Of a stretch of DNA of 45,753 nucleotides, positions 1-45,753 are shown piece after piece. Under the pieces are notes generated by a model. That model saw only the letters and a list, made by a program, of their open reading frames with translations. It had not been told where the DNA came from and searched no databases. Source of the stretch: a virus; IMG/VR virus record IMGVR_UViG_3300036851_000359, positions 1 to 45,753 of that record, one strand, 5' to 3'. The translations under genes were made by a program, and so were the position numbers. Positions within the stretch are counted from its first letter, which is position 1; each line of letters opens with the position of its first letter.

Positions 1-127
1 TAGGTGACGGGCACTCTCAGAGAAGGATCTCAAGATGGCAAGGATTGTTAGGAATTACAGTTTGATGGGACAGTTGCTCACCACGGTTGTGACGGTGGGT
101 ACGACTACAGGGACGGTGGCGATTACG
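1..127. repeat. Left copy of 127-bp terminal direct repeat (contig overlap)
   Basis: Bases 1-127 are identical to 45627-45753. The repeat starts in the stop codon region of the glycosyltransferase gene and ends inside the first virion gene, so it has no boundary related to gene structure. A perfect overlap of 127 bases is what de Bruijn assemblers leave when they close a circle with k=127. The best reading is a circular or circularly permuted genome of 45,626 bp, not a physical terminal repeat. Confidence 0.95.
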
Positions 128-436
128 GGAATCCGGCCTCCCGAGGCTGGAGCGAAGGTTGAGAAGTGGTGGGTTACGCCACGGACAGCAGGGGCTGGCA
201 CCGGGGCACTTACCTGTTACATCGCGTATGCGGGTGGAACCTCCTCAACGAGTCAAATCAGCGCCGCCATCACATTTCTCCCTGATACCGCTGCGGGCGT
301 AGTGGCTGAGGCGGGCGGAAATCCTTCTGTCGCGATCCCCACGACCGCTCTCAACAAAGACTGCGTGTTCATCGTCACCGCTGGTACCACTAACACCGCT
401 CCTGCGCTTGACATGGGCGTGATCTGGAGGCTGTAG
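35..436 (+). CDS. Small beta-rich structural protein, possible head decoration protein
   Basis: This 133-residue protein is rich in Thr, Ala, Gly and Val and has one early Cys-free beta-strand pattern (TTGTVAIT near residues 24-31). There is no signal peptide or membrane segment. It lies 3 bases before a protein of similar size and composition and just upstream of the portal gene, in a cluster of head genes. An AGAAGGA Shine-Dalgarno sequence lies upstream of the ATG. Position and composition suggest a minor capsid, decoration or fibre component. No family was recognised, so the role is an inference from context. Confidence 0.75.
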   Translation: MARIVRNYSLMGQLLTTVVTVGTTTGTVAITGIRPPEAGAKVEKWWVTPRTAGAGTGALTCYIAYAGGTSSTSQISAAITFLPDTAAGVVAEAGGNPSVAIPTTALNKDCVFIVTAGTTNTAPALDMGVIWRL

Positions 437-439
437 GTT

Positions 440-829
440 ATGGCTACCGGACCAGTTAAGATTGGAAGTTTCGCTGCTACGACAGCGGGTACAGTCAGCA
501 TTACCCCCGCCGCATCCCCAGGGATTGGCGGCTTGGGGAGTAACCTCTTCCTGGAGATTACAGCAATCAGCTCTGGATCAGCTCTTACCACCTCTGGAGC
601 CGCGTTCAAGTGGCTTTCCCCCGGAGGAGGCACATCAGTTACAGTAGCGTCCATTAGTGCCGCGCTCGTTACCTCTACTACCAATGGGCAGTTTCTCACT
701 ATCGCTTCCGCTTTCGGTACAACCGCTAATCGCGTCTGCCCGATGCCGAATCAAGTACAGGTAACGTTCCAAACCGCCGCCGCCACCAACGGTATCGCGT
801 GCGACCTCTATCTCATCCCCGCTAACTAG
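440..829 (+). CDS. Small beta-rich structural protein, possible partner of the preceding one
   Basis: This 129-residue protein resembles its upstream neighbour in size, Thr/Ala/Ser richness and an N-terminal strand motif (TTAGTVSIT, near residues 14-22). The two genes are separated by 3 bases and could be a diverged tandem pair. The portal gene follows 7 bases downstream. Decoration or head-fibre function is likely from position only. Confidence 0.75.
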   Translation: MATGPVKIGSFAATTAGTVSITPAASPGIGGLGSNLFLEITAISSGSALTTSGAAFKWLSPGGGTSVTVASISAALVTSTTNGQFLTIASAFGTTANRVCPMPNQVQVTFQTAAATNGIACDLYLIPAN

Positions 830-836
830 GAAGTAG

Positions 837-2717
837 ATGGACACTCAATCAGCAGCCTTCGCGCCCGGAGCGTTGCCGCAAATCAACGCTCCCTCGTCGA
901 AGGATCGTGAGTTTGTGCTCGACTTCGTGTCGAAGAGCACCAACTATCGCTCCCGTTACGTGGACATATGGGACGAAGTACTCTGTAACTACATGGTGAG
1001 CTTTGACTCGGGGCGAGGTGGACGAGGCGACTCATGGAATTGGCAACGCAACGGAGGTCCGCAGTATTCGAGTCCCATCGCGAGAGGCTTTACGCAGACG
1101 GGAGGGAGGTGGGCAAGGCTTAAGGATCCTGAGACACATCAGGTAGTCGAGACGCTTGCTACCGACTCAATGAGTCTCGCGTTCGGCCAGCGAGATTACC
1201 TCAAGGCGGTTCCGATCGGGATGGACGATCCCGAGAAGGCACGGCTGCTCTCTCGGCTACTTATGGGCGCGCTGGAGTCACCTAACGTTTTCCTGACTAA
1301 CTATCTAGGCTACAAGGACGCCTATATCTTCGGCACCTCGATCATGGAGTTAGGGTGGGAGAGGTGCTCGCGGATGCAGATGACACCGCAAGGGCCGCAG
1401 CAGATCATGTACCGAGACGCTCCCCTGCTGCGACAAGTCGATTTGTATGATTTCTACCCTGACCCAATGGGAACTCGCATCCAGCACGACATGGTAGGGG
1501 TGGCGAAGCGGTTCCGCATCACGAAGGCACAGGCCCTCGAACTTGCTCAGCTTGGCGTCTACGACATGCAGGTTGTGCAGCGGCTCATTCAGCGCAACGG
1601 TAAGGATTCAGAGAGTCGCTCAACAGGCGGGCCGATCAGGTTCCCCGACGAAGCAAAGCAAGCACCTCGCGACACAGGCGTGCTGGAGGGATTCGAGTAT
1701 TGGGGGATGGTCCCGCACGAAACTCCCGACGGCGCTCAGAACAGAGTGATTACCCTCCTTGAGGGAGAAGTGGTGAGAAGCAGCATCAATCCCTACTTCG
1801 ACGGCAAGGTGCCCTTCAAGGAGATCGTAGTGAATCCGATTGCCGGGCGGTTCTACGGACTCGGCCCTGGGGAGGTGATCCGCTATCTCCAAGACTCTAC
1901 CGATCATCGTCTGATGAATCTTGATGACGCGGTGGGTCTTGCGGTACACGTTCCGTTACTCGTCGGCGCAAGCGTGGGGGCGAATCCTAATCAGCTCAAG
2001 AATCGCTCTCTCCTCGATATCATCCAGTGCAGCGGCGACGTGACGAATATCGCGCCGATCCCCGTTGACCTCAACGCGCTTCAGTTTGCGACTGCAGACA
2101 TGGTGCGTGGAAAGATGACGATGAGGGAGGCCACGGGAGCGACGAATCCGACGCAGGCGATTCCCTCTGGTGACCGGACGACCGCGACTGAGATCAACAC
2201 GCTTACTGAATCTGCCTCCAAACATACGGCGCTCATGGTGCAGGTATACGAGAGAGATTACCTCAACTGGCTAGGTTGCACCTACCACTATCGCCTGCGA
2301 CAGTTCGGCTCTCCCGAGTATATCGTCACGCTGGAAGGTGAGCCCTTCCTGGTGCGGCTTGAGGACGTTGATTACGAGAGCGACGTGCGCTTCATGGGCA
2401 GCCTCCACGCCAAGACGAAGGCGCAAGAGGCGATGGCTTACACTCAATTCCTTACTGTTGCTAATCCAGACTCGATCAAGTACTTTCCGCAAGTGGTGAT
2501 CAGATTTGGCAGAGACGTGCTCGACATCAAAGACGCCGAGCTGATGGTCAAGCAAGCTCAGCAGCAGATGGCAATCGACATGATGCTGCAGGGGATGATG
2601 GGGGCGGTTCAGCAGCAAGCGGACGCCGAGGAAGAGGTGGCGAAGGCCGCCTCCTCGAAGAAGAAAGGCTCTTCACCTAAGGCGAAGGCTGCTCCGGCGG
2701 GGACTCCCTCGAAATGA
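837..2717 (+). CDS. Portal protein (head-tail connector)
   Basis: The 626-residue product fits the large portal proteins of short-tailed phages. It forms the dodecameric DNA channel at one capsid vertex, where terminase and the tail dock. The N-terminal half is rich in aromatic residues (YRSRYVDIWDEVLCNY, residues about 37-52), followed by a mixed alpha/beta core with a YDFYPDP element near residue 205. The C-terminus is a Gln/Ala/Lys-rich helical tail, as in many portals. It begins the portal-scaffold-capsid order typical of tailed phages and overlaps the next gene by 4 bases (ATGA). The assignment rests on size, order and overall pattern. Confidence 0.85.
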   Translation: MDTQSAAFAPGALPQINAPSSKDREFVLDFVSKSTNYRSRYVDIWDEVLCNYMVSFDSGRGGRGDSWNWQRNGGPQYSSPIARGFTQTGGRWARLKDPETHQVVETLATDSMSLAFGQRDYLKAVPIGMDDPEKARLLSRLLMGALESPNVFLTNYLGYKDAYIFGTSIMELGWERCSRMQMTPQGPQQIMYRDAPLLRQVDLYDFYPDPMGTRIQHDMVGVAKRFRITKAQALELAQLGVYDMQVVQRLIQRNGKDSESRSTGGPIRFPDEAKQAPRDTGVLEGFEYWGMVPHETPDGAQNRVITLLEGEVVRSSINPYFDGKVPFKEIVVNPIAGRFYGLGPGEVIRYLQDSTDHRLMNLDDAVGLAVHVPLLVGASVGANPNQLKNRSLLDIIQCSGDVTNIAPIPVDLNALQFATADMVRGKMTMREATGATNPTQAIPSGDRTTATEINTLTESASKHTALMVQVYERDYLNWLGCTYHYRLRQFGSPEYIVTLEGEPFLVRLEDVDYESDVRFMGSLHAKTKAQEAMAYTQFLTVANPDSIKYFPQVVIRFGRDVLDIKDAELMVKQAQQQMAIDMMLQGMMGAVQQQADAEEEVAKAASSKKKGSSPKAKAAPAGTPSK

Positions 2718-3040
2718 GCGCCGACTATATCGACCGCTTCAACAAGCTCATCCGGGGCAATCAGAAGTCAGCCGCTCACCTCGCCGTCGTTGCTGAGCAT
2801 ACCGAGGAGGAGAAGTTGCTGAAGGCACTTGATGACGTAGCGAGGAATGACTCGATCTTCCCTACTCTCGACAAGTGGTTTGACAGTCTCATCAAACTCG
2901 CACGTGCTCAGCAACGAGCCTCCCTGACCAACCATCCCCTCATGTGTCACTATGACGGGCAGGTTGCCGCTTTGGAGTCACTCAAAGCGACTCTTCTCTC
3001 CTTCCGCCGCGAAGGTGACTCTTCGCCGCAGCAGAGGTAA
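2714..3040 (+). CDS. Small helical protein between portal and scaffold
   Basis: The gene encodes 108 residues and starts with an ATGA overlap on the portal stop. The protein is predicted mostly helical and charged, with no Cys cluster or membrane segment. The scaffold-like gene follows 2 bases later, so it belongs to the head assembly operon. No family was recognised. It could be a head assembly chaperone or minor virion component. Confidence 0.75.
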   Translation: MSADYIDRFNKLIRGNQKSAAHLAVVAEHTEEEKLLKALDDVARNDSIFPTLDKWFDSLIKLARAQQRASLTNHPLMCHYDGQVAALESLKATLLSFRREGDSSPQQR

Positions 3041-3042
3041 TC

Positions 3043-3786
3043 ATGTCGGACCAGCCTACCGCGCCTAGCGCCGCAGGTGCTCCCGCAGCCACAGCACCAG
3101 ACGCCACTCCCACCACTCCTGCCGTAGACTACGCTGCACGAGCGGCTCAACTTGAGAGAGAGCTAGCCGACTTCAAGGTGCGCGAAGGTCGTTACCGCAA
3201 TGAGAAGGGAGTTCGCGAGGCGAGAATTCGTGAACTTGAGCAGCTTGCGCTCAACTCTTCAGGTCAGCCTGATCAGTACAGCCAGTCTGACCAGTCTCAG
3301 CAGCAATGGCAACCTAGCCAGTACTCCACACAGAGCCCAGGGTACATGCCTGCCGCCGATGTAGTCACCCGAGACGAGTTCGATCTCTATCGCTTCCAGC
3401 GAGACAACCCCGACAAGTTCGAGGCGGTCAAGTCGGTAGCGCTGGATGGTAATCGAGTGGGTAACTTCATTCGGTATCGCGTGGACGCGTGGGGGCGACC
3501 TGTCGTGGGACCGGATGGTCGCGCAGTAGGTGATATCTACGCGACTTACTCTGCCATTCGCACTCACCTTGAGAACGAGGAATTGCGGGCAAAGGTGTCT
3601 CAAGCCTCCCCTAACCGCAACCCCGCGCACGCTACGATTTCGGGAAGTGGTGGCTCGGCTCCTCTTCAGGAGAGCGACGAAGCTTTCTTGAACGATCCGA
3701 ACACAACTCCCGAGATGATCCGCGAGAGGTTCCCCGAGCAGTTCGCACAGGACCCTGGCGGAGGCAAGAGCTGGCTGCGCGGCTAA
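3043..3786 (+). CDS. Probable capsid scaffolding protein
   Basis: This 247-residue acidic protein has an Ala/Pro/Thr-rich N-terminus, a heptad-like helical stretch around residues 33-66 (LERELADFK...EARIRELEQL), a Gln/Ser-rich linker near residues 74-100 and a charged C-terminal half. This layout, and the place directly before the capsid gene, is characteristic of phage scaffolding proteins, which guide procapsid assembly and are then removed. No protease gene was seen nearby. Confidence 0.75.
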   Translation: MSDQPTAPSAAGAPAATAPDATPTTPAVDYAARAAQLERELADFKVREGRYRNEKGVREARIRELEQLALNSSGQPDQYSQSDQSQQQWQPSQYSTQSPGYMPAADVVTRDEFDLYRFQRDNPDKFEAVKSVALDGNRVGNFIRYRVDAWGRPVVGPDGRAVGDIYATYSAIRTHLENEELRAKVSQASPNRNPAHATISGSGGSAPLQESDEAFLNDPNTTPEMIRERFPEQFAQDPGGGKSWLRG

Positions 3787-3821
3787 CCTCGCGTTTAACA
3801 CACGCGACATAGGACTAGAGA

Positions 3822-4784
3822 ATGGCTGCTGCAAATAGCTATCAGGCGGCAAACTCCAGTTATGCTGGAGTTGTCAATACCATCTACATCGAGAAGCAGT
3901 TCCTTCGCTTCCTGCGGCGTAGACTCGTAGGAGTACCTCTCGCGAAGCCCTCAACGCTTCCCGAGAATATGGGTAAGACGGTGCGATGGAACTACTTTGT
4001 CGCGCCTGTTGCTGGACTCGCCAACCTGACTGCCGATACCACGAACGAAGGTCTCTCCGGTAACGCCGCGACCGGCTACACCCTCACTTCCACCACTGCT
4101 ACCCTGCTTGAGTTCAAGAACTGGATGAGCTACAGCAAGGTGTTTCAGATCATCGCGCAGGCCGGGAGTGTGGATGAGATTGGCCGCGTCATGGCGTATG
4201 AGGCTGCGCTCTCGATGGACACGCACCTCATCGTGACGGCGTCGGCTTCCTCGAACACCCTCGACTCGGGGGCAGCCTTGACTGCCGACTTCCTGCGTCA
4301 GGGCGTCCAGAAGCTCGTCAACGCTGACGTAATGGGCCACCCGGACGCGGGAGGACTCTATATCCTCATCGCCTCCGGTGAAGCCGCTTACGACATGATG
4401 GGGGAAGGTGCCCCTGTCTGGTTCCAGGCTAAGAGTTCAGACTTCCAGGCTGCGCTTGTGCGCCCCCTTCAGGAAGGTGACCTCTCCAGTCAGCTTTACA
4501 ATGCCATCGTGAAGATCAGCAACAACATCGTGGTTGCGTCCTCGAACGACCAGAACTTGCTGATCGGCAACGAAGGGATCGGATTCGCGAGTCTCGCAAC
4601 CGACGTTACTCAGCCTCGTGTGATCAACACGCCGCCTGAGCAGAACGTCGCGAACCCGGTGCGGTCAAGCGGTACGATTGGCTGGTGGGCACTGGGAGCA
4701 GGCGCACTGCTGCAGAGCAACGCAGTTTGTGTGATCCTCTCTGACGCTGGTATCCACACCAACGCCGGGGCTACTTACGTCTAG
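3822..4784 (+). CDS. Major capsid protein, N4-gp56 family
   Basis: The 320-residue protein matches the N4-gp56 type of HK97-fold capsid protein. The N-terminal region pairs a Tyr/Phe/Leu-rich helix with GKTVRWNYF (residues about 51-59), followed by a long beta-rich core and a C-terminal GWWALGAGALL segment (about 288-298). It assembles the icosahedral shell. It has its own 35-base leader with a short CGCGT/ACGCG inverted repeat and is followed by a candidate terminator, both fitting a highly expressed gene. Family recognition is from pattern memory of the motif set. Confidence 0.9.
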   Translation: MAAANSYQAANSSYAGVVNTIYIEKQFLRFLRRRLVGVPLAKPSTLPENMGKTVRWNYFVAPVAGLANLTADTTNEGLSGNAATGYTLTSTTATLLEFKNWMSYSKVFQIIAQAGSVDEIGRVMAYEAALSMDTHLIVTASASSNTLDSGAALTADFLRQGVQKLVNADVMGHPDAGGLYILIASGEAAYDMMGEGAPVWFQAKSSDFQAALVRPLQEGDLSSQLYNAIVKISNNIVVASSNDQNLLIGNEGIGFASLATDVTQPRVINTPPEQNVANPVRSSGTIGWWALGAGALLQSNAVCVILSDAGIHTNAGATYV

Positions 4785-4800
4785 TCTGTGAGCTAGAGAA

Positions 4801-4847
4801 GTTCCTCCGACAAGGAACGAGTTTCGCCGTTCTCGCGAAAAACGGCG
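4801..4847 (+). terminator. Two hairpins after the capsid gene, candidate attenuating terminator
   Basis: A first hairpin pairs GTTCCT (4801-4806) with AGGAAC (4813-4818). A second pairs CGCCGTT (4825-4831) with AACGGCG (4841-4847) around a 9-base loop. A short T-containing tract (ACTCTTTC) follows, but there is no long T run, so termination may be partial, allowing downstream genes to be transcribed at a lower level. Confidence 0.5.
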
Positions 4848-4874
4848 ACTCTTTCGGGAGGTGCCTAGACTGAA

Positions 4875-5030
4875 ATGAAGCGCAATGTAGATTTCACTGT
4901 GCATCCCAAGCGTGCTGAGGAGATGGCAAGATTCATCAGAGATAATCTTGACTACTTGAGGAAAATGCGTGGTAAGGATTACTTTGTCATCGAGATCACT
5001 GAAGATCCTTCATGTCATGCGCGAGAGTAG
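4875..5030 (+). CDS. Small charged protein after the capsid gene (51 residues)
   Basis: An ATG at 4875 is preceded by GGGAGGT about 12 bases upstream and opens a 51-residue frame ending in TAG at 5028-5030. The product is charged and probably helical, with strong third-position G/C preference like its neighbours. It lies alone between the capsid terminator and the glycosyltransferase region. No family was recognised. Confidence 0.6.
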   Translation: MKRNVDFTVHPKRAEEMARFIRDNLDYLRKMRGKDYFVIEITEDPSCHARE

Positions 5031-5410
5031 GATTATGCTGCACATGGCCAGAGCGAGGATTAAGGTGTATGCACCTGAGGGGAGAGCCCGGCCAACCTGG
5101 AGCAACTCATTGCGCCATCTTCGAGAAACGCTACGACAAGATGCTCATCTTCATGGTGGATGCTGATGGGAAAGCGCAGGCATCTACCGTTTGCGAAACA
5201 ACCACATGGCCTGAGTGCTGCCGCCCTTTCTGCAGCCCGCCAGTCGAGGCTGGTAAAGCCGCTTCAGTTGAGCAAGAAGAGGGTGATGCTCGCTCTTCCG
5301 ACGGAGCACGCGCAGCTCACGACAGCGATTGCGATGATGCTGGCGGACGCTGTTGGACTGAGTATGACTCCGGGGTACCCGTTCGAGTTCGAGATAGCGA
5401 TAGTGAATGA
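5012..5410 (+). CDS. Doubtful cysteine-rich frame overlapping the glycosyltransferase start
   Basis: A 132-residue frame opens inside the end of the 51-residue gene. Its residues about 24-55 read like a real protein (RGEPGQPGATHC, IFEKRYDKMLIFMVDADGK) and use the codons common in this genome. The last half loses this character and runs about 250 bases into the glycosyltransferase frame. Either a short Cys-rich protein is real and its end is obscured by a frameshift, or the frame is chance. The 43-codon frame 5035-5166, which ends in a TGATG junction, is a competing interpretation. Confidence 0.3.
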   Translation: MSCARVGLCCTWPERGLRCMHLRGEPGQPGATHCAIFEKRYDKMLIFMVDADGKAQASTVCETTTWPECCRPFCSPPVEAGKAASVEQEEGDARSSDGARAAHDSDCDDAGGRCWTEYDSGVPVRVRDSDSE

Positions 5411-6020
5411 TAAGTATCCGACGGAGTACGCCCGCAACTGTCTCGCTAAGAAACTCCTCGACAGCAAGTGTGAGGCGATGTGGTTTATCGATAGCGACAC
5501 GCTACCTACCAGTAACTCGTTCGAGTTGCTCAAGGTGGACGCAGACATTGCGTGCGGCATCTATCCGATAGGGCGAGGTGATCGAGGCAACGAGAGGCTT
5601 CCCTTCGACTGGAGCTTCTACTTGCACGAGAAGGACTGGAGCTTTCGGCCACTACCCCTCGAAGCGTATGAGGAGAACGAGGTGGTCGAGTGTGATGCGG
5701 CTGCGACGGGCTGCATGATCATCAAGCGGCGTGTGATTGAACACTTCGCAAAGGACGCCCCCCTCGACAATGACGGCATTCCGGCTGTGTTCGACTGGCC
5801 CAAGTATGCAACAGGGAAGAGCATCACCTCAGATGATCTCTCCTTCTGCAGACGCGCAAAGGAGGCGGGATTCTCACTTAAGGTACACACTGGGATTCGC
5901 TGGGGCCACATCAAGCAGAGAGACATGCGAGACGTTTACGATCAACTCAAGTACGCCTTCATGGCAGGGGTAGGAGAACAGATGGCTAAGGAAGAGGAAG
6001 AAAATGTCGCTACCGCATAA
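5160..6020 (+). CDS. GT-A type glycosyltransferase, copy 1
   Basis: The protein has a nucleotide-sugar-dependent GT-A pattern. It has an initial strand (RVMLALPTE, residues 41-49), PTEYARNCL (87-95), then WFIDSDTLP with a DXD metal-binding motif at 111-113, and later WGHIKQRD. A second gene at 44766-45629 shares all these blocks, so the two are paralogues. The paralogue starts just before the first strand, so the 36 extra N-terminal residues here are doubtful. A TTG at 5268 would give a 250-residue protein that aligns end to end. The target could be virion protein, host surface glycan or DNA. Placement beside capsid genes favours virion glycosylation, which is inference. Confidence 0.8.
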   Translation: MLMGKRRHLPFAKQPHGLSAAALSAARQSRLVKPLQLSKKRVMLALPTEHAQLTTAIAMMLADAVGLSMTPGYPFEFEIAIVNDKYPTEYARNCLAKKLLDSKCEAMWFIDSDTLPTSNSFELLKVDADIACGIYPIGRGDRGNERLPFDWSFYLHEKDWSFRPLPLEAYEENEVVECDAAATGCMIIKRRVIEHFAKDAPLDNDGIPAVFDWPKYATGKSITSDDLSFCRRAKEAGFSLKVHTGIRWGHIKQRDMRDVYDQLKYAFMAGVGEQMAKEEEENVATA

Positions 6021-6570
6021 TTATCTTCTCTGCGCACCATCAGATGCCACCAACGCGATGGGCACGATGATGAGTGCAGCCGATCTCATCAAGGGGCTGC
6101 GTCAGTGCAACGCCAATCTGTTCAGCCCCGAGCCGAAGGGTAATTGGGACGCGAGGTGTCTCTGGCTAGGCCATCCGCGTGCGAACAAGAAAATCTGCGC
6201 TTTTCCCGCTGGGCCGATTCCTGAGTTTACGCAAGTTGGTCCGGGAGGCTACATCGAGTTGAGAGGTTGGCGTAGCATCCTCTCCCGTGCTATCGCTACG
6301 CGAGCGGTGAGGCGAGCTGACGTGGAGCGAGTCTTCAAGATCAGCATGGATCTTACCTCTCCAGAGAAGATATGCCAGCAGTGCCTCAAAGAGGGTCTCG
6401 GTAATCATCCCTCAAACGGCAAGAGCGGTCTCTGCGACACACATGATAAGCTGATGAACGACGAAATCACCCGCCAACGCACCAAAAAGGACGCTCCTTG
6501 GGCAGTGGCGGATATCGCGAGGCACTCGTCTCGCCAACCTGTGAGCGTCAGTGTAAGAGGCAAGCGATGA
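6004..6570 (+). CDS. Hypothetical protein with C-terminal Cys/His cluster
   Basis: The gene overlaps the glycosyltransferase end by 17 bases and the next start by 4 (ATGA), so it is translationally coupled on both sides. The 188-residue product has a C-terminal CQQC...CDTH arrangement (residues about 124-146) that could bind one zinc ion, followed by a basic tail. The N-terminal part (AGPIPEFTQVGPGGYIELRGW) is beta-rich. No family was recognised. Confidence 0.7.
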   Translation: MSLPHNYLLCAPSDATNAMGTMMSAADLIKGLRQCNANLFSPEPKGNWDARCLWLGHPRANKKICAFPAGPIPEFTQVGPGGYIELRGWRSILSRAIATRAVRRADVERVFKISMDLTSPEKICQQCLKEGLGNHPSNGKSGLCDTHDKLMNDEITRQRTKKDAPWAVADIARHSSRQPVSVSVRGKR

Positions 6571-7199
6571 GTTTGATGACTGTGAAGGGCAGTTCGAAGT
6601 GGAAGAATGGTATTCCGCGTAACTCCAGGGTTAGGATCGAGATTATGCCCTCGCGGATTCCTGTGTTTGATCAGATGGTAAGCAAGCAGGCGGTGCTGGA
6701 TCTTCCCCCTGGGCTGTACTCAATCACTGTGACTAAGTATCTCGGCGTGAATGCCAACAAGCGCCAAAGCATGATGAGGTGGGGAGGATTACGTCTCCAC
6801 GATATCACTCAGAAGCAGTACGAGGTATTGAGCGGCATGCGTACTAAGAACTTCAGCGGCATGATGACGGGGGATGGGTTCATCCTGTCGTGCGGAGCCA
6901 GTCAGTGTGACTTCAACACGAAGTCTCAGATCGACGCCATCATGCACGAGCTTGAGCATCGAGGAGTCTCGCTTGAGCAGATTGTCGAGGACTCTGATCT
7001 CTACCTAGCTGAGAACATCGATGAGCCTACTCCTCAGCCGCCACAGGAGGATGCGCCGCCACTTTCGTTCAACTCCGCTTCGTTTGAGCCTCCTATCGAA
7101 GACTCATTCGAGGACGACGGACCCGCCTTCAAGCCTCCGCAGGGTGAGCCCGTGATGCCTACCCGCCGTCCTCGTGGCCGTCCGCGCAAGAACTCCTAG
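6567..7199 (+). CDS. Hypothetical protein with a C-terminal AT-hook
   Basis: The start chosen is the ATG at 6567, which overlaps the previous stop as ATGA. A longer upstream frame exists but only shadows the preceding gene. The 210-residue product has a globular N-terminal region (about 1-145), an acidic Pro-rich linker (about 150-195) and ends in RRPRGRPRKNS. The GRP core flanked by Arg is the AT-hook motif that grips the minor groove of AT-rich DNA. It sits between the glycosyltransferase and the adaptor. A DNA-binding or packaging-related role is possible but unproven. Confidence 0.75.
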   Translation: MSLMTVKGSSKWKNGIPRNSRVRIEIMPSRIPVFDQMVSKQAVLDLPPGLYSITVTKYLGVNANKRQSMMRWGGLRLHDITQKQYEVLSGMRTKNFSGMMTGDGFILSCGASQCDFNTKSQIDAIMHELEHRGVSLEQIVEDSDLYLAENIDEPTPQPPQEDAPPLSFNSASFEPPIEDSFEDDGPAFKPPQGEPVMPTRRPRGRPRKNS

Positions 7200-7211
7200 T
7201 AGAGGTAGTCC

Positions 7212-7907
7212 ATGCCTGATGTGTACTATCAGAGTCCAATCAACTTCCCTCAGACAGCTCAGAATCGTACCCGCGCTCAGGCTAAGGAAGAGTTAGCCGA
7301 GTTCGCAGGGGGGGGTAACAAGCCTGATACTCTCGTGCGAGCGGGACGGAGCTGGGACGCGGCGGTACGAGAGTTCAACGTAGTGGGCTGGAGGTTCAAT
7401 CGCGTTCAGGCAGATATCACTCTAGTCGCCGGTACTAAGACCTACGAGCTGCCGACTGAGTTCCGCACCCCTGTGCGGGCTCAGTTGGTGGACTCAAATG
7501 ACGCTGAGAATTACACGCTGGAGTGGATACCCTACGAGAGATGGCAGATTACATTCGACTCGCAGCGGACGGGTGCGGGGTGTCCTGAAGGGTATACTGC
7601 TCTGAACATACACGGAACTGGACTAGTCAGGTACGAGCCATTTCCCGCTGGTACACTCTCCTATCCAACTGTCCGCCACACTTACCTCAAGCGCATCGCC
7701 CTCGCCACCACAGACGGTGATCGACTCGACGTTCCCGTGGAGGTAGACGAGGCAATCTTCCAGCTCGCACTCGCTTTCTTCATCAGCAAGCAGCGTTCCT
7801 TCGACGACGCACAGCAGATATTCGTTCTCGCCAAGACTCTACGACTGGAGTGTGAACGCGAACATCGCCACTGGATTGAGGAGAGTGGCTGGGGGGCTAC
7901 AGGCTAA
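7212..7907 (+). CDS. Head-to-tail adaptor protein (SU10-type)
   Basis: The 231-residue protein opens with a helical region containing AKEELAEFAGG, then W-rich segments (GRSWDAAVREFNVVGWRF, residues about 46-63), a beta-hairpin with TYELPTEFRTPVRAQL (about 78-93) and a C-terminal helical part with VDEAIFQLALAFFISKQR. This order matches adaptor proteins that sit under the portal in short-tailed phages such as SU10. It ends in a 1-base overlap with the tail spike gene. Confidence 0.75.
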   Translation: MPDVYYQSPINFPQTAQNRTRAQAKEELAEFAGGGNKPDTLVRAGRSWDAAVREFNVVGWRFNRVQADITLVAGTKTYELPTEFRTPVRAQLVDSNDAENYTLEWIPYERWQITFDSQRTGAGCPEGYTALNIHGTGLVRYEPFPAGTLSYPTVRHTYLKRIALATTDGDRLDVPVEVDEAIFQLALAFFISKQRSFDDAQQIFVLAKTLRLECEREHRHWIEESGWGATG

Positions 7908-9826
7908 TGGCGCAACTCGGTCGATTTAATCACACAGCGGCGAACTCCACCAATGGGCATCCAGTGGGTGGTGCATCAGTCACTATCTACCGCGAGGGGG
8001 CGATCGTAAACGGAGCGCAGAGTGGAGTATCACCACTCTCTGTTTCAGTGAGGCATCAAGGTAAGATTAAGACCTCCGATACGGTGGTATTCGTCACACC
8101 TCCCGGTACAATCCAAGCCTCGACAGGGAATGTAAATTCCGCGTCCTCAACTGTTATAGTGGTAAGCGGATTCGCAGGTACACTTGATCTAGCAGACGGA
8201 GACTGGATTGTTCCTACCAACGCTCAACCTACACTTTATGATGATGATCAAGCTAACGATGTAGCTACTAATCCTCTCACCACCTCCTCCTCGAATCCGA
8301 AGGGGCTCGCCACCTGCTTCCTCGAAGCCCCCTGCGCCTACACCTACAAGGTAAGCGGCGGCGGACTTGATACTACCTTCTATCACGGTATGGTGAGCGC
8401 AAGCGAGGCTCCTGCGCAGATTCGCTACGCGGATAACTTCGCAGCCAACAGCTTTACTGGCGGGATATTTGAAGCAATTAGTGATCTCCCTTCGGCAGGA
8501 GGTACTGTTAGACTGAGTGGTAATCGTACTTATGATCTCAGCTTCACTGTCCCTATCACAGGTAATGATATTACTATCGAAGGGGCAGGTAACTCTACCA
8601 TTGTGCAGATGGCGCACGCCACCGGAGTACACTTCTTTGGATCGCAGGGCAGTGGTATCACAGGCTCACGCTTTACTGCACGTAACTTTAAAATAGAAGG
8701 GCTAAACTCCTCCAAAACCAATGGGCGTGGATTCAACTTCGGAACATGCTCCGATTGCCTTGTGGAGAATGTCTACATAGCTAATACGGCGGATGCGGCT
8801 ATTGGCACAAACGCTGCTGGGCCTTCGACTACCACGCGATTGCGCGTTATCAACTGCATCATCGACAGTCCCGGTGACGCTGCCTCTTCAGATGGCTATG
8901 GGATCATCCTCAACAACGCCAACGACTGTATCATCGAAGGTAATTACATTGCTAATAGCCTCAATGCCTCTATCTTCGGATTTGGTACATCAGCAAACAA
9001 CATCATCCGTGGTAACAGGGTGGAGGCGGGAGAGAACGGTATCCGCTGGGGCAGCGTAGGGGCAACGTGCAATCACTGGACTGTGGTTAATAATGAGATA
9101 GATGGCTGCAGTGTTGATGGAATCAGAGCCGATGGCAGCAACGCTATAGTGATGGGCAATCGTTCCATTAACAACACCCTGAGCGGCATCAAGTGTGATG
9201 GACCGATGACTTCCTCGGTGTGGAGTAATAACTACTGCAATAGTAATGGCAACAAAGGTATATACCTCAATGTCGCTAACGGTGCTGTAAGTGATGTGCA
9301 GATTATGGGGAACCTCTGCCAATCGAATGCCGGCGATGGTATCCGCATATCCCCGACAGCAGGCGCATTTGCGATGACCAACGTGGCAGTGAAGAATAAT
9401 ATGTGCGTGCAGAACGGCACCTACGGAGTGTATGTAGATACTGCCGCAGTGGCTAGTTCATTCGTAATCGCTCACAATGTCTACCGCGCCAACACCACTG
9501 CTGATGAGCTTCTTGAGCGGGCGGCAAATAACGTCTACGGGCCTCTGGAGAAGTTGCGGAACAGCGGATTTACGGCGGCTTCTCCCCTGAATATACCCGG
9601 TGATGGGGTCTACACTATCACAGGTACAGCTAACATCACCTCGATCACCGCCTGCCCAGCGGGGACGATTATTACCCTCATCTTCACTGACACTAACGTA
9701 AGTACGGGTGTGACGGATGGAAGTAACCTTAAGATCGCTGGAAACTTTGTTTATACCCCTGATGACACAATACAACTTGTCTGTGACGGTACTAATTGGT
9801 ATGAGCTAGGCCGGAGCACCAACTAG
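7907..9826 (+). CDS. Tail spike with right-handed beta-helix
   Basis: The 639-residue protein has an N-terminal domain (about 1-170) for attachment to the tail, then repeated beta-helix coils from about residue 200 to 540. These show the recurrent pattern of N-rich turns and alternating hydrophobics (NCIIDSPGDA, NDCIIEGNYIAN, NNIIRGNRVEAGENGIRWG). A small C-terminal beta domain (about 575-639) ends with NWYELGRS. Such spikes bind and often cleave host surface polysaccharides. No catalytic residues can be assigned by eye. Cys residues are unusually frequent for a tail spike. Confidence 0.85.
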   Translation: MAQLGRFNHTAANSTNGHPVGGASVTIYREGAIVNGAQSGVSPLSVSVRHQGKIKTSDTVVFVTPPGTIQASTGNVNSASSTVIVVSGFAGTLDLADGDWIVPTNAQPTLYDDDQANDVATNPLTTSSSNPKGLATCFLEAPCAYTYKVSGGGLDTTFYHGMVSASEAPAQIRYADNFAANSFTGGIFEAISDLPSAGGTVRLSGNRTYDLSFTVPITGNDITIEGAGNSTIVQMAHATGVHFFGSQGSGITGSRFTARNFKIEGLNSSKTNGRGFNFGTCSDCLVENVYIANTADAAIGTNAAGPSTTTRLRVINCIIDSPGDAASSDGYGIILNNANDCIIEGNYIANSLNASIFGFGTSANNIIRGNRVEAGENGIRWGSVGATCNHWTVVNNEIDGCSVDGIRADGSNAIVMGNRSINNTLSGIKCDGPMTSSVWSNNYCNSNGNKGIYLNVANGAVSDVQIMGNLCQSNAGDGIRISPTAGAFAMTNVAVKNNMCVQNGTYGVYVDTAAVASSFVIAHNVYRANTTADELLERAANNVYGPLEKLRNSGFTAASPLNIPGDGVYTITGTANITSITACPAGTIITLIFTDTNVSTGVTDGSNLKIAGNFVYTPDDTIQLVCDGTNWYELGRSTN

Positions 9827-9827
9827 C

Positions 9828-11762
9828 GTGCCCATCCTACGCGCACCTCTTCACGAAGGACTCGTCACCTCGCGAGACTCTGCTCTACTGAAGCCGGGTG
9901 AGATGACTCGGTCCGATGGGCTGGAGTATCTGCCGAACGATCCCTCTCCGTGGAAGGCTCAGGGGAGGAGTCAGGCGAATACCACCGCCGAAGATGGTGA
10001 TGTTAAGGGAATACGCTTTCTAGAATACGATGGGCAATCAGATATCCTTCTCCTACATGTTGATGGAAAGTATCGTACAGCAGTGGCGGCGACCTCTAGC
10101 CTAACTTTCCAAGATGGTGAAACCGGGCTTGAGGGGGGCCCTACCCTTGATACTGTTCATTACAATAATGTGTATTACGCGCTTAATGGGGTGGATCGAA
10201 ATAGGGCAGTATCCACAGTAGCAGACTCAGTGGAGGCAGATGCAACCTTTACTCCCACCTTCGACAAGCACGGGATGCTTGCTAACACCACCGCTCCGAC
10301 AGCGGATGCCACCACTGGCACAGGGATTACCCTCTCGGTAAACAACACTCTCGTCTACTGGGTAGAGGAGAGGGTGAAGGATGATGATGGGAATATCCTC
10401 AAGAGTAATGCGGAGACTGGCTCTACCACTGTGACGGTAACGGGGGCGGTCGCGAATAAGGATATCATCATCACCCGTCCCGCCATAGTGAACAGTGAAG
10501 CCACTCACTGGGCCTTGTACGGAGCAGCGACTAACGACACCTTCCCCTCGGGTGCGGAGATCGCGGAGGTAGTGATTGCTACTACTACCATTACTGATAC
10601 TCGTACTGGGACTGATCCTGGCATACCTGGAGGAAGTCTCTACGAGACACTAGCAGTTTCTATTGCAGGGGTGACGACACAGACTGCACGAGCTGGCCCG
10701 CCTCCCATTGCCACTACAGGGGATATCTTCGAGGACTCCCTCTGTCTCAACGACGCCAACGATAAAACGCTGGTATGGTTCAGTTGGCCCGATGAGCCTC
10801 ACAAGTTCCCTGCTACCAACTTCATCCGATTCGAGACGAAGGATGCGGATGAGGTGACACTCATTAGGCAGGTGGGACAAGGGCTCATTGTGTGCCTCAG
10901 AGATGCTATATGGCGTATTGCCTATCTACCCCGTCCCGAGGACGCTCAGTTTGATCGAGGCAGGGTGAAGATCCAGGTCGAGGGCGCTCACGGATGCGTC
11001 AGCGGGCAGGCAGCCGCCGCGTTCTCCTTCGGCCAAGGACAGCGGCTAGCCTACGTGAGTCGCTACGGACTCCTCGTCACGGACGGCTTCGTATGGGATG
11101 TACTCAGCGGCGACCTGGAGTGGGAGAAGGCGTTTAACGTGAGTGCCATTGATAGGTGTGTGCTGACGAACAATCCTCGCAAGTATCGTCTTGAGCTTCG
11201 TGCTCCCTCGGCTGGCTCCCAAGTGAATGATGTTCTCTACTTCTTCCACTATCACCCTTCGCACGCGAAGACGAGCGGCGCCGGCCTCCGCGCGAAGGTG
11301 ACTGGCCCGCTTCCCTTCCCCGCATCCTCCGCAACAGTGATGAACTTCAACGGCCTTCACTACGTCATGAGCGGCGCGGCGAATGGAAAGATATACACAG
11401 AGGGAGTCGGGAATGATGACGGTGATGGTAACTCGTTTGAGGTAGTCTGCCGCACGGGGGATATCTACCCTGACAGTGAGGGCAACTCCTGCCGCATTCA
11501 CGCGCTCTACCTCCACCACTCAGCTGGGTACACGGGGCAGATGATCAACGGAGAGGTGGCTTACATAGATAGCAATGACCCCGCTGCGTTCGAGAAGCCT
11601 TTCTCAACCTCCCTTGCCGAGAGAAGCCTTGACTTCCTCACTGATCAAGGTGAGGCAGAGGCATTCCAGCTTGAGGCGAGGAATGAGGACTCTCTCGGAG
11701 CGTTCCGGCTCAACTATTGGGTAATGGACTTCAGCAGCGAAGGTGAGGCTAAGAATACTTAA
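9828..11762 (+). CDS. Tail hub or nozzle structural protein
   Basis: The start is GTG at 9828, one base after the spike stop. The 644-residue beta-rich protein opens with PILRAPLHEGLVTSRDSALLKPGEM, a pattern seen in short-tail nozzle and tail tubular B-like proteins, which carry N-terminal strands followed by beta-propeller domains. WFSWPDEPHKFP (about 303-314) and RYGLLVTDG (about 408-416) look like propeller blades. In this position it probably forms the distal tube below the adaptor and closes the DNA channel. Confidence 0.65.
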   Translation: MPILRAPLHEGLVTSRDSALLKPGEMTRSDGLEYLPNDPSPWKAQGRSQANTTAEDGDVKGIRFLEYDGQSDILLLHVDGKYRTAVAATSSLTFQDGETGLEGGPTLDTVHYNNVYYALNGVDRNRAVSTVADSVEADATFTPTFDKHGMLANTTAPTADATTGTGITLSVNNTLVYWVEERVKDDDGNILKSNAETGSTTVTVTGAVANKDIIITRPAIVNSEATHWALYGAATNDTFPSGAEIAEVVIATTTITDTRTGTDPGIPGGSLYETLAVSIAGVTTQTARAGPPPIATTGDIFEDSLCLNDANDKTLVWFSWPDEPHKFPATNFIRFETKDADEVTLIRQVGQGLIVCLRDAIWRIAYLPRPEDAQFDRGRVKIQVEGAHGCVSGQAAAAFSFGQGQRLAYVSRYGLLVTDGFVWDVLSGDLEWEKAFNVSAIDRCVLTNNPRKYRLELRAPSAGSQVNDVLYFFHYHPSHAKTSGAGLRAKVTGPLPFPASSATVMNFNGLHYVMSGAANGKIYTEGVGNDDGDGNSFEVVCRTGDIYPDSEGNSCRIHALYLHHSAGYTGQMINGEVAYIDSNDPAAFEKPFSTSLAERSLDFLTDQGEAEAFQLEARNEDSLGAFRLNYWVMDFSSEGEAKNT

Positions 11763-13256
11763 ATGACGATGAAGTATCGTCCCATTGATCCGGGTTGGGT
11801 GAGAGACCCGGTGATGCGAGCGTTGGTGGATGACATCAACCGCACGCTGGGGGATTGGTCTGCTCAGTTTAGTACCGCTACGGCCGCGTCGGATTCACCT
11901 GGGACAGGTACTCACGTAAACTCGATCCAGGCGAATTCTGATCCGAAGTTCAGTGGTGCGATACGCTTTAACAATACGCCTACCATTACCGTTAATTCCG
12001 CGGTACATAACTTCACGTGGACAGTGAACACTGTGGGTGTGGTGGCGGCTCTCTCTGGAGTGCCAGCAGTAGCGTATGATAACGCTGCGGTTGAGGGAGT
12101 TGCAAACAGTTTCATCCGCACCGACGCTACACTTGACATAACAGGCCTCACCACCACTCCTACCACCACGTGGGGGACAGCTTTCGCGGAGGGGGTGTTA
12201 GCGAAGTTTATCCGCACAGACGCGACGCTGCAGTATCCTCCCGCACTCGGTGTCACTGCATCCCCAATTACCGACATGCTTACTCTGACAGATGATGGTA
12301 CCGAGGGAGCACTCCTCACCGCCTCTAATACGTTCTCTGTAAACGGCGCAGCGATCAAGGCTCCTAATGCTACGAATACTCTCCGTATCGGAAAGTACGG
12401 TAACGTGTCGGTGGCGGGGTCTGCGTTGGTTGATCAAACTCTGTGTAGCTTTAGCAAGACTGATTACAATGAAGCTGCGGCAGCCCCGACTGCAGTAGTG
12501 TGTCAAATTACTAATACTAATACTGGCACTGCTACAGGCGCTGCGAGAGGTTTAGCAATTACCGCCAACGCTACGATGGCTAATGCGGCAGGGGCTTCTA
12601 CTAACCCGCTCATTGGCTCAAGTATGACGCTTGCAGCGGGGAACACTTCTAATAACTTTTTCACAGGCTCACTGTTCGGATATCGATTTGGCACCCTCAC
12701 CGCTACTGCGCAAACTATTGGAACAGCTATTCCGGCAATAACAATGTTTGAGGCAGGCTCCGTGGCGTCTCCGTATACACTAACACGAGTGGCCGTTACA
12801 GATATTATGGCCTTTCGCGCCAGAGGGGGGGCCACACTTCTCACATCTGCTGCTGTCACGAACTTCACTGGTTTTAGATGTGATGCAATCACGGCGGGCA
12901 CTAACCGATATGGTATGGATATAGCTGCAATCACTGGAGGTACTCTAGCCTATGGTATTCAAATTGCCACCCATAGCGGGGGTACCACTCGCCGTGCAGT
13001 AATAGGTGGAAACACCTTTGAGTCTACTGCGAATGACTTCCTCTGTTCAACTGCAGTGAAGGGATTAATCTGCAAAGACGCACAGGGAACGGCTGAGTAT
13101 TGGCGTGTGTACGCTAGCGTAAGTGGCACCACAGTCAAAGATGCCACTTGGACAACCGACGCAGACGGCTTCGCTTCCTTCACCCGCGCCGCTTCCGCAA
13201 CTGGCAGCGTAATTCTCAACGTACAAGATACCGGGACAACCGCTCCCGCAGCCTAA
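11763..13256 (+). CDS. Tail fibre-like protein
   Basis: The ATG directly abuts the previous stop. The N-terminus (PGWVRDPVMRALVDDINRTL) is a short helical anchor. The rest of the 497 residues is low-complexity Thr/Ala/Gly-rich beta sequence. An internal repeat contains FIRTDATL twice, about 34 residues apart (near residues 117 and 151), a feature of trimeric fibre shafts. It is likely a fibre or appendage; the receptor is unknown. Confidence 0.75.
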   Translation: MTMKYRPIDPGWVRDPVMRALVDDINRTLGDWSAQFSTATAASDSPGTGTHVNSIQANSDPKFSGAIRFNNTPTITVNSAVHNFTWTVNTVGVVAALSGVPAVAYDNAAVEGVANSFIRTDATLDITGLTTTPTTTWGTAFAEGVLAKFIRTDATLQYPPALGVTASPITDMLTLTDDGTEGALLTASNTFSVNGAAIKAPNATNTLRIGKYGNVSVAGSALVDQTLCSFSKTDYNEAAAAPTAVVCQITNTNTGTATGAARGLAITANATMANAAGASTNPLIGSSMTLAAGNTSNNFFTGSLFGYRFGTLTATAQTIGTAIPAITMFEAGSVASPYTLTRVAVTDIMAFRARGGATLLTSAAVTNFTGFRCDAITAGTNRYGMDIAAITGGTLAYGIQIATHSGGTTRRAVIGGNTFESTANDFLCSTAVKGLICKDAQGTAEYWRVYASVSGTTVKDATWTTDADGFASFTRAASATGSVILNVQDTGTTAPAA

Positions 13257-13267
13257 GGAGTCTCCAC

Positions 13268-13489
13268 TTGAAAGTAGTCCTCACCATGCAGCTTCAGCAG
13301 GATAACGGTACCCCTGTCCTTACGGGTACGCAGACTAAGGCCAACTTCGTCGGGTCAGACTTCGATCTAGTGAGGAACTTCCTCGTGGGATCAGCTCTCT
13401 CCAACTTCCTCCGCATGATGGGGTGGATTGCTGATGGACAGGTAACGCTAAGCGGCACTCCCACGGTGACTATCGCTAACTTGAGCTAA
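13268..13489 (+). CDS. Small tail-associated protein starting at TTG
   Basis: A TTG at 13268 sits 7 bases after a strong AAGGAG (13255-13260) that overlaps the previous stop. An upstream ATG would force a long Arg-rich extension that is only a shadow of the fibre gene. The resulting 73-residue protein begins MKVVLTMQLQQDNGTP and is beta-rich. It lies between two fibre-like genes and is probably a tail accessory protein. Confidence 0.7.
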   Translation: MKVVLTMQLQQDNGTPVLTGTQTKANFVGSDFDLVRNFLVGSALSNFLRMMGWIADGQVTLSGTPTVTIANLS

Positions 13490-13490
13490 C

Positions 13491-14042
13491 ATGGGTATCA
13501 TCATCTCAAGAGCGGTGGGAGTGGATGATATCGCGAACCGGCCGGGCGCGACAACCAATGGAAGGCTGTTCGCAGATAACGCCACCGGCACTGACACTAC
13601 CTACGCTATGTGGGTGGATGACGGGGCAAACTGGCAGCCCGTCCGCTCTAACACTCCTGTTACTATCTACGGCTCTACCGGCGTAAGCGTCGCATGGACT
13701 CTCGTTGCAGGGGCAGGAGAGTCCTTCGGCGGAGGGAATCAAATAAACCGCCACAAGATTAACTTCGAGCGCTTCCGCCAAGGACGCATCTGGGTAGTGG
13801 CGAGTAACCGACTCGTAAGCGCTGCAGCAGTGGACTTCAAGATAGTGGACATTACAAACACTCAAGACATAACCGGCACAGTCTCCTTCCCCAAAGATGC
13901 CGCTTGGTATGGACTCAGCAGCACTTGGGCCGCGCTCAATGCCGCTACCTACGCTGGGGACGCCGAGTTCGAGATGCAGTGTGCGGCGGGATCAGGTGGT
14001 GATGTGATCGACTTCGGAACAATCATGCTGGAGCTACGCTAA
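13491..14042 (+). CDS. Hypothetical tail protein
   Basis: This 183-residue beta-rich protein, with segments such as YAMWVDDGANWQPVR and RQGRIWVVASNRL, follows the small TTG-start gene by one base. Composition and position suggest a fibre tip or baseplate-like component. No family was recognised. Confidence 0.7.
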   Translation: MGIIISRAVGVDDIANRPGATTNGRLFADNATGTDTTYAMWVDDGANWQPVRSNTPVTIYGSTGVSVAWTLVAGAGESFGGGNQINRHKINFERFRQGRIWVVASNRLVSAAAVDFKIVDITNTQDITGTVSFPKDAAWYGLSSTWAALNAATYAGDAEFEMQCAAGSGGDVIDFGTIMLELR

Positions 14043-14043
14043 A

Positions 14044-14196
14044 ATGAATCCTCTCGTAAACCTCCTCGCCCGCCTTGAGCTGATCCTTCAGCAAGCCGAT
14101 GCGGCGATCAACGACCTCACTAAAGAGAACGAGTCGCTCAAGAAAGAGCGCGATGAGCTGAAGCATCTCCTAGAGACGAAGGGTGGTGAGTCGTAA
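14044..14196 (+). CDS. Short coiled-coil protein (50 residues)
   Basis: An ATG at 14044, one base after the previous stop, opens a 50-residue frame that ends in TAA overlapping the next ATG (TAATG). Leucines and isoleucines recur in heptad spacing (LLARLELILQQADAAIND, then ENESLKKERDELKHLLE), so it should form a coiled coil. The tight coupling to the first internal virion gene suggests an oligomerisation or assembly helper. Confidence 0.7.
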   Translation: MNPLVNLLARLELILQQADAAINDLTKENESLKKERDELKHLLETKGGES

Positions 14197-14867
14197 TGGC
14201 TGGGATTGGGTGGGATACTCAGGCGGGAATTGAGGGTGGCGCAGCTGGGGCGAGCACAGGTAATCCCTATGCTGCCGCAGCGATGTTCGTCATCGGCGGC
14301 GTGCTAGGGGGTATGAAGAAGAAGCGAGCAGAGCGTCGGCTGAAGGAAGCGAAGCGACTCTATAATGCTGCTATGTCGCCTGAGTATCTCGCTAAGCTGA
14401 CAGGTAAGAATCTCCCTCTGATGCGACAGCAGATAAGCAAAGGTGGCGCTGCGGGGATTCAGAGTGGGATCGCCAATACTATCGCGTCACGTGGCCTCAC
14501 GGGGACGGGTACCGGCGTCGCGCTCAAGAACATGGCACAGACAGCTCCTGAGATTGCCGCTTTCAACAACGCTCTCGATCAAGCGAGCATGCAACAGCGG
14601 TCTAAGATGGCACTCTACGGTGGGCAGCTTGGGATAGCTCAGAACGCGATGAATCCTCCGAACGGCTTTACGCCGGGGTATGGGAATGCAATGGCGGGGC
14701 TCTACGGAATCGGCTCAGAGATATATGGTCGCTACCAAGCCGCGAAGACTGGTCAAGCGGCACAGGATATGTACGGCGGCCCTGCCGTGACTCAGAGTGG
14801 AGCCTCGATGGCGGATAGCAGCTCGCTGTACCCGACTAAGAATCCCTATCTAGCGAATATCTACTAA
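14196..14867 (+). CDS. Probable internal virion (ejection) protein A
   Basis: The 223-residue protein has a Gly/Ala-rich hydrophobic segment near residues 14-40 (AAAAMFVIGGVLGGMKKKR) followed by helical, Gln/Ala-rich sequence. Small proteins with one amphipathic or membrane-active segment before two larger ones form the usual ejection set of podoviruses. It starts at the TAATG junction with the coiled-coil gene. Confidence 0.65.
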   Translation: MAGIGWDTQAGIEGGAAGASTGNPYAAAAMFVIGGVLGGMKKKRAERRLKEAKRLYNAAMSPEYLAKLTGKNLPLMRQQISKGGAAGIQSGIANTIASRGLTGTGTGVALKNMAQTAPEIAAFNNALDQASMQQRSKMALYGGQLGIAQNAMNPPNGFTPGYGNAMAGLYGIGSEIYGRYQAAKTGQAAQDMYGGPAVTQSGASMADSSSLYPTKNPYLANIY

Positions 14868-14868
14868 T

Positions 14869-16137
14869 ATGGCAATATACCCGAAGCCTCCTACACCTTT
14901 CGTCGGCCCCACCCCCGAGATGCTTAACTCTGCGCCTCAGACGGGGGCGGCTGCATATCAGGCATCTAACCAGCCTCCTGCTCAATCTAACGACCTCCTC
15001 CAGAACTTCCTCTCCCAACTCCAAAAGATGATGGGCGATCCAGAGGAGCAGCTACAGCAGCCGGGGCCTGTTGGTTGGCAAGAGCAGCTCCAACTCGCCG
15101 CGAAGGCTCCCTATGAGCCGACTGCCGGGCCGGATTATGCGCTGCAGCGTTCGCAGCAGAATCGTGATATCGCAAATGAGAACGTGAGGATGCGTAATCG
15201 TTCGCGGCAGCAGAAGATTGATGATTTGCGAGGGGCGGCGGGATTGGCCGCGATGATACCTGGGAGAGAGGCTCAGGCTGAACTTGCGAGGGCCAGGACT
15301 GAGCACCTTCTTAACCCTGCTGCGGGTGATGATAAGGTGATGATCCAAGTTACACGACAGGATCCTCAAACTGGTCAAAAGACTAGCCAGTGGATTCCAC
15401 GAGCGGTTGCGAGGCAGATGTATTATGCGGGGGAGGCAATCGAGGTAGTGAGTGGCGTACCGCCGAATGCTTTCATCCCCACTAGTGAAGGATACTTTGC
15501 TCAGCCTCGATACGGACCTGGAGGATTCCTCGGTGGTGGCAACGCAGCGGGAGGCGGCCGACTCTATCCACCCCTTAGTCCCGGTATGGCTAACACCGGC
15601 ATCCAGAACGTCGAGACAGTCGCCGCTTCCGCTGGCCTAAAGCAGGCGTGGCTCGCTGCTAGGCAGGAGTTGGGTATCGACAAGAATCCTGGACTATGGG
15701 ACTCGTTCCGCTACTCTTTAAGCGACTCTATGTCGCGCACGCAATTCTGGCGCAATCCGGGGGCATTCGCCAGGACGATGGGGTTCGATCCACAAGCCGT
15801 CCTCCGCTACCGTTCAGTCCTTGCCCGCAATCTAAATGGCTACATTAAGGCGCAGACGGGCGCTCAGTTCAGTGTGGCCGAGCTTGAGAAGTACAGCCAA
15901 CAGTTCCCGCTCCCGATGGATGACGAGGCAACCTTCGATAACCAACTTCGTCAGATCCAAGAGCCCGCGATTCAGCGGCTCAACGATCTCATGAGACTCT
16001 ATGGTGGTGCGGCGGGACTGCTGAGAGCCGCTCGCTCCAACCCGGCGATTGCTGAGATAGTTGATATTGATGATCTGCAGCGGTCAGTTACACTGAAGCC
16101 CCCTGCTGCTAACGACTTCAATGATCTGGTGCGCTAA
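14869..16137 (+). CDS. Probable internal virion (ejection) protein B
   Basis: The 422-residue product begins with a Pro/Gln-rich disordered region (about 1-90), then a helical part with GGAAGLLRAAR near residue 392. Gene order after protein A and before the larger coiled-coil protein, with 1-base junctions, supports an ejection-protein operon. No enzymatic motif is visible. Confidence 0.65.
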   Translation: MAIYPKPPTPFVGPTPEMLNSAPQTGAAAYQASNQPPAQSNDLLQNFLSQLQKMMGDPEEQLQQPGPVGWQEQLQLAAKAPYEPTAGPDYALQRSQQNRDIANENVRMRNRSRQQKIDDLRGAAGLAAMIPGREAQAELARARTEHLLNPAAGDDKVMIQVTRQDPQTGQKTSQWIPRAVARQMYYAGEAIEVVSGVPPNAFIPTSEGYFAQPRYGPGGFLGGGNAAGGGRLYPPLSPGMANTGIQNVETVAASAGLKQAWLAARQELGIDKNPGLWDSFRYSLSDSMSRTQFWRNPGAFARTMGFDPQAVLRYRSVLARNLNGYIKAQTGAQFSVAELEKYSQQFPLPMDDEATFDNQLRQIQEPAIQRLNDLMRLYGGAAGLLRAARSNPAIAEIVDIDDLQRSVTLKPPAANDFNDLVR

Positions 16138-17882
16138 TGCCTAATCAGTTGTTCGAAGACGATGTGAGGAAGGCTGGCCGCGACACTGCTGCCGCTAAGG
16201 CGTGGGCTGAGGCGAATGGGAAGGAGTGGGTACCGAGTCAGACGCTTGCTACCCCCGCACCCACCAGCGCCCCCACTGCCGCCCCTCAAGGTGGCACCTA
16301 CGAGCAGGGATTCGAGACTCTGCGCGGGCAACCTCCCCCTAACGCAGTAACTCAATACGGCAGCATCTACCCATTCAACCCATCCCCCGCAGAGAAGATT
16401 GGCCTTCGGATGCTGCCCGCGATGGGACTACCCGCACTAGGAGGGGCTGTTGCTGGAGGAGGTATCCTATCACAGATGGCCGGACAGGGTGTAGGTATGC
16501 TCGCCAACGAGGGGCTAAACTACGCCACGCAACCTCCCGAAGAGCGGCCCACGCTTGGAGGAGCCGCACTTCGTACTGCGGTGGGGGTTGGCGCGATAGG
16601 AGGACTAGGATATCTCGCCAACAAGTTTGCCCCCGCGCTAGGTAAAGGTGGCGAAGCGATCCCTAAGCCAGTCCTCCCCCCTGAGCCGACTCCAGCCGTA
16701 CCTGCAGGTATGAGGGCACTACCTCCTACTCCCACTCCTACTCCTGTTCCTGAGCGTGTCCCTCGAAGTGTGGCAACTGAGCTAGGGCAGACGATCAAAG
16801 ATAAGGTAGATGATGTATTCAGCGGGCTGCAAGAGGAAGTTAAGATTAAGTCTGACGAGATTCGTAAGGTTGCCCAAGAGGTAGGCGACGACTCGATGGT
16901 GGATGTGAAGCCGATCATCAAACGCCTCAAGACCTTCTTCGGCAATCCTGATGAAGTTGCTACCCTCAATCCTTCCGAGGATGCGGCTCGCAACGAGCTT
17001 ATCAGACGTGCAGGAGAGATTGAGAAAGAGGCGGCACTCAGCGGAGGTCGTATCTCTCTCGACCGCGCCTATCGTGCTCTCACTAAGTTCGGCGCTCGCG
17101 GATACGAGGGCTCCCCTGAAGCTAAGTCAGAGATAGTCAAGGCGTATAAGATTCTCCGTGCTGAGTTGAAAGAGGGCGTCGAGCAGCATATCGCAAAGGT
17201 GGCCCCCGGATCAGCGAAGATTATCAAGGACGCCAACCGAATCATCCACTCGAAGCTAACCGCCGCTGAGGATCTTGACGAGTTCCTCACCTCTGACCCG
17301 GCGGTAGTAGTCTCACGTCTACGTAATATCCCCAAGGCTCGTGAGGCGTTGACTGGACTCGATAAGGTATTCGGCACCAACTTTACCTCTACTCTAGACG
17401 ACTACTCTGCAAAGGTGGCTGAAGTTGAGAAGTTGCGTAAACTGATTCCCGAAGTGAATCGTGAGGCAGCGAAGGCTGCTCGCACTACCTCTAAAGCTAT
17501 CTCTACCGAGAACTTAGCTCAAGAGCAGGCGGCTAAAGCTATCTCCAAGATACAGTCTCAAGAGTACCTTGCTCACTCTAAGTCCGTCACTGAACGCTAC
17601 GAGGCTGCCGTCAAGGCTGCCGACGAGGCGAAGGCTCGCGCTATGAAGGCTGCTACCATCGTCTCTAAGCTACTCGGCGGGGCCATCGGCTTCTCGGAGG
17701 GGGAGAAGCTCGGCTTTCCTGGGAGCCGCTGGGTAGGCGCTACGGCAGGGTACACTCTCGGCGCTCAGATGCCGAAGGTGGCGGCCCATGGTATCGTCAA
17801 GGGCTCACGTCTACTTGCTCCTATAGTGTATCCTACTGAGGTAGCTATAAATACACCAGAGCCGGAAGATGCGCGTGAGTAA
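16137..17882 (+). CDS. Probable internal virion (ejection) protein C, long coiled coil
   Basis: This 581-residue protein combines a Pro-rich linker (about 40-60 and again 178-203), a Gly/Ala-rich membrane-active stretch (LPALGGAVAGGGILSQMAG, about 97-115) and long charged helices from about 210 to 500. A second Gly-rich segment lies near 510-540. Such proteins form the trans-envelope channel during ejection in short-tailed phages. It overlaps the M23 peptidase gene by 14 bases. Confidence 0.65.
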   Translation: MPNQLFEDDVRKAGRDTAAAKAWAEANGKEWVPSQTLATPAPTSAPTAAPQGGTYEQGFETLRGQPPPNAVTQYGSIYPFNPSPAEKIGLRMLPAMGLPALGGAVAGGGILSQMAGQGVGMLANEGLNYATQPPEERPTLGGAALRTAVGVGAIGGLGYLANKFAPALGKGGEAIPKPVLPPEPTPAVPAGMRALPPTPTPTPVPERVPRSVATELGQTIKDKVDDVFSGLQEEVKIKSDEIRKVAQEVGDDSMVDVKPIIKRLKTFFGNPDEVATLNPSEDAARNELIRRAGEIEKEAALSGGRISLDRAYRALTKFGARGYEGSPEAKSEIVKAYKILRAELKEGVEQHIAKVAPGSAKIIKDANRIIHSKLTAAEDLDEFLTSDPAVVVSRLRNIPKAREALTGLDKVFGTNFTSTLDDYSAKVAEVEKLRKLIPEVNREAAKAARTTSKAISTENLAQEQAAKAISKIQSQEYLAHSKSVTERYEAAVKAADEAKARAMKAATIVSKLLGGAIGFSEGEKLGFPGSRWVGATAGYTLGAQMPKVAAHGIVKGSRLLAPIVYPTEVAINTPEPEDARE

Positions 17883-18372
17883 CTTCTGGCGCTACCTCCT
17901 CTCCCTCTTCAAACAGAAAGAACCGGACTATGTGACTCAGATGCCGAAGCTACTCAAGTGGCCCGTGAGGCCGAATCGAGGGGTACGCCAAAATGACGCA
18001 CTAGGGAGCGGCTCGTTCGGTGCCTCGCGAGACGGAGGAGCGCGACAACATCTAGGGATCGACCTCATAGCACATCCAGGTGATGATGTGGTAGCGATGT
18101 GTCCTCTAGAGGTGACACGTATTGGCCTCGCCTACGCCAACAGTAGCCTCAGGAGCGTACATCTCAAGGGTTGGGACGAGTGGGGTGCCTACACATTCAA
18201 GCTCCTCTACGTCGAACCTGAGGTCACTGTGGGGGAGATTCTGCGGGCGGGTGAGGTCATCGGCGTAGCGCAAGATTTGCGCGACCGCTACCCCGATATC
18301 ACTCGGCATGTCCACTTTGAAGTACACAATCTGCAGGGGGCAGTTAATCCTCTGCCACTATTAGAGGGGTAG
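17869..18372 (+). CDS. M23-family metallopeptidase, probable endolysin or wall-opening enzyme
   Basis: The 167-residue protein carries the LytM/M23 zinc site: H61 and D65 in QHLGIDLIAHPGDDV and the HVHFEVH motif with H149 and H153. The family cleaves peptide cross-bridges in peptidoglycan. A short hydrophobic N-terminus (NFWRYLLSLF) could act as a signal-anchor. The holin-like gene lies immediately downstream and ejection genes upstream, so it may act in lysis, entry or both. Confidence 0.8.
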   Translation: MRVSNFWRYLLSLFKQKEPDYVTQMPKLLKWPVRPNRGVRQNDALGSGSFGASRDGGARQHLGIDLIAHPGDDVVAMCPLEVTRIGLAYANSSLRSVHLKGWDEWGAYTFKLLYVEPEVTVGEILRAGEVIGVAQDLRDRYPDITRHVHFEVHNLQGAVNPLPLLEG

Positions 18373-18377
18373 TGGAG

Positions 18378-18575
18378 ATGAAGGAGTTACTCGCAAAGTT
18401 AGGCGCTGGGGAAGGACTATGGCTGATGGCGATGAGTGCTCTCGGGACACTCGGCGGACTTCTCATCGGTGGCAAGCTCAGCGGCGTTGAGTTTGTCAGT
18501 GCCTTCGGAACGTGGGTAGCTACCGTATTCGGTTCAGCCGCGATTGCAGGGTTCCGCGACTGGCGGAAGCCGTGA
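18378..18575 (+). CDS. Holin-like small membrane protein
   Basis: The 65-residue protein has two hydrophobic helices (about 12-32 and 40-58) and a basic C-terminus (FRDWRKP). This is the pattern of a small class II holin, which permeabilises the inner membrane at lysis. ATG at 18378 with GGGGTAGTGGAG upstream is preferred; a GTG at 18372 overlapping the previous stop is an alternative. It sits directly after the M23 gene. Confidence 0.7.
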   Translation: MKELLAKLGAGEGLWLMAMSALGTLGGLLIGGKLSGVEFVSAFGTWVATVFGSAAIAGFRDWRKP

Positions 18576-18589
18576 GAGGACTTGACTTT

Positions 18590-18877
18590 ATGCCCTGGAA
18601 GAATATACTAGAGAGCAGTTGGCTGAAGTGGGTAGGGGGGGCGGCTATAGGGCTGGTAGGTAGTGTAATCAGCAGCTTCGCTCCTGACGCCTTTTGGGTA
18701 CATGACAATCGCCAAGCCATCTCGATACTCCTCGCCACCCAACCACTTGTTCAGCGCGATATTGCTGATCTCAAGACCGGCCTTGGTGAAGTGAATCTCA
18801 CGATGAAGGAGTTGATTGTTGAAATGCAAAAGCGACAAGCCTTCGAGGCAGCCGCAGCTAGGCGACGTGGGCGCTAA
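18590..18877 (+). CDS. Membrane-anchored coiled-coil protein, lysis accessory
   Basis: The ATG at 18590 follows GAGAGGA by 9 bases; an upstream in-frame ATG only shadows the holin gene. The 95-residue product has one membrane helix (WVGGAAIGLVGSVISSFA, about 14-31) and a C-terminal helical domain with heptad features ending in an Arg-rich tail. It could be an antiholin, a second holin or an inner-membrane spanin-like protein. A clearer spanin pair exists at 24.2 kb. Confidence 0.6.
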   Translation: MPWKNILESSWLKWVGGAAIGLVGSVISSFAPDAFWVHDNRQAISILLATQPLVQRDIADLKTGLGEVNLTMKELIVEMQKRQAFEAAAARRRGR

Positions 18878-19589
18878 GCGCATCTTCATCGTCCCCGATC
18901 TCCACTGTCCCTACCATGACCCAAAGGCGGTGTCTCTTGCGAAGCAAATCTTTGACGCCTACAATCCCGACACAACCATCTTCATTGGCGACAACCGAGA
19001 CTTCGTGTGGGCTTCACGTTTCTTCGTCCCCCATGTCCAACGTTGGGGAGCTGTTGTACGAGAGCTACGGGCATGGGATGCAGTCTCTCAGCTATTCCGC
19101 TCACCGACTACTCGACACCTCCGTGGCAACCACGAAGGCCGCATTCTAGAGTACCTCGACAAAAATCCCGAACTCGCCGGGCTCGACGGGTTCAACCCCT
19201 CCACCCTCTACCCTGGACTCATCAAAAATGACTTCCTCTCAGTTGCAAATGGCTCTTTCATCGTTACTCACGGAAGCATCGTCCGATCATCCCCCGGAGC
19301 CTCTGCCGCTGCTGAGATGCAGAAGTGGGGTAGGTCTGGTTGTTCCGGGCACACGCACCGACTCTCGCGATATTATAAGCGCGACTATTCTGGAATCCGC
19401 GTCTGGTTGGAATGTGGCCATCTGGCGCAGAACCCGCCCCACTATCGACGGATGAACAATCCCGCGCCCGAGAACTGGCAGCAAGGAGTCGTGCTTGTGC
19501 AGACAGAGGGGAACCGCTTCCATGCAGAGGAAATCCCATTTACATTAAAATACCGGGCCATGTACTCGGGTAAATGGTATAGCGCATGA
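18867..19589 (+). CDS. Calcineurin-like metallophosphoesterase
   Basis: All family blocks are present in order: DLHCPYHD (metal ligands D and H), GDNRD, RGNHE, THG and GHTH. The enzyme class hydrolyses phosphomono- or diesters using two metal ions. GTG at 18867 starts the protein just before the first strand (AKRIFIVPDLHC). A TTG 51 bases upstream is possible but would overlap the previous gene by 62 bases. The substrate cannot be read from the sequence; candidates are nucleotides, DNA ends or cyclic nucleotides used in host defence. Confidence 0.85.
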   Translation: MGAKRIFIVPDLHCPYHDPKAVSLAKQIFDAYNPDTTIFIGDNRDFVWASRFFVPHVQRWGAVVRELRAWDAVSQLFRSPTTRHLRGNHEGRILEYLDKNPELAGLDGFNPSTLYPGLIKNDFLSVANGSFIVTHGSIVRSSPGASAAAEMQKWGRSGCSGHTHRLSRYYKRDYSGIRVWLECGHLAQNPPHYRRMNNPAPENWQQGVVLVQTEGNRFHAEEIPFTLKYRAMYSGKWYSA

Positions 19590-19768
19590 AACGCCCGCAG
19601 TGGTACGCCTGCCCCTACTGTAAGAAGAAATCCCGTGTACACTATGGGCGGGATGGTGTTGCTTGCATTGACTCTCATAGGTGTCTAGCTCCACCCGATG
19701 TAATGCAGAAGGTGGTGTCGGCTGTCTACAAAAAAGTCTACACGGAGTTGTGCAATAGGTTCAGGTAA
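19586..19768 (+). CDS. Zinc-ribbon protein (60 residues)
   Basis: An ATGA overlap couples this gene to the metallophosphoesterase. The product has CPYCKKK (residues about 9-15), then C27 and HRC (32-34), enough for one zinc ribbon, and a basic C-terminus. It may bind nucleic acid or be an accessory of the phosphoesterase. It is one of many small Cys-rich proteins in this genome. Confidence 0.7.
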   Translation: MKRPQWYACPYCKKKSRVHYGRDGVACIDSHRCLAPPDVMQKVVSAVYKKVYTELCNRFR

Positions 19769-19859
19769 TTGCCTAGTCCCCCTCAACGTATTCCCCGCAG
19801 CCGATCCCGCTCCGCCCCCTGATGCAGACGACGACTCCTACTTCAAGCGAGGTAAATAG

Positions 19860-21206
19860 ATGATCCTCTCCATACTCGCCATCCTGGCGTTCGTGTGGCA
19901 AACAGAATTTGGCGGCCCTACTCTAAGCGATAGCGTAGCCATCACCTCAACCACTACAGATTCCTCCGGTAATGTGATCTACGCAGGATATATGACAGGC
20001 TCAGTGAATTACGGAGGCGGTGTCCTTACTGTTACCGGGAATCCCTCGGATGTTGTGGTAGGAAAAGTCACTGCTGCTGCAGGAGCATACTCTTGGGCTG
20101 TGAGATTCGGCTCAACTGGAACTGATCGTGCCTTTGGAGTAAGCACCGACAGCAGTGGCAACGTGTATGTTACCGGATCATTCCAAGGGACCGTCAACTT
20201 CGGAGGTGGTAATCTAGTAAGTGCAGGCAACTCAGATGTGTTTATTCTCAAACTCAACAGCTCCGGCGCACACGTTTGGTCGTATCGATTCGGCGGCACA
20301 GGGAATGACGTAGGGAACGCTATTTCAGCGATGTCTGACGGAACCTTCGCTATCACAGGATATTACGCACAACTTGGTACCACGATAGACTTCGGTGGAG
20401 GAGGCCTCCCACTCACAGGCGGCTCAGATATCTTCGTCGCTAAATTTGACTCCTCTGGTACTCACCAGTGGTCAAAGGGGATCGGTGGAGGGGGTGCTGA
20501 TACCGGACTAGGAGTGGCGATAAACTCCGCTGGCGTGGTAGCTATGACAGGAGGCTTCAATGGTAATATCACCTTCAACTGTGGGAGCATCTCTACTGCA
20601 GGTGGAGAGGATGGCCTAGTTATGCAATTTACCTCAACAGGGCTCATCACGTGGGTGAGACGCCTCGCGGGGAGTGGTACTGATCGAGGAGCATCAATTG
20701 CTATCGGACCAAGTAACGAGGTAGCTGTTACAGGAACCTTCTCAGGTACTATCAATCTAGGTGGCACCGCGTATCCATCTTCAGGAGGGGGCTCCGACAT
20801 CTTTCTGGTAAAGTACTCATCTACTGGAGCCTGGGTGTGGGATGACACTTGGGGGGGAATCACAGGAACCTTCGGTGACTCTGTGAAGGGGGTGGCGATA
20901 GACTCCTCAGGTAATGTTGCAATAACAGGATACATGGTTAATGGGCTCGACTTCGGAGGTGGAGCGCTGTGCCCACTGTGTAGCACGTATGATGCATTTG
21001 TGGCTAAGTTTACCACGGCGGGCGTGTACGTATCAGCAAGTCGCTTCAGTAACGTCAGCAATGATGAGTTTGGGAATGCGGTCACGTTTGATACCTCAGG
21101 GAATATGATCATAGGTGGAACCTTCGTAGATAACATCAACCTTGGTGGGGGTGAAATGCCTAGTCCTGGAGGAAATGATGGCTTCCTTGGGAAGTTTAGC
21201 CCGTAG
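19860..21206 (+). CDS. Exported beta-propeller protein (SBBP-like repeats)
   Basis: The 448-residue protein starts with a short hydrophobic segment (ILSILAILAFVWQ) that looks like a signal peptide or anchor. It is then built of about seven repeats of roughly 55-60 residues, each with elements such as DSSGNVYVTGSF, VNFGGG and SDVFILKLNSSG. This matches the SBBP type of bacterial secreted beta-propeller. Such proteins are rare in phages outside fibres. It may be an exported effector or an unusual appendage. Confidence 0.75.
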   Translation: MILSILAILAFVWQTEFGGPTLSDSVAITSTTTDSSGNVIYAGYMTGSVNYGGGVLTVTGNPSDVVVGKVTAAAGAYSWAVRFGSTGTDRAFGVSTDSSGNVYVTGSFQGTVNFGGGNLVSAGNSDVFILKLNSSGAHVWSYRFGGTGNDVGNAISAMSDGTFAITGYYAQLGTTIDFGGGGLPLTGGSDIFVAKFDSSGTHQWSKGIGGGGADTGLGVAINSAGVVAMTGGFNGNITFNCGSISTAGGEDGLVMQFTSTGLITWVRRLAGSGTDRGASIAIGPSNEVAVTGTFSGTINLGGTAYPSSGGGSDIFLVKYSSTGAWVWDDTWGGITGTFGDSVKGVAIDSSGNVAITGYMVNGLDFGGGALCPLCSTYDAFVAKFTTAGVYVSASRFSNVSNDEFGNAVTFDTSGNMIIGGTFVDNINLGGGEMPSPGGNDGFLGKFSP

Positions 21207-21214
21207 GGGTGAAG

Positions 21215-21631
21215 ATGAAAAATCTCTGCGCAGCGATAATTCTCTGTTCAGTGATGTTGGTCATGCGGACAACATTGTTGGTCGCACAACAGTCGGTCCC
21301 CTACCAAGGGTTCGACTGTCAGATCTACGACCGCATCTGCTCAGACCCTAGGCAGGATCGCTGCGTAGGGTACTTTGGAGCTAGCATAGATGGGCAGTTC
21401 CCGCAGACTTTCTCCCCAATCTGGACACCCCCCTCGATAGGCTGCCTCACCCACTTCTCCAACTGCTCCGCTGCCCCACAGGAACCTCCAGTTGGCGTAA
21501 CATGGTTCTATCGCGTCAAGGCCTACTCACCCCTCGGTGAGATGTCCGAGTGTGGACCCATCCCACCTCCTCCACTTTCAAACGAAGTCTGCGCCTATCT
21601 TCTCACGGAATTCGATTTCCACTCCCACTAA
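21215..21631 (+). CDS. Small secreted Cys-rich protein
   Basis: The 138-residue product has a convincing Sec signal peptide: a KN start, a hydrophobic core (LCAAIILCSVMLVM) and a likely cleavage site at LLVA-QQ near residue 25. The mature part carries about eight Cys that could form disulphides (CQIYDRIC, CVGYF, CLTHFSNC). ATG at 21215 was chosen over a GTG 6 bases upstream. It is the middle one of three exported proteins. Function unknown. Confidence 0.7.
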   Translation: MKNLCAAIILCSVMLVMRTTLLVAQQSVPYQGFDCQIYDRICSDPRQDRCVGYFGASIDGQFPQTFSPIWTPPSIGCLTHFSNCSAAPQEPPVGVTWFYRVKAYSPLGEMSECGPIPPPPLSNEVCAYLLTEFDFHSH

Positions 21632-21641
21632 CGGAGTCAAG

Positions 21642-24212
21642 ATGATCGGACTAATCTGCAAGGTACTCAAGGGAGTCTTCGTTACGGGGTGGATCTGCAC
21701 CGCCTCTGCTGAGGCTGTCACGGCAGCTACTTATTACGTCGGACCATCAGGGATTACCAGTGGAACCTGCACCTCTGACGTAGCTCCATACTGTTCGATG
21801 GACTACGGGATCAGTAAGCTCACCACAGCGGGCGACATACTCGAAGTCCACTCAGGTACCTATAATACCGACCGCTTCCTCATCCGCAACAAGAACGGCG
21901 CTCTCGGCAACCACATCATCATCCAGGGATACCACTACGGCGAGGCTGATGCGGAGCGGCCGATCATAGACGGTACCGGATCCTCCACCTGGACTCAGTG
22001 TGTCTCCCCCGCTAACGTAGAGTGCTCCGGTCTAAGCGGCCCACTCACCGACTACTGGTATACCACCAGAGGCAAGTCTCTCCAAGCCTTCTACGGCACA
22101 AGCAAACGAGGCACCTATCGAGTCGCCGCTAAGAGTGACATGACCAACGCTCACGCTAACTGGGTGCCGCGCTCCTGCACCACCGCCACTTGGATCGCGT
22201 GCGCCAACGACGGTGAGTGCCCTACAGGCGACACCTGCAGCGCTACTCTTCTCCCCGAGGTAGACTCCTTCAGCGCAGGGCAGGCGTGCGATTGTTCTAC
22301 CCCAGGCATTAGCTACATCGTCTCTCGTTGGTGTAAGAATGGCGCGAGCTGCCAGACTCCGGGGAATATTGTTAACCAGGATAACGGCTATGGATTCGAT
22401 ATCGGCACCTCCAGCTATCTTACAATTCGCGGCTTCTATCTCCGCAACTTCCGCCGCCCGGCTATCGCGAAAGATAGTAGTGTGGCTGCCCCCACAGCCC
22501 TCATTACCCTCGATGACAATATCTTCTCTAACTCCTACGACACAGGGGGAAGCGGCTATCAGATCGATCTCAAAGGTTGGCCCGACGTTACCATCTCCAA
22601 CTCATTCTTCTCTCACGCGATGGCAGAGTCGATCCACTCTGAAGCGGCTCTCGCTGGTACGAAGCTCACTATCACCGGGAACTACATTCGCAGCAACGGA
22701 GACGTGGGCGTGCTCGGACCTGTCGGCACCCTCCAAGCTCCCTGGAACGGCACTCCCGAGGGGATGACTCTCGGCGCGGGCGCAGGCGAACACTACGATG
22801 ACTCTCTCATCGATAACAACTACATCCACAACGTCGGCAAGCAGGGGATTATCTTCGAGAACAACTTCCAGGGGACTGTAGGCCACCCTATCACTGTCTC
22901 AAATAACATCATCAACGGCACCGTTCGCTCAGGGTTCAAGGCAGCGTGTGATGAGATCGACGGTGCAGTTACCTACCTGGACTTCTTCAACAACATCGTG
23001 CTCAACAGCTTTAGCGCTGGCGATGCACCCGTGGAGATGACTCAAGGTATCTCAAGCTGCCTCTTCAGCCACATCAACTTCTACAACAATACGATCATCC
23101 CCCGCAGCGGCCTAGGCATCCGTGGCAACGGCGCAGGCTTCTCCACGATGGTCTTCCGCAACAACCTCTTCTACCTCAGCGGAGACCTCGCGGGTGTCTC
23201 GATGGTGGACTTGGCGGCCACCTCCTCCACCAACAAGTTCAGCAATAACCTCGTCTACAACACCTACTCCTCCCCCGCTATCGTCAAGTTTCGCGGTAAC
23301 ACATTCAATTGCAACTCAGCGCCTACCCTCACTGGAGCAGACCTAGACGGTGACTCGGTAGCAGACAGCAACAAGTGTGCCAACCCTCTCCTCACTGATC
23401 CGAGTAATAACAACTACCACCCCCTCGTCGGCTCCCCTGCGATCAACATGGGCACCGCTACCGGGATGCCCTCCACGCGCACCACCTCAATCCTCAATAC
23501 TACCGCCTTCGCTCATGGCTTCCCCAGCTACGATGACACGGAGGTACTTAGTGGTAGCGCATGGGACGCGGGGGCAACAGAGTTTGTCCCGCCGCCACCC
23601 GTCGGATTCATCCAAGATGGCGGCTTCGAGCTAGGGGACTTCAATCTCGGTGGAGCAGAATCCACTTCACCCTGTAACGACTCCCCTGTGGGAACAGGTG
23701 GCCGCGCTACCGTATCCTCTAGCATTCCCACACATACTGGTACCTATGCAGTTAAGCTGGAGCAATACTTCATCGGCACTACCTGTACTCCCCCTGCGCT
23801 ACCTGGATTCAAGTACACTATCACGAACCTCAACGCAGGCAACACCTACTACATAAACGGTTGGATTATGAATCCCACCGCAATCGACACCCTCTATCCT
23901 CTCCTCGTCTGCATGGATGATGCCTGCTCTGACACGCTTCCTCTTGGTGGGATGGGGCTTAATCAGCTAGGACTGTGCAGCGGTGGGACTCACGCGGGGA
24001 ATGGTTGTGATGGTGGATTAAACTTGCTTGAGGATTGTCCAGGTGGAAGTTGCCAGCCTAGAGCCGGGTACTACCCCTTCTCCTCTATCTTCCAGGCGCG
24101 GGCCTCCACTGAGCTACTCCGCTTCGTTGTACTATCAGGGAACGACTCCCTCTACCCCCGCTACATATACCTGGATGATATAGATATCGTCGGAAGCTGC
24201 ATACTTCAATAG
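21642..24212 (+). CDS. Large secreted right-handed beta-helix protein
   Basis: The ATG at 21642 has an ACGGAG 5-6 bases upstream; the longer frame upstream shadows the previous gene. The 856-residue protein has a signal peptide (VLKGVFVTGWICTASAEA) and then a parallel beta-helix region (about 30-600) of the pectate-lyase-like kind. It also has two Cys-rich inserts (NDGECPTGDTCS; CSGGTHAGNGCD...CPGGSCQ) and a C-terminal beta-sandwich (about 670-856) that resembles carbohydrate-binding modules. The CxGGxxxGxxC style repeats are common in secreted proteins of environmental bacteria and may reflect transfer from a host. A polysaccharide target is plausible. Confidence 0.75.
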   Translation: MIGLICKVLKGVFVTGWICTASAEAVTAATYYVGPSGITSGTCTSDVAPYCSMDYGISKLTTAGDILEVHSGTYNTDRFLIRNKNGALGNHIIIQGYHYGEADAERPIIDGTGSSTWTQCVSPANVECSGLSGPLTDYWYTTRGKSLQAFYGTSKRGTYRVAAKSDMTNAHANWVPRSCTTATWIACANDGECPTGDTCSATLLPEVDSFSAGQACDCSTPGISYIVSRWCKNGASCQTPGNIVNQDNGYGFDIGTSSYLTIRGFYLRNFRRPAIAKDSSVAAPTALITLDDNIFSNSYDTGGSGYQIDLKGWPDVTISNSFFSHAMAESIHSEAALAGTKLTITGNYIRSNGDVGVLGPVGTLQAPWNGTPEGMTLGAGAGEHYDDSLIDNNYIHNVGKQGIIFENNFQGTVGHPITVSNNIINGTVRSGFKAACDEIDGAVTYLDFFNNIVLNSFSAGDAPVEMTQGISSCLFSHINFYNNTIIPRSGLGIRGNGAGFSTMVFRNNLFYLSGDLAGVSMVDLAATSSTNKFSNNLVYNTYSSPAIVKFRGNTFNCNSAPTLTGADLDGDSVADSNKCANPLLTDPSNNNYHPLVGSPAINMGTATGMPSTRTTSILNTTAFAHGFPSYDDTEVLSGSAWDAGATEFVPPPPVGFIQDGGFELGDFNLGGAESTSPCNDSPVGTGGRATVSSSIPTHTGTYAVKLEQYFIGTTCTPPALPGFKYTITNLNAGNTYYINGWIMNPTAIDTLYPLLVCMDDACSDTLPLGGMGLNQLGLCSGGTHAGNGCDGGLNLLEDCPGGSCQPRAGYYPFSSIFQARASTELLRFVVLSGNDSLYPRYIYLDDIDIVGSCILQ

Positions 24213-24220
24213 GAGCACCC

Positions 24221-24490
24221 GTGAAACTCTCTCTCAAAGCTAAGCTGCTACTCATCGGAGCTGGACTAGTAGCGTGCGGACTTCTCGGACTCCAGCTCTA
24301 CTGCAAGGGTAAGAAGGCGGGCGTAGCGGAGGTGAGGCAGGTTGATCTCAGGAAGGAGCTATATGACCTTGATGAAGAGAAGAAGGCGATTCGCGAGAAC
24401 GTTCACGCTCTCGATACTAATGCTCTCAAGCATCGCATTCTCAGCCTCTCCGACAGACTCACCACGGAAGTCCAGGCCTCCGATAAGTGA
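24221..24490 (+). CDS. Inner-membrane spanin-like protein (Rz-like)
   Basis: GTG at 24221 follows AGGAG by 5 bases. The 89-residue protein has one N-terminal membrane helix (LLLIGAGLVACGLLGLQL, about 9-26) and a charged coiled-coil C-terminus. This is the i-spanin layout, which with an outer-membrane partner fuses the two membranes at lysis. A second coding frame is nested in its 3' half, as in Rz/Rz1. It is the penultimate late gene. Confidence 0.7.
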   Translation: MKLSLKAKLLLIGAGLVACGLLGLQLYCKGKKAGVAEVRQVDLRKELYDLDEEKKAIRENVHALDTNALKHRILSLSDRLTTEVQASDK

Positions 24491-24725
24491 GCCGCCCCCT
24501 CAAGTCTGCATGAGTGTCGCGGAGGCAGGGCGAGTCGCTACCTCAATGGTAGAGGCGCTTGCTGAGCTGAAGAGGAGGCAGGCGATGATAGATGAGTTAC
24601 GCGCTAACAGCCCTGGTAGGTTCGGCTGGACAGTCGGCGCGGGCTTTCAGTGCGGGTACGCTCTAGGGGCGCAGCAGATCGACTGCGGGCCTGCAGTAGC
24701 ATTAGTGTGGGGAATCCGCTTCTGA
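24363..24725 (+). CDS. Nested spanin partner candidate (Rz1-like position)
   Basis: ATG at 24363 sits 4 bases after a strong GGAAGGAG inside the i-spanin gene, in a different frame, and the frame continues 235 bases beyond it. The product has an Arg-rich start, a hydrophobic core (TFTLSILMLSSIAFSA) with a signal peptidase I-type site, a Pro-rich stretch (RPPISEPPP) and a C-terminal domain of about 70 residues. Classical Rz1 is a short lipoprotein. Here the lipobox Cys is absent, so anchoring must differ, or the true start is the later ATG before SVAEAGRV. The C-terminal 24 bases overlap the convergent leftward gene. Confidence 0.6.
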   Translation: MTLMKRRRRFARTFTLSILMLSSIAFSASPTDSPRKSRPPISEPPPQVCMSVAEAGRVATSMVEALAELKRRQAMIDELRANSPGRFGWTVGAGFQCGYALGAQQIDCGPAVALVWGIRF

Positions 24726-24986
24726 CCATACTTCCTGTCCATCGATAACTAGCTTGAGCAACTTATACTGATCCTCACTACATCCCATCTCCCACGCCTC
24801 ATCCTCCCCTGCCGCCCTGGCAAAGAAGAGCGCCAGATTATAATCGCATGAGTAGTTCCCCTCAAACCACATAAAGTGCCAGCCATCTTCCTCTAGATAC
24901 CACTCCTGATCAGCATCAGGTAGATCATGCGTATAGGTACGAACTTCGCCTGTGCTAACCTTCTGGATAGTTACAGATTCTTTCAT
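24702..24986 (-). CDS. Hypothetical acidic protein, last gene of leftward operon
   Basis: ATG at 24986 is preceded by GGGAAGTAG, which includes the stop of the previous gene. The 94-residue acidic product is rich in aromatic residues (EWYLEEDGWHFMWFEG, about 30-45). The gene ends inside the end of the convergent late operon (24-base overlap). No family was recognised. Confidence 0.65.
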   Translation of the reverse strand: MKESVTIQKVSTGEVRTYTHDLPDADQEWYLEEDGWHFMWFEGNYSCDYNLALFFARAAGEDEAWEMGCSEDQYKLLKLVIDGQEVWSEADSPH

Positions 24987-24987
24987 A

Positions 24988-25293
24988 CTACTTCCCATAC
25001 CACTTCGAGTTCCTCCACTGACACTCCTCCACATGCCCCTGCCTTAGATGCCACGCGATATAATGCTTCCCCTTCTCACACCAGCCCATCGCGACCTCGT
25101 GCGCTCGCTCACTTGTTTCCTCCCATAGATACCCCCGCCACTCTACCTCTTGGCTCTTCACGTCGAGGCGAGTGTTCTTGTAACCCTCCTGTTTGCGGGA
25201 CTGTATCGTTGAGCCGTCCTTATACTTGAGAGGGCGGCCGATCTTCTTCTTAGCGGCAGGTGGCTGATTATCACCCACTGGGTGGTCGCTCAT
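24988..25293 (-). CDS. Hypothetical DNA-binding-like protein with GRP motif
   Basis: ATG at 25293 overlaps the previous stop by one base (TGATG). A GTG one codon upstream is an alternative. The 101-residue protein begins with a basic KKKIGRPLKYKDG segment that resembles an AT-hook. Its C-terminal part is rich in Trp, Glu and His (WRGYLWEETSERAHEV). It is one of a chain of five coupled small genes. Confidence 0.65.
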   Translation of the reverse strand: MSDHPVGDNQPPAAKKKIGRPLKYKDGSTIQSRKQEGYKNTRLDVKSQEVEWRGYLWEETSERAHEVAMGWCEKGKHYIAWHLRQGHVEECQWRNSKWYGK

Positions 25294-25430
25294 CACACTC
25301 TCGCTCTCTTCCGCCTACAACTCGGAGTCTGATCCACGTGAGCCGTTACGTCGCTCACTAACGTGCCACAGAAGGGGCAGGGGTAGAGTTGTTCACGTTC
25401 CGTGAACACTTTCTTATCCTGAACACTCAT
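25293..25430 (-). CDS. Zinc-finger microprotein (45 residues)
   Basis: ATG at 25430 overlaps the previous TGA (ATGA), and the frame stops in TGA at 25293-25295 overlapping the next ATG. The product has CPFC (residues 18-21), H31 and C38, a likely C2HC zinc site, and an Arg/Lys-rich end. Short length hides it from ORF cutoffs, but both junctions match the operon rule. Confidence 0.65.
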   Translation of the reverse strand: MSVQDKKVFTEREQLYPCPFCGTLVSDVTAHVDQTPSCRRKRARV

Positions 25431-25594
25431 ACAGCCTTCCCCTTCTTCATCACATCATAGTACCACGCGCCACACTTGCAGCAGCGATCCTCTTTCCAGG
25501 TAAATACGTCTGTGCTATGAGTACAATCCTCCCGGCTACGTAGCTCAGTGTGCCAACAGTGGTAGCAGTCCGGCTTTCTCTTCCACCAGCTCAC
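25427..25594 (-). CDS. Zinc-ribbon microprotein (55 residues)
   Basis: GTG at 25594 overlaps the stop of the upstream gene (GTGA) and the frame ends in an ATGA junction. The product begins MSWWKRKPDCYHCWHTE and has a second knuckle CCKCG (residues 38-42). Two CxxC-type pairs and two His suggest one treble-clef or ribbon zinc site. Confidence 0.65.
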   Translation of the reverse strand: MSWWKRKPDCYHCWHTELRSREDCTHSTDVFTWKEDRCCKCGAWYYDVMKKGKAV

Positions 25595-25875
25595 TTAATC
25601 CTCCTCCTCATCAGCCTACTCCTTCTACCCGGCAAGTCATGCACAGGATGAATCCCCGCACTCTCCCACCCTTCCGCCACCAACTCCTCCACCTCAGTCT
25701 CACTCTTCCAGCAGTACTCCCACGTCTCCAGCACATCCCCCATCTGATACGTCGCGACCGTCGGCTGCCGCACGCTGAGGAGGAACGGCTTGAGGAGGCG
25801 GGTGCGCCAGTCCGGCTCGTCGTACTTGTGGAGCCACCAACGGAAGGCTTCGATGGGGTGACGCCACCATCTCAC
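25591..25875 (-). CDS. Hypothetical Trp/Arg-rich protein
   Basis: GTG at 25875 overlaps the stop of the zinc microprotein (GTGA) and is preferred over a GTG at 25923 that lies inside that gene. The 94-residue product begins MRWWRHPIEAFRWWLHKY and ends in a basic tail (RRSRLMRRRIK). It could be nucleic-acid or membrane-surface binding. No family was recognised. Confidence 0.6.
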   Translation of the reverse strand: MRWWRHPIEAFRWWLHKYDEPDWRTRLLKPFLLSVRQPTVATYQMGDVLETWEYCWKSETEVEELVAEGWESAGIHPVHDLPGRRSRLMRRRIK

Positions 25876-25979
25876 TTGTGATCTCCACAGCAATTTGACA
25901 GCAGAATGTGGCACTTCGGACACTCTATCTTCCCGTGATTAGGGACACCTTCTCGACCGCAGGCAGGGCATCTATCCAT
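25872..25979 (-). CDS. Zinc-ribbon microprotein (35 residues) overlapping the polymerase end
   Basis: A 35-residue frame opens at ATG 25979, 8 bases after GGGAGGT, inside the last 55 bases of the polymerase gene but in another frame. It reads MDRCPACGREG, then CPKC and CC, so it has four to five zinc ligands. It ends in a GTGA junction with the next gene. The strong ribosome site, Cys pairs and junction make a chance frame unlikely. Confidence 0.6.
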   Translation of the reverse strand: MDRCPACGREGVPNHGKIECPKCHILLSNCCGDHK

Positions 25980-27541
25980 TTTCTCAGACCTCCCGTATTT
26001 CTCGCAGAATTTTTTCCCCAATTTCTACCTATCGCCACATCCACCGGACACCATAACGTAGGTAGATGTCCACAACTACCGACTTCGGGCCACCCTCTCT
26101 CCATGATTCTCTTAACCATCTCTGCAGTATCTTCCGGCTTAGCACTACTCAAAGTCCAGCTATCATGCGTCGTGGTGACGAGCCGCAGATTAGCTTTAGA
26201 GATACGATGGTAGCTGTTGACTCGATCATATAGAGCCCTCCCCACCACCTTGATCATATCACCTACGATACTCTGCGGCCTGAACGCGAGGGCTTCTTCC
26301 CTGTCGAGGAGCTTCCCCTTCTTGTCGAAGGACCAGAAGCGGAGGACGCGGCCAAACACCGTTTGAAGCTGACGTTGCTCTGAGGCTTCAGCAAGGGTTG
26401 CTGCTTGCCATAAGGCAAGTCTTGGCCATCGCTCAAAATAAGCTCGAATGATTCTTCCACAGACCTCTTTCGGTATACCGTATGTCCGACTGAATTTCTC
26501 CGCGCCCATTCCGTAATGTAGCTTATGAGTGAGTTTACCTGCTTGCCTGAAAGATCGCCCACCTGGATCGTTAGGGAACACAACTTCGTCGGCGTTGCCC
26601 ACCGTGAGTCCAGTGAAACCAATCGCGTCAGCAAGGACGAGCGCATTTTCTGCATGAATGTCCCGACTCCCATCTAATATCACCTCCGCCATCTCATCAT
26701 CGTTAGCAAGCCACGCCGTCACCAAAGCCTCAACCTGCCTCCAATCAGCCTGAACAAGCCAAGAATCATCGGTATCACCAACATACATCCGCCTGAGTCG
26801 ATCTGGCACATTTTGCATGTTCCCCGCTTCGCTGACTCGTTTCTTATCTGGCTCGGCGTTGTCGTCACCCGACCCGAGCCTCCCTGTAGAGGTCATCATG
26901 TGGTAGCAAGGGTGAGCGTAGCCTCGGTCGTCTACCTTTACCTGCAAGTACGTGCTGAGATCGTGCTCAAGGGTATCGAAGCGTGCCTTCAGCTTCAGCA
27001 ACTCAATCGTCGGGTGAGCACGACTCAACTCCGCAATCGCGTCCTTATCTACTTGCGATAATCCCTGCTTCTTTGTGCGCCGTCGCGAGCTAGCTTTGAG
27101 GGCCAATCCCCCTGGCTCACCATCGAAGAGTAGCCTTCTCCAGTGCGCATCGGAGCGAATCTTAAATTCCCCGCCGTCGAAGCCGGAGCCCCACCGCTTT
27201 CTCTCGCTAACCTGACGCTCTTGATCGCAAGCCCGTACATCTCGTGCCCATTGATAAACGCGCACACATCCCTCGCACTTTGCTCGCTTAACTCTACCTC
27301 GATACTCAGGGTGCTCCGCACACCCTTCGAGTTGCTCATCTCCACCTCCAGCCATCCAGTGCGTAACGAAGGGCGTTGCGACATCCTCTATCTCCTTCTT
27401 GAGCTTCTTAAGCTCAGTTCGCGTATCGTCTAGGAGCTGCTGCCGGACAGTCTCATCTACTCGAAAGCCATCTCTCTCAAGCTGATAGATCACATTATGG
27501 AAAGGACTAATTACTTCTTGGTAGAGAGATAGTAAGGACAT
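25925..27541 (-). CDS. Family A DNA polymerase, polymerase domain only
   Basis: The 538-residue protein is the polymerase half of a PolA-type enzyme. The thumb start YQEVISPFHNVIYQLERDGF begins at residue 7. STGRL (218-222) and NMQNVP (241-246) precede motif A (DWRQVEALVTAW from 266, with DIH at 294-296). Motif B is RQAGKLTHKLHYGMG (332-346), the viral RQxGK form. Motif C is THDSW (458-462). The usual HDE is HDS here, so the glutamate is replaced. A Cys/His-rich insert (C74 to C92, possible zinc knuckle) lies in the thumb. No exonuclease domain is present; it is encoded separately upstream. Role: phage genome replication. Confidence 0.9.
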   Translation of the reverse strand: MSLLSLYQEVISPFHNVIYQLERDGFRVDETVRQQLLDDTRTELKKLKKEIEDVATPFVTHWMAGGGDEQLEGCAEHPEYRGRVKRAKCEGCVRVYQWARDVRACDQERQVSERKRWGSGFDGGEFKIRSDAHWRRLLFDGEPGGLALKASSRRRTKKQGLSQVDKDAIAELSRAHPTIELLKLKARFDTLEHDLSTYLQVKVDDRGYAHPCYHMMTSTGRLGSGDDNAEPDKKRVSEAGNMQNVPDRLRRMYVGDTDDSWLVQADWRQVEALVTAWLANDDEMAEVILDGSRDIHAENALVLADAIGFTGLTVGNADEVVFPNDPGGRSFRQAGKLTHKLHYGMGAEKFSRTYGIPKEVCGRIIRAYFERWPRLALWQAATLAEASEQRQLQTVFGRVLRFWSFDKKGKLLDREEALAFRPQSIVGDMIKVVGRALYDRVNSYHRISKANLRLVTTTHDSWTLSSAKPEDTAEMVKRIMERGWPEVGSCGHLPTLWCPVDVAIGRNWGKNSARNTGGLRKWIDALPAVEKVSLITGR

Positions 27542-27720
27542 TCATGTGCCTCTAGAGATAGTAGCCAAGTCATCCCGCATCCGACACACTTCTTAAATAC
27601 AGCGTGCGACACAAGATTCATACTCTGTATGTCTACAGCCTCGTACCTCTTCTTATAGTGTAATCCATATCTACAAGTAAAAGGTGAGATGATATCCTGG
27701 TAGAGAGAGAGGAGGCTCAC
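27511..27720 (-). CDS. Small zinc protein whose N-terminus copies the polymerase N-terminus
   Basis: GTG at 27720 overlaps the methyltransferase stop (GTGA). The 69-residue product begins MSLLSLYQDIISPF, nearly identical to the polymerase start MSLLSLYQEVISPF, although the codons differ. It ends with CVGCG and HECPYY, a likely zinc site. Its last 31 bases overlap the polymerase start. It may be a remnant of a displaced polymerase N-terminus fused to a zinc finger, or a subunit that shares a docking peptide. Confidence 0.65.
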   Translation of the reverse strand: MSLLSLYQDIISPFTCRYGLHYKKRYEAVDIQSMNLVSHAVFKKCVGCGMTWLLSLEAHECPYYLSTKK

Positions 27721-28109
27721 TTCGCTAGTCCACCTAGAAAGAAAACTACGTGGCTGCGTGCAACGTCTACCTTCCTCCCATCCGGCGTGTCGAACTTTAC
27801 GCGGAAGGGGATTTCCCACTTTCCCCAACTCGCTGCTTTAAGCACCTTATATGCTAGAGTGCTACAATCATTCGGTATGAGGAAGGCTACAAATTTACCT
27901 CGCTCTACCTCAAAGACAGCTTTATCCGCCCATCCTATGATATCCGAGTAAGGCGGATTCACAAAGTTCTTCTCCCCCCACGGAATACCTAGTCCATCCA
28001 CGTAATGATCCTTCGGACAGGGATCGAATAGCTTGCCGAAGACGTGCTCAAGTGGCAGCATCACCTCGGGGGGAGTGTAGCGTTCGTCTCCATCAGTGGG
28101 TCTACTCAT
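27717..28109 (-). CDS. Phage DNA N6-adenine methyltransferase (Dam-like)
   Basis: The 130-residue protein has the pattern of the small phage adenine methyltransferase family: RYTPPEVMLPLEHVFG (10-25), FDPCP (28-32) and NFVNPPYSD with the catalytic NPPY at 51-54. The enzyme transfers a methyl group from S-adenosylmethionine to adenine N6, usually as protection against host restriction. It sits between the exonuclease and polymerase parts. The start (MSRPTDG) resembles the repeated start of three small genes at 31.9-32.5 kb. Confidence 0.85.
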   Translation of the reverse strand: MSRPTDGDERYTPPEVMLPLEHVFGKLFDPCPKDHYVDGLGIPWGEKNFVNPPYSDIIGWADKAVFEVERGKFVAFLIPNDCSTLAYKVLKAASWGKWEIPFRVKFDTPDGRKVDVARSHVVFFLGGLAK

Positions 28110-28130
28110 TAGCTAGCCTGAGTGTTAGGA

Positions 28131-28400
28131 TCATCTCGGCCACTCCCCAAAATGTGCGAGCGCGTGCTCCTTCAGCTCCCTCAGCCGCTCAATCTCTTCA
28201 TCTAAGTCACAGATATGGAGGTAATCGCTCAGCTCATCTTCCGGCCGTGCCTCCTGATCCTGCTTAGGATGGTTATAGTACCGATTGTAGTGAATACACC
28301 CATCCCACTTCACCACCGCATAATGCCAACCACTCTCCACATCATCCAACTCAAGCCAGTGATCAAGAGACTTCTCTTCAACTTTCTTCCAGAACTTCAT
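28131..28400 (-). CDS. Hypothetical acidic protein between exonuclease and methyltransferase
   Basis: An ATGA junction couples this gene to the exonuclease stop. The 89-residue product has aromatic-rich (HYNRYYNHPKQDQ) and acidic helical (DLDEEIERLRELKEH) parts. A 10-codon frame (28103-28135) bridges its stop to the methyltransferase start and may relay ribosomes. No family was recognised. Confidence 0.6.
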   Translation of the reverse strand: MKFWKKVEEKSLDHWLELDDVESGWHYAVVKWDGCIHYNRYYNHPKQDQEARPEDELSDYLHICDLDEEIERLRELKEHALAHFGEWPR

Positions 28401-28997
28401 CTCATCATCTCCTCTAACCTCTCTTTAAGCGAGTATGTCTTGAGCACGTCGAGGACGCAGTAGAGTTTCTCCCACTCGTAGGGTGCGAAGGAGGAGCCGA
28501 AAGCCGTTTGATAGAAACCTCGTCCATAATCTGATCCAGCTTCTTTCCAGTACGTCTCCGTTTCATGTGTTCTAAGCACACAGAGCGGAAGTGAGTGGAA
28601 AGGGAGTCTAAGTCGCGTCTTACTCGTTTCCTCTGACTTTCTGTCAGCGACTGGGGGCCATAGGATCGCAGCAGCAGCCATAGTGTCAAATACTTTAGCA
28701 GCAACTTTGATTCCTGAGCAGCCGTAGAACGCCCTAGCGTCGTAGGCGAAGTTATGCCCGATGATCTCACTCCTCTCTTCCTCAAAGCCACCTCCGCATG
28801 AGGCTGATGTAAGGTTCAATCCACTCGAATACGATCCCCTCCCTAGCTGATCGCGCTAGGCCACACATCTCAATCACATCATTCTGCCCCATCGGAGTCT
28901 CCACGTCGCAGGCAAGCGGGCAGCCAGAGGTCAGCCAGTTGGCTACCTGATCAGGCGAGGGGGAGAGGTTGATGTTGAGGCCAGTGAGGCGGTTCAT
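28397..28997 (-). CDS. 3'-5' exonuclease (PolA/DnaQ type) encoded in two frames, possible +1 frameshift
   Basis: Frame 1 (28997 to 28782, 71 codons) carries Exo I: LACDVETPMGQ, the DxE metal ligands. Frame 2 (to 28397) carries Exo II: IIGHNFAYDARAF, then FDTMAAAAIL, and Exo III: YCVLDVLKTYSL. All catalytic acids are present only if the frames are joined. Frame 1 stops at CTT TGA, and a +1 slip there joins MRRWL to EEERSEIIGHN to give a 199-residue protein that reads smoothly. Frame 2 has its own TTG at 28819 but would lack Exo I. This is the proofreading module usually fused to the polymerase. A true deletion or sequencing error is the alternative. Confidence 0.7.
28782..28796 (-). promoter_or_regulatory. 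Candidate prfB-like programmed +1 frameshift site
   Basis: The leftward strand reads CGG AGG TGG CTT TGA G. A Shine-Dalgarno-like GGAGG sits exactly one codon before CTT TGA. The bacterial release factor 2 site is AGG GGG TAT CTT TGA C, with the same spacing. Slippage of the Leu tRNA from CTT to TTT shifts the frame by +1 into the second exonuclease part. Confidence 0.55.
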
Positions 28998-29221
28998 CCC
29001 TTAATCCACTTCGACTTGTCCATCCTATTTCCTGCGCCCCACGTAATCTCTACCAAGAAGGCATCTTCCCATTCAATATTCTTTTGCTGTAGTAGAGTCA
29101 TAATGTGCACCTTACCCTCTACCTTATTAGCATAGGGTCCAGTTACTCGAATCGTTTTACAATCTGGCATGCGTAGTACTCCTAGCCATCCGTAGAGTGG
29201 AATAATATCGTCGTCTTCCAT
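28994..29221 (-). CDS. Hypothetical small protein
   Basis: ATG at 29221 follows AAAGGAG by 6 bases and the gene ends in an ATGA junction with the exonuclease. The 75-residue product has an acidic start and a beta-rich middle (YGWLGVLRMPDCKTIRVTG). It may be an exonuclease partner by position only. Confidence 0.6.
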   Translation of the reverse strand: MEDDDIIPLYGWLGVLRMPDCKTIRVTGPYANKVEGKVHIMTLLQQKNIEWEDAFLVEITWGAGNRMDKSKWIKG

Positions 29222-29235
29222 TAGAACTCCTTTAC

Positions 29236-29370
29236 TTAGTTAATTTGCTGGGGCTGGACTTGATACCAACTTCTATCAGTTCGCGTCAGCCGCTCCTGCT
29301 GACCTCGTGCACCTGTGAGGAAGGCGATCCCCAACGAAGATAGGCCGTCGCGCCGCTCATGTCCTTCCAC
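29236..29370 (-). CDS. Possible short gene or displaced 3' extension of the UDG-like gene
   Basis: A 44-codon frame from GTG 29370 to TAA 29236 has protein-like content (SLGIAFLTGARGQQERLTR, DRSWYQVQPQQIN) and ends just before the ribosome site of the next gene. No good ribosome site precedes the GTG. The frame stays open upstream into the 3' end of the UDG-like gene, where it reads EEFEYDGGVLKILG, so a single-base shift could join the two. Confidence 0.35.
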   Translation of the reverse strand: MEGHERRDGLSSLGIAFLTGARGQQERLTRTDRSWYQVQPQQIN

Positions 29371-29384
29371 GATGCCCAGTATTT

Positions 29385-29873
29385 TTAAAACTCCTCCATC
29401 ATACTCAAATTCCTCGCTCTCTTAATCATCTGATAAACAGTCGGCATCAAATGTGGCGACCCGCGCAGTGCAGCAGAGGGGTGACACGAGGCGATGACGC
29501 TGTGGAGTCTAGGCGGGAGGATAAGCTCTCTCTCAGAGGGACGGCAGGCTGCGCGGATCGCAATCACTTCTTCTCTGCTCCAGACGGAGCCGATGAGGCG
29601 ACTGAGCCCACCCGATTTTTTGTGGTGGAAACTGTTAGGCCCAATTCCAGTAACATCTTGTAAAGCTTTCGGCCCTGTAATGAGCATAGTTCGTAGCTCT
29701 GGAAGGTTCCATCGTCGTACATTATCACTACTTCTGTCGGTGTCCGCTGCATACTCAAACCTCACCAAATCGCGCTCCCCTGCGAGCGCCTTCGTGAAAT
29801 GATAATCCCCCAGCGGCTCGGGCTCATCGAGGAGGATGAGGAGACGAGCGGTGAGGGGGCCGAGACTAGTCAT
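29385..29873 (-). CDS. Uracil-DNA glycosylase-like protein
   Basis: The 162-residue protein has SVIASCHPSAALRGSP (about 127-142), which matches motif 2 of the UDG superfamily (HPSxxxR). GSVWSREE (about 94-101) is the preceding loop. The N-terminal water-activating motif is not clear: LLILLDEPEPLGD is the only candidate. UDG-like domains are often fused to exonuclease and polymerase domains in phages, and here the same parts follow as separate genes. It might remove uracil or act only in replication complex assembly. The start overlaps the previous gene by 8 bases and lacks a strong ribosome site. Confidence 0.55.
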   Translation of the reverse strand: MTSLGPLTARLLILLDEPEPLGDYHFTKALAGERDLVRFEYAADTDRSSDNVRRWNLPELRTMLITGPKALQDVTGIGPNSFHHKKSGGLSRLIGSVWSREEVIAIRAACRPSERELILPPRLHSVIASCHPSAALRGSPHLMPTVYQMIKRARNLSMMEEF

Positions 29874-30147
29874 GGAGTTTGTTTATCATGGAGAATATGT
29901 CCTTACCTAGCAACTTAGTCATCACTGCCTCATACAGATAGTGAGGATCATCATCGTCTAAATACCCACTCTCAGCTAGATCACTCACAATGTTACGAGC
30001 CTGCCAGTATAACTCATCGAATCTATCACACTTCTCCTTAGAGGTAATCTGAATTAGTGGAGTAATATGCTTTTCCCACTCCTGCCGCAGCACAGCCAAT
30101 TCCTCTAGACGCTTAATCTTCTCTTTGAGTTTATCAACCGATTCCAT
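29866..30147 (-). CDS. Hypothetical helical protein
   Basis: ATG at 30147 follows AAGGAG by 7 bases and lies inside the end of the nuclease gene (14-base overlap). The 93-residue product starts with a coiled coil (DKLKEKIKRLEELAVLRQEW) and is acidic overall. No family was recognised. Confidence 0.65.
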   Translation of the reverse strand: MESVDKLKEKIKRLEELAVLRQEWEKHITPLIQITSKEKCDRFDELYWQARNIVSDLAESGYLDDDDPHYLYEAVMTKLLGKDIFSMINKLHD

Positions 30148-31096
30148 CACAAATCTCCTTCATCTCACAATACTTATTACACATCGTACTCTCCCCCTTC
30201 TTATTAACCCAGCAGGTTGCGCCGACTTTGGGGACAGTTTCGCGGATGGTGGCCTTAACCTCCTCTTGTCTAGTGTGATACTTTCCCTCTTGAGCAGCTA
30301 TTACTTCATCATACTCGAAGTTAACCTTGAAATTCGCCACAAACCCTGCATTCTGCCTCACCGTAAAGCTCCCCCCCTTCGGCCGCACGTTCCCTATCCA
30401 ACTCTCATCCCTCAGCGGTGCTCTCTCGGAGGGCCAGGAGGGATCCTCCATCCCGGCGTGGGAGATGGTTAGTTCCTTGATAGGCTCAAGAAAGTCTGGC
30501 TGTTGCATCTTTATCACATCTGGGTATGCAGGATCTATAGTGCCCATGTAGAAGCCCTCTCTTGATTGATTGAGTAGCAACCTCTGCATATTCATCTGCG
30601 CCACGTAATCATCATCCAACAGCTCTCTCACCCCCGGCGCGCGCGACCACTTCGCCCGCCCCATAATGGCGTCCATCCTCTTCTCAGCGTGGAACTTGCC
30701 CTCGTTGATGAGGCTGCCGCCAAGTATATCGAGCGACCCTGTGATGTCGATGCCGAACAGCCTCCCCGCCACCTTCACCTCAGCTTGACTCCCCGTCGCC
30801 TCCGCCCACCTCGCGACCTCAGCCTGCACGAGAGTCCCTATATCCGCCTTGAACATCTTGAGAGGATTGAAGGTCCAGGGTAAGTAGTCTGAAATGAGCC
30901 ACTTACGGGGACAATCGAGGAGGCGTGTAATAGTAACATTTCCATCTTTATGGCGAGTGTCAGTTAGTGTCCTCTGTAGGCTCCCGTAGTACCAAGCTCT
31001 CGCTTGAGGAGGCAGGGGGCAGCTCTCACTGCTTGTCCAATGATCAAGCGGCTTCACCTCCTTACTACACGGACACAACACATTAATCGGCGGCAT
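30134..31096 (-). CDS. PD-(D/E)XK exonuclease with Fe-S cluster (RecB/Cas4-like)
   Basis: The 320-residue protein shows the RecB-like nuclease order: TRLLDCPRKWLI with C62, GSLDILGGS with D123, INEGKF with E132 and K134 (the E-x-K pair), and a C-terminal C306-x3-C310-x5-C316. With C62 this gives four cluster ligands, as in Cas4 and AddB nucleases. It degrades DNA ends to expose single strands for annealing. The RecT-like gene in the same operon is its expected partner. Start: ATG 31096, 5 bases after GGAGGTGG. Confidence 0.85.
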   Translation of the reverse strand: MPPINVLCPCSKEVKPLDHWTSSESCPLPPQARAWYYGSLQRTLTDTRHKDGNVTITRLLDCPRKWLISDYLPWTFNPLKMFKADIGTLVQAEVARWAEATGSQAEVKVAGRLFGIDITGSLDILGGSLINEGKFHAEKRMDAIMGRAKWSRAPGVRELLDDDYVAQMNMQRLLLNQSREGFYMGTIDPAYPDVIKMQQPDFLEPIKELTISHAGMEDPSWPSERAPLRDESWIGNVRPKGGSFTVRQNAGFVANFKVNFEYDEVIAAQEGKYHTRQEEVKATIRETVPKVGATCWVNKKGESTMCNKYCEMKEICDGIG

Positions 31097-31271
31097 CATC
31101 CACCTCCTTCAGACAATCCCTACACCACCCCGTATCCTCATCCACGTGCTCAAGCCACTCCCACTCCCTGCACCTCTTACACTTCACGCTTTCGTCTACG
31201 TTGGTCGAGACGTAATCGAACTCTAGATCATCCTTCAGAAACTTGTCGAGATCATCATCATCCATCATCAT
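31083..31271 (-). CDS. Acidic zinc-ribbon protein (62 residues)
   Basis: The gene begins at an ATGATGATG run overlapping the previous TGA. The product has an Asp-rich N-terminus (MMMDDDDLDKFLKDDLEFD) and CKRC...CRDC (about 33-51), a compact zinc site. Acidic zinc proteins of this kind can act as DNA mimics or adaptors. The function here is unknown. Confidence 0.65.
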   Translation of the reverse strand: MMMDDDDLDKFLKDDLEFDYVSTNVDESVKCKRCREWEWLEHVDEDTGWCRDCLKEVDDAAD

Positions 31272-31483
31272 CTCTTCCCCTTCGCTTTCAATGCGCGTGC
31301 CTCGGAGCGGATTAAATCGTAAGCTATGCAAGACGGCTCGGTAGCATCCAGGTTCCCCACAACCCTCGCGCACCTCATTATCGCCTTGTATGCTGCGGCA
31401 CGTTCGAGTTCCTCAAGAAGCTCTATTCCGCGTGTGCAGGCGATCATCGATGTCAGCCTCTCCCGTGCGCTCGGTTGCTTCAT
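31268..31483 (-). CDS. Hypothetical helical protein (71 residues)
   Basis: ATG at 31483 overlaps the previous stop within the junction AAGGTGAGGGGATGA, which also occurs at the next upstream junction. The product is helical and basic at its end (SEARALKAKGKR). No family was recognised. Confidence 0.6.
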   Translation of the reverse strand: MKQPSARERLTSMIACTRGIELLEELERAAAYKAIMRCARVVGNLDATEPSCIAYDLIRSEARALKAKGKR

Positions 31484-31494
31484 CCCCTCACCTT
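31480..31494. repeat. Repeated gene-junction cassette, copy 1
   Basis: The 15 bases tcatcccctcacctt (minus strand AAGGTGAGGGGATGA) contain a ribosome site, a stop and a start. They recur exactly at 31689-31703 at the next junction. Confidence 0.8.
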
Positions 31495-31692
31495 GTTGCC
31501 AAGTTTCGCTTCCCTTTTTGCGAGCGTAACCTGATACTGCCGTACTTCTACCCAACAACAGCGCACCTCTTCTAGTGTGCGCTCCAAAGACGCCCCCTCA
31601 TTCAGCGCAGCCTCTACGGCATCCCAAATAGCGTGCTTCGCTTTGGAATAATCAATTTGTCGCATGAAGCAATCCAGTCCTGGTGGCCTCAT
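31480..31692 (-). CDS. Hypothetical helical protein (70 residues)
   Basis: ATG at 31692 overlaps the previous stop in the same AAGGTGAGGGGATGA junction. The product is helical with a coiled-coil tendency (EAALNEGASLERTLEEVR) and ends KVRG like its upstream neighbour, because the junction DNA is shared. Confidence 0.6.
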   Translation of the reverse strand: MRPPGLDCFMRQIDYSKAKHAIWDAVEAALNEGASLERTLEEVRCCWVEVRQYQVTLAKREAKLGNKVRG

Positions 31693-31703
31693 CCCCTCAC
31701 CTT
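31689..31703. repeat. Repeated gene-junction cassette, copy 2
   Basis: Exact copy of 31480-31494 at the adjacent gene junction. Confidence 0.8.
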
Positions 31704-31895
31704 CGCGAGGCAGTCGCGGCGGAGGGATGCGCAGTCGTATGTAGCGCCAGAACCATACTCGTTTGCGTGTGTGTGCTCCCCCTCCGCCAACCTCTCCAGC
31801 GCGGCGAGGGCTTCATGCGGCACAGGCACAAATCGTCCATCTATCAGCCGCCTCAGCGCCTCCGCAACAATCCCGTAATCGTCAGGTCTGCTCAT
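31689..31895 (-). CDS. Hypothetical protein with MSRPDD start (68 residues)
   Basis: This is the third gene of a series that starts with the same peptide (MSRPDDYG), encoded by a repeated stretch of DNA (31877-31888). The remainder (AEALRRLIDGRFVPVPHEALAA) is helical. ATGA junctions are present on both sides. Confidence 0.6.
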   Translation of the reverse strand: MSRPDDYGIVAEALRRLIDGRFVPVPHEALAALERLAEGEHTHANEYGSGATYDCASLRRDCLAKVRG

Positions 31896-32260
31896 AGCAC
31901 ACGACCTTTCTGTGGGTCTGGCACAGTGATCTTCTTGCCGTCTATCTCGAAATTGCCTGGGCCGTTTCCGAGATAGGAATAGCAGCCCTTATCCTTTGTT
32001 GCCTCTATCTTGGCCAACTCGTGATTGCACAGCCATTTCGCCAAAGGCTTCTCGTTCTTGTGATAGCTGTCAGCAGACTTGTAGCAGACAGCCGCGTAGA
32101 GTCCGAACGGATGAGTGTATTCAGCGGCAAATGTCTCAAGGGCCTCCTGTGGTGAACTAGCCTTAATATATTGCTCGCTCGAATCCGAAAAGAACGGCGC
32201 TGCAAAACTGTTGGCCGTGATGAAGAATTCCTTCAAGGAGGAATCGTCAGGTCTACTCAC
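31892..32260 (-). CDS. Hypothetical protein with MSRPDDSS start (122 residues)
   Basis: GTG at 32260 overlaps the end of the upstream gene by 8 bases. The N-terminus MSRPDDSS is shared with two neighbours. The rest is alpha/beta with three Cys and ends in a beta-rich GNFEIDGKKITVPDP. The EALETFAAEY region resembles host-interaction proteins, but no family was recognised. Confidence 0.6.
   Translation of the reverse strand: MSRPDDSSLKEFFITANSFAAPFFSDSSEQYIKASSPQEALETFAAEYTHPFGLYAAVCYKSADSYHKNEKPLAKWLCNHELAKIEATKDKGCYSYLGNGPGNFEIDGKKITVPDPQKGRVL
32238..32253. repeat. Direct repeat at gene starts, copy 1
   Basis: The 16 bases gaggaatcgtcaggtc here recur exactly at 32437-32452. The last 12 recur at 31877-31888. 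Each copy encodes the RPDD peptide at the start of a small gene. Confidence 0.8.
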
Positions 32261-32459
32261 GTGATAACTCCTCTATTGCAATCTCGGCGAGTATACAAAC
32301 GGCCTTCTTTGCTGCTCGACATTCTGATACAAAGTCGTTGAAATCCTCCCTTGAGTTGCAGGCACGACTCCCCCAAGCCATCACTTTAGTCATTGCCAGA
32401 TGTGCGACCCCTTCCGCTGCAATAATCCGTTTCTTCGAGGAATCGTCAGGTCGGGTCAT
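32253..32459 (-). CDS. Hypothetical protein with MTRPDDSS start (68 residues)
   Basis: ATG at 32459 overlaps the previous stop (ATGA). The N-terminus repeats the RPDDSS peptide of the next two genes. The rest is a single helical domain (EGVAHLAMTKVMAWGSRAC, then ECRAAKKAVCILAEIAIEEL). Confidence 0.6.
   Translation of the reverse strand: MTRPDDSSKKRIIAAEGVAHLAMTKVMAWGSRACNSREDFNDFVSECRAAKKAVCILAEIAIEELSRE
32437..32452. repeat. Direct repeat at gene starts, copy 2
   Basis: Exact copy of 32238-32253 at the start of the neighbouring gene, in the same position relative to the start codon. Confidence 0.8.
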
Positions 32460-32692
32460 TTCTCGCCCCTAGCTGCCACGAAAATCGCCTCAACTCCAGC
32501 CGCCACCTGATGTGGAGTCAGTCGCAGATTGTTGGATGCTGTTACCTGATTCAGTAGTAGCAGCGCATTCGCCGCCTCCTCCACCCGCTTGATCATCTCC
32601 TCGCGCTCGTCTTCCATTGCGAGCACTCTCCCGCAACACGGAGAGCGGTGAAGCTCTGCCCCACAATGCCGACACTGCGGTAGAGGTGTCAT
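32456..32692 (-). CDS. Zinc-finger protein with helical tail (78 residues)
   Basis: The product starts with CRHCGAELHRSPCCGR (about 7-22), a typical zinc ribbon, followed by helices (EEMIKRVEEAANALLLLNQV). The junctions GGCGAGAAATGAC before and after are nearly identical, indicating reuse of the same linker DNA. Confidence 0.65.
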   Translation of the reverse strand: MTPLPQCRHCGAELHRSPCCGRVLAMEDEREEMIKRVEEAANALLLLNQVTASNNLRLTPHQVAAGVEAIFVAARGEK

Positions 32693-33549
32693 TTCTCACC
32701 CCCGAAGCGGGCGCGGATGGCCCTTGCTGACTCTCTGCAACCTTCGTTGAAAGCAGAGTCCTCATCGTTCTCTGCCTTATCAACTTGACTCATGTCGGCA
32801 ATAGTGGCGCACTCCTCCGCAGTCTCCTGGCGAGCGGTGGCGAGCTGCGTTTCGATGGATTGTGCCATTGCCTCATGGCGGTCCGCAGCTAAAGCCAAGG
32901 ATTTCTGAAGCCTTTGAATTTCCTCCAGCCGAGATTTGGTTCCGGCACACTGAAGGTTGTACTTCTCCTCCGCCTCCCGGCGAGCGGTGGCGAGTTGCAA
33001 AGCAATATATTCACCTAGACGGGAGTAATGGTGCCTACGCTTGCTTGATAATTGATTCCACACTTCCTTGGGTGGGCGTGAGGGAGCGGAGAGATTTGCC
33101 ACTTCCATTGCTATGTCTAATTCCGTCCTGCCAGCATTTGCAATCTCCCGACGGGTATATTGAATCGCTGCCTTTCCAATTACGGACAAGGTTTCCAGTT
33201 CGTCTCGGTGCTTCTCCTCCAGCGCCTTCCTGTCGGCGAGGACGAGGCGGGCGACAATGAGGTAATCGTCTATGCCAGCATTGACAGCATCTGATTCTTG
33301 CCTAGACATGGTGTCTTTTGTGGCCTCAAGATGAGCCTGATGCACCACACGGCGTAGGGTATGGGCAAGTTCCTCCTCCTCACTCGACAACGCCTCCAGG
33401 ATAGAGTCAAGTTCGTACAACACCTCTGCGAGTATCGGAAGCGCATCAGCCACAGATTCGGGTATACTGCGAAATGGCGCTAACCTATCGCGAGCCGGGG
33501 ATAGAAGATTCATCACTTCCTGCAATCGCTGGCGAAGGGTGGGGGTCAC
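32689..33549 (-). CDS. Long coiled-coil protein with internal repeats
   Basis: GTG at 33549 overlaps the previous stop (GTGA). The 286-residue protein is almost entirely charged helix. QLATAR plus an acidic continuation occurs twice (around residues 184 and 234), as does its DNA (ggcgagcggtggcgag). It may be a scaffold or filament-forming protein. It could be the product of repeat-driven growth from smaller genes. Confidence 0.65.
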   Translation of the reverse strand: MTPTLRQRLQEVMNLLSPARDRLAPFRSIPESVADALPILAEVLYELDSILEALSSEEEELAHTLRRVVHQAHLEATKDTMSRQESDAVNAGIDDYLIVARLVLADRKALEEKHRDELETLSVIGKAAIQYTRREIANAGRTELDIAMEVANLSAPSRPPKEVWNQLSSKRRHHYSRLGEYIALQLATARREAEEKYNLQCAGTKSRLEEIQRLQKSLALAADRHEAMAQSIETQLATARQETAEECATIADMSQVDKAENDEDSAFNEGCRESARAIRARFGGEK

Positions 33550-33959
33550 TCCTTCACCTCGCAGCGGGAGCGCAAGCGCTCAATACAGCGCTGTACACCC
33601 GCATCAAAGCCACGATAATGATCCGCATTTTCACTGGCGTAGGTATGCGCTGGTCCGAACCGCTTCAGAGATTCAATGGCGGCCTCCCTCTCCTCCCTCA
33701 CCGCAGCAGCAACGGCGGCGTCGAGGGCGGCGTGGGCCTCCAGCTCGAATTCTTGCCGATGATGGGAGTCCATTCGTGCCGGGTCGGCTGCACGAATCAG
33801 CTTGTTATGCGCCTCCCTCAGTGCCTCCCCCGCACTCACCTCCAGCAAAGCGCGGAGGCGGGAGAGGATTGCTCGTCCTTCCTTGCGCCTGCCTGCATGA
33901 AGGCTCTCAATGAACGTAGCAGCGTCCTCGAAATCCTTCTCCTGTTCAGGCGTTAGCAT
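33546..33959 (-). CDS. Hypothetical helical protein (137 residues)
   Basis: ATG at 33959 follows GGAGG by 6 bases; the longer frame upstream runs through the preceding gene. The product is highly helical (ALDAAVAAAVREEREAAIESL) and resembles its downstream neighbour in composition and in the repeated Ala/Glu pattern. No family was recognised. Confidence 0.6.
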   Translation of the reverse strand: MLTPEQEKDFEDAATFIESLHAGRRKEGRAILSRLRALLEVSAGEALREAHNKLIRAADPARMDSHHRQEFELEAHAALDAAVAAAVREEREAAIESLKRFGPAHTYASENADHYRGFDAGVQRCIERLRSRCEVKE

Positions 33960-34188
33960 CATCGTCCTCCAGTTCTGCGAGGAGAGCAGCGAATGCCATC
34001 TCAATTCCGCTGCGTTCATTTATCTCGCTGAGTTCCGCAATCAACTCTCTCAGCGCGAGGCGCGCGCTCGCAAATGTTCCCGTTTCTCCAGACTCTACGG
34101 CAATTCCGTTGTCTACTAAGTCAACGCCATCCATAAGCGCCTCATCCACCCTCCTTACTCTCTCTCGCAGCTCGCCTAGCGTCAACAC
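33946..34188 (-). CDS. Hypothetical acidic helical protein (80 residues)
   Basis: GTG at 34188 lies 5 bases after GGAGG, just downstream of the microprotein stop; TTG at 34185 is equally possible. The longer frame starting at 34221 would overlap the microprotein. The product is helical and acidic at its end (ALLAELEDDDANA). Confidence 0.55.
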   Translation of the reverse strand: MLTLGELRERVRRVDEALMDGVDLVDNGIAVESGETGTFASARLALRELIAELSEINERSGIEMAFAALLAELEDDDANA

Positions 34189-34190
34189 TG

Positions 34191-34292
34191 CTACCTCCAC
34201 TCCTGGCCACAGATGGGACACGTAATCGGACGTTCATATAGAAAATGAAACCTGTAATGCACATGAAACAGCCAGCACCACAACTTCCTCAC
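34191..34292 (-). CDS. Zinc-knuckle microprotein (33 residues)
   Basis: GTG at 34292 overlaps the upstream TGA (GTGA) and the frame ends at TAG 34191-34193, just before the next ribosome site. The product is Trp/His/Phe-rich at its start (MRKLWCWLFHVHYRF) and ends ITCPICGQEWR. The CxxC pair with nearby His could bind zinc. Confidence 0.5.
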   Translation of the reverse strand: MRKLWCWLFHVHYRFHFLYERPITCPICGQEWR

Positions 34293-34594
34293 GACATATC
34301 GCCCCGTGAGCCTTGGCTATCAAATCTTCTCTTATCCTCATCTAGGGGATGCAGACTCGGAATCTTCCCCGCCTCCTTGAGCATCCTTCTCAAAAACATC
34401 ACCGCATCACAGCTCTCACACTCGCAGATTCTCGCGTGCCCAATCGCTATGTCGATTGCCTCGAAGGCGTCGTAGATCTCAGGGGTACGATCTTCGGGTA
34501 GCGACCTCTTCATACCGCAGGTACACGGGCATCCAAACTCTCCACTATCCCAGAATTGAGATCGTGGACAAGACAACTCATGCTCGCGTCGCAT
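34289..34594 (-). CDS. Cys-rich protein with two zinc-type clusters (101 residues)
   Basis: ATG at 34594 follows GAAGGAGGAGAG, one of the strongest ribosome sites in the window. The product has CPR...CPCTCG (about 9-26) and CECESCD (about 57-63). The region after it is helical and ends in a GDMS-GTGA junction. Perhaps a DNA-binding regulator; no family recognised. Confidence 0.65.
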   Translation of the reverse strand: MRREHELSCPRSQFWDSGEFGCPCTCGMKRSLPEDRTPEIYDAFEAIDIAIGHARICECESCDAVMFLRRMLKEAGKIPSLHPLDEDKRRFDSQGSRGDMS

Positions 34595-34670
34595 CTCTCC
34601 TCCTTCAAGTTTGCTGCCGGTGGCTTGCCCGATATTTACCCCGCGTCGGCTGTAGCTTGTCGCGTCGGGA

Positions 34671-35030
34671 CTATTGGCCTCGCACCCTTGCTGCCCTGCG
34701 TTCGGTGTTCGGTGCCACGAGTACCGTATCCTTCTTCAAGCCTGAACCTGACAGAAGCGGCAGCTCAATCAGGTAGCGGGTCGGAGGCTGCTCCGAGTCG
34801 AACGGAATCCGGGCACCCTGCTATCCGACGTCGCACCCGGCCATGAAACCCAGCCATACCGCTACCCGATTCAGAACGCGCATTGTCGAGTCGCGCCCCT
34901 CGTCTTCATCATATCTGAGCCAGCCAGAGGCTACATCTCCACGCGCCGGTGTCAGACGACGCAGCATAGCTGGCTCATATAAGCTAGTGATGGTTACTAG
35001 GCCGTCGCCCCGTCTGACAGTCCATCTCAC
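34671..35030 (-). pseudogene. Open frame interrupted by one amber codon
   Basis: A frame starts at GTG 35030, 15 bases after the previous stop, and gives 69 codons to TAG 34821-34823 followed by CAG. The same frame then continues for 49 codons (with RIPFDSEQPPTRYLIELPLL) to TAG 34671-34673. Both halves read like one 119-residue protein. It may be a pseudogene, a sequencing error or an amber readthrough gene. The remaining 76 bases to 34594 hold only the ribosome site of the next gene. Confidence 0.45.
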
Positions 35031-35045
35031 TAGCTATCTCTTAAA

Positions 35046-35669
35046 CTAACTCGTCGCCGTCCCCTGCTTCGCGATCCACTTCTCGATATACTGCCTCGCC
35101 TGCATCTCGTTCGTCAGCCCAGGGATAGTCTCGCCCTTCCGGTCTCTCGCGAGGGCATCAGCCGCCCGCACCCCGACGTGATACTTCCCCGTATCCTTAT
35201 TCGGGAAGCAACTGATCGCACCATACCCTTTCTTATCCTCGTACATCGTGAACACGACTCGCTTGTCAGTCGCGGCTGCGAGCCAATCTGTCGCGAGGAC
35301 GTCGTTACTCAGCTGCTCCGTGGTAGGTACAGGCAACTTGAACGCCACCAGGAAAGCCGCCAAAGCCTGCTGCCATGCCTTCACCTTCTTGGCGATCTGC
35401 TCAGTGTCAGTAATCGCCACCCATCCTCCACCAATCTGCTCATTCAGATTAGCGGCCGCAGGGAACCGAATGCTCGCGTAGTTCCCCTTATTCGGACCCT
35501 CCTCAGCGAGGACAGTCACCTGGAGATTCGTATCGCCGCTATCGAACGTCTTAGCAGAGACCTTCGTCACTTTGCCGATGTTATAGTTAAACGAGACAAT
35601 CTCTCGCCCACCATACGTATCGGCAGTGTCAGTCGGATCAAATCCGTGAAGTAGATCAACATTACTCAT
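35046..35669 (-). CDS. Hypothetical recombination-associated protein (candidate ssDNA-binding)
   Basis: The 207-residue protein combines beta-rich regions (ADTYGGREIVSFNYNIGKVTKV, TNLQVTVLAEEG) with a helical C-terminal half. The gene follows the RecT-like gene with one short gene between, all joined by ATGA junctions. Single-strand binding proteins commonly occupy this place, but no OB-fold motif is certain. Confidence 0.45.
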   Translation of the reverse strand: MSNVDLLHGFDPTDTADTYGGREIVSFNYNIGKVTKVSAKTFDSGDTNLQVTVLAEEGPNKGNYASIRFPAAANLNEQIGGGWVAITDTEQIAKKVKAWQQALAAFLVAFKLPVPTTEQLSNDVLATDWLAAATDKRVVFTMYEDKKGYGAISCFPNKDTGKYHVGVRAADALARDRKGETIPGLTNEMQARQYIEKWIAKQGTATS

Positions 35670-35887
35670 TCCTCTGTCTCCTGTTCAAGTAGGTACTGGA
35701 GTACCTGTTTAATGTTAGTTGGTGTAGGGGAATCATATTTACCTTCAAGTATCTCAGACATTTTGCGAAGGGCATCTGCTGAAAATCCACCTGCCTGCAG
35801 ATAAACTAGATGCCCTCCTGCCGCGATATCACTGACTTTAGAGGAAGCCTCCTTTAAAAGTTTCTTTCTTCTGTCAATAGTATCCAC
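35666..35887 (-). CDS. Hypothetical protein between RecT and the ssDNA-binding candidate (73 residues)
   Basis: GTG at 35887 sits after GAGGAGAAATAGAG and the gene ends in an ATGA junction. The helical product (SADALRKMSEILEGKY) has an acidic end. No family was recognised. Confidence 0.6.
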   Translation of the reverse strand: MDTIDRRKKLLKEASSKVSDIAAGGHLVYLQAGGFSADALRKMSEILEGKYDSPTPTNIKQVLQYLLEQETEE

Positions 35888-35889
35888 CT

Positions 35890-36594
35890 CTATTTCTCCT
35901 CTTCCTCTTGAAAGTTAGTAGCGTCCAGTATCGTCGCGTCAATCAGTCCTGTCGAGTCCATCTGATAAGTCGCGTTCGCATTCTCCACACTAAGCGTCGG
36001 CTGCTCCTTCCCCGTAATAATCGCCATCTCCTCGCCATCGTAGCTTATCCCAAGCAGCACATCGCTTGCAATAGCTCTCAGCAACCTCTCCCCACACTTC
36101 GCATACAGCATATCCGCCGGATACTTCTTCCACACATCACCCGTCGTGAGGCCCGCCTGCGCCGCATCCTGAATCGTGAAGCTCATTTCAGTGAATTCAT
36201 GAGACCTCGACCGTCTCGCCCTCAGCTTGCATATTGAGGCCGTCCGCTCGACCACCTGCAACTCATACTCAGGCAGCCTCGCCTGACAAAGCCCATTCAT
36301 CGTCTGAAACTCCATCCCCACTTTGCCCTTTACCACGTAGAGACCCTTGAGCGCAGCGGTAGGCTTGAGCCCCAGATCCCTCGCCGCAAACATCACCGCC
36401 AACACTTGCTCAGGCTTTACCAGGTGAGCAGGCAGCATCCCGGAGGCAATCCAAACGGAGGCCCACATCTGCATCGCCTCAAGCTCCTCTCCCATCGGCA
36501 CGAGGGAGCCAGCCTCAGCGCGACGAGTCGGGAGCGCACTCTTGTCTGATCGCGTCATAAGTTTCGTGGAATCGTTACCATTATCGGGGGCCAT
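35890..36594 (-). CDS. RecT-family single-strand annealing protein
   Basis: The 234-residue protein shows the RecT pattern: MFAARDLGLKPTAALKGLYVVKGK (near residue 70) followed by FQTMNGLCQA, then AGLTTGDVWKKYPADMLYAK, and GERLLRAIASDVLLGISYDGEE. RecT pairs complementary single strands during phage recombination and works with a 5'-3' exonuclease, here likely the Fe-S nuclease 5 kb downstream. Start: ATG 36594, a TGATG junction after GGGAGG; a TTG one codon upstream is less likely. Confidence 0.85.
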   Translation of the reverse strand: MAPDNGNDSTKLMTRSDKSALPTRRAEAGSLVPMGEELEAMQMWASVWIASGMLPAHLVKPEQVLAVMFAARDLGLKPTAALKGLYVVKGKVGMEFQTMNGLCQARLPEYELQVVERTASICKLRARRSRSHEFTEMSFTIQDAAQAGLTTGDVWKKYPADMLYAKCGERLLRAIASDVLLGISYDGEEMAIITGKEQPTLSVENANATYQMDSTGLIDATILDATNFQEEEEK

Positions 36595-36929
36595 CAATCC
36601 TCCCTTGCTTTAATGTAGCTGCCAAAAGACTCTTTGATAAAGTCGATCTCACTTTTACCCAATTTACCGTGCCTCTCAGTCCACATCTTAACCGCCCACC
36701 TCCACGCTGCCGCCTCAACCTGTAGCATAGACAGCGAGCACTTGTTGTTAGCATACATCGTATCATTCCACATCTTCTTAACTGTTTCTAGCGGCAGAGA
36801 TAAGAAGTGCCCCAGCTCGTGATAGAGAATGATAGGATGTGGATTAGGTATCAACGTTATCAACCTGATATCCCAGCACGCGGAGGAGCGCCATGATCTA
36901 CGGACTATCCTGATTCCAGCGATCCTCAT
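36594..36929 (-). CDS. HExxH metallopeptidase-like protein (ImmA/IrrE type)
   Basis: The 111-residue protein contains ILYHELGHFLSLP (about 34-46), the zinc-binding HExxH, and then VEAAAWRWAVK (about 71-81), a glutamate in a helix that fits the third ligand. This spacing recalls the ImmA/IrrE peptidases that cleave repressors in mobile elements. Here it lies upstream of RecT in an early operon, with 1-base overlaps on both sides. A regulatory or anti-host role is possible; the family is shorter than usual. Confidence 0.6.
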   Translation of the reverse strand: MRIAGIRIVRRSWRSSACWDIRLITLIPNPHPIILYHELGHFLSLPLETVKKMWNDTMYANNKCSLSMLQVEAAAWRWAVKMWTERHGKLGKSEIDFIKESFGSYIKARED

Positions 36930-37135
36930 TACTTCACTCCATAGGTTACGTTCTGCTTGCTCAGTCTAAGAATCGCATTCGCCGCAGCCTCAAGCGCATC
37001 ATCTAGAGAGGGCGGAATCTCATCCTTCTCCAAGAAAAGCATCTCACTCCGATTTCTCGTCGGCTTTCCGCTCTCGCGAATAGTCACGATTACACGATAC
37101 TTCCCATTGCGTCCACCTTTATCGAGCCGTTTCAT
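36929..37135 (-). CDS. Hypothetical small basic protein
   Basis: ATGA and TAATG junctions bound this 68-residue gene. The product is basic and beta-rich at its start (GKYRVIVTIRESGKP) and helical at its end. No family was recognised. Confidence 0.6.
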   Translation of the reverse strand: MKRLDKGGRNGKYRVIVTIRESGKPTRNRSEMLFLEKDEIPPSLDDALEAAANAILRLSKQNVTYGVK

Positions 37136-37461
37136 TTTGGAAGTAACTCCCTAATCGCCCAAAAGGTGGGATTGTAGATTGCGCTGATAGTATTAGGAAT
37201 GCCTACTATCAGTACTATTAGGCTAATCACCATCATAGATCCCGCCACGAGACACGACAGCGGCCCCGTAAGATCATCCATCATCCACATAGATTTTGCT
37301 TTAATCCCCCTCACCACAAATCGAACAGCAAATAGTGTGGCAATAATGAACCCCACCTCAGCAACCAACTCAATAGGAATCCAAAACTTCACCTGCCACA
37401 CCGCAGAATCTACCACCCTGTCAGTAAGCCCCATCAATCTTTCGGCCACCTCTTGTTTCAT
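37132..37461 (-). CDS. Membrane protein, first gene of the leftward operon
   Basis: The 109-residue protein has two hydrophobic helices (about 32-50 and 68-90) with charged ends. It starts at ATG 37461, 4 bases after AAGGAGG, and lies about 22 bases downstream of a consensus promoter. As the first early product it may act at the membrane on host or superinfecting phage; this is inference. Confidence 0.7.
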   Translation of the reverse strand: MKQEVAERLMGLTDRVVDSAVWQVKFWIPIELVAEVGFIIATLFAVRFVVRGIKAKSMWMMDDLTGPLSCLVAGSMMVISLIVLIVGIPNTISAIYNPTFWAIRELLPK

Positions 37462-37482
37462 CTCTCCTCCTTGTCAACCCTC

Positions 37483-37511
37483 AATCTACCTCCATTGCCC
37501 ACGTGTGTCAA
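37483..37511 (-). promoter_or_regulatory. Leftward early promoter
   Basis: On the minus strand TTGACA (37511-37506) and TAGATT (37488-37483) are separated by 17 bases. The spacer contains CACGTG (37500-37505), a short palindrome. It lies just upstream of the membrane protein gene and is suited to transcribe the whole 12.8-kb leftward operon. Confidence 0.65.
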
Positions 37512-37545
37512 CAACCATTTCGATCTATTTTTCATCTCCTCTCCC

Positions 37546-37574
37546 TTGCGCCCCCTCGACTCAACCATTATACT
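37546..37574 (+). promoter_or_regulatory. Candidate rightward promoter for the RepA-like gene
   Basis: TTGCGC (37546-37551) and TATACT (37569-37574) are separated by 17 bases. A transcript from here would start near 37581, inside the longest reading frame, which means the ATPase would have to start downstream, for example at ATT 37609 after GGAG or at GTG 37669. Confidence 0.45.
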
Positions 37575-38403
37575 ACCTCGCGAACGTCTCACCTACCCTG
37601 GAGCCAACATTCCCTGGCCTACCCTTGAATCGCTCATTACTGAAAGCACCGAACCTCCCCGCTGGCTCGTGCGCGATCTCCTCTACCAGCAATCCCTAAT
37701 CTGCATAGCGGGAGTCCCCGGCGTCGGTAAATCAGTCCTCTCCTACAGCCTCGCCATCGCCATCGCCACCGGCCGACCCTTCCTCGGACTCGAAACTACC
37801 GTTGGGCGCGTATTGTACTTTGATGAGGAAAACGGCCCCGCTAACATGCCAACATACTTGCGCTGGTCGTGGAGAGGCATGGGATGTCCTGACCTATCAA
37901 CACTTTCTCTGAACTTGCGAATCGGCCAGAACGCGATCCTCTCGCATAACGGCACGTGGCTAGACTGTATGCTTGAGCAGGTGCGCGAATTCCGCCCCAA
38001 CCTCATCATCTGTGACACCTCCTCCGCTTGCTTCAGACTCCACGATGAGAACGATAACGCCGAAGCCTCGCGCGTGATAGGAGGACTCAGGCTAGTACAG
38101 GCTGCCGCCAATAACTCCACGTCTATCCTCATCTTACGTCACGCGAGAGTTGAGCGCGATCCGAAGGGCTCCTCACCCGATCGCTACAAAATGCGCGGCG
38201 CTTCAGCCTGGGCCGGGGCATCAGACGGCGTAATCTTCCACCTCGCGCCCGCCGGAAACTACCACGGACTCCGCCCAACTTACCTCCTCCCGGACAAAAC
38301 TCGCGCTTTCGGCCTCCGCACGCAGTTAACTATCCTCCCTTCATGGACATCCGACGATAAATCGGTCGCCGGAATCGAACTTGCGGGACGACTAGAAGAA
38401 TAG
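37546..38403 (+). CDS. RepA-like hexameric ATPase / replicative helicase
   Basis: The product is an AAA/RecA-fold ATPase of the RepA type. PPRWLVRDLLYQQSLICIAG leads into Walker A GVPGVGKS, FDEEN follows one strand later, and Walker B is LIICDTSS. RASAWAG-like and R-finger regions follow. It probably unwinds DNA at the phage origin. There is no in-frame ATG before the Walker A motif, so the start is a rare codon. TTG 37546 is used here; the frame is open back to 37453, and ATT 37609 (GGAG 5 bases upstream) or GTG 37669 are alternatives. It is the only rightward gene between the arms besides the endonuclease at 40.7 kb. Confidence 0.75.
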   Translation: MRPLDSTIILPRERLTYPGANIPWPTLESLITESTEPPRWLVRDLLYQQSLICIAGVPGVGKSVLSYSLAIAIATGRPFLGLETTVGRVLYFDEENGPANMPTYLRWSWRGMGCPDLSTLSLNLRIGQNAILSHNGTWLDCMLEQVREFRPNLIICDTSSACFRLHDENDNAEASRVIGGLRLVQAAANNSTSILILRHARVERDPKGSSPDRYKMRGASAWAGASDGVIFHLAPAGNYHGLRPTYLLPDKTRAFGLRTQLTILPSWTSDDKSVAGIELAGRLEE

Positions 38404-38414
38404 GCTTCCGCAAA

Positions 38415-38449
38415 TTAACTAACTAACAGATAGAGAAGGAGTTAGTTAA
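38415..38449. terminator. Inverted repeat between convergent genes
   Basis: TTAACTAACT (38415-38424) pairs with AGTTAGTTAA (38440-38449), a 10-bp AT-rich stem with a 15-base loop. It lies between the ends of the rightward ATPase and the leftward HNH gene and may stop transcripts from both sides. No long T run follows. Confidence 0.5.
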
Positions 38450-38470
38450 ACTTGCTTTAATTAAGCCCCT

Positions 38471-38857
38471 TTAAAGAGAAGGGCGACCCCTTTCCGCAGG
38501 TTTCCTACCTCGGCGCAGTATCGGAAAACGTCGCAGCAAGTCTCTCTCCCATCCATCCGGATCTTTGTGCGGACACTCTCCACCATTGAAATGCCTACCT
38601 CTATTACAGTTCCAACACAGCACCCTAAATCCGGGCGGAAAGCTGTTCTTCTTCAGCCATTTGTAGAGCCCTGCTACAGGTAGCCCAGCCTCTTTACGAT
38701 GTTTTGCCCCCTTGCTGTCAATGTGGTCAATCGTGAGGAATAGAAACCCTGTCTCACCACAACACACACAAGCCTGTCCCCCGTAATGACTTATAACCTC
38801 TGCCTTAAGCCTGCGTGCCGTCCGGACCCTATTTCTACTCTTACTATTCTCTCTCAT
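38471..38857 (-). CDS. HNH-type endonuclease
   Basis: The 128-residue protein has CVCC (30-33), DHID (44-47), CWNCN (81-85) and CPH (95-97), the treble-clef HNH layout that cleaves DNA. A GRKPAERGRPSL tail carries GRP-type AT-hook features. It has a private promoter and strong AGGAGG site. It could be a homing-type enzyme or a resolving nuclease; the genome has a second, EndoVII-like gene. Confidence 0.8.
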   Translation of the reverse strand: MRENSKSRNRVRTARRLKAEVISHYGGQACVCCGETGFLFLTIDHIDSKGAKHRKEAGLPVAGLYKWLKKNSFPPGFRVLCWNCNRGRHFNGGECPHKDPDGWERDLLRRFPILRRGRKPAERGRPSL

Positions 38858-38878
38858 ACCTATATCCTCCTATACTAT

Positions 38879-38907
38879 AATATAGGGCGAATACGGGTAT
38901 TTGTCAA
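38879..38907 (-). promoter_or_regulatory. Consensus promoter with operator-like repeat
   Basis: The minus strand has TTGACA (38907-38902), a 17-base spacer and TATATT (38884-38879). The spacer contains the perfect inverted repeat AATAC-CC-GTATT (38890-38901). It serves the HNH gene, which starts 21 bases downstream with AGGAGG. Confidence 0.75.
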
Positions 38908-38908
38908 G

Positions 38909-39142
38909 TTATAGGAAGTACAAGGCTGCCCACGCCAACCCACACAACGCCGCCAACGCTACGATATCCAGCCAAGTGGCCGCCCCCATTCCAGGCCGCT
39001 CGACCATCCCACGCTCAGCCCGGCGACAGTAGGAGCAGATGATGCGCCCATCCTTGAGTTGATCCTCAAGCGCGAGGGTAGAGAGCTTGGCGCGGCAGTA
39101 GAGGCAGTGGAGGACTATCGAGGGGCAGCGACGGCGACTCAT
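38909..39142 (-). CDS. Zinc-ribbon membrane protein (77 residues)
   Basis: The product begins MSRRRCPSIVLHCLYCRAKL and has a second pair CSYC (about 36-39), making a zinc ribbon, and ends in one membrane helix (LDIVALAALCGLAWAALYFL). It is the last gene of the leftward small-gene set and starts at a TGATG junction. Confidence 0.65.
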   Translation of the reverse strand: MSRRRCPSIVLHCLYCRAKLSTLALEDQLKDGRIICSYCRRAERGMVERPGMGAATWLDIVALAALCGLAWAALYFL

Positions 39143-39471
39143 CAGATCGCCTCCTTCTCACTATATCCTTCTACATCCGATAGCCAACTCGCCGCAATCT
39201 CATGCCAGTCGATCTCACTCACGGCAGCGCCCAATAGGTCAGCCCAAGGCGAGCAGCCCAAGTCAGGCATGCTCTCCTCTGTCTCACTCTGCAAACGCTG
39301 TGCTAGAGCAATCCTAGCCTCATTAGAGCGATCCTGTGGCGAGTCATCTTCCTCGGTCGCATCCCAGGCCTCTTGAGTAGCCTCTTGCCAATAGTTCTGC
39401 GAGCCTTCATCATTCCCAAGCCATAGCGCGAGATTCCACGTTTCGTAATTCGTCCAGCCGTTGTAAGACAT
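39142..39471 (-). CDS. DUF7249-like protein
   Basis: The 109-residue protein starts MSYNGWTNYETWNLALWLGN, a signature widely seen in phage and plasmid proteins of unknown role (DUF7249 as I recall). The remainder is acidic and helical with DWHEIAASWLSD near residue 89. A ribosome site AAGGGAGAG precedes the ATG. Confidence 0.75.
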   Translation of the reverse strand: MSYNGWTNYETWNLALWLGNDEGSQNYWQEATQEAWDATEEDDSPQDRSNEARIALAQRLQSETEESMPDLGCSPWADLLGAAVSEIDWHEIAASWLSDVEGYSEKEAI

Positions 39472-39472
39472 G

Positions 39473-39658
39473 TCACTCTCCCTTCGCTTTCGCGATTGCG
39501 GCCTTGATCAACTCGATAGCTTCCCCTCGCATTCTGATGGAGTCTCGTCCAGGTGCTTCCCATGCTATCAGCATGCCCACGGCGCGGCACTCATCAGTTG
39601 CTAACGGCAGAGATGTACGTAATGACTTGCCAGTCTTACTCAGTACCACCCAAAGCAC
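39473..39658 (-). CDS. Short paralogue of the neighbouring HTPGPW protein
   Basis: The start GTG 39658 gives 61 residues beginning MLWVVLSKTGKS. WVVLSKTGKS...TSLPLATDECRAVGMLIA aligns with WVVLARYNED...STPIATDCTEANARLIA in the upstream gene and GRSTKTSVPLASQECLAAG in the gene at 40255, so the three share a segment. The ribosome site is 16 bases away, so the start is uncertain. Confidence 0.55.
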   Translation of the reverse strand: MLWVVLSKTGKSLRTSLPLATDECRAVGMLIAWEAPGRDSIRMRGEAIELIKAAIAKAKGE

Positions 39659-39665
39659 CCGAAAA

Positions 39666-40037
39666 TTAGCTGCTCTCCTCCAGCAACCCGGCTTTGCGGA
39701 GGGCAGCGCGGGCGAGAAAACTTGGACACAGATCGCTCGGGCAGTTGATAGGGATCTCAGTGTCCCCAGCAATACCTGAATACTCTCGCCCGCAACGAAC
39801 ACAAGAAAATCGCCCGCCGCTCTCCTGAATATCTGGCAAGTCACCCAACAGGTCTAGCAGCGCCTCCCCCAGCTCCGGCGCGGCGGCGATGAGACGGGCA
39901 TTGGCTTCCGTGCAATCGGTTGCTATTGGCGTTGAGTAATCTTCGTTGTAGCGTGCTAGGACAACCCACGTATCCCCGTCTATCGTGGTTCGGCCCTTGT
40001 ACCACGGCCCCGGCGTATGCTTCGGTTGCTGGCTCAT
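39666..40037 (-). CDS. Phage protein of the HTPGPW family
   Basis: The 123-residue product starts with KHTPGPW and contains TEANARLIAAAPELGEALLDLL, a pattern common in phage hypothetical proteins. It also has CVRCGREY and C-x-x-x-x-C in its second half, a probable zinc site. It is coupled on the upstream side by an ATGA junction. Confidence 0.7.
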   Translation of the reverse strand: MSQQPKHTPGPWYKGRTTIDGDTWVVLARYNEDYSTPIATDCTEANARLIAAAPELGEALLDLLGDLPDIQESGGRFSCVRCGREYSGIAGDTEIPINCPSDLCPSFLARAALRKAGLLEESS

Positions 40038-40258
40038 TTGCTCCCCCCGCTTGACCTGTAGATTCGCCTCACTACCACTTCATCACCTTCTGCATAAGGC
40101 AACAGCTCTTCAGCAATCTGTCGGCATCTCTCCTCGGTCATATCGAAGCCATCATCAATCCAATTCTGTGAGACTTCGACCTTGAGATAGAACGTCTTGC
40201 CGTGCTTGCGCTGTCTCTTGCACAGCTTGTGATCACATTCCCTATCATAGTAGCTCAT
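40034..40258 (-). CDS. Hypothetical small protein with N-terminal Cys pair
   Basis: The 74-residue product starts MSYYDRECDHKLCKRQRKHGK, with two Cys and two His that could bind zinc, and has an alpha/beta remainder with EERCRQIAEELLPYAEGDEVVV. ATGA junctions are present on both sides. Confidence 0.6.
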   Translation of the reverse strand: MSYYDRECDHKLCKRQRKHGKTFYLKVEVSQNWIDDGFDMTEERCRQIAEELLPYAEGDEVVVRRIYRSSGGSK

Positions 40259-40542
40259 CTGCTCCTCCTCTCCCTCACGTCATGGCCTGCGGCGAGGCAC
40301 TCTTGGCTAGCAAGAGGTACGCTGGTTTTCGTAGATCTACCTATTTCAGGATCGTAGATGTAGGAAGGCTGGCTAGCAGCGCACGTCCAGCACTCCGCCA
40401 CAACACGCGGGGAGGATTCACGCTCAGCGTGATAGTTTAAATGTTGACGGATATCCTCCGCTGTACCCCGTAGACCGCATATTGGGCACTTCCCACGCCG
40501 CTCCTTACTCCGCCTCTCCGCTTCCTCAGTGTAAATTGACAT
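40255..40542 (-). CDS. C2H2 zinc-finger protein (95 residues)
   Basis: ATG at 40542 follows GGAGG by 6 bases; the upstream in-frame ATG adds eight residues without a ribosome site. CPICGLRGTAEDIRQHLNYH (about 19-38) is a C-x2-C-x12-H-x3-H finger. A second part repeats the PLASQECLAAG segment of neighbours. As the first gene of its operon it may be a DNA-binding regulator. Confidence 0.7.
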   Translation of the reverse strand: MSIYTEEAERRSKERRGKCPICGLRGTAEDIRQHLNYHAERESSPRVVAECWTCAASQPSYIYDPEIGRSTKTSVPLASQECLAAGHDVRERRSR

Positions 40543-40579
40543 CGCAACCTCCATGTGAAAGGGCAATCAATCTGAGAGC

Positions 40580-40608
40580 AATATACGCCCACTGACTCAG
40601 CGTGTCAA
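40580..40608 (-). promoter_or_regulatory. Leftward consensus promoter
   Basis: TTGACA (40608-40603) and TATATT (40585-40580) with a 17-base spacer that includes CTGAGTCAG, a short palindrome. It faces the small-gene set beginning at 40542. Confidence 0.75.
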
Positions 40609-40656
40609 GCGCAATTGCAAACTATTTTCAACTATCTTTGACTCACTCCCAATATC

Positions 40657-40685
40657 TTGACATATCTCCGCTAATGTCCTATATT
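40657..40685 (+). promoter_or_regulatory. Rightward consensus promoter, probably leaderless
   Basis: TTGACA (40657-40662), 17 bases, TATATT (40680-40685). The endonuclease ATG is at 40692, where transcription would be expected to start, and there is no Shine-Dalgarno sequence. An inverted repeat GACAT/ATGTC (40659-40663, 40674-40678) frames the spacer. Confidence 0.75.
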
Positions 40686-40691
40686 GGCGAC

Positions 40692-40985
40692 ATGAAGAAG
40701 CACCCACTGGTTGCATGGAGTAAGAAGATTCGAGACGAGATATACAGACGAATGTTCGAAGAACAGGGGGGCGTTTGCGCCATATGCAAGAGAGAGGCTA
40801 CCGGAAAGAGAAGGTTCGCAATAGATCATAACCATAAGAATGGAAAGATTAGGGGTCTTTTGTGTTACCGCTGCAACCTGGGCCTAGGCTCATTCGAAGA
40901 TGATCCGTTTCTCATGGCTAGAGCAATAGCGTATCTTGGGACAGTTGATGTTGAAGTAAGGTTCCCTAGAGATCCCTCTAAATAG
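40692..40985 (+). CDS. Recombination endonuclease VII-like protein
   Basis: The 97-residue protein has CAIC (29-32), AIDHNH (43-48), GKIRGLLCYRCNLGLG (51-66) and AIAYL, the core of the EndoVII family, which resolves branched DNA and helps packaging. ATG 40692 is used because it follows the promoter; the longer frame from 40602 crosses the promoter. Confidence 0.85.
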   Translation: MKKHPLVAWSKKIRDEIYRRMFEEQGGVCAICKREATGKRRFAIDHNHKNGKIRGLLCYRCNLGLGSFEDDPFLMARAIAYLGTVDVEVRFPRDPSK

Positions 40986-41292
40986 CCCCACGTTGGCCTA
41001 GGACGCGATAAGTCCAGTGTCAGCTTATCAACCTTCATGTCTGTCCCTCTACCTCTGCACCACAGCAGAGAGGGTATGCCCTAGGGCAGGGCTACCCATC
41101 CCTACCCATACCTACCCCTGATCAGCCCTGATCATAAGTGAGTACTCACTCACCTCACGCGTGTAAGTGATTGAATCGAAAGGGGATGGCAGGCCCCCCA
41201 ACTCGGTTGAGTCGAGGACGATTACCCCCTCGCGAAAATTTTGCAGAGTAGCCGCGAGCTTAGCTAACTTGTTTGTTATCAAGAGGTTACTA
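40986..41292. other. Noncoding block with palindromes and 10-bp-spaced repeats (candidate origin)
   Basis: No convincing gene lies here. It holds a GATAAG/CTTATC hairpin (41007-41029), CTCTGC/GCAGAG (41053-41070), the palindrome TGCCCTAGGGCA (41077-41088), CTACCC at 41092, 41102 and 41112 (10-bp period), CCCTGATCA at 41116 and 41126, the palindrome AGTGAGTACTCACT (41137-41150), CACGCGTG (41156-41163) and an ACTC/GAGT hairpin near 41203. An AT-rich AAAATTTT occurs near 41237. This pattern suits a replication origin, packaging site or structured RNA. Confidence 0.5.
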
Positions 41293-41514
41293 TTAGCGGA
41301 TATGGGGCTTGATGGGGGGGATTGGCACTACTTTTGCGCGAGGCTCGCCGTTTCGCTTGAAGAAGCGGCAACGAGCTGACTTGCACGGGCAGACGTACTT
41401 GTAGCAGCGGTCACATTTGTAGCAGAGCATGAGGAGTCCAACTCGGTGGGAGTGGTACGGACACCCACAGGCAGCACAGAGGGGAAGATCGGAGTTGAAC
41501 CAGGATTTCTTCAT
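41293..41514 (-). CDS. Cys-rich zinc protein, possible regulator
   Basis: The 73-residue product contains CAACGCPYH, CYKCDRCYKYVCPCKSARC, about ten Cys in all, enough for two zinc sites, and a Pro-rich C-terminus. It has its own promoter on one side of a palindromic divergent region and seems to be made from a near-leaderless mRNA, both fitting an early regulator. Confidence 0.65.
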   Translation of the reverse strand: MKKSWFNSDLPLCAACGCPYHSHRVGLLMLCYKCDRCYKYVCPCKSARCRFFKRNGEPRAKVVPIPPIKPHIR

Positions 41515-41522
41515 GCTCTGCT

Positions 41523-41550
41523 AGTATAGTCCTCTACCGATAATTGTCAA
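41523..41550 (-). promoter_or_regulatory. Leftward promoter of the Cys-rich gene
   Basis: TTGACA (41550-41545), 16-base spacer, TATACT (41528-41523). The ATG at 41514 is only 8 bases after the -10 box, leaving almost no leader and no ribosome site. Confidence 0.7.
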
Positions 41551-41571
41551 ATATCATAAATCTTATGATAT
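41551..41571. promoter_or_regulatory. 21-bp palindrome between divergent promoters (operator candidate)
   Basis: ATATCATAA (41551-41559) and TTATGATAT (41563-41571) form a perfect inverted repeat around ATC. It touches the leftward -35 box and lies 23 bases from the rightward -35 box. It is AT-rich and suited to a dimeric repressor or activator. Confidence 0.65.
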
Positions 41572-41594
41572 CTTCAGAAAAGTGTCCTTTTTAG

Positions 41595-41623
41595 TTGACA
41601 ATGCGCCAAATTGGCATTATACT
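41595..41623 (+). promoter_or_regulatory. Rightward late promoter
   Basis: TTGACA (41595-41600), 17-base spacer, TATACT (41618-41623). The spacer contains the inverted repeat GCCAA-A-TTGGC (41605-41615). It precedes the terminase region and probably transcribes the whole late unit around the circle. Confidence 0.75.
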
Positions 41624-41644
41624 TTAGGAGGAAGGTAGATAATT

Positions 41645-41851
41645 GTGGTTAAGAGTGAGGTAATCAAGCAGATAGCAACGGCGCTCTGCGGCGACAAAGA
41701 GTGCGAGTGCCCCGCAATCGGCGGCATGAACGTCTGTTTCTGGCACGATACGACGAATCCGTGGGCACAAGGTAGGCGGCGAGACCACAGCACGTGGCAT
41801 GAGACGGCGGATGGTCGGTGGCGACGGAAGAAGTTGTATCCGAATAGGTGA
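41645..41851 (+). CDS. Small Cys/His protein before terminase (68 residues)
   Basis: GTG at 41645 follows GGAGGAAGG by about 8 bases. The product has CGDKECECP (about 15-23), C31 and H34, a likely zinc site, and a basic C-terminus. It is the first late gene and may assist terminase or regulate the late promoter. Confidence 0.65.
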   Translation: MVKSEVIKQIATALCGDKECECPAIGGMNVCFWHDTTNPWAQGRRRDHSTWHETADGRWRRKKLYPNR

Positions 41852-41856
41852 TCTAG

Positions 41857-42357
41857 ATGGGCATGCGACCAGTTGACGACGGACTGACACCTAAAGAGGT
41901 CGCTCTCGTGCGGGGGATCGTCTCTGGGCTCGATAAGAATCATGCTGCGAAGGAGGCGGGGTACAGCGATTGGCAGAAAGAGGCAGATGTGGTGCTCGCG
42001 CGGCCTGCCGTTCGCAACGAGCTAATCAGGCAGCTCATGCGACACGCCGTCAGCATGAAGATGTTAGGAGCCCAAGCGTATGCGACTCTTTCTAAAACGA
42101 TGGCTGGCTTTCTGGCGCAGACTGATGAGCAGCGGTCGGCGCTCGGAGTCGAGAAAATCGCGGCGCGTGACGCCATCTCAGCGGCTAATACAGTCTTCGG
42201 AGTCCTGGGGCGACACAATCGAACTCTTCTCGAAGCCGCAGAGGTCGAAGACTCGGCGCTCGATAAAGTCGCGCTCGCGAAAGCGATCCTCAACGGGGAG
42301 GCGAGTCCGCTCGTGATCCCCCCTGGTGATCCTAATGGTGAGGAAGTGAATCATTGA
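41857..42357 (+). CDS. Terminase small subunit
   Basis: The 166-residue protein begins with the terminase-small pattern LTPKEVALVRGIVSGLDKNH followed by AAKEAGYSD, a helix-turn-helix that recognises the packaging site. A long helical part for oligomerisation (about 65-115) follows. The gene overlaps the large subunit by 4 bases (TTGA). Confidence 0.8.
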   Translation: MGMRPVDDGLTPKEVALVRGIVSGLDKNHAAKEAGYSDWQKEADVVLARPAVRNELIRQLMRHAVSMKMLGAQAYATLSKTMAGFLAQTDEQRSALGVEKIAARDAISAANTVFGVLGRHNRTLLEAAEVEDSALDKVALAKAILNGEASPLVIPPGDPNGEEVNH

Positions 42358-44009
42358 GCACCTCTCACGAGGAGAAGCTGCTCGTACAATTTGCCCGTGA
42401 CCTCTCGACATGCACAAGAGAAGAGTTGGAATCTCGGTGGTCGGGAGAGGAGCGGGCTGCTCTTGCTACGTGTGGAGAGGATTTCGAGAATCGCCTCATA
42501 GCACATAACCCGATTTACTTCCTTGCTCAGCGAGTTTTCTTCAGCGGCGCGACGGACCTCCTCTATGCTCCGCTACATCGCGACCGGGTTTGCAAGGCGA
42601 TTCTCGACTACATCCTCTCCCCTACCCAAGACGACAGCGGCCTTCTCTTCCTCATCCAGCGGGACTCCTTCAAGAGTACCTTCGCTCATCGAGTCGTGCC
42701 GACGTGGTTCGCCTTCCGTGAAAAGCACCTCTTCAAGCGTGACGCCACGATTCTCCTCCGTCACCACAAAGAGGAGATGGCCTCCGACAACCTCGTGGCA
42801 CTTAAGGACGCGATCAGTGGATCGTCGTTCGTTAAGAGGGTATGGCCGGAGTTTCATTTCGCGGAGGACATCGGTACCAAGACTTACTTTGACTGGCCCT
42901 GCAAGAGTAAAGGTGCATTAAGCGAACCGAGCATCCTCGCTGCCGGAATGACGACGAAGGTGACGGGACGGCACTTTAATCTGAGGATGAACGACGACCT
43001 CGTGACGATGGAGCATCGCGAGAGTAAGGTGGTGAGGGATGACGCTTTTAAGAAATATCAAGGTGATCGCTACACACGCCTTACTGGCCGCAGTTGGGAG
43101 ATTAACACGGGCACTCCGTATCATCCTAATGATCTTTGGAGCAAACTCATAAAGAGCAACGTGGATGGTAAGGCGATGTACAAGAGTGTGGTGATCGGGG
43201 CGTGTGACGCGGAGATATCCGAGGCCTCTCTTTCATTCCCTACTCGTCATACCGTCGCCGAGTTGAAGAAGATGCGACAAGAGGAATACTCGTCTACAGG
43301 TAACACAGACTTGTTCAACCTCCAGATGCTCTGCCAATATCGAGACAGCCGCATCGTCGCTGCTCAGTGGGAGTGGATTCAACACTGCAAGCAGGAGGAG
43401 GTTCCCCCGGACGCGTGGCGAGTCATCTGCGTGGATCCGTGCTGGAAGGGGACGAAGAATAGCGGCGAGGGAGACTATGCTTCGATCCAATGCTGGGCCT
43501 TGGAGCGCCGCGGACATCTTACTCTTAAATATCTTCTTGACGGATATCATTCTAATGAGCTCACAGACGCAGAGGGCGTTGAACTCATCTTCCGTCTCAT
43601 GCGAAAGTATGGAGTCACTAGCGTTGCGCCTGAAGAGATTGGCGGACGCGCTTTTAGAGAACGCCTCAAACGCGAAGCAAACAGCAGAGGGATGTTTATT
43701 GAGGTGATCGACCTCAAGTATACGAACATCGGAAAGCCACAGCGCATCACCACCTTCCTGGGGGAGTGCCAGCAAGGGAGGACATTCGTGTGTGAGGAGT
43801 GTGATTACGATCTCAAGGAGCACTTCCGCGACGAGTTTGTCGAGTACCCGCAGGTGGATCACGACGACGCTCTCGACGCTGCCGCGCAGACGTGCGACCC
43901 GGCTGTGAATCAACGAGCCTTCCCGATATTCAACGAGGATGCCTCGCGGAGTCGCTTCGCCAAGCCTGAGCCACCTCCTTTCTATAGGACACGGTACTGT
44001 GCGAATTAG
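42354..44009 (+). CDS. Terminase large subunit
   Basis: TTG at 42354 overlaps the small-subunit stop. The 551-residue protein has an ATPase part with a deviant Walker A (QRDSFKST, 102-109) and Walker B RMNDDLV (211-217), and a nuclease part with VDPCWKG (near 362), APEEIGG and a final DHDDALDAA. It cuts concatemers and drives DNA into the prohead. A separate small membrane protein gene overlaps its end. Confidence 0.9.
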   Translation: MSTSHEEKLLVQFARDLSTCTREELESRWSGEERAALATCGEDFENRLIAHNPIYFLAQRVFFSGATDLLYAPLHRDRVCKAILDYILSPTQDDSGLLFLIQRDSFKSTFAHRVVPTWFAFREKHLFKRDATILLRHHKEEMASDNLVALKDAISGSSFVKRVWPEFHFAEDIGTKTYFDWPCKSKGALSEPSILAAGMTTKVTGRHFNLRMNDDLVTMEHRESKVVRDDAFKKYQGDRYTRLTGRSWEINTGTPYHPNDLWSKLIKSNVDGKAMYKSVVIGACDAEISEASLSFPTRHTVAELKKMRQEEYSSTGNTDLFNLQMLCQYRDSRIVAAQWEWIQHCKQEEVPPDAWRVICVDPCWKGTKNSGEGDYASIQCWALERRGHLTLKYLLDGYHSNELTDAEGVELIFRLMRKYGVTSVAPEEIGGRAFRERLKREANSRGMFIEVIDLKYTNIGKPQRITTFLGECQQGRTFVCEECDYDLKEHFRDEFVEYPQVDHDDALDAAAQTCDPAVNQRAFPIFNEDASRSRFAKPEPPPFYRTRYCAN

Positions 44010-44166
44010 CGGTATCATCAATGAAACAACCTTTAACATCTTCTGGTGCTTAGCTTGGACAACGGTGTATGCCGTATCTACGTACTTTTTAGGTACATGG
44101 GTAGGACTATCCACTGTTGTTGGGGCAGCCTTTGTTCTAGGAGTGGTGGCTAATCATGCGAATTAG
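43999..44166 (+). CDS. Small membrane protein (55 residues)
   Basis: GTG at 43999 lies 8 bases after AGGAC and overlaps the terminase end by 11 bases. The product has two hydrophobic helices (FNIFWCLAWTTVYAVSTYFL; VGLSTVVGAAFVLGVV). It could be a late membrane or holin-like protein, but its position beside terminase is unusual for a lysis gene. Confidence 0.6.
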   Translation: MRISGIINETTFNIFWCLAWTTVYAVSTYFLGTWVGLSTVVGAAFVLGVVANHAN

Positions 44167-44407
44167 AAAAGCCGCCACCGCAAACGCTGCACTCTTCAAG
44201 AGTGATATCAGCGACAACAAGGCGGCTCGCTCTCGCTTCGAGGCGGCTGAGGTGGGGCCGAGTGGGAAGCTCTATGGCACCCTCACTTGTCAGCGATGCT
44301 ACAAGCTCGCGCTCATCGTGCTTGAGGTGGGGGCGGATGGGTATCGACTCAACAGGGTAGAGGGGAATTGTAAACACGTTCCTGAGCAGGATATCAAAAA
44401 TGGCTAG
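44156..44407 (+). CDS. Zinc-ribbon protein (83 residues)
   Basis: The product has TLTCQRCYKL (near residue 43) and CKH (near 72), a plausible zinc site within a beta-rich domain. It overlaps neighbours by 11 and 8 bases. Unknown function in the head module. Confidence 0.65.
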   Translation: MRIRKAATANAALFKSDISDNKAARSRFEAAEVGPSGKLYGTLTCQRCYKLALIVLEVGADGYRLNRVEGNCKHVPEQDIKNG

Positions 44408-44582
44408 CACCTACAAGAAGATGGACATCAAGCCAGGGTCTGCGGCGTTTGGCGAGAGGGCGGCGGCGAGGCGTGATGCGATTAGAGACCGCGTCGAGTT
44501 GGGGGACTTGCGGATTCGCACTACTCGCAAGAAACTTGCTCGTCGCCGGAACATGATCAACAGGATGGGGAGCGAGGACTAG
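44400..44582 (+). CDS. Small basic protein (60 residues)
   Basis: The product is Arg/Lys-rich (RTTRKKLARRRNMINR) and helical. It lies between terminase and glycosyltransferase genes and may bind packaged DNA or be a minor virion protein. Confidence 0.6.
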   Translation: MASTYKKMDIKPGSAAFGERAAARRDAIRDRVELGDLRIRTTRKKLARRRNMINRMGSED

Positions 44583-44583
44583 C

Positions 44584-44769
44584 ATGGCACTTGGAATGAA
44601 GGTTAAAGGTGAGCGTAAGGGGCCTTACGACGAGCTTTCTAGGCGCATGTTAGCTGGTAGGAAGATGCAGAATAAGCTAGAGCGCGATCCGGGGGAGGGT
44701 GCGCGAAAGGGTGAGAGACGGCTTCCGAAGGCTACTCCCTCCTCGTCTAAGCGAGGAAGTAGAGCGTGA
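44584..44769 (+). CDS. Small basic protein (61 residues)
   Basis: A second Lys/Arg-rich product (MALGMKVKGERKGPYDEL...SSSKRGSRA) follows by one base and ends in an overlap with the glycosyltransferase start. Possibly a DNA- or capsid-binding accessory protein. Confidence 0.6.
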   Translation: MALGMKVKGERKGPYDELSRRMLAGRKMQNKLERDPGEGARKGERRLPKATPSSSKRGSRA

Positions 44770-45629
44770 AGAAGAGAGACAAGCGTCACATCCTCCTCGC
44801 CATCCCTACCGAGACCTCGCAACTCCACGTCCCGGTAGCGGCCTTCGCGGTCGAGGCGACGAAGTACAACCAGAAGCGGGGGTGCCCATTTCAGTTTAGT
44901 ACCGCCTTCCTCGTCGGCAAGAGTCCTACCGAGTACGCAAGGAACTGCCTCATCACGCAGGCGGTGAAGCAGAAGGACGTGGACGCGATCTGGTTCGTGG
45001 ACTCAGACATGGTGCCGTCGCCGAACTCGTTTCAGCTCCTCAATATCAAAGCTGACATAGTGGCAGGGATTGCGCCGATCCTCACCAACACCGAGAGCGA
45101 CCGCCCCTCCTTCACGTGGAATCTCTACAAGAGGGTAGTCGGGACTAGTGAGCGGGATTTCATCCCGATTGGACTCAACGGCGGGAAGCCGATGCAAGTG
45201 GATGGGGTGGGGACGGCTTGTATGATCATCAGTCGCAAAGTGTTCACCGACAAGCGGCTCTGGCTCGGAAAGCCGGTGGGTGATGATAAGATTATCCCTC
45301 TCTTCCAGTGGCCGCGCAACATCGCCGGGGAGACGCTTGGGACAGATGATTTGGATTTTTGTCGGCGTGCACGTGATCTCGGCTACACAATCACAGTCGA
45401 TCCCTCAGTCAAGTGGGGCCACCTCAAGGAACTCGACCTCAAGTGGCCTATCGAGAAACTCAACCTCCAGTGGCAGCGCCCACCCTCAAGCCTAGTCACT
45501 ATGAATGAGTATAATGACTACGCTATCCAGGTCGGCCAACCTCCACAGTTCGTGTACCAACTCAATCCGTCGGGCGAGGCCACGCAGCATGGGGCTGCGG
45601 ATGGCGTTAATCGCGCTAACCGAGAGTAG
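44766..45629 (+). CDS. GT-A type glycosyltransferase, copy 2
   Basis: The 287-residue protein starts directly with the first strand (HILLAIPTE) and has SPTEYARNCL (53-62), WFVDSDMVP with the DXD at 79-81, and WGHLKELD. It is a paralogue of the gene at 5160-6020, with a longer C-terminal tail. The two copies flank the portal and capsid genes on the circular map. They may act in sequence on the same acceptor. Confidence 0.85.
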   Translation: MKKRDKRHILLAIPTETSQLHVPVAAFAVEATKYNQKRGCPFQFSTAFLVGKSPTEYARNCLITQAVKQKDVDAIWFVDSDMVPSPNSFQLLNIKADIVAGIAPILTNTESDRPSFTWNLYKRVVGTSERDFIPIGLNGGKPMQVDGVGTACMIISRKVFTDKRLWLGKPVGDDKIIPLFQWPRNIAGETLGTDDLDFCRRARDLGYTITVDPSVKWGHLKELDLKWPIEKLNLQWQRPPSSLVTMNEYNDYAIQVGQPPQFVYQLNPSGEATQHGAADGVNRANRE

Positions 45630-45753
45630 GTGACGGGCACTCTCAGAGAAGGATCTCAAGATGGCAAGGATTGTTAGGAATTACAGTTTGATGGGACAGT
45701 TGCTCACCACGGTTGTGACGGTGGGTACGACTACAGGGACGGTGGCGATTACG
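45627..45753. repeat. Right copy of 127-bp terminal direct repeat
   Basis: Identical to 1-127 and includes the start of the first virion gene (ATG at 45661). It should be removed once when the genome is circularised. Confidence 0.95.

Follow-up and report, generated by a model that had tools for sequence, protein, structure and literature searches.

A candidate prfB-type +1 frameshift site in a viral proofreading exonuclease gene

Can a phage replication gene that looks broken be read as a single protein by the type of ribosomal frameshift that bacteria use in prfB, the gene for release factor 2 (RF2)? We address this question for a 45,753-base record of an uncultured virus (the window, meaning the whole stretch of DNA that was analyzed), in which a predicted 3'-5' exonuclease is divided between two overlapping reading frames. 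An earlier note on this DNA had placed motif Exo I in one frame and Exo II and Exo III in the +1 frame, and we find exactly this arrangement on the minus strand (Table 1). The window has a podovirus-like gene set that includes an SU10-type portal, a terminase, a head protein, and RecT-like and HNH genes, and the exonuclease locus is known from this single contig. Among the 37 genes of the window, 27 have a Shine-Dalgarno (SD) sequence, so the host ribosome probably uses SD pairing.

Table 1. Positions in the window of the exonuclease locus, its junction site and its neighbors
Feature	Positions	Strand	Remarks
Small gene upstream of the exonuclease	28994..29221	-	stop overlaps exonuclease start (ATGA)
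Exonuclease, frame-0 ORF	28782..28997	-	71 codons + TGA stop; Exo I D31-x-E33, D31 and E33 invariant in 54 relatives
Internal SD-like GGAGGTG	28789..28795	-	7 bp with anti-SD, prfB register; -12.7 kcal/mol
Slippery codon CTT + stop TGA (CTTTGA)	28782..28787	-	in frame 0
Exonuclease, +1-frame part	28397..28783	-	Exo II GHNFAYD, DTM, Exo III YCVLD; ends in ATGA overlap with next gene
Small gene downstream of the exonuclease	28131..28400	-	ATG overlaps exonuclease stop (ATGA)
Family A DNA polymerase without exonuclease domain	25925..27541	-	same operon as the split exonuclease

Two frames and one predicted exonuclease

When the two frames are joined at CTT/T/GAG, with one T skipped, they give a protein of 199 amino acids (P0001). 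The earlier note had expected a joined product of this length to hold all the acids of the active site, and the catalytic residues are indeed complete in it. Besides the two Exo I acids of frame 0, the +1-frame residues N82, D104, Y179, and D183 are invariant across the alignment with 54 relatives, and D86, also in the +1 frame, is an aspartate in 50 of the 54. The features that define a DEDDy 3'-5' exonuclease (PF01612), namely DxE, the Exo II aspartate, YxxxD and an RNase H-like fold, are found together in the joined product only. The same gain is seen with Pfam DNA_pol_A_exo1, which matches the joined product at E=1e-7 and the downstream part alone at 1.2e-5, while the upstream part alone has no match. 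In the AlphaFold2 model of the joined product, residues 11-110 have a pLDDT of ~95 (whole-protein mean 80.5) and a helix formed by residues 63-72 crosses the junction at ~95; the Foldseek matches of this model are DEDDy exonucleases and polymerase I. Codon usage gives a coding signal in both frames. Based on the alignment and the model, we predict that the joined frames are one stand-alone family A (DEDDy) 3'-5' exonuclease with catalytic residues on both sides of the junction. As this product is a DNA_pol_A_exo1 protein and not a class I release factor, the gene is not prfB. Its outer ends are tight, intact ATGA overlaps with both neighbors, as for a single gene.

An alternative is that the two frames are two separate genes, with GGAGG as the ribosome-binding site of the second, and that their products function separately or assemble as two chains of one enzyme. 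GGAGG would serve well as an SD, and the +1 frame has a TTG (28819) ahead of the site. However, no ATG, GTG or TTG follows in the +1 frame within 20 codons of GGAGG, the TTG precedes that SD and is not itself preceded by a well-spaced one, and either product would be missing part of the DEDD active site. We therefore regard two separate genes as very improbable.

A close known parallel to a single joined enzyme is ExnV1 (PDB 7r0t), a viral PolA-type exonuclease that its authors consider probably a truncated polymerase gene (PMC9629493). The predicted protein has the same active-site residues as ExnV1 and the exonuclease domains of family A polymerases (PF01612) and, like ExnV1, is viral and without a polymerase domain. 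In contrast to ExnV1, which is encoded in a single frame, the exonuclease of the window occupies two frames and has the polymerase as a separate gene in one operon. This polymerase starts at the point where the exonuclease domain ends in relatives. The exonuclease and polymerase are thus separate genes in the window, whereas they are fused in the distant relatives that we checked. Within 25925-28997 (-), an 89-aa ORF, a Dam-like methyltransferase, and a small ORF lie between the two. We also observed a partial duplication of the beginning of the polymerase gene (MSLLSLYQEVISPF; 27501-27532 and 27680-27711, both -): the second copy (SLLSLYQDIISPF) lies 179 nt upstream, where a small ORF that contains cysteines begins. 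Elsewhere in the window, the ORFs 5160-6020 (+) and 44766-45629 (+), near opposite ends of the contig, have similar translations, and the first of these matches glycosyltransferase-like PHROGs.

The junction site compared with prfB

Frame 0 ends in GGAGGTGG CTT TGA, its last codons being ATG CGG AGG TGG CTT TGA. The earlier note's description of a frame that ends at CTT TGA one codon after GGAGG, in the order and spacing of the bacterial prfB site, is accurate: the register is the same, and 3 nt separate GGAGG from CTT. Pairing of GGAGGUG with the CACCUCC of the anti-SD gives 7 bp at -12.7 kcal/mol. Of 10,586 codon positions within genes, 0.12% reach this energy, and it is stronger than the -10.4 kcal/mol of an E. 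coli-type prfB site. The codon in the P site is CTT, the codon that follows is an in-frame TGA, and protein homology continues from the site in the +1 frame. A search for stimulatory RNA structure downstream of the site found none that stands out (z = +1.7). Frameshifting in prfB needs no such structure.

The C that follows the stop in prfB is highly conserved, not universal. In the window this base (+4) is G (TGAG), which is expected to permit better termination than the conserved C and thus weighs against a prfB-type shift, as does the UGG codon before CTT (the E site), where prfB has UAU. The prfB consensus is AGGGGG, 3 nt, CTTTGA, C (PMC12421855), and GG_AGG is present in some prfB genes (PMC5009743). 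The exonuclease site therefore resembles prfB in its in-frame CTT TGA, its internal SD 3 nt upstream in register, its putative +1 resumption, and its predicted inactive zero-frame product (PMC12421855, PMC5009743), and it differs from prfB in its location in a phage exonuclease gene, in GGAGG for AGGGGG, in UGG before CUU, and in the G after TGA. Conservation of the prfB site has been explained by RF2 autoregulation (PMC12421855), and in RECODE every CUU-stop +1 site belongs to prfB (PMC10885494). Phages are known to make +1 shifts at CCC-stop or another CCC site, as in SPP1 gp17.1* and Listeria phage tsh (PMC6316719, PMC5009743). The exonuclease would share with these a phage-encoded +1 shift at a stop codon. 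In contrast, the SPP1 and Listeria shifts use a proline slip codon and yield extended structural proteins, whereas the slip codon here is a leucine CTT with an SD and the product is predicted to be active only when joined. Our literature searches, which covered open-access papers, turned up no phage gene with a prfB-type site.

The site exceeds chance expectation, and the following figures are to be read as optimistic because the case was picked for its resemblance to prfB: only one of the 25 CTTTGA strings in the window, that of the exonuclease, has an SD in the correct place; 28,921 simulated 1-nt insertions in window genes gave CTT-TRA in 1.4%, a share that fell to 0.014% once an SD was required as well; and among 2,402 CTTTRA sites in 3.74 Mb of control strands (other loci and the window), 4 have a strong SD, 12 have a two-frame layout, and the exonuclease site alone has both.

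We also located where the protein is likely to switch frame. Both frames are open together for about 74 nt before the stop, and we scored every possible junction in this region with an HMM built from relatives only, repeating the analysis with a cleaner alignment. The best score, 28.3 bits, falls at the CTT codon, tied with the preceding codon, and the score drops to about 24 a few codons upstream; taken alone, the HMM thus points to the final four codons. Codon usage also favors a late switch, with a peak at codons 66-67. Together, the HMM and codon usage place the frame change in roughly the final four to seven codons and do not single out CTT.

Programmed frameshift or broken gene

The strong anti-SD pairing in register, the HMM junction, the two-sided catalytic residues, the Pfam gain, the structural model, and the coding signal all support expression by a prfB-type shift, as do the intact ATGA ends and the rarity of such a site among simulated insertions and control strands. 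Based on these data, we propose as the probable explanation that a programmed +1 frameshift of the prfB type yields one stand-alone proofreading exonuclease. Translation would begin at position 28997 and proceed through 71 codons to CTT TGA, where the ribosome would stall while GGAGGUG is paired with the anti-SD; the peptidyl-tRNA would then shift its pairing from CUU to UUU, and GAG would be the next codon read, in the +1 frame, to give the 199-aa enzyme. Ribosomes that terminate normally would yield a 71-aa fragment with Exo I only, which is expected to have no activity. Competition with RF2 would determine how often the shift occurs and thereby how much exonuclease is made relative to the polymerase, which has its own gene; a dependence on RF2 level is what we would expect by analogy, as it follows from prfB biology.

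The relatives of this phage bear on the proposal from the other side. Judged by sequence similarity, the phage appears to be an orphan whose nearest relatives were found at about 25% identity. Single-sequence scans of viral contigs yielded no relatives for the exonuclease, the polymerase, or the terminase, the portal has matches only at 23-27%, and the head protein has no matches. A scan with the polymerase motif DWRQ-E-A was discarded since its matches were unrelated. We did find about 80 polymerases at roughly 25% identity and, where an exonuclease was found with them, it was fused to the polymerase and unbroken. The exonucleases with the same Exo II-to-DTM geometry (67 loci) are likewise unbroken near the corresponding place. 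A pattern search for CTTTGA with GHN-x-x-YD returned no viral matches and 55 genome matches, with no broken exonuclease with an SD among them; in most of the 55, TTTGA is an ordinary in-frame Phe-Asp/Glu. The prfB-type +1 reading of the earlier note is partly supported: the anatomy of the site, its statistics, the junction position, the catalytic residues, and the model all fit it, and it has against it distant relatives that carry exonuclease and polymerase in one uninterrupted frame.

Unbroken distant relatives and a locus known from one contig are also what would be expected if a true one-base insertion mutation had inactivated the exonuclease, or left it leaky, in a context that resembles prfB by coincidence. 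The operon itself shows signs of rearrangement, with exonuclease and polymerase separated and the beginning of the polymerase gene partly repeated. Nevertheless, neither frame has any further damage, all catalytic residues are kept, and random insertions seldom yield CTT-TRA with an SD, and we consider an insertion mutation unlikely. Alternatively, the break could be an assembly or sequencing error that splits an intact gene: one extra T in TTT would give the same layout and account for everything, the unbroken relatives included. However, a run of three Ts is not error-prone, the other conserved genes of the contig (terminase, portal, and polymerase) are full length, and the error would have to fall exactly where a prfB-like site results. 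An error of this kind is, in our judgment, quite unlikely.

prfB consensus sites in other phage proteins

To survey phage genes more widely, we scanned viral contigs for the prfB consensus AGGGGGTNNCTTTGAC and found 90 sites, 9 of which have a long frame-0 ORF ending there together with a long +1 ORF; in the same loci, the control string CTTTGAC without an SD has this two-frame layout in 2 of 116 cases. Two clear cases are left, both large phage proteins with AGG GGG TCA CTT TGA C exactly at the two-frame junction (RGSL/D). Going upstream from the site, the +1 frame meets a stop after 6 codons in the first (L267:21-2349 (+)/L302 (-)) and after 22 codons in the second (L218:1697-6188 (-)/L298 (-)). 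No ATG lies near either junction; the second protein has a single GTG, 15 codons upstream and with no SD. Assembly error is unlikely for both because each pair comes from two metagenomes, L267 and L302 differing at 4 of 6,837 positions. On sequence grounds, these are candidate prfB-type frameshifts outside prfB; a further case, L306, is less clear.

These two phage families support a prfB-type shift in the exonuclease and raise the likelihood that phages use such a module. We tentatively suggest, as a possibility that falls somewhat short of even odds, that phages use a prfB-type RF2-sensing module outside prfB, which here would dose a detached exonuclease such that replication fidelity responds to the termination capacity of the host. 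If true, this would mean that the prfB-type module is portable, since a working site would lie in a gene for phage replication, and that a phage has a means of setting its exonuclease to polymerase ratio. Gene callers should in that case look for SD-CTTTGA junctions in phage genes that are now listed as broken.

Other cases from the survey were rejected. L280 was dropped, as its downstream ORF can start from an ATG of its own immediately ahead of the site. The cytosine methyltransferases L228, L285, and L301 were rejected as prfB-type cases. In L228 and L301, conservation of the +1 frame itself, with substitutions mainly at third positions, extends ahead of the string, so the string is an ordinary Gly-Gly-Phe-Phe-Asp and the frame break lies further upstream. 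These phage C-5 cytosine methyltransferases (L228:6707-8249 (+), L301:64-1198 (+), and L285:6690-7920 (+)) are three diverged homologs with their N- and C-terminal motifs in two frames and, at least in L228 and L301, the break upstream of the prfB-like string.
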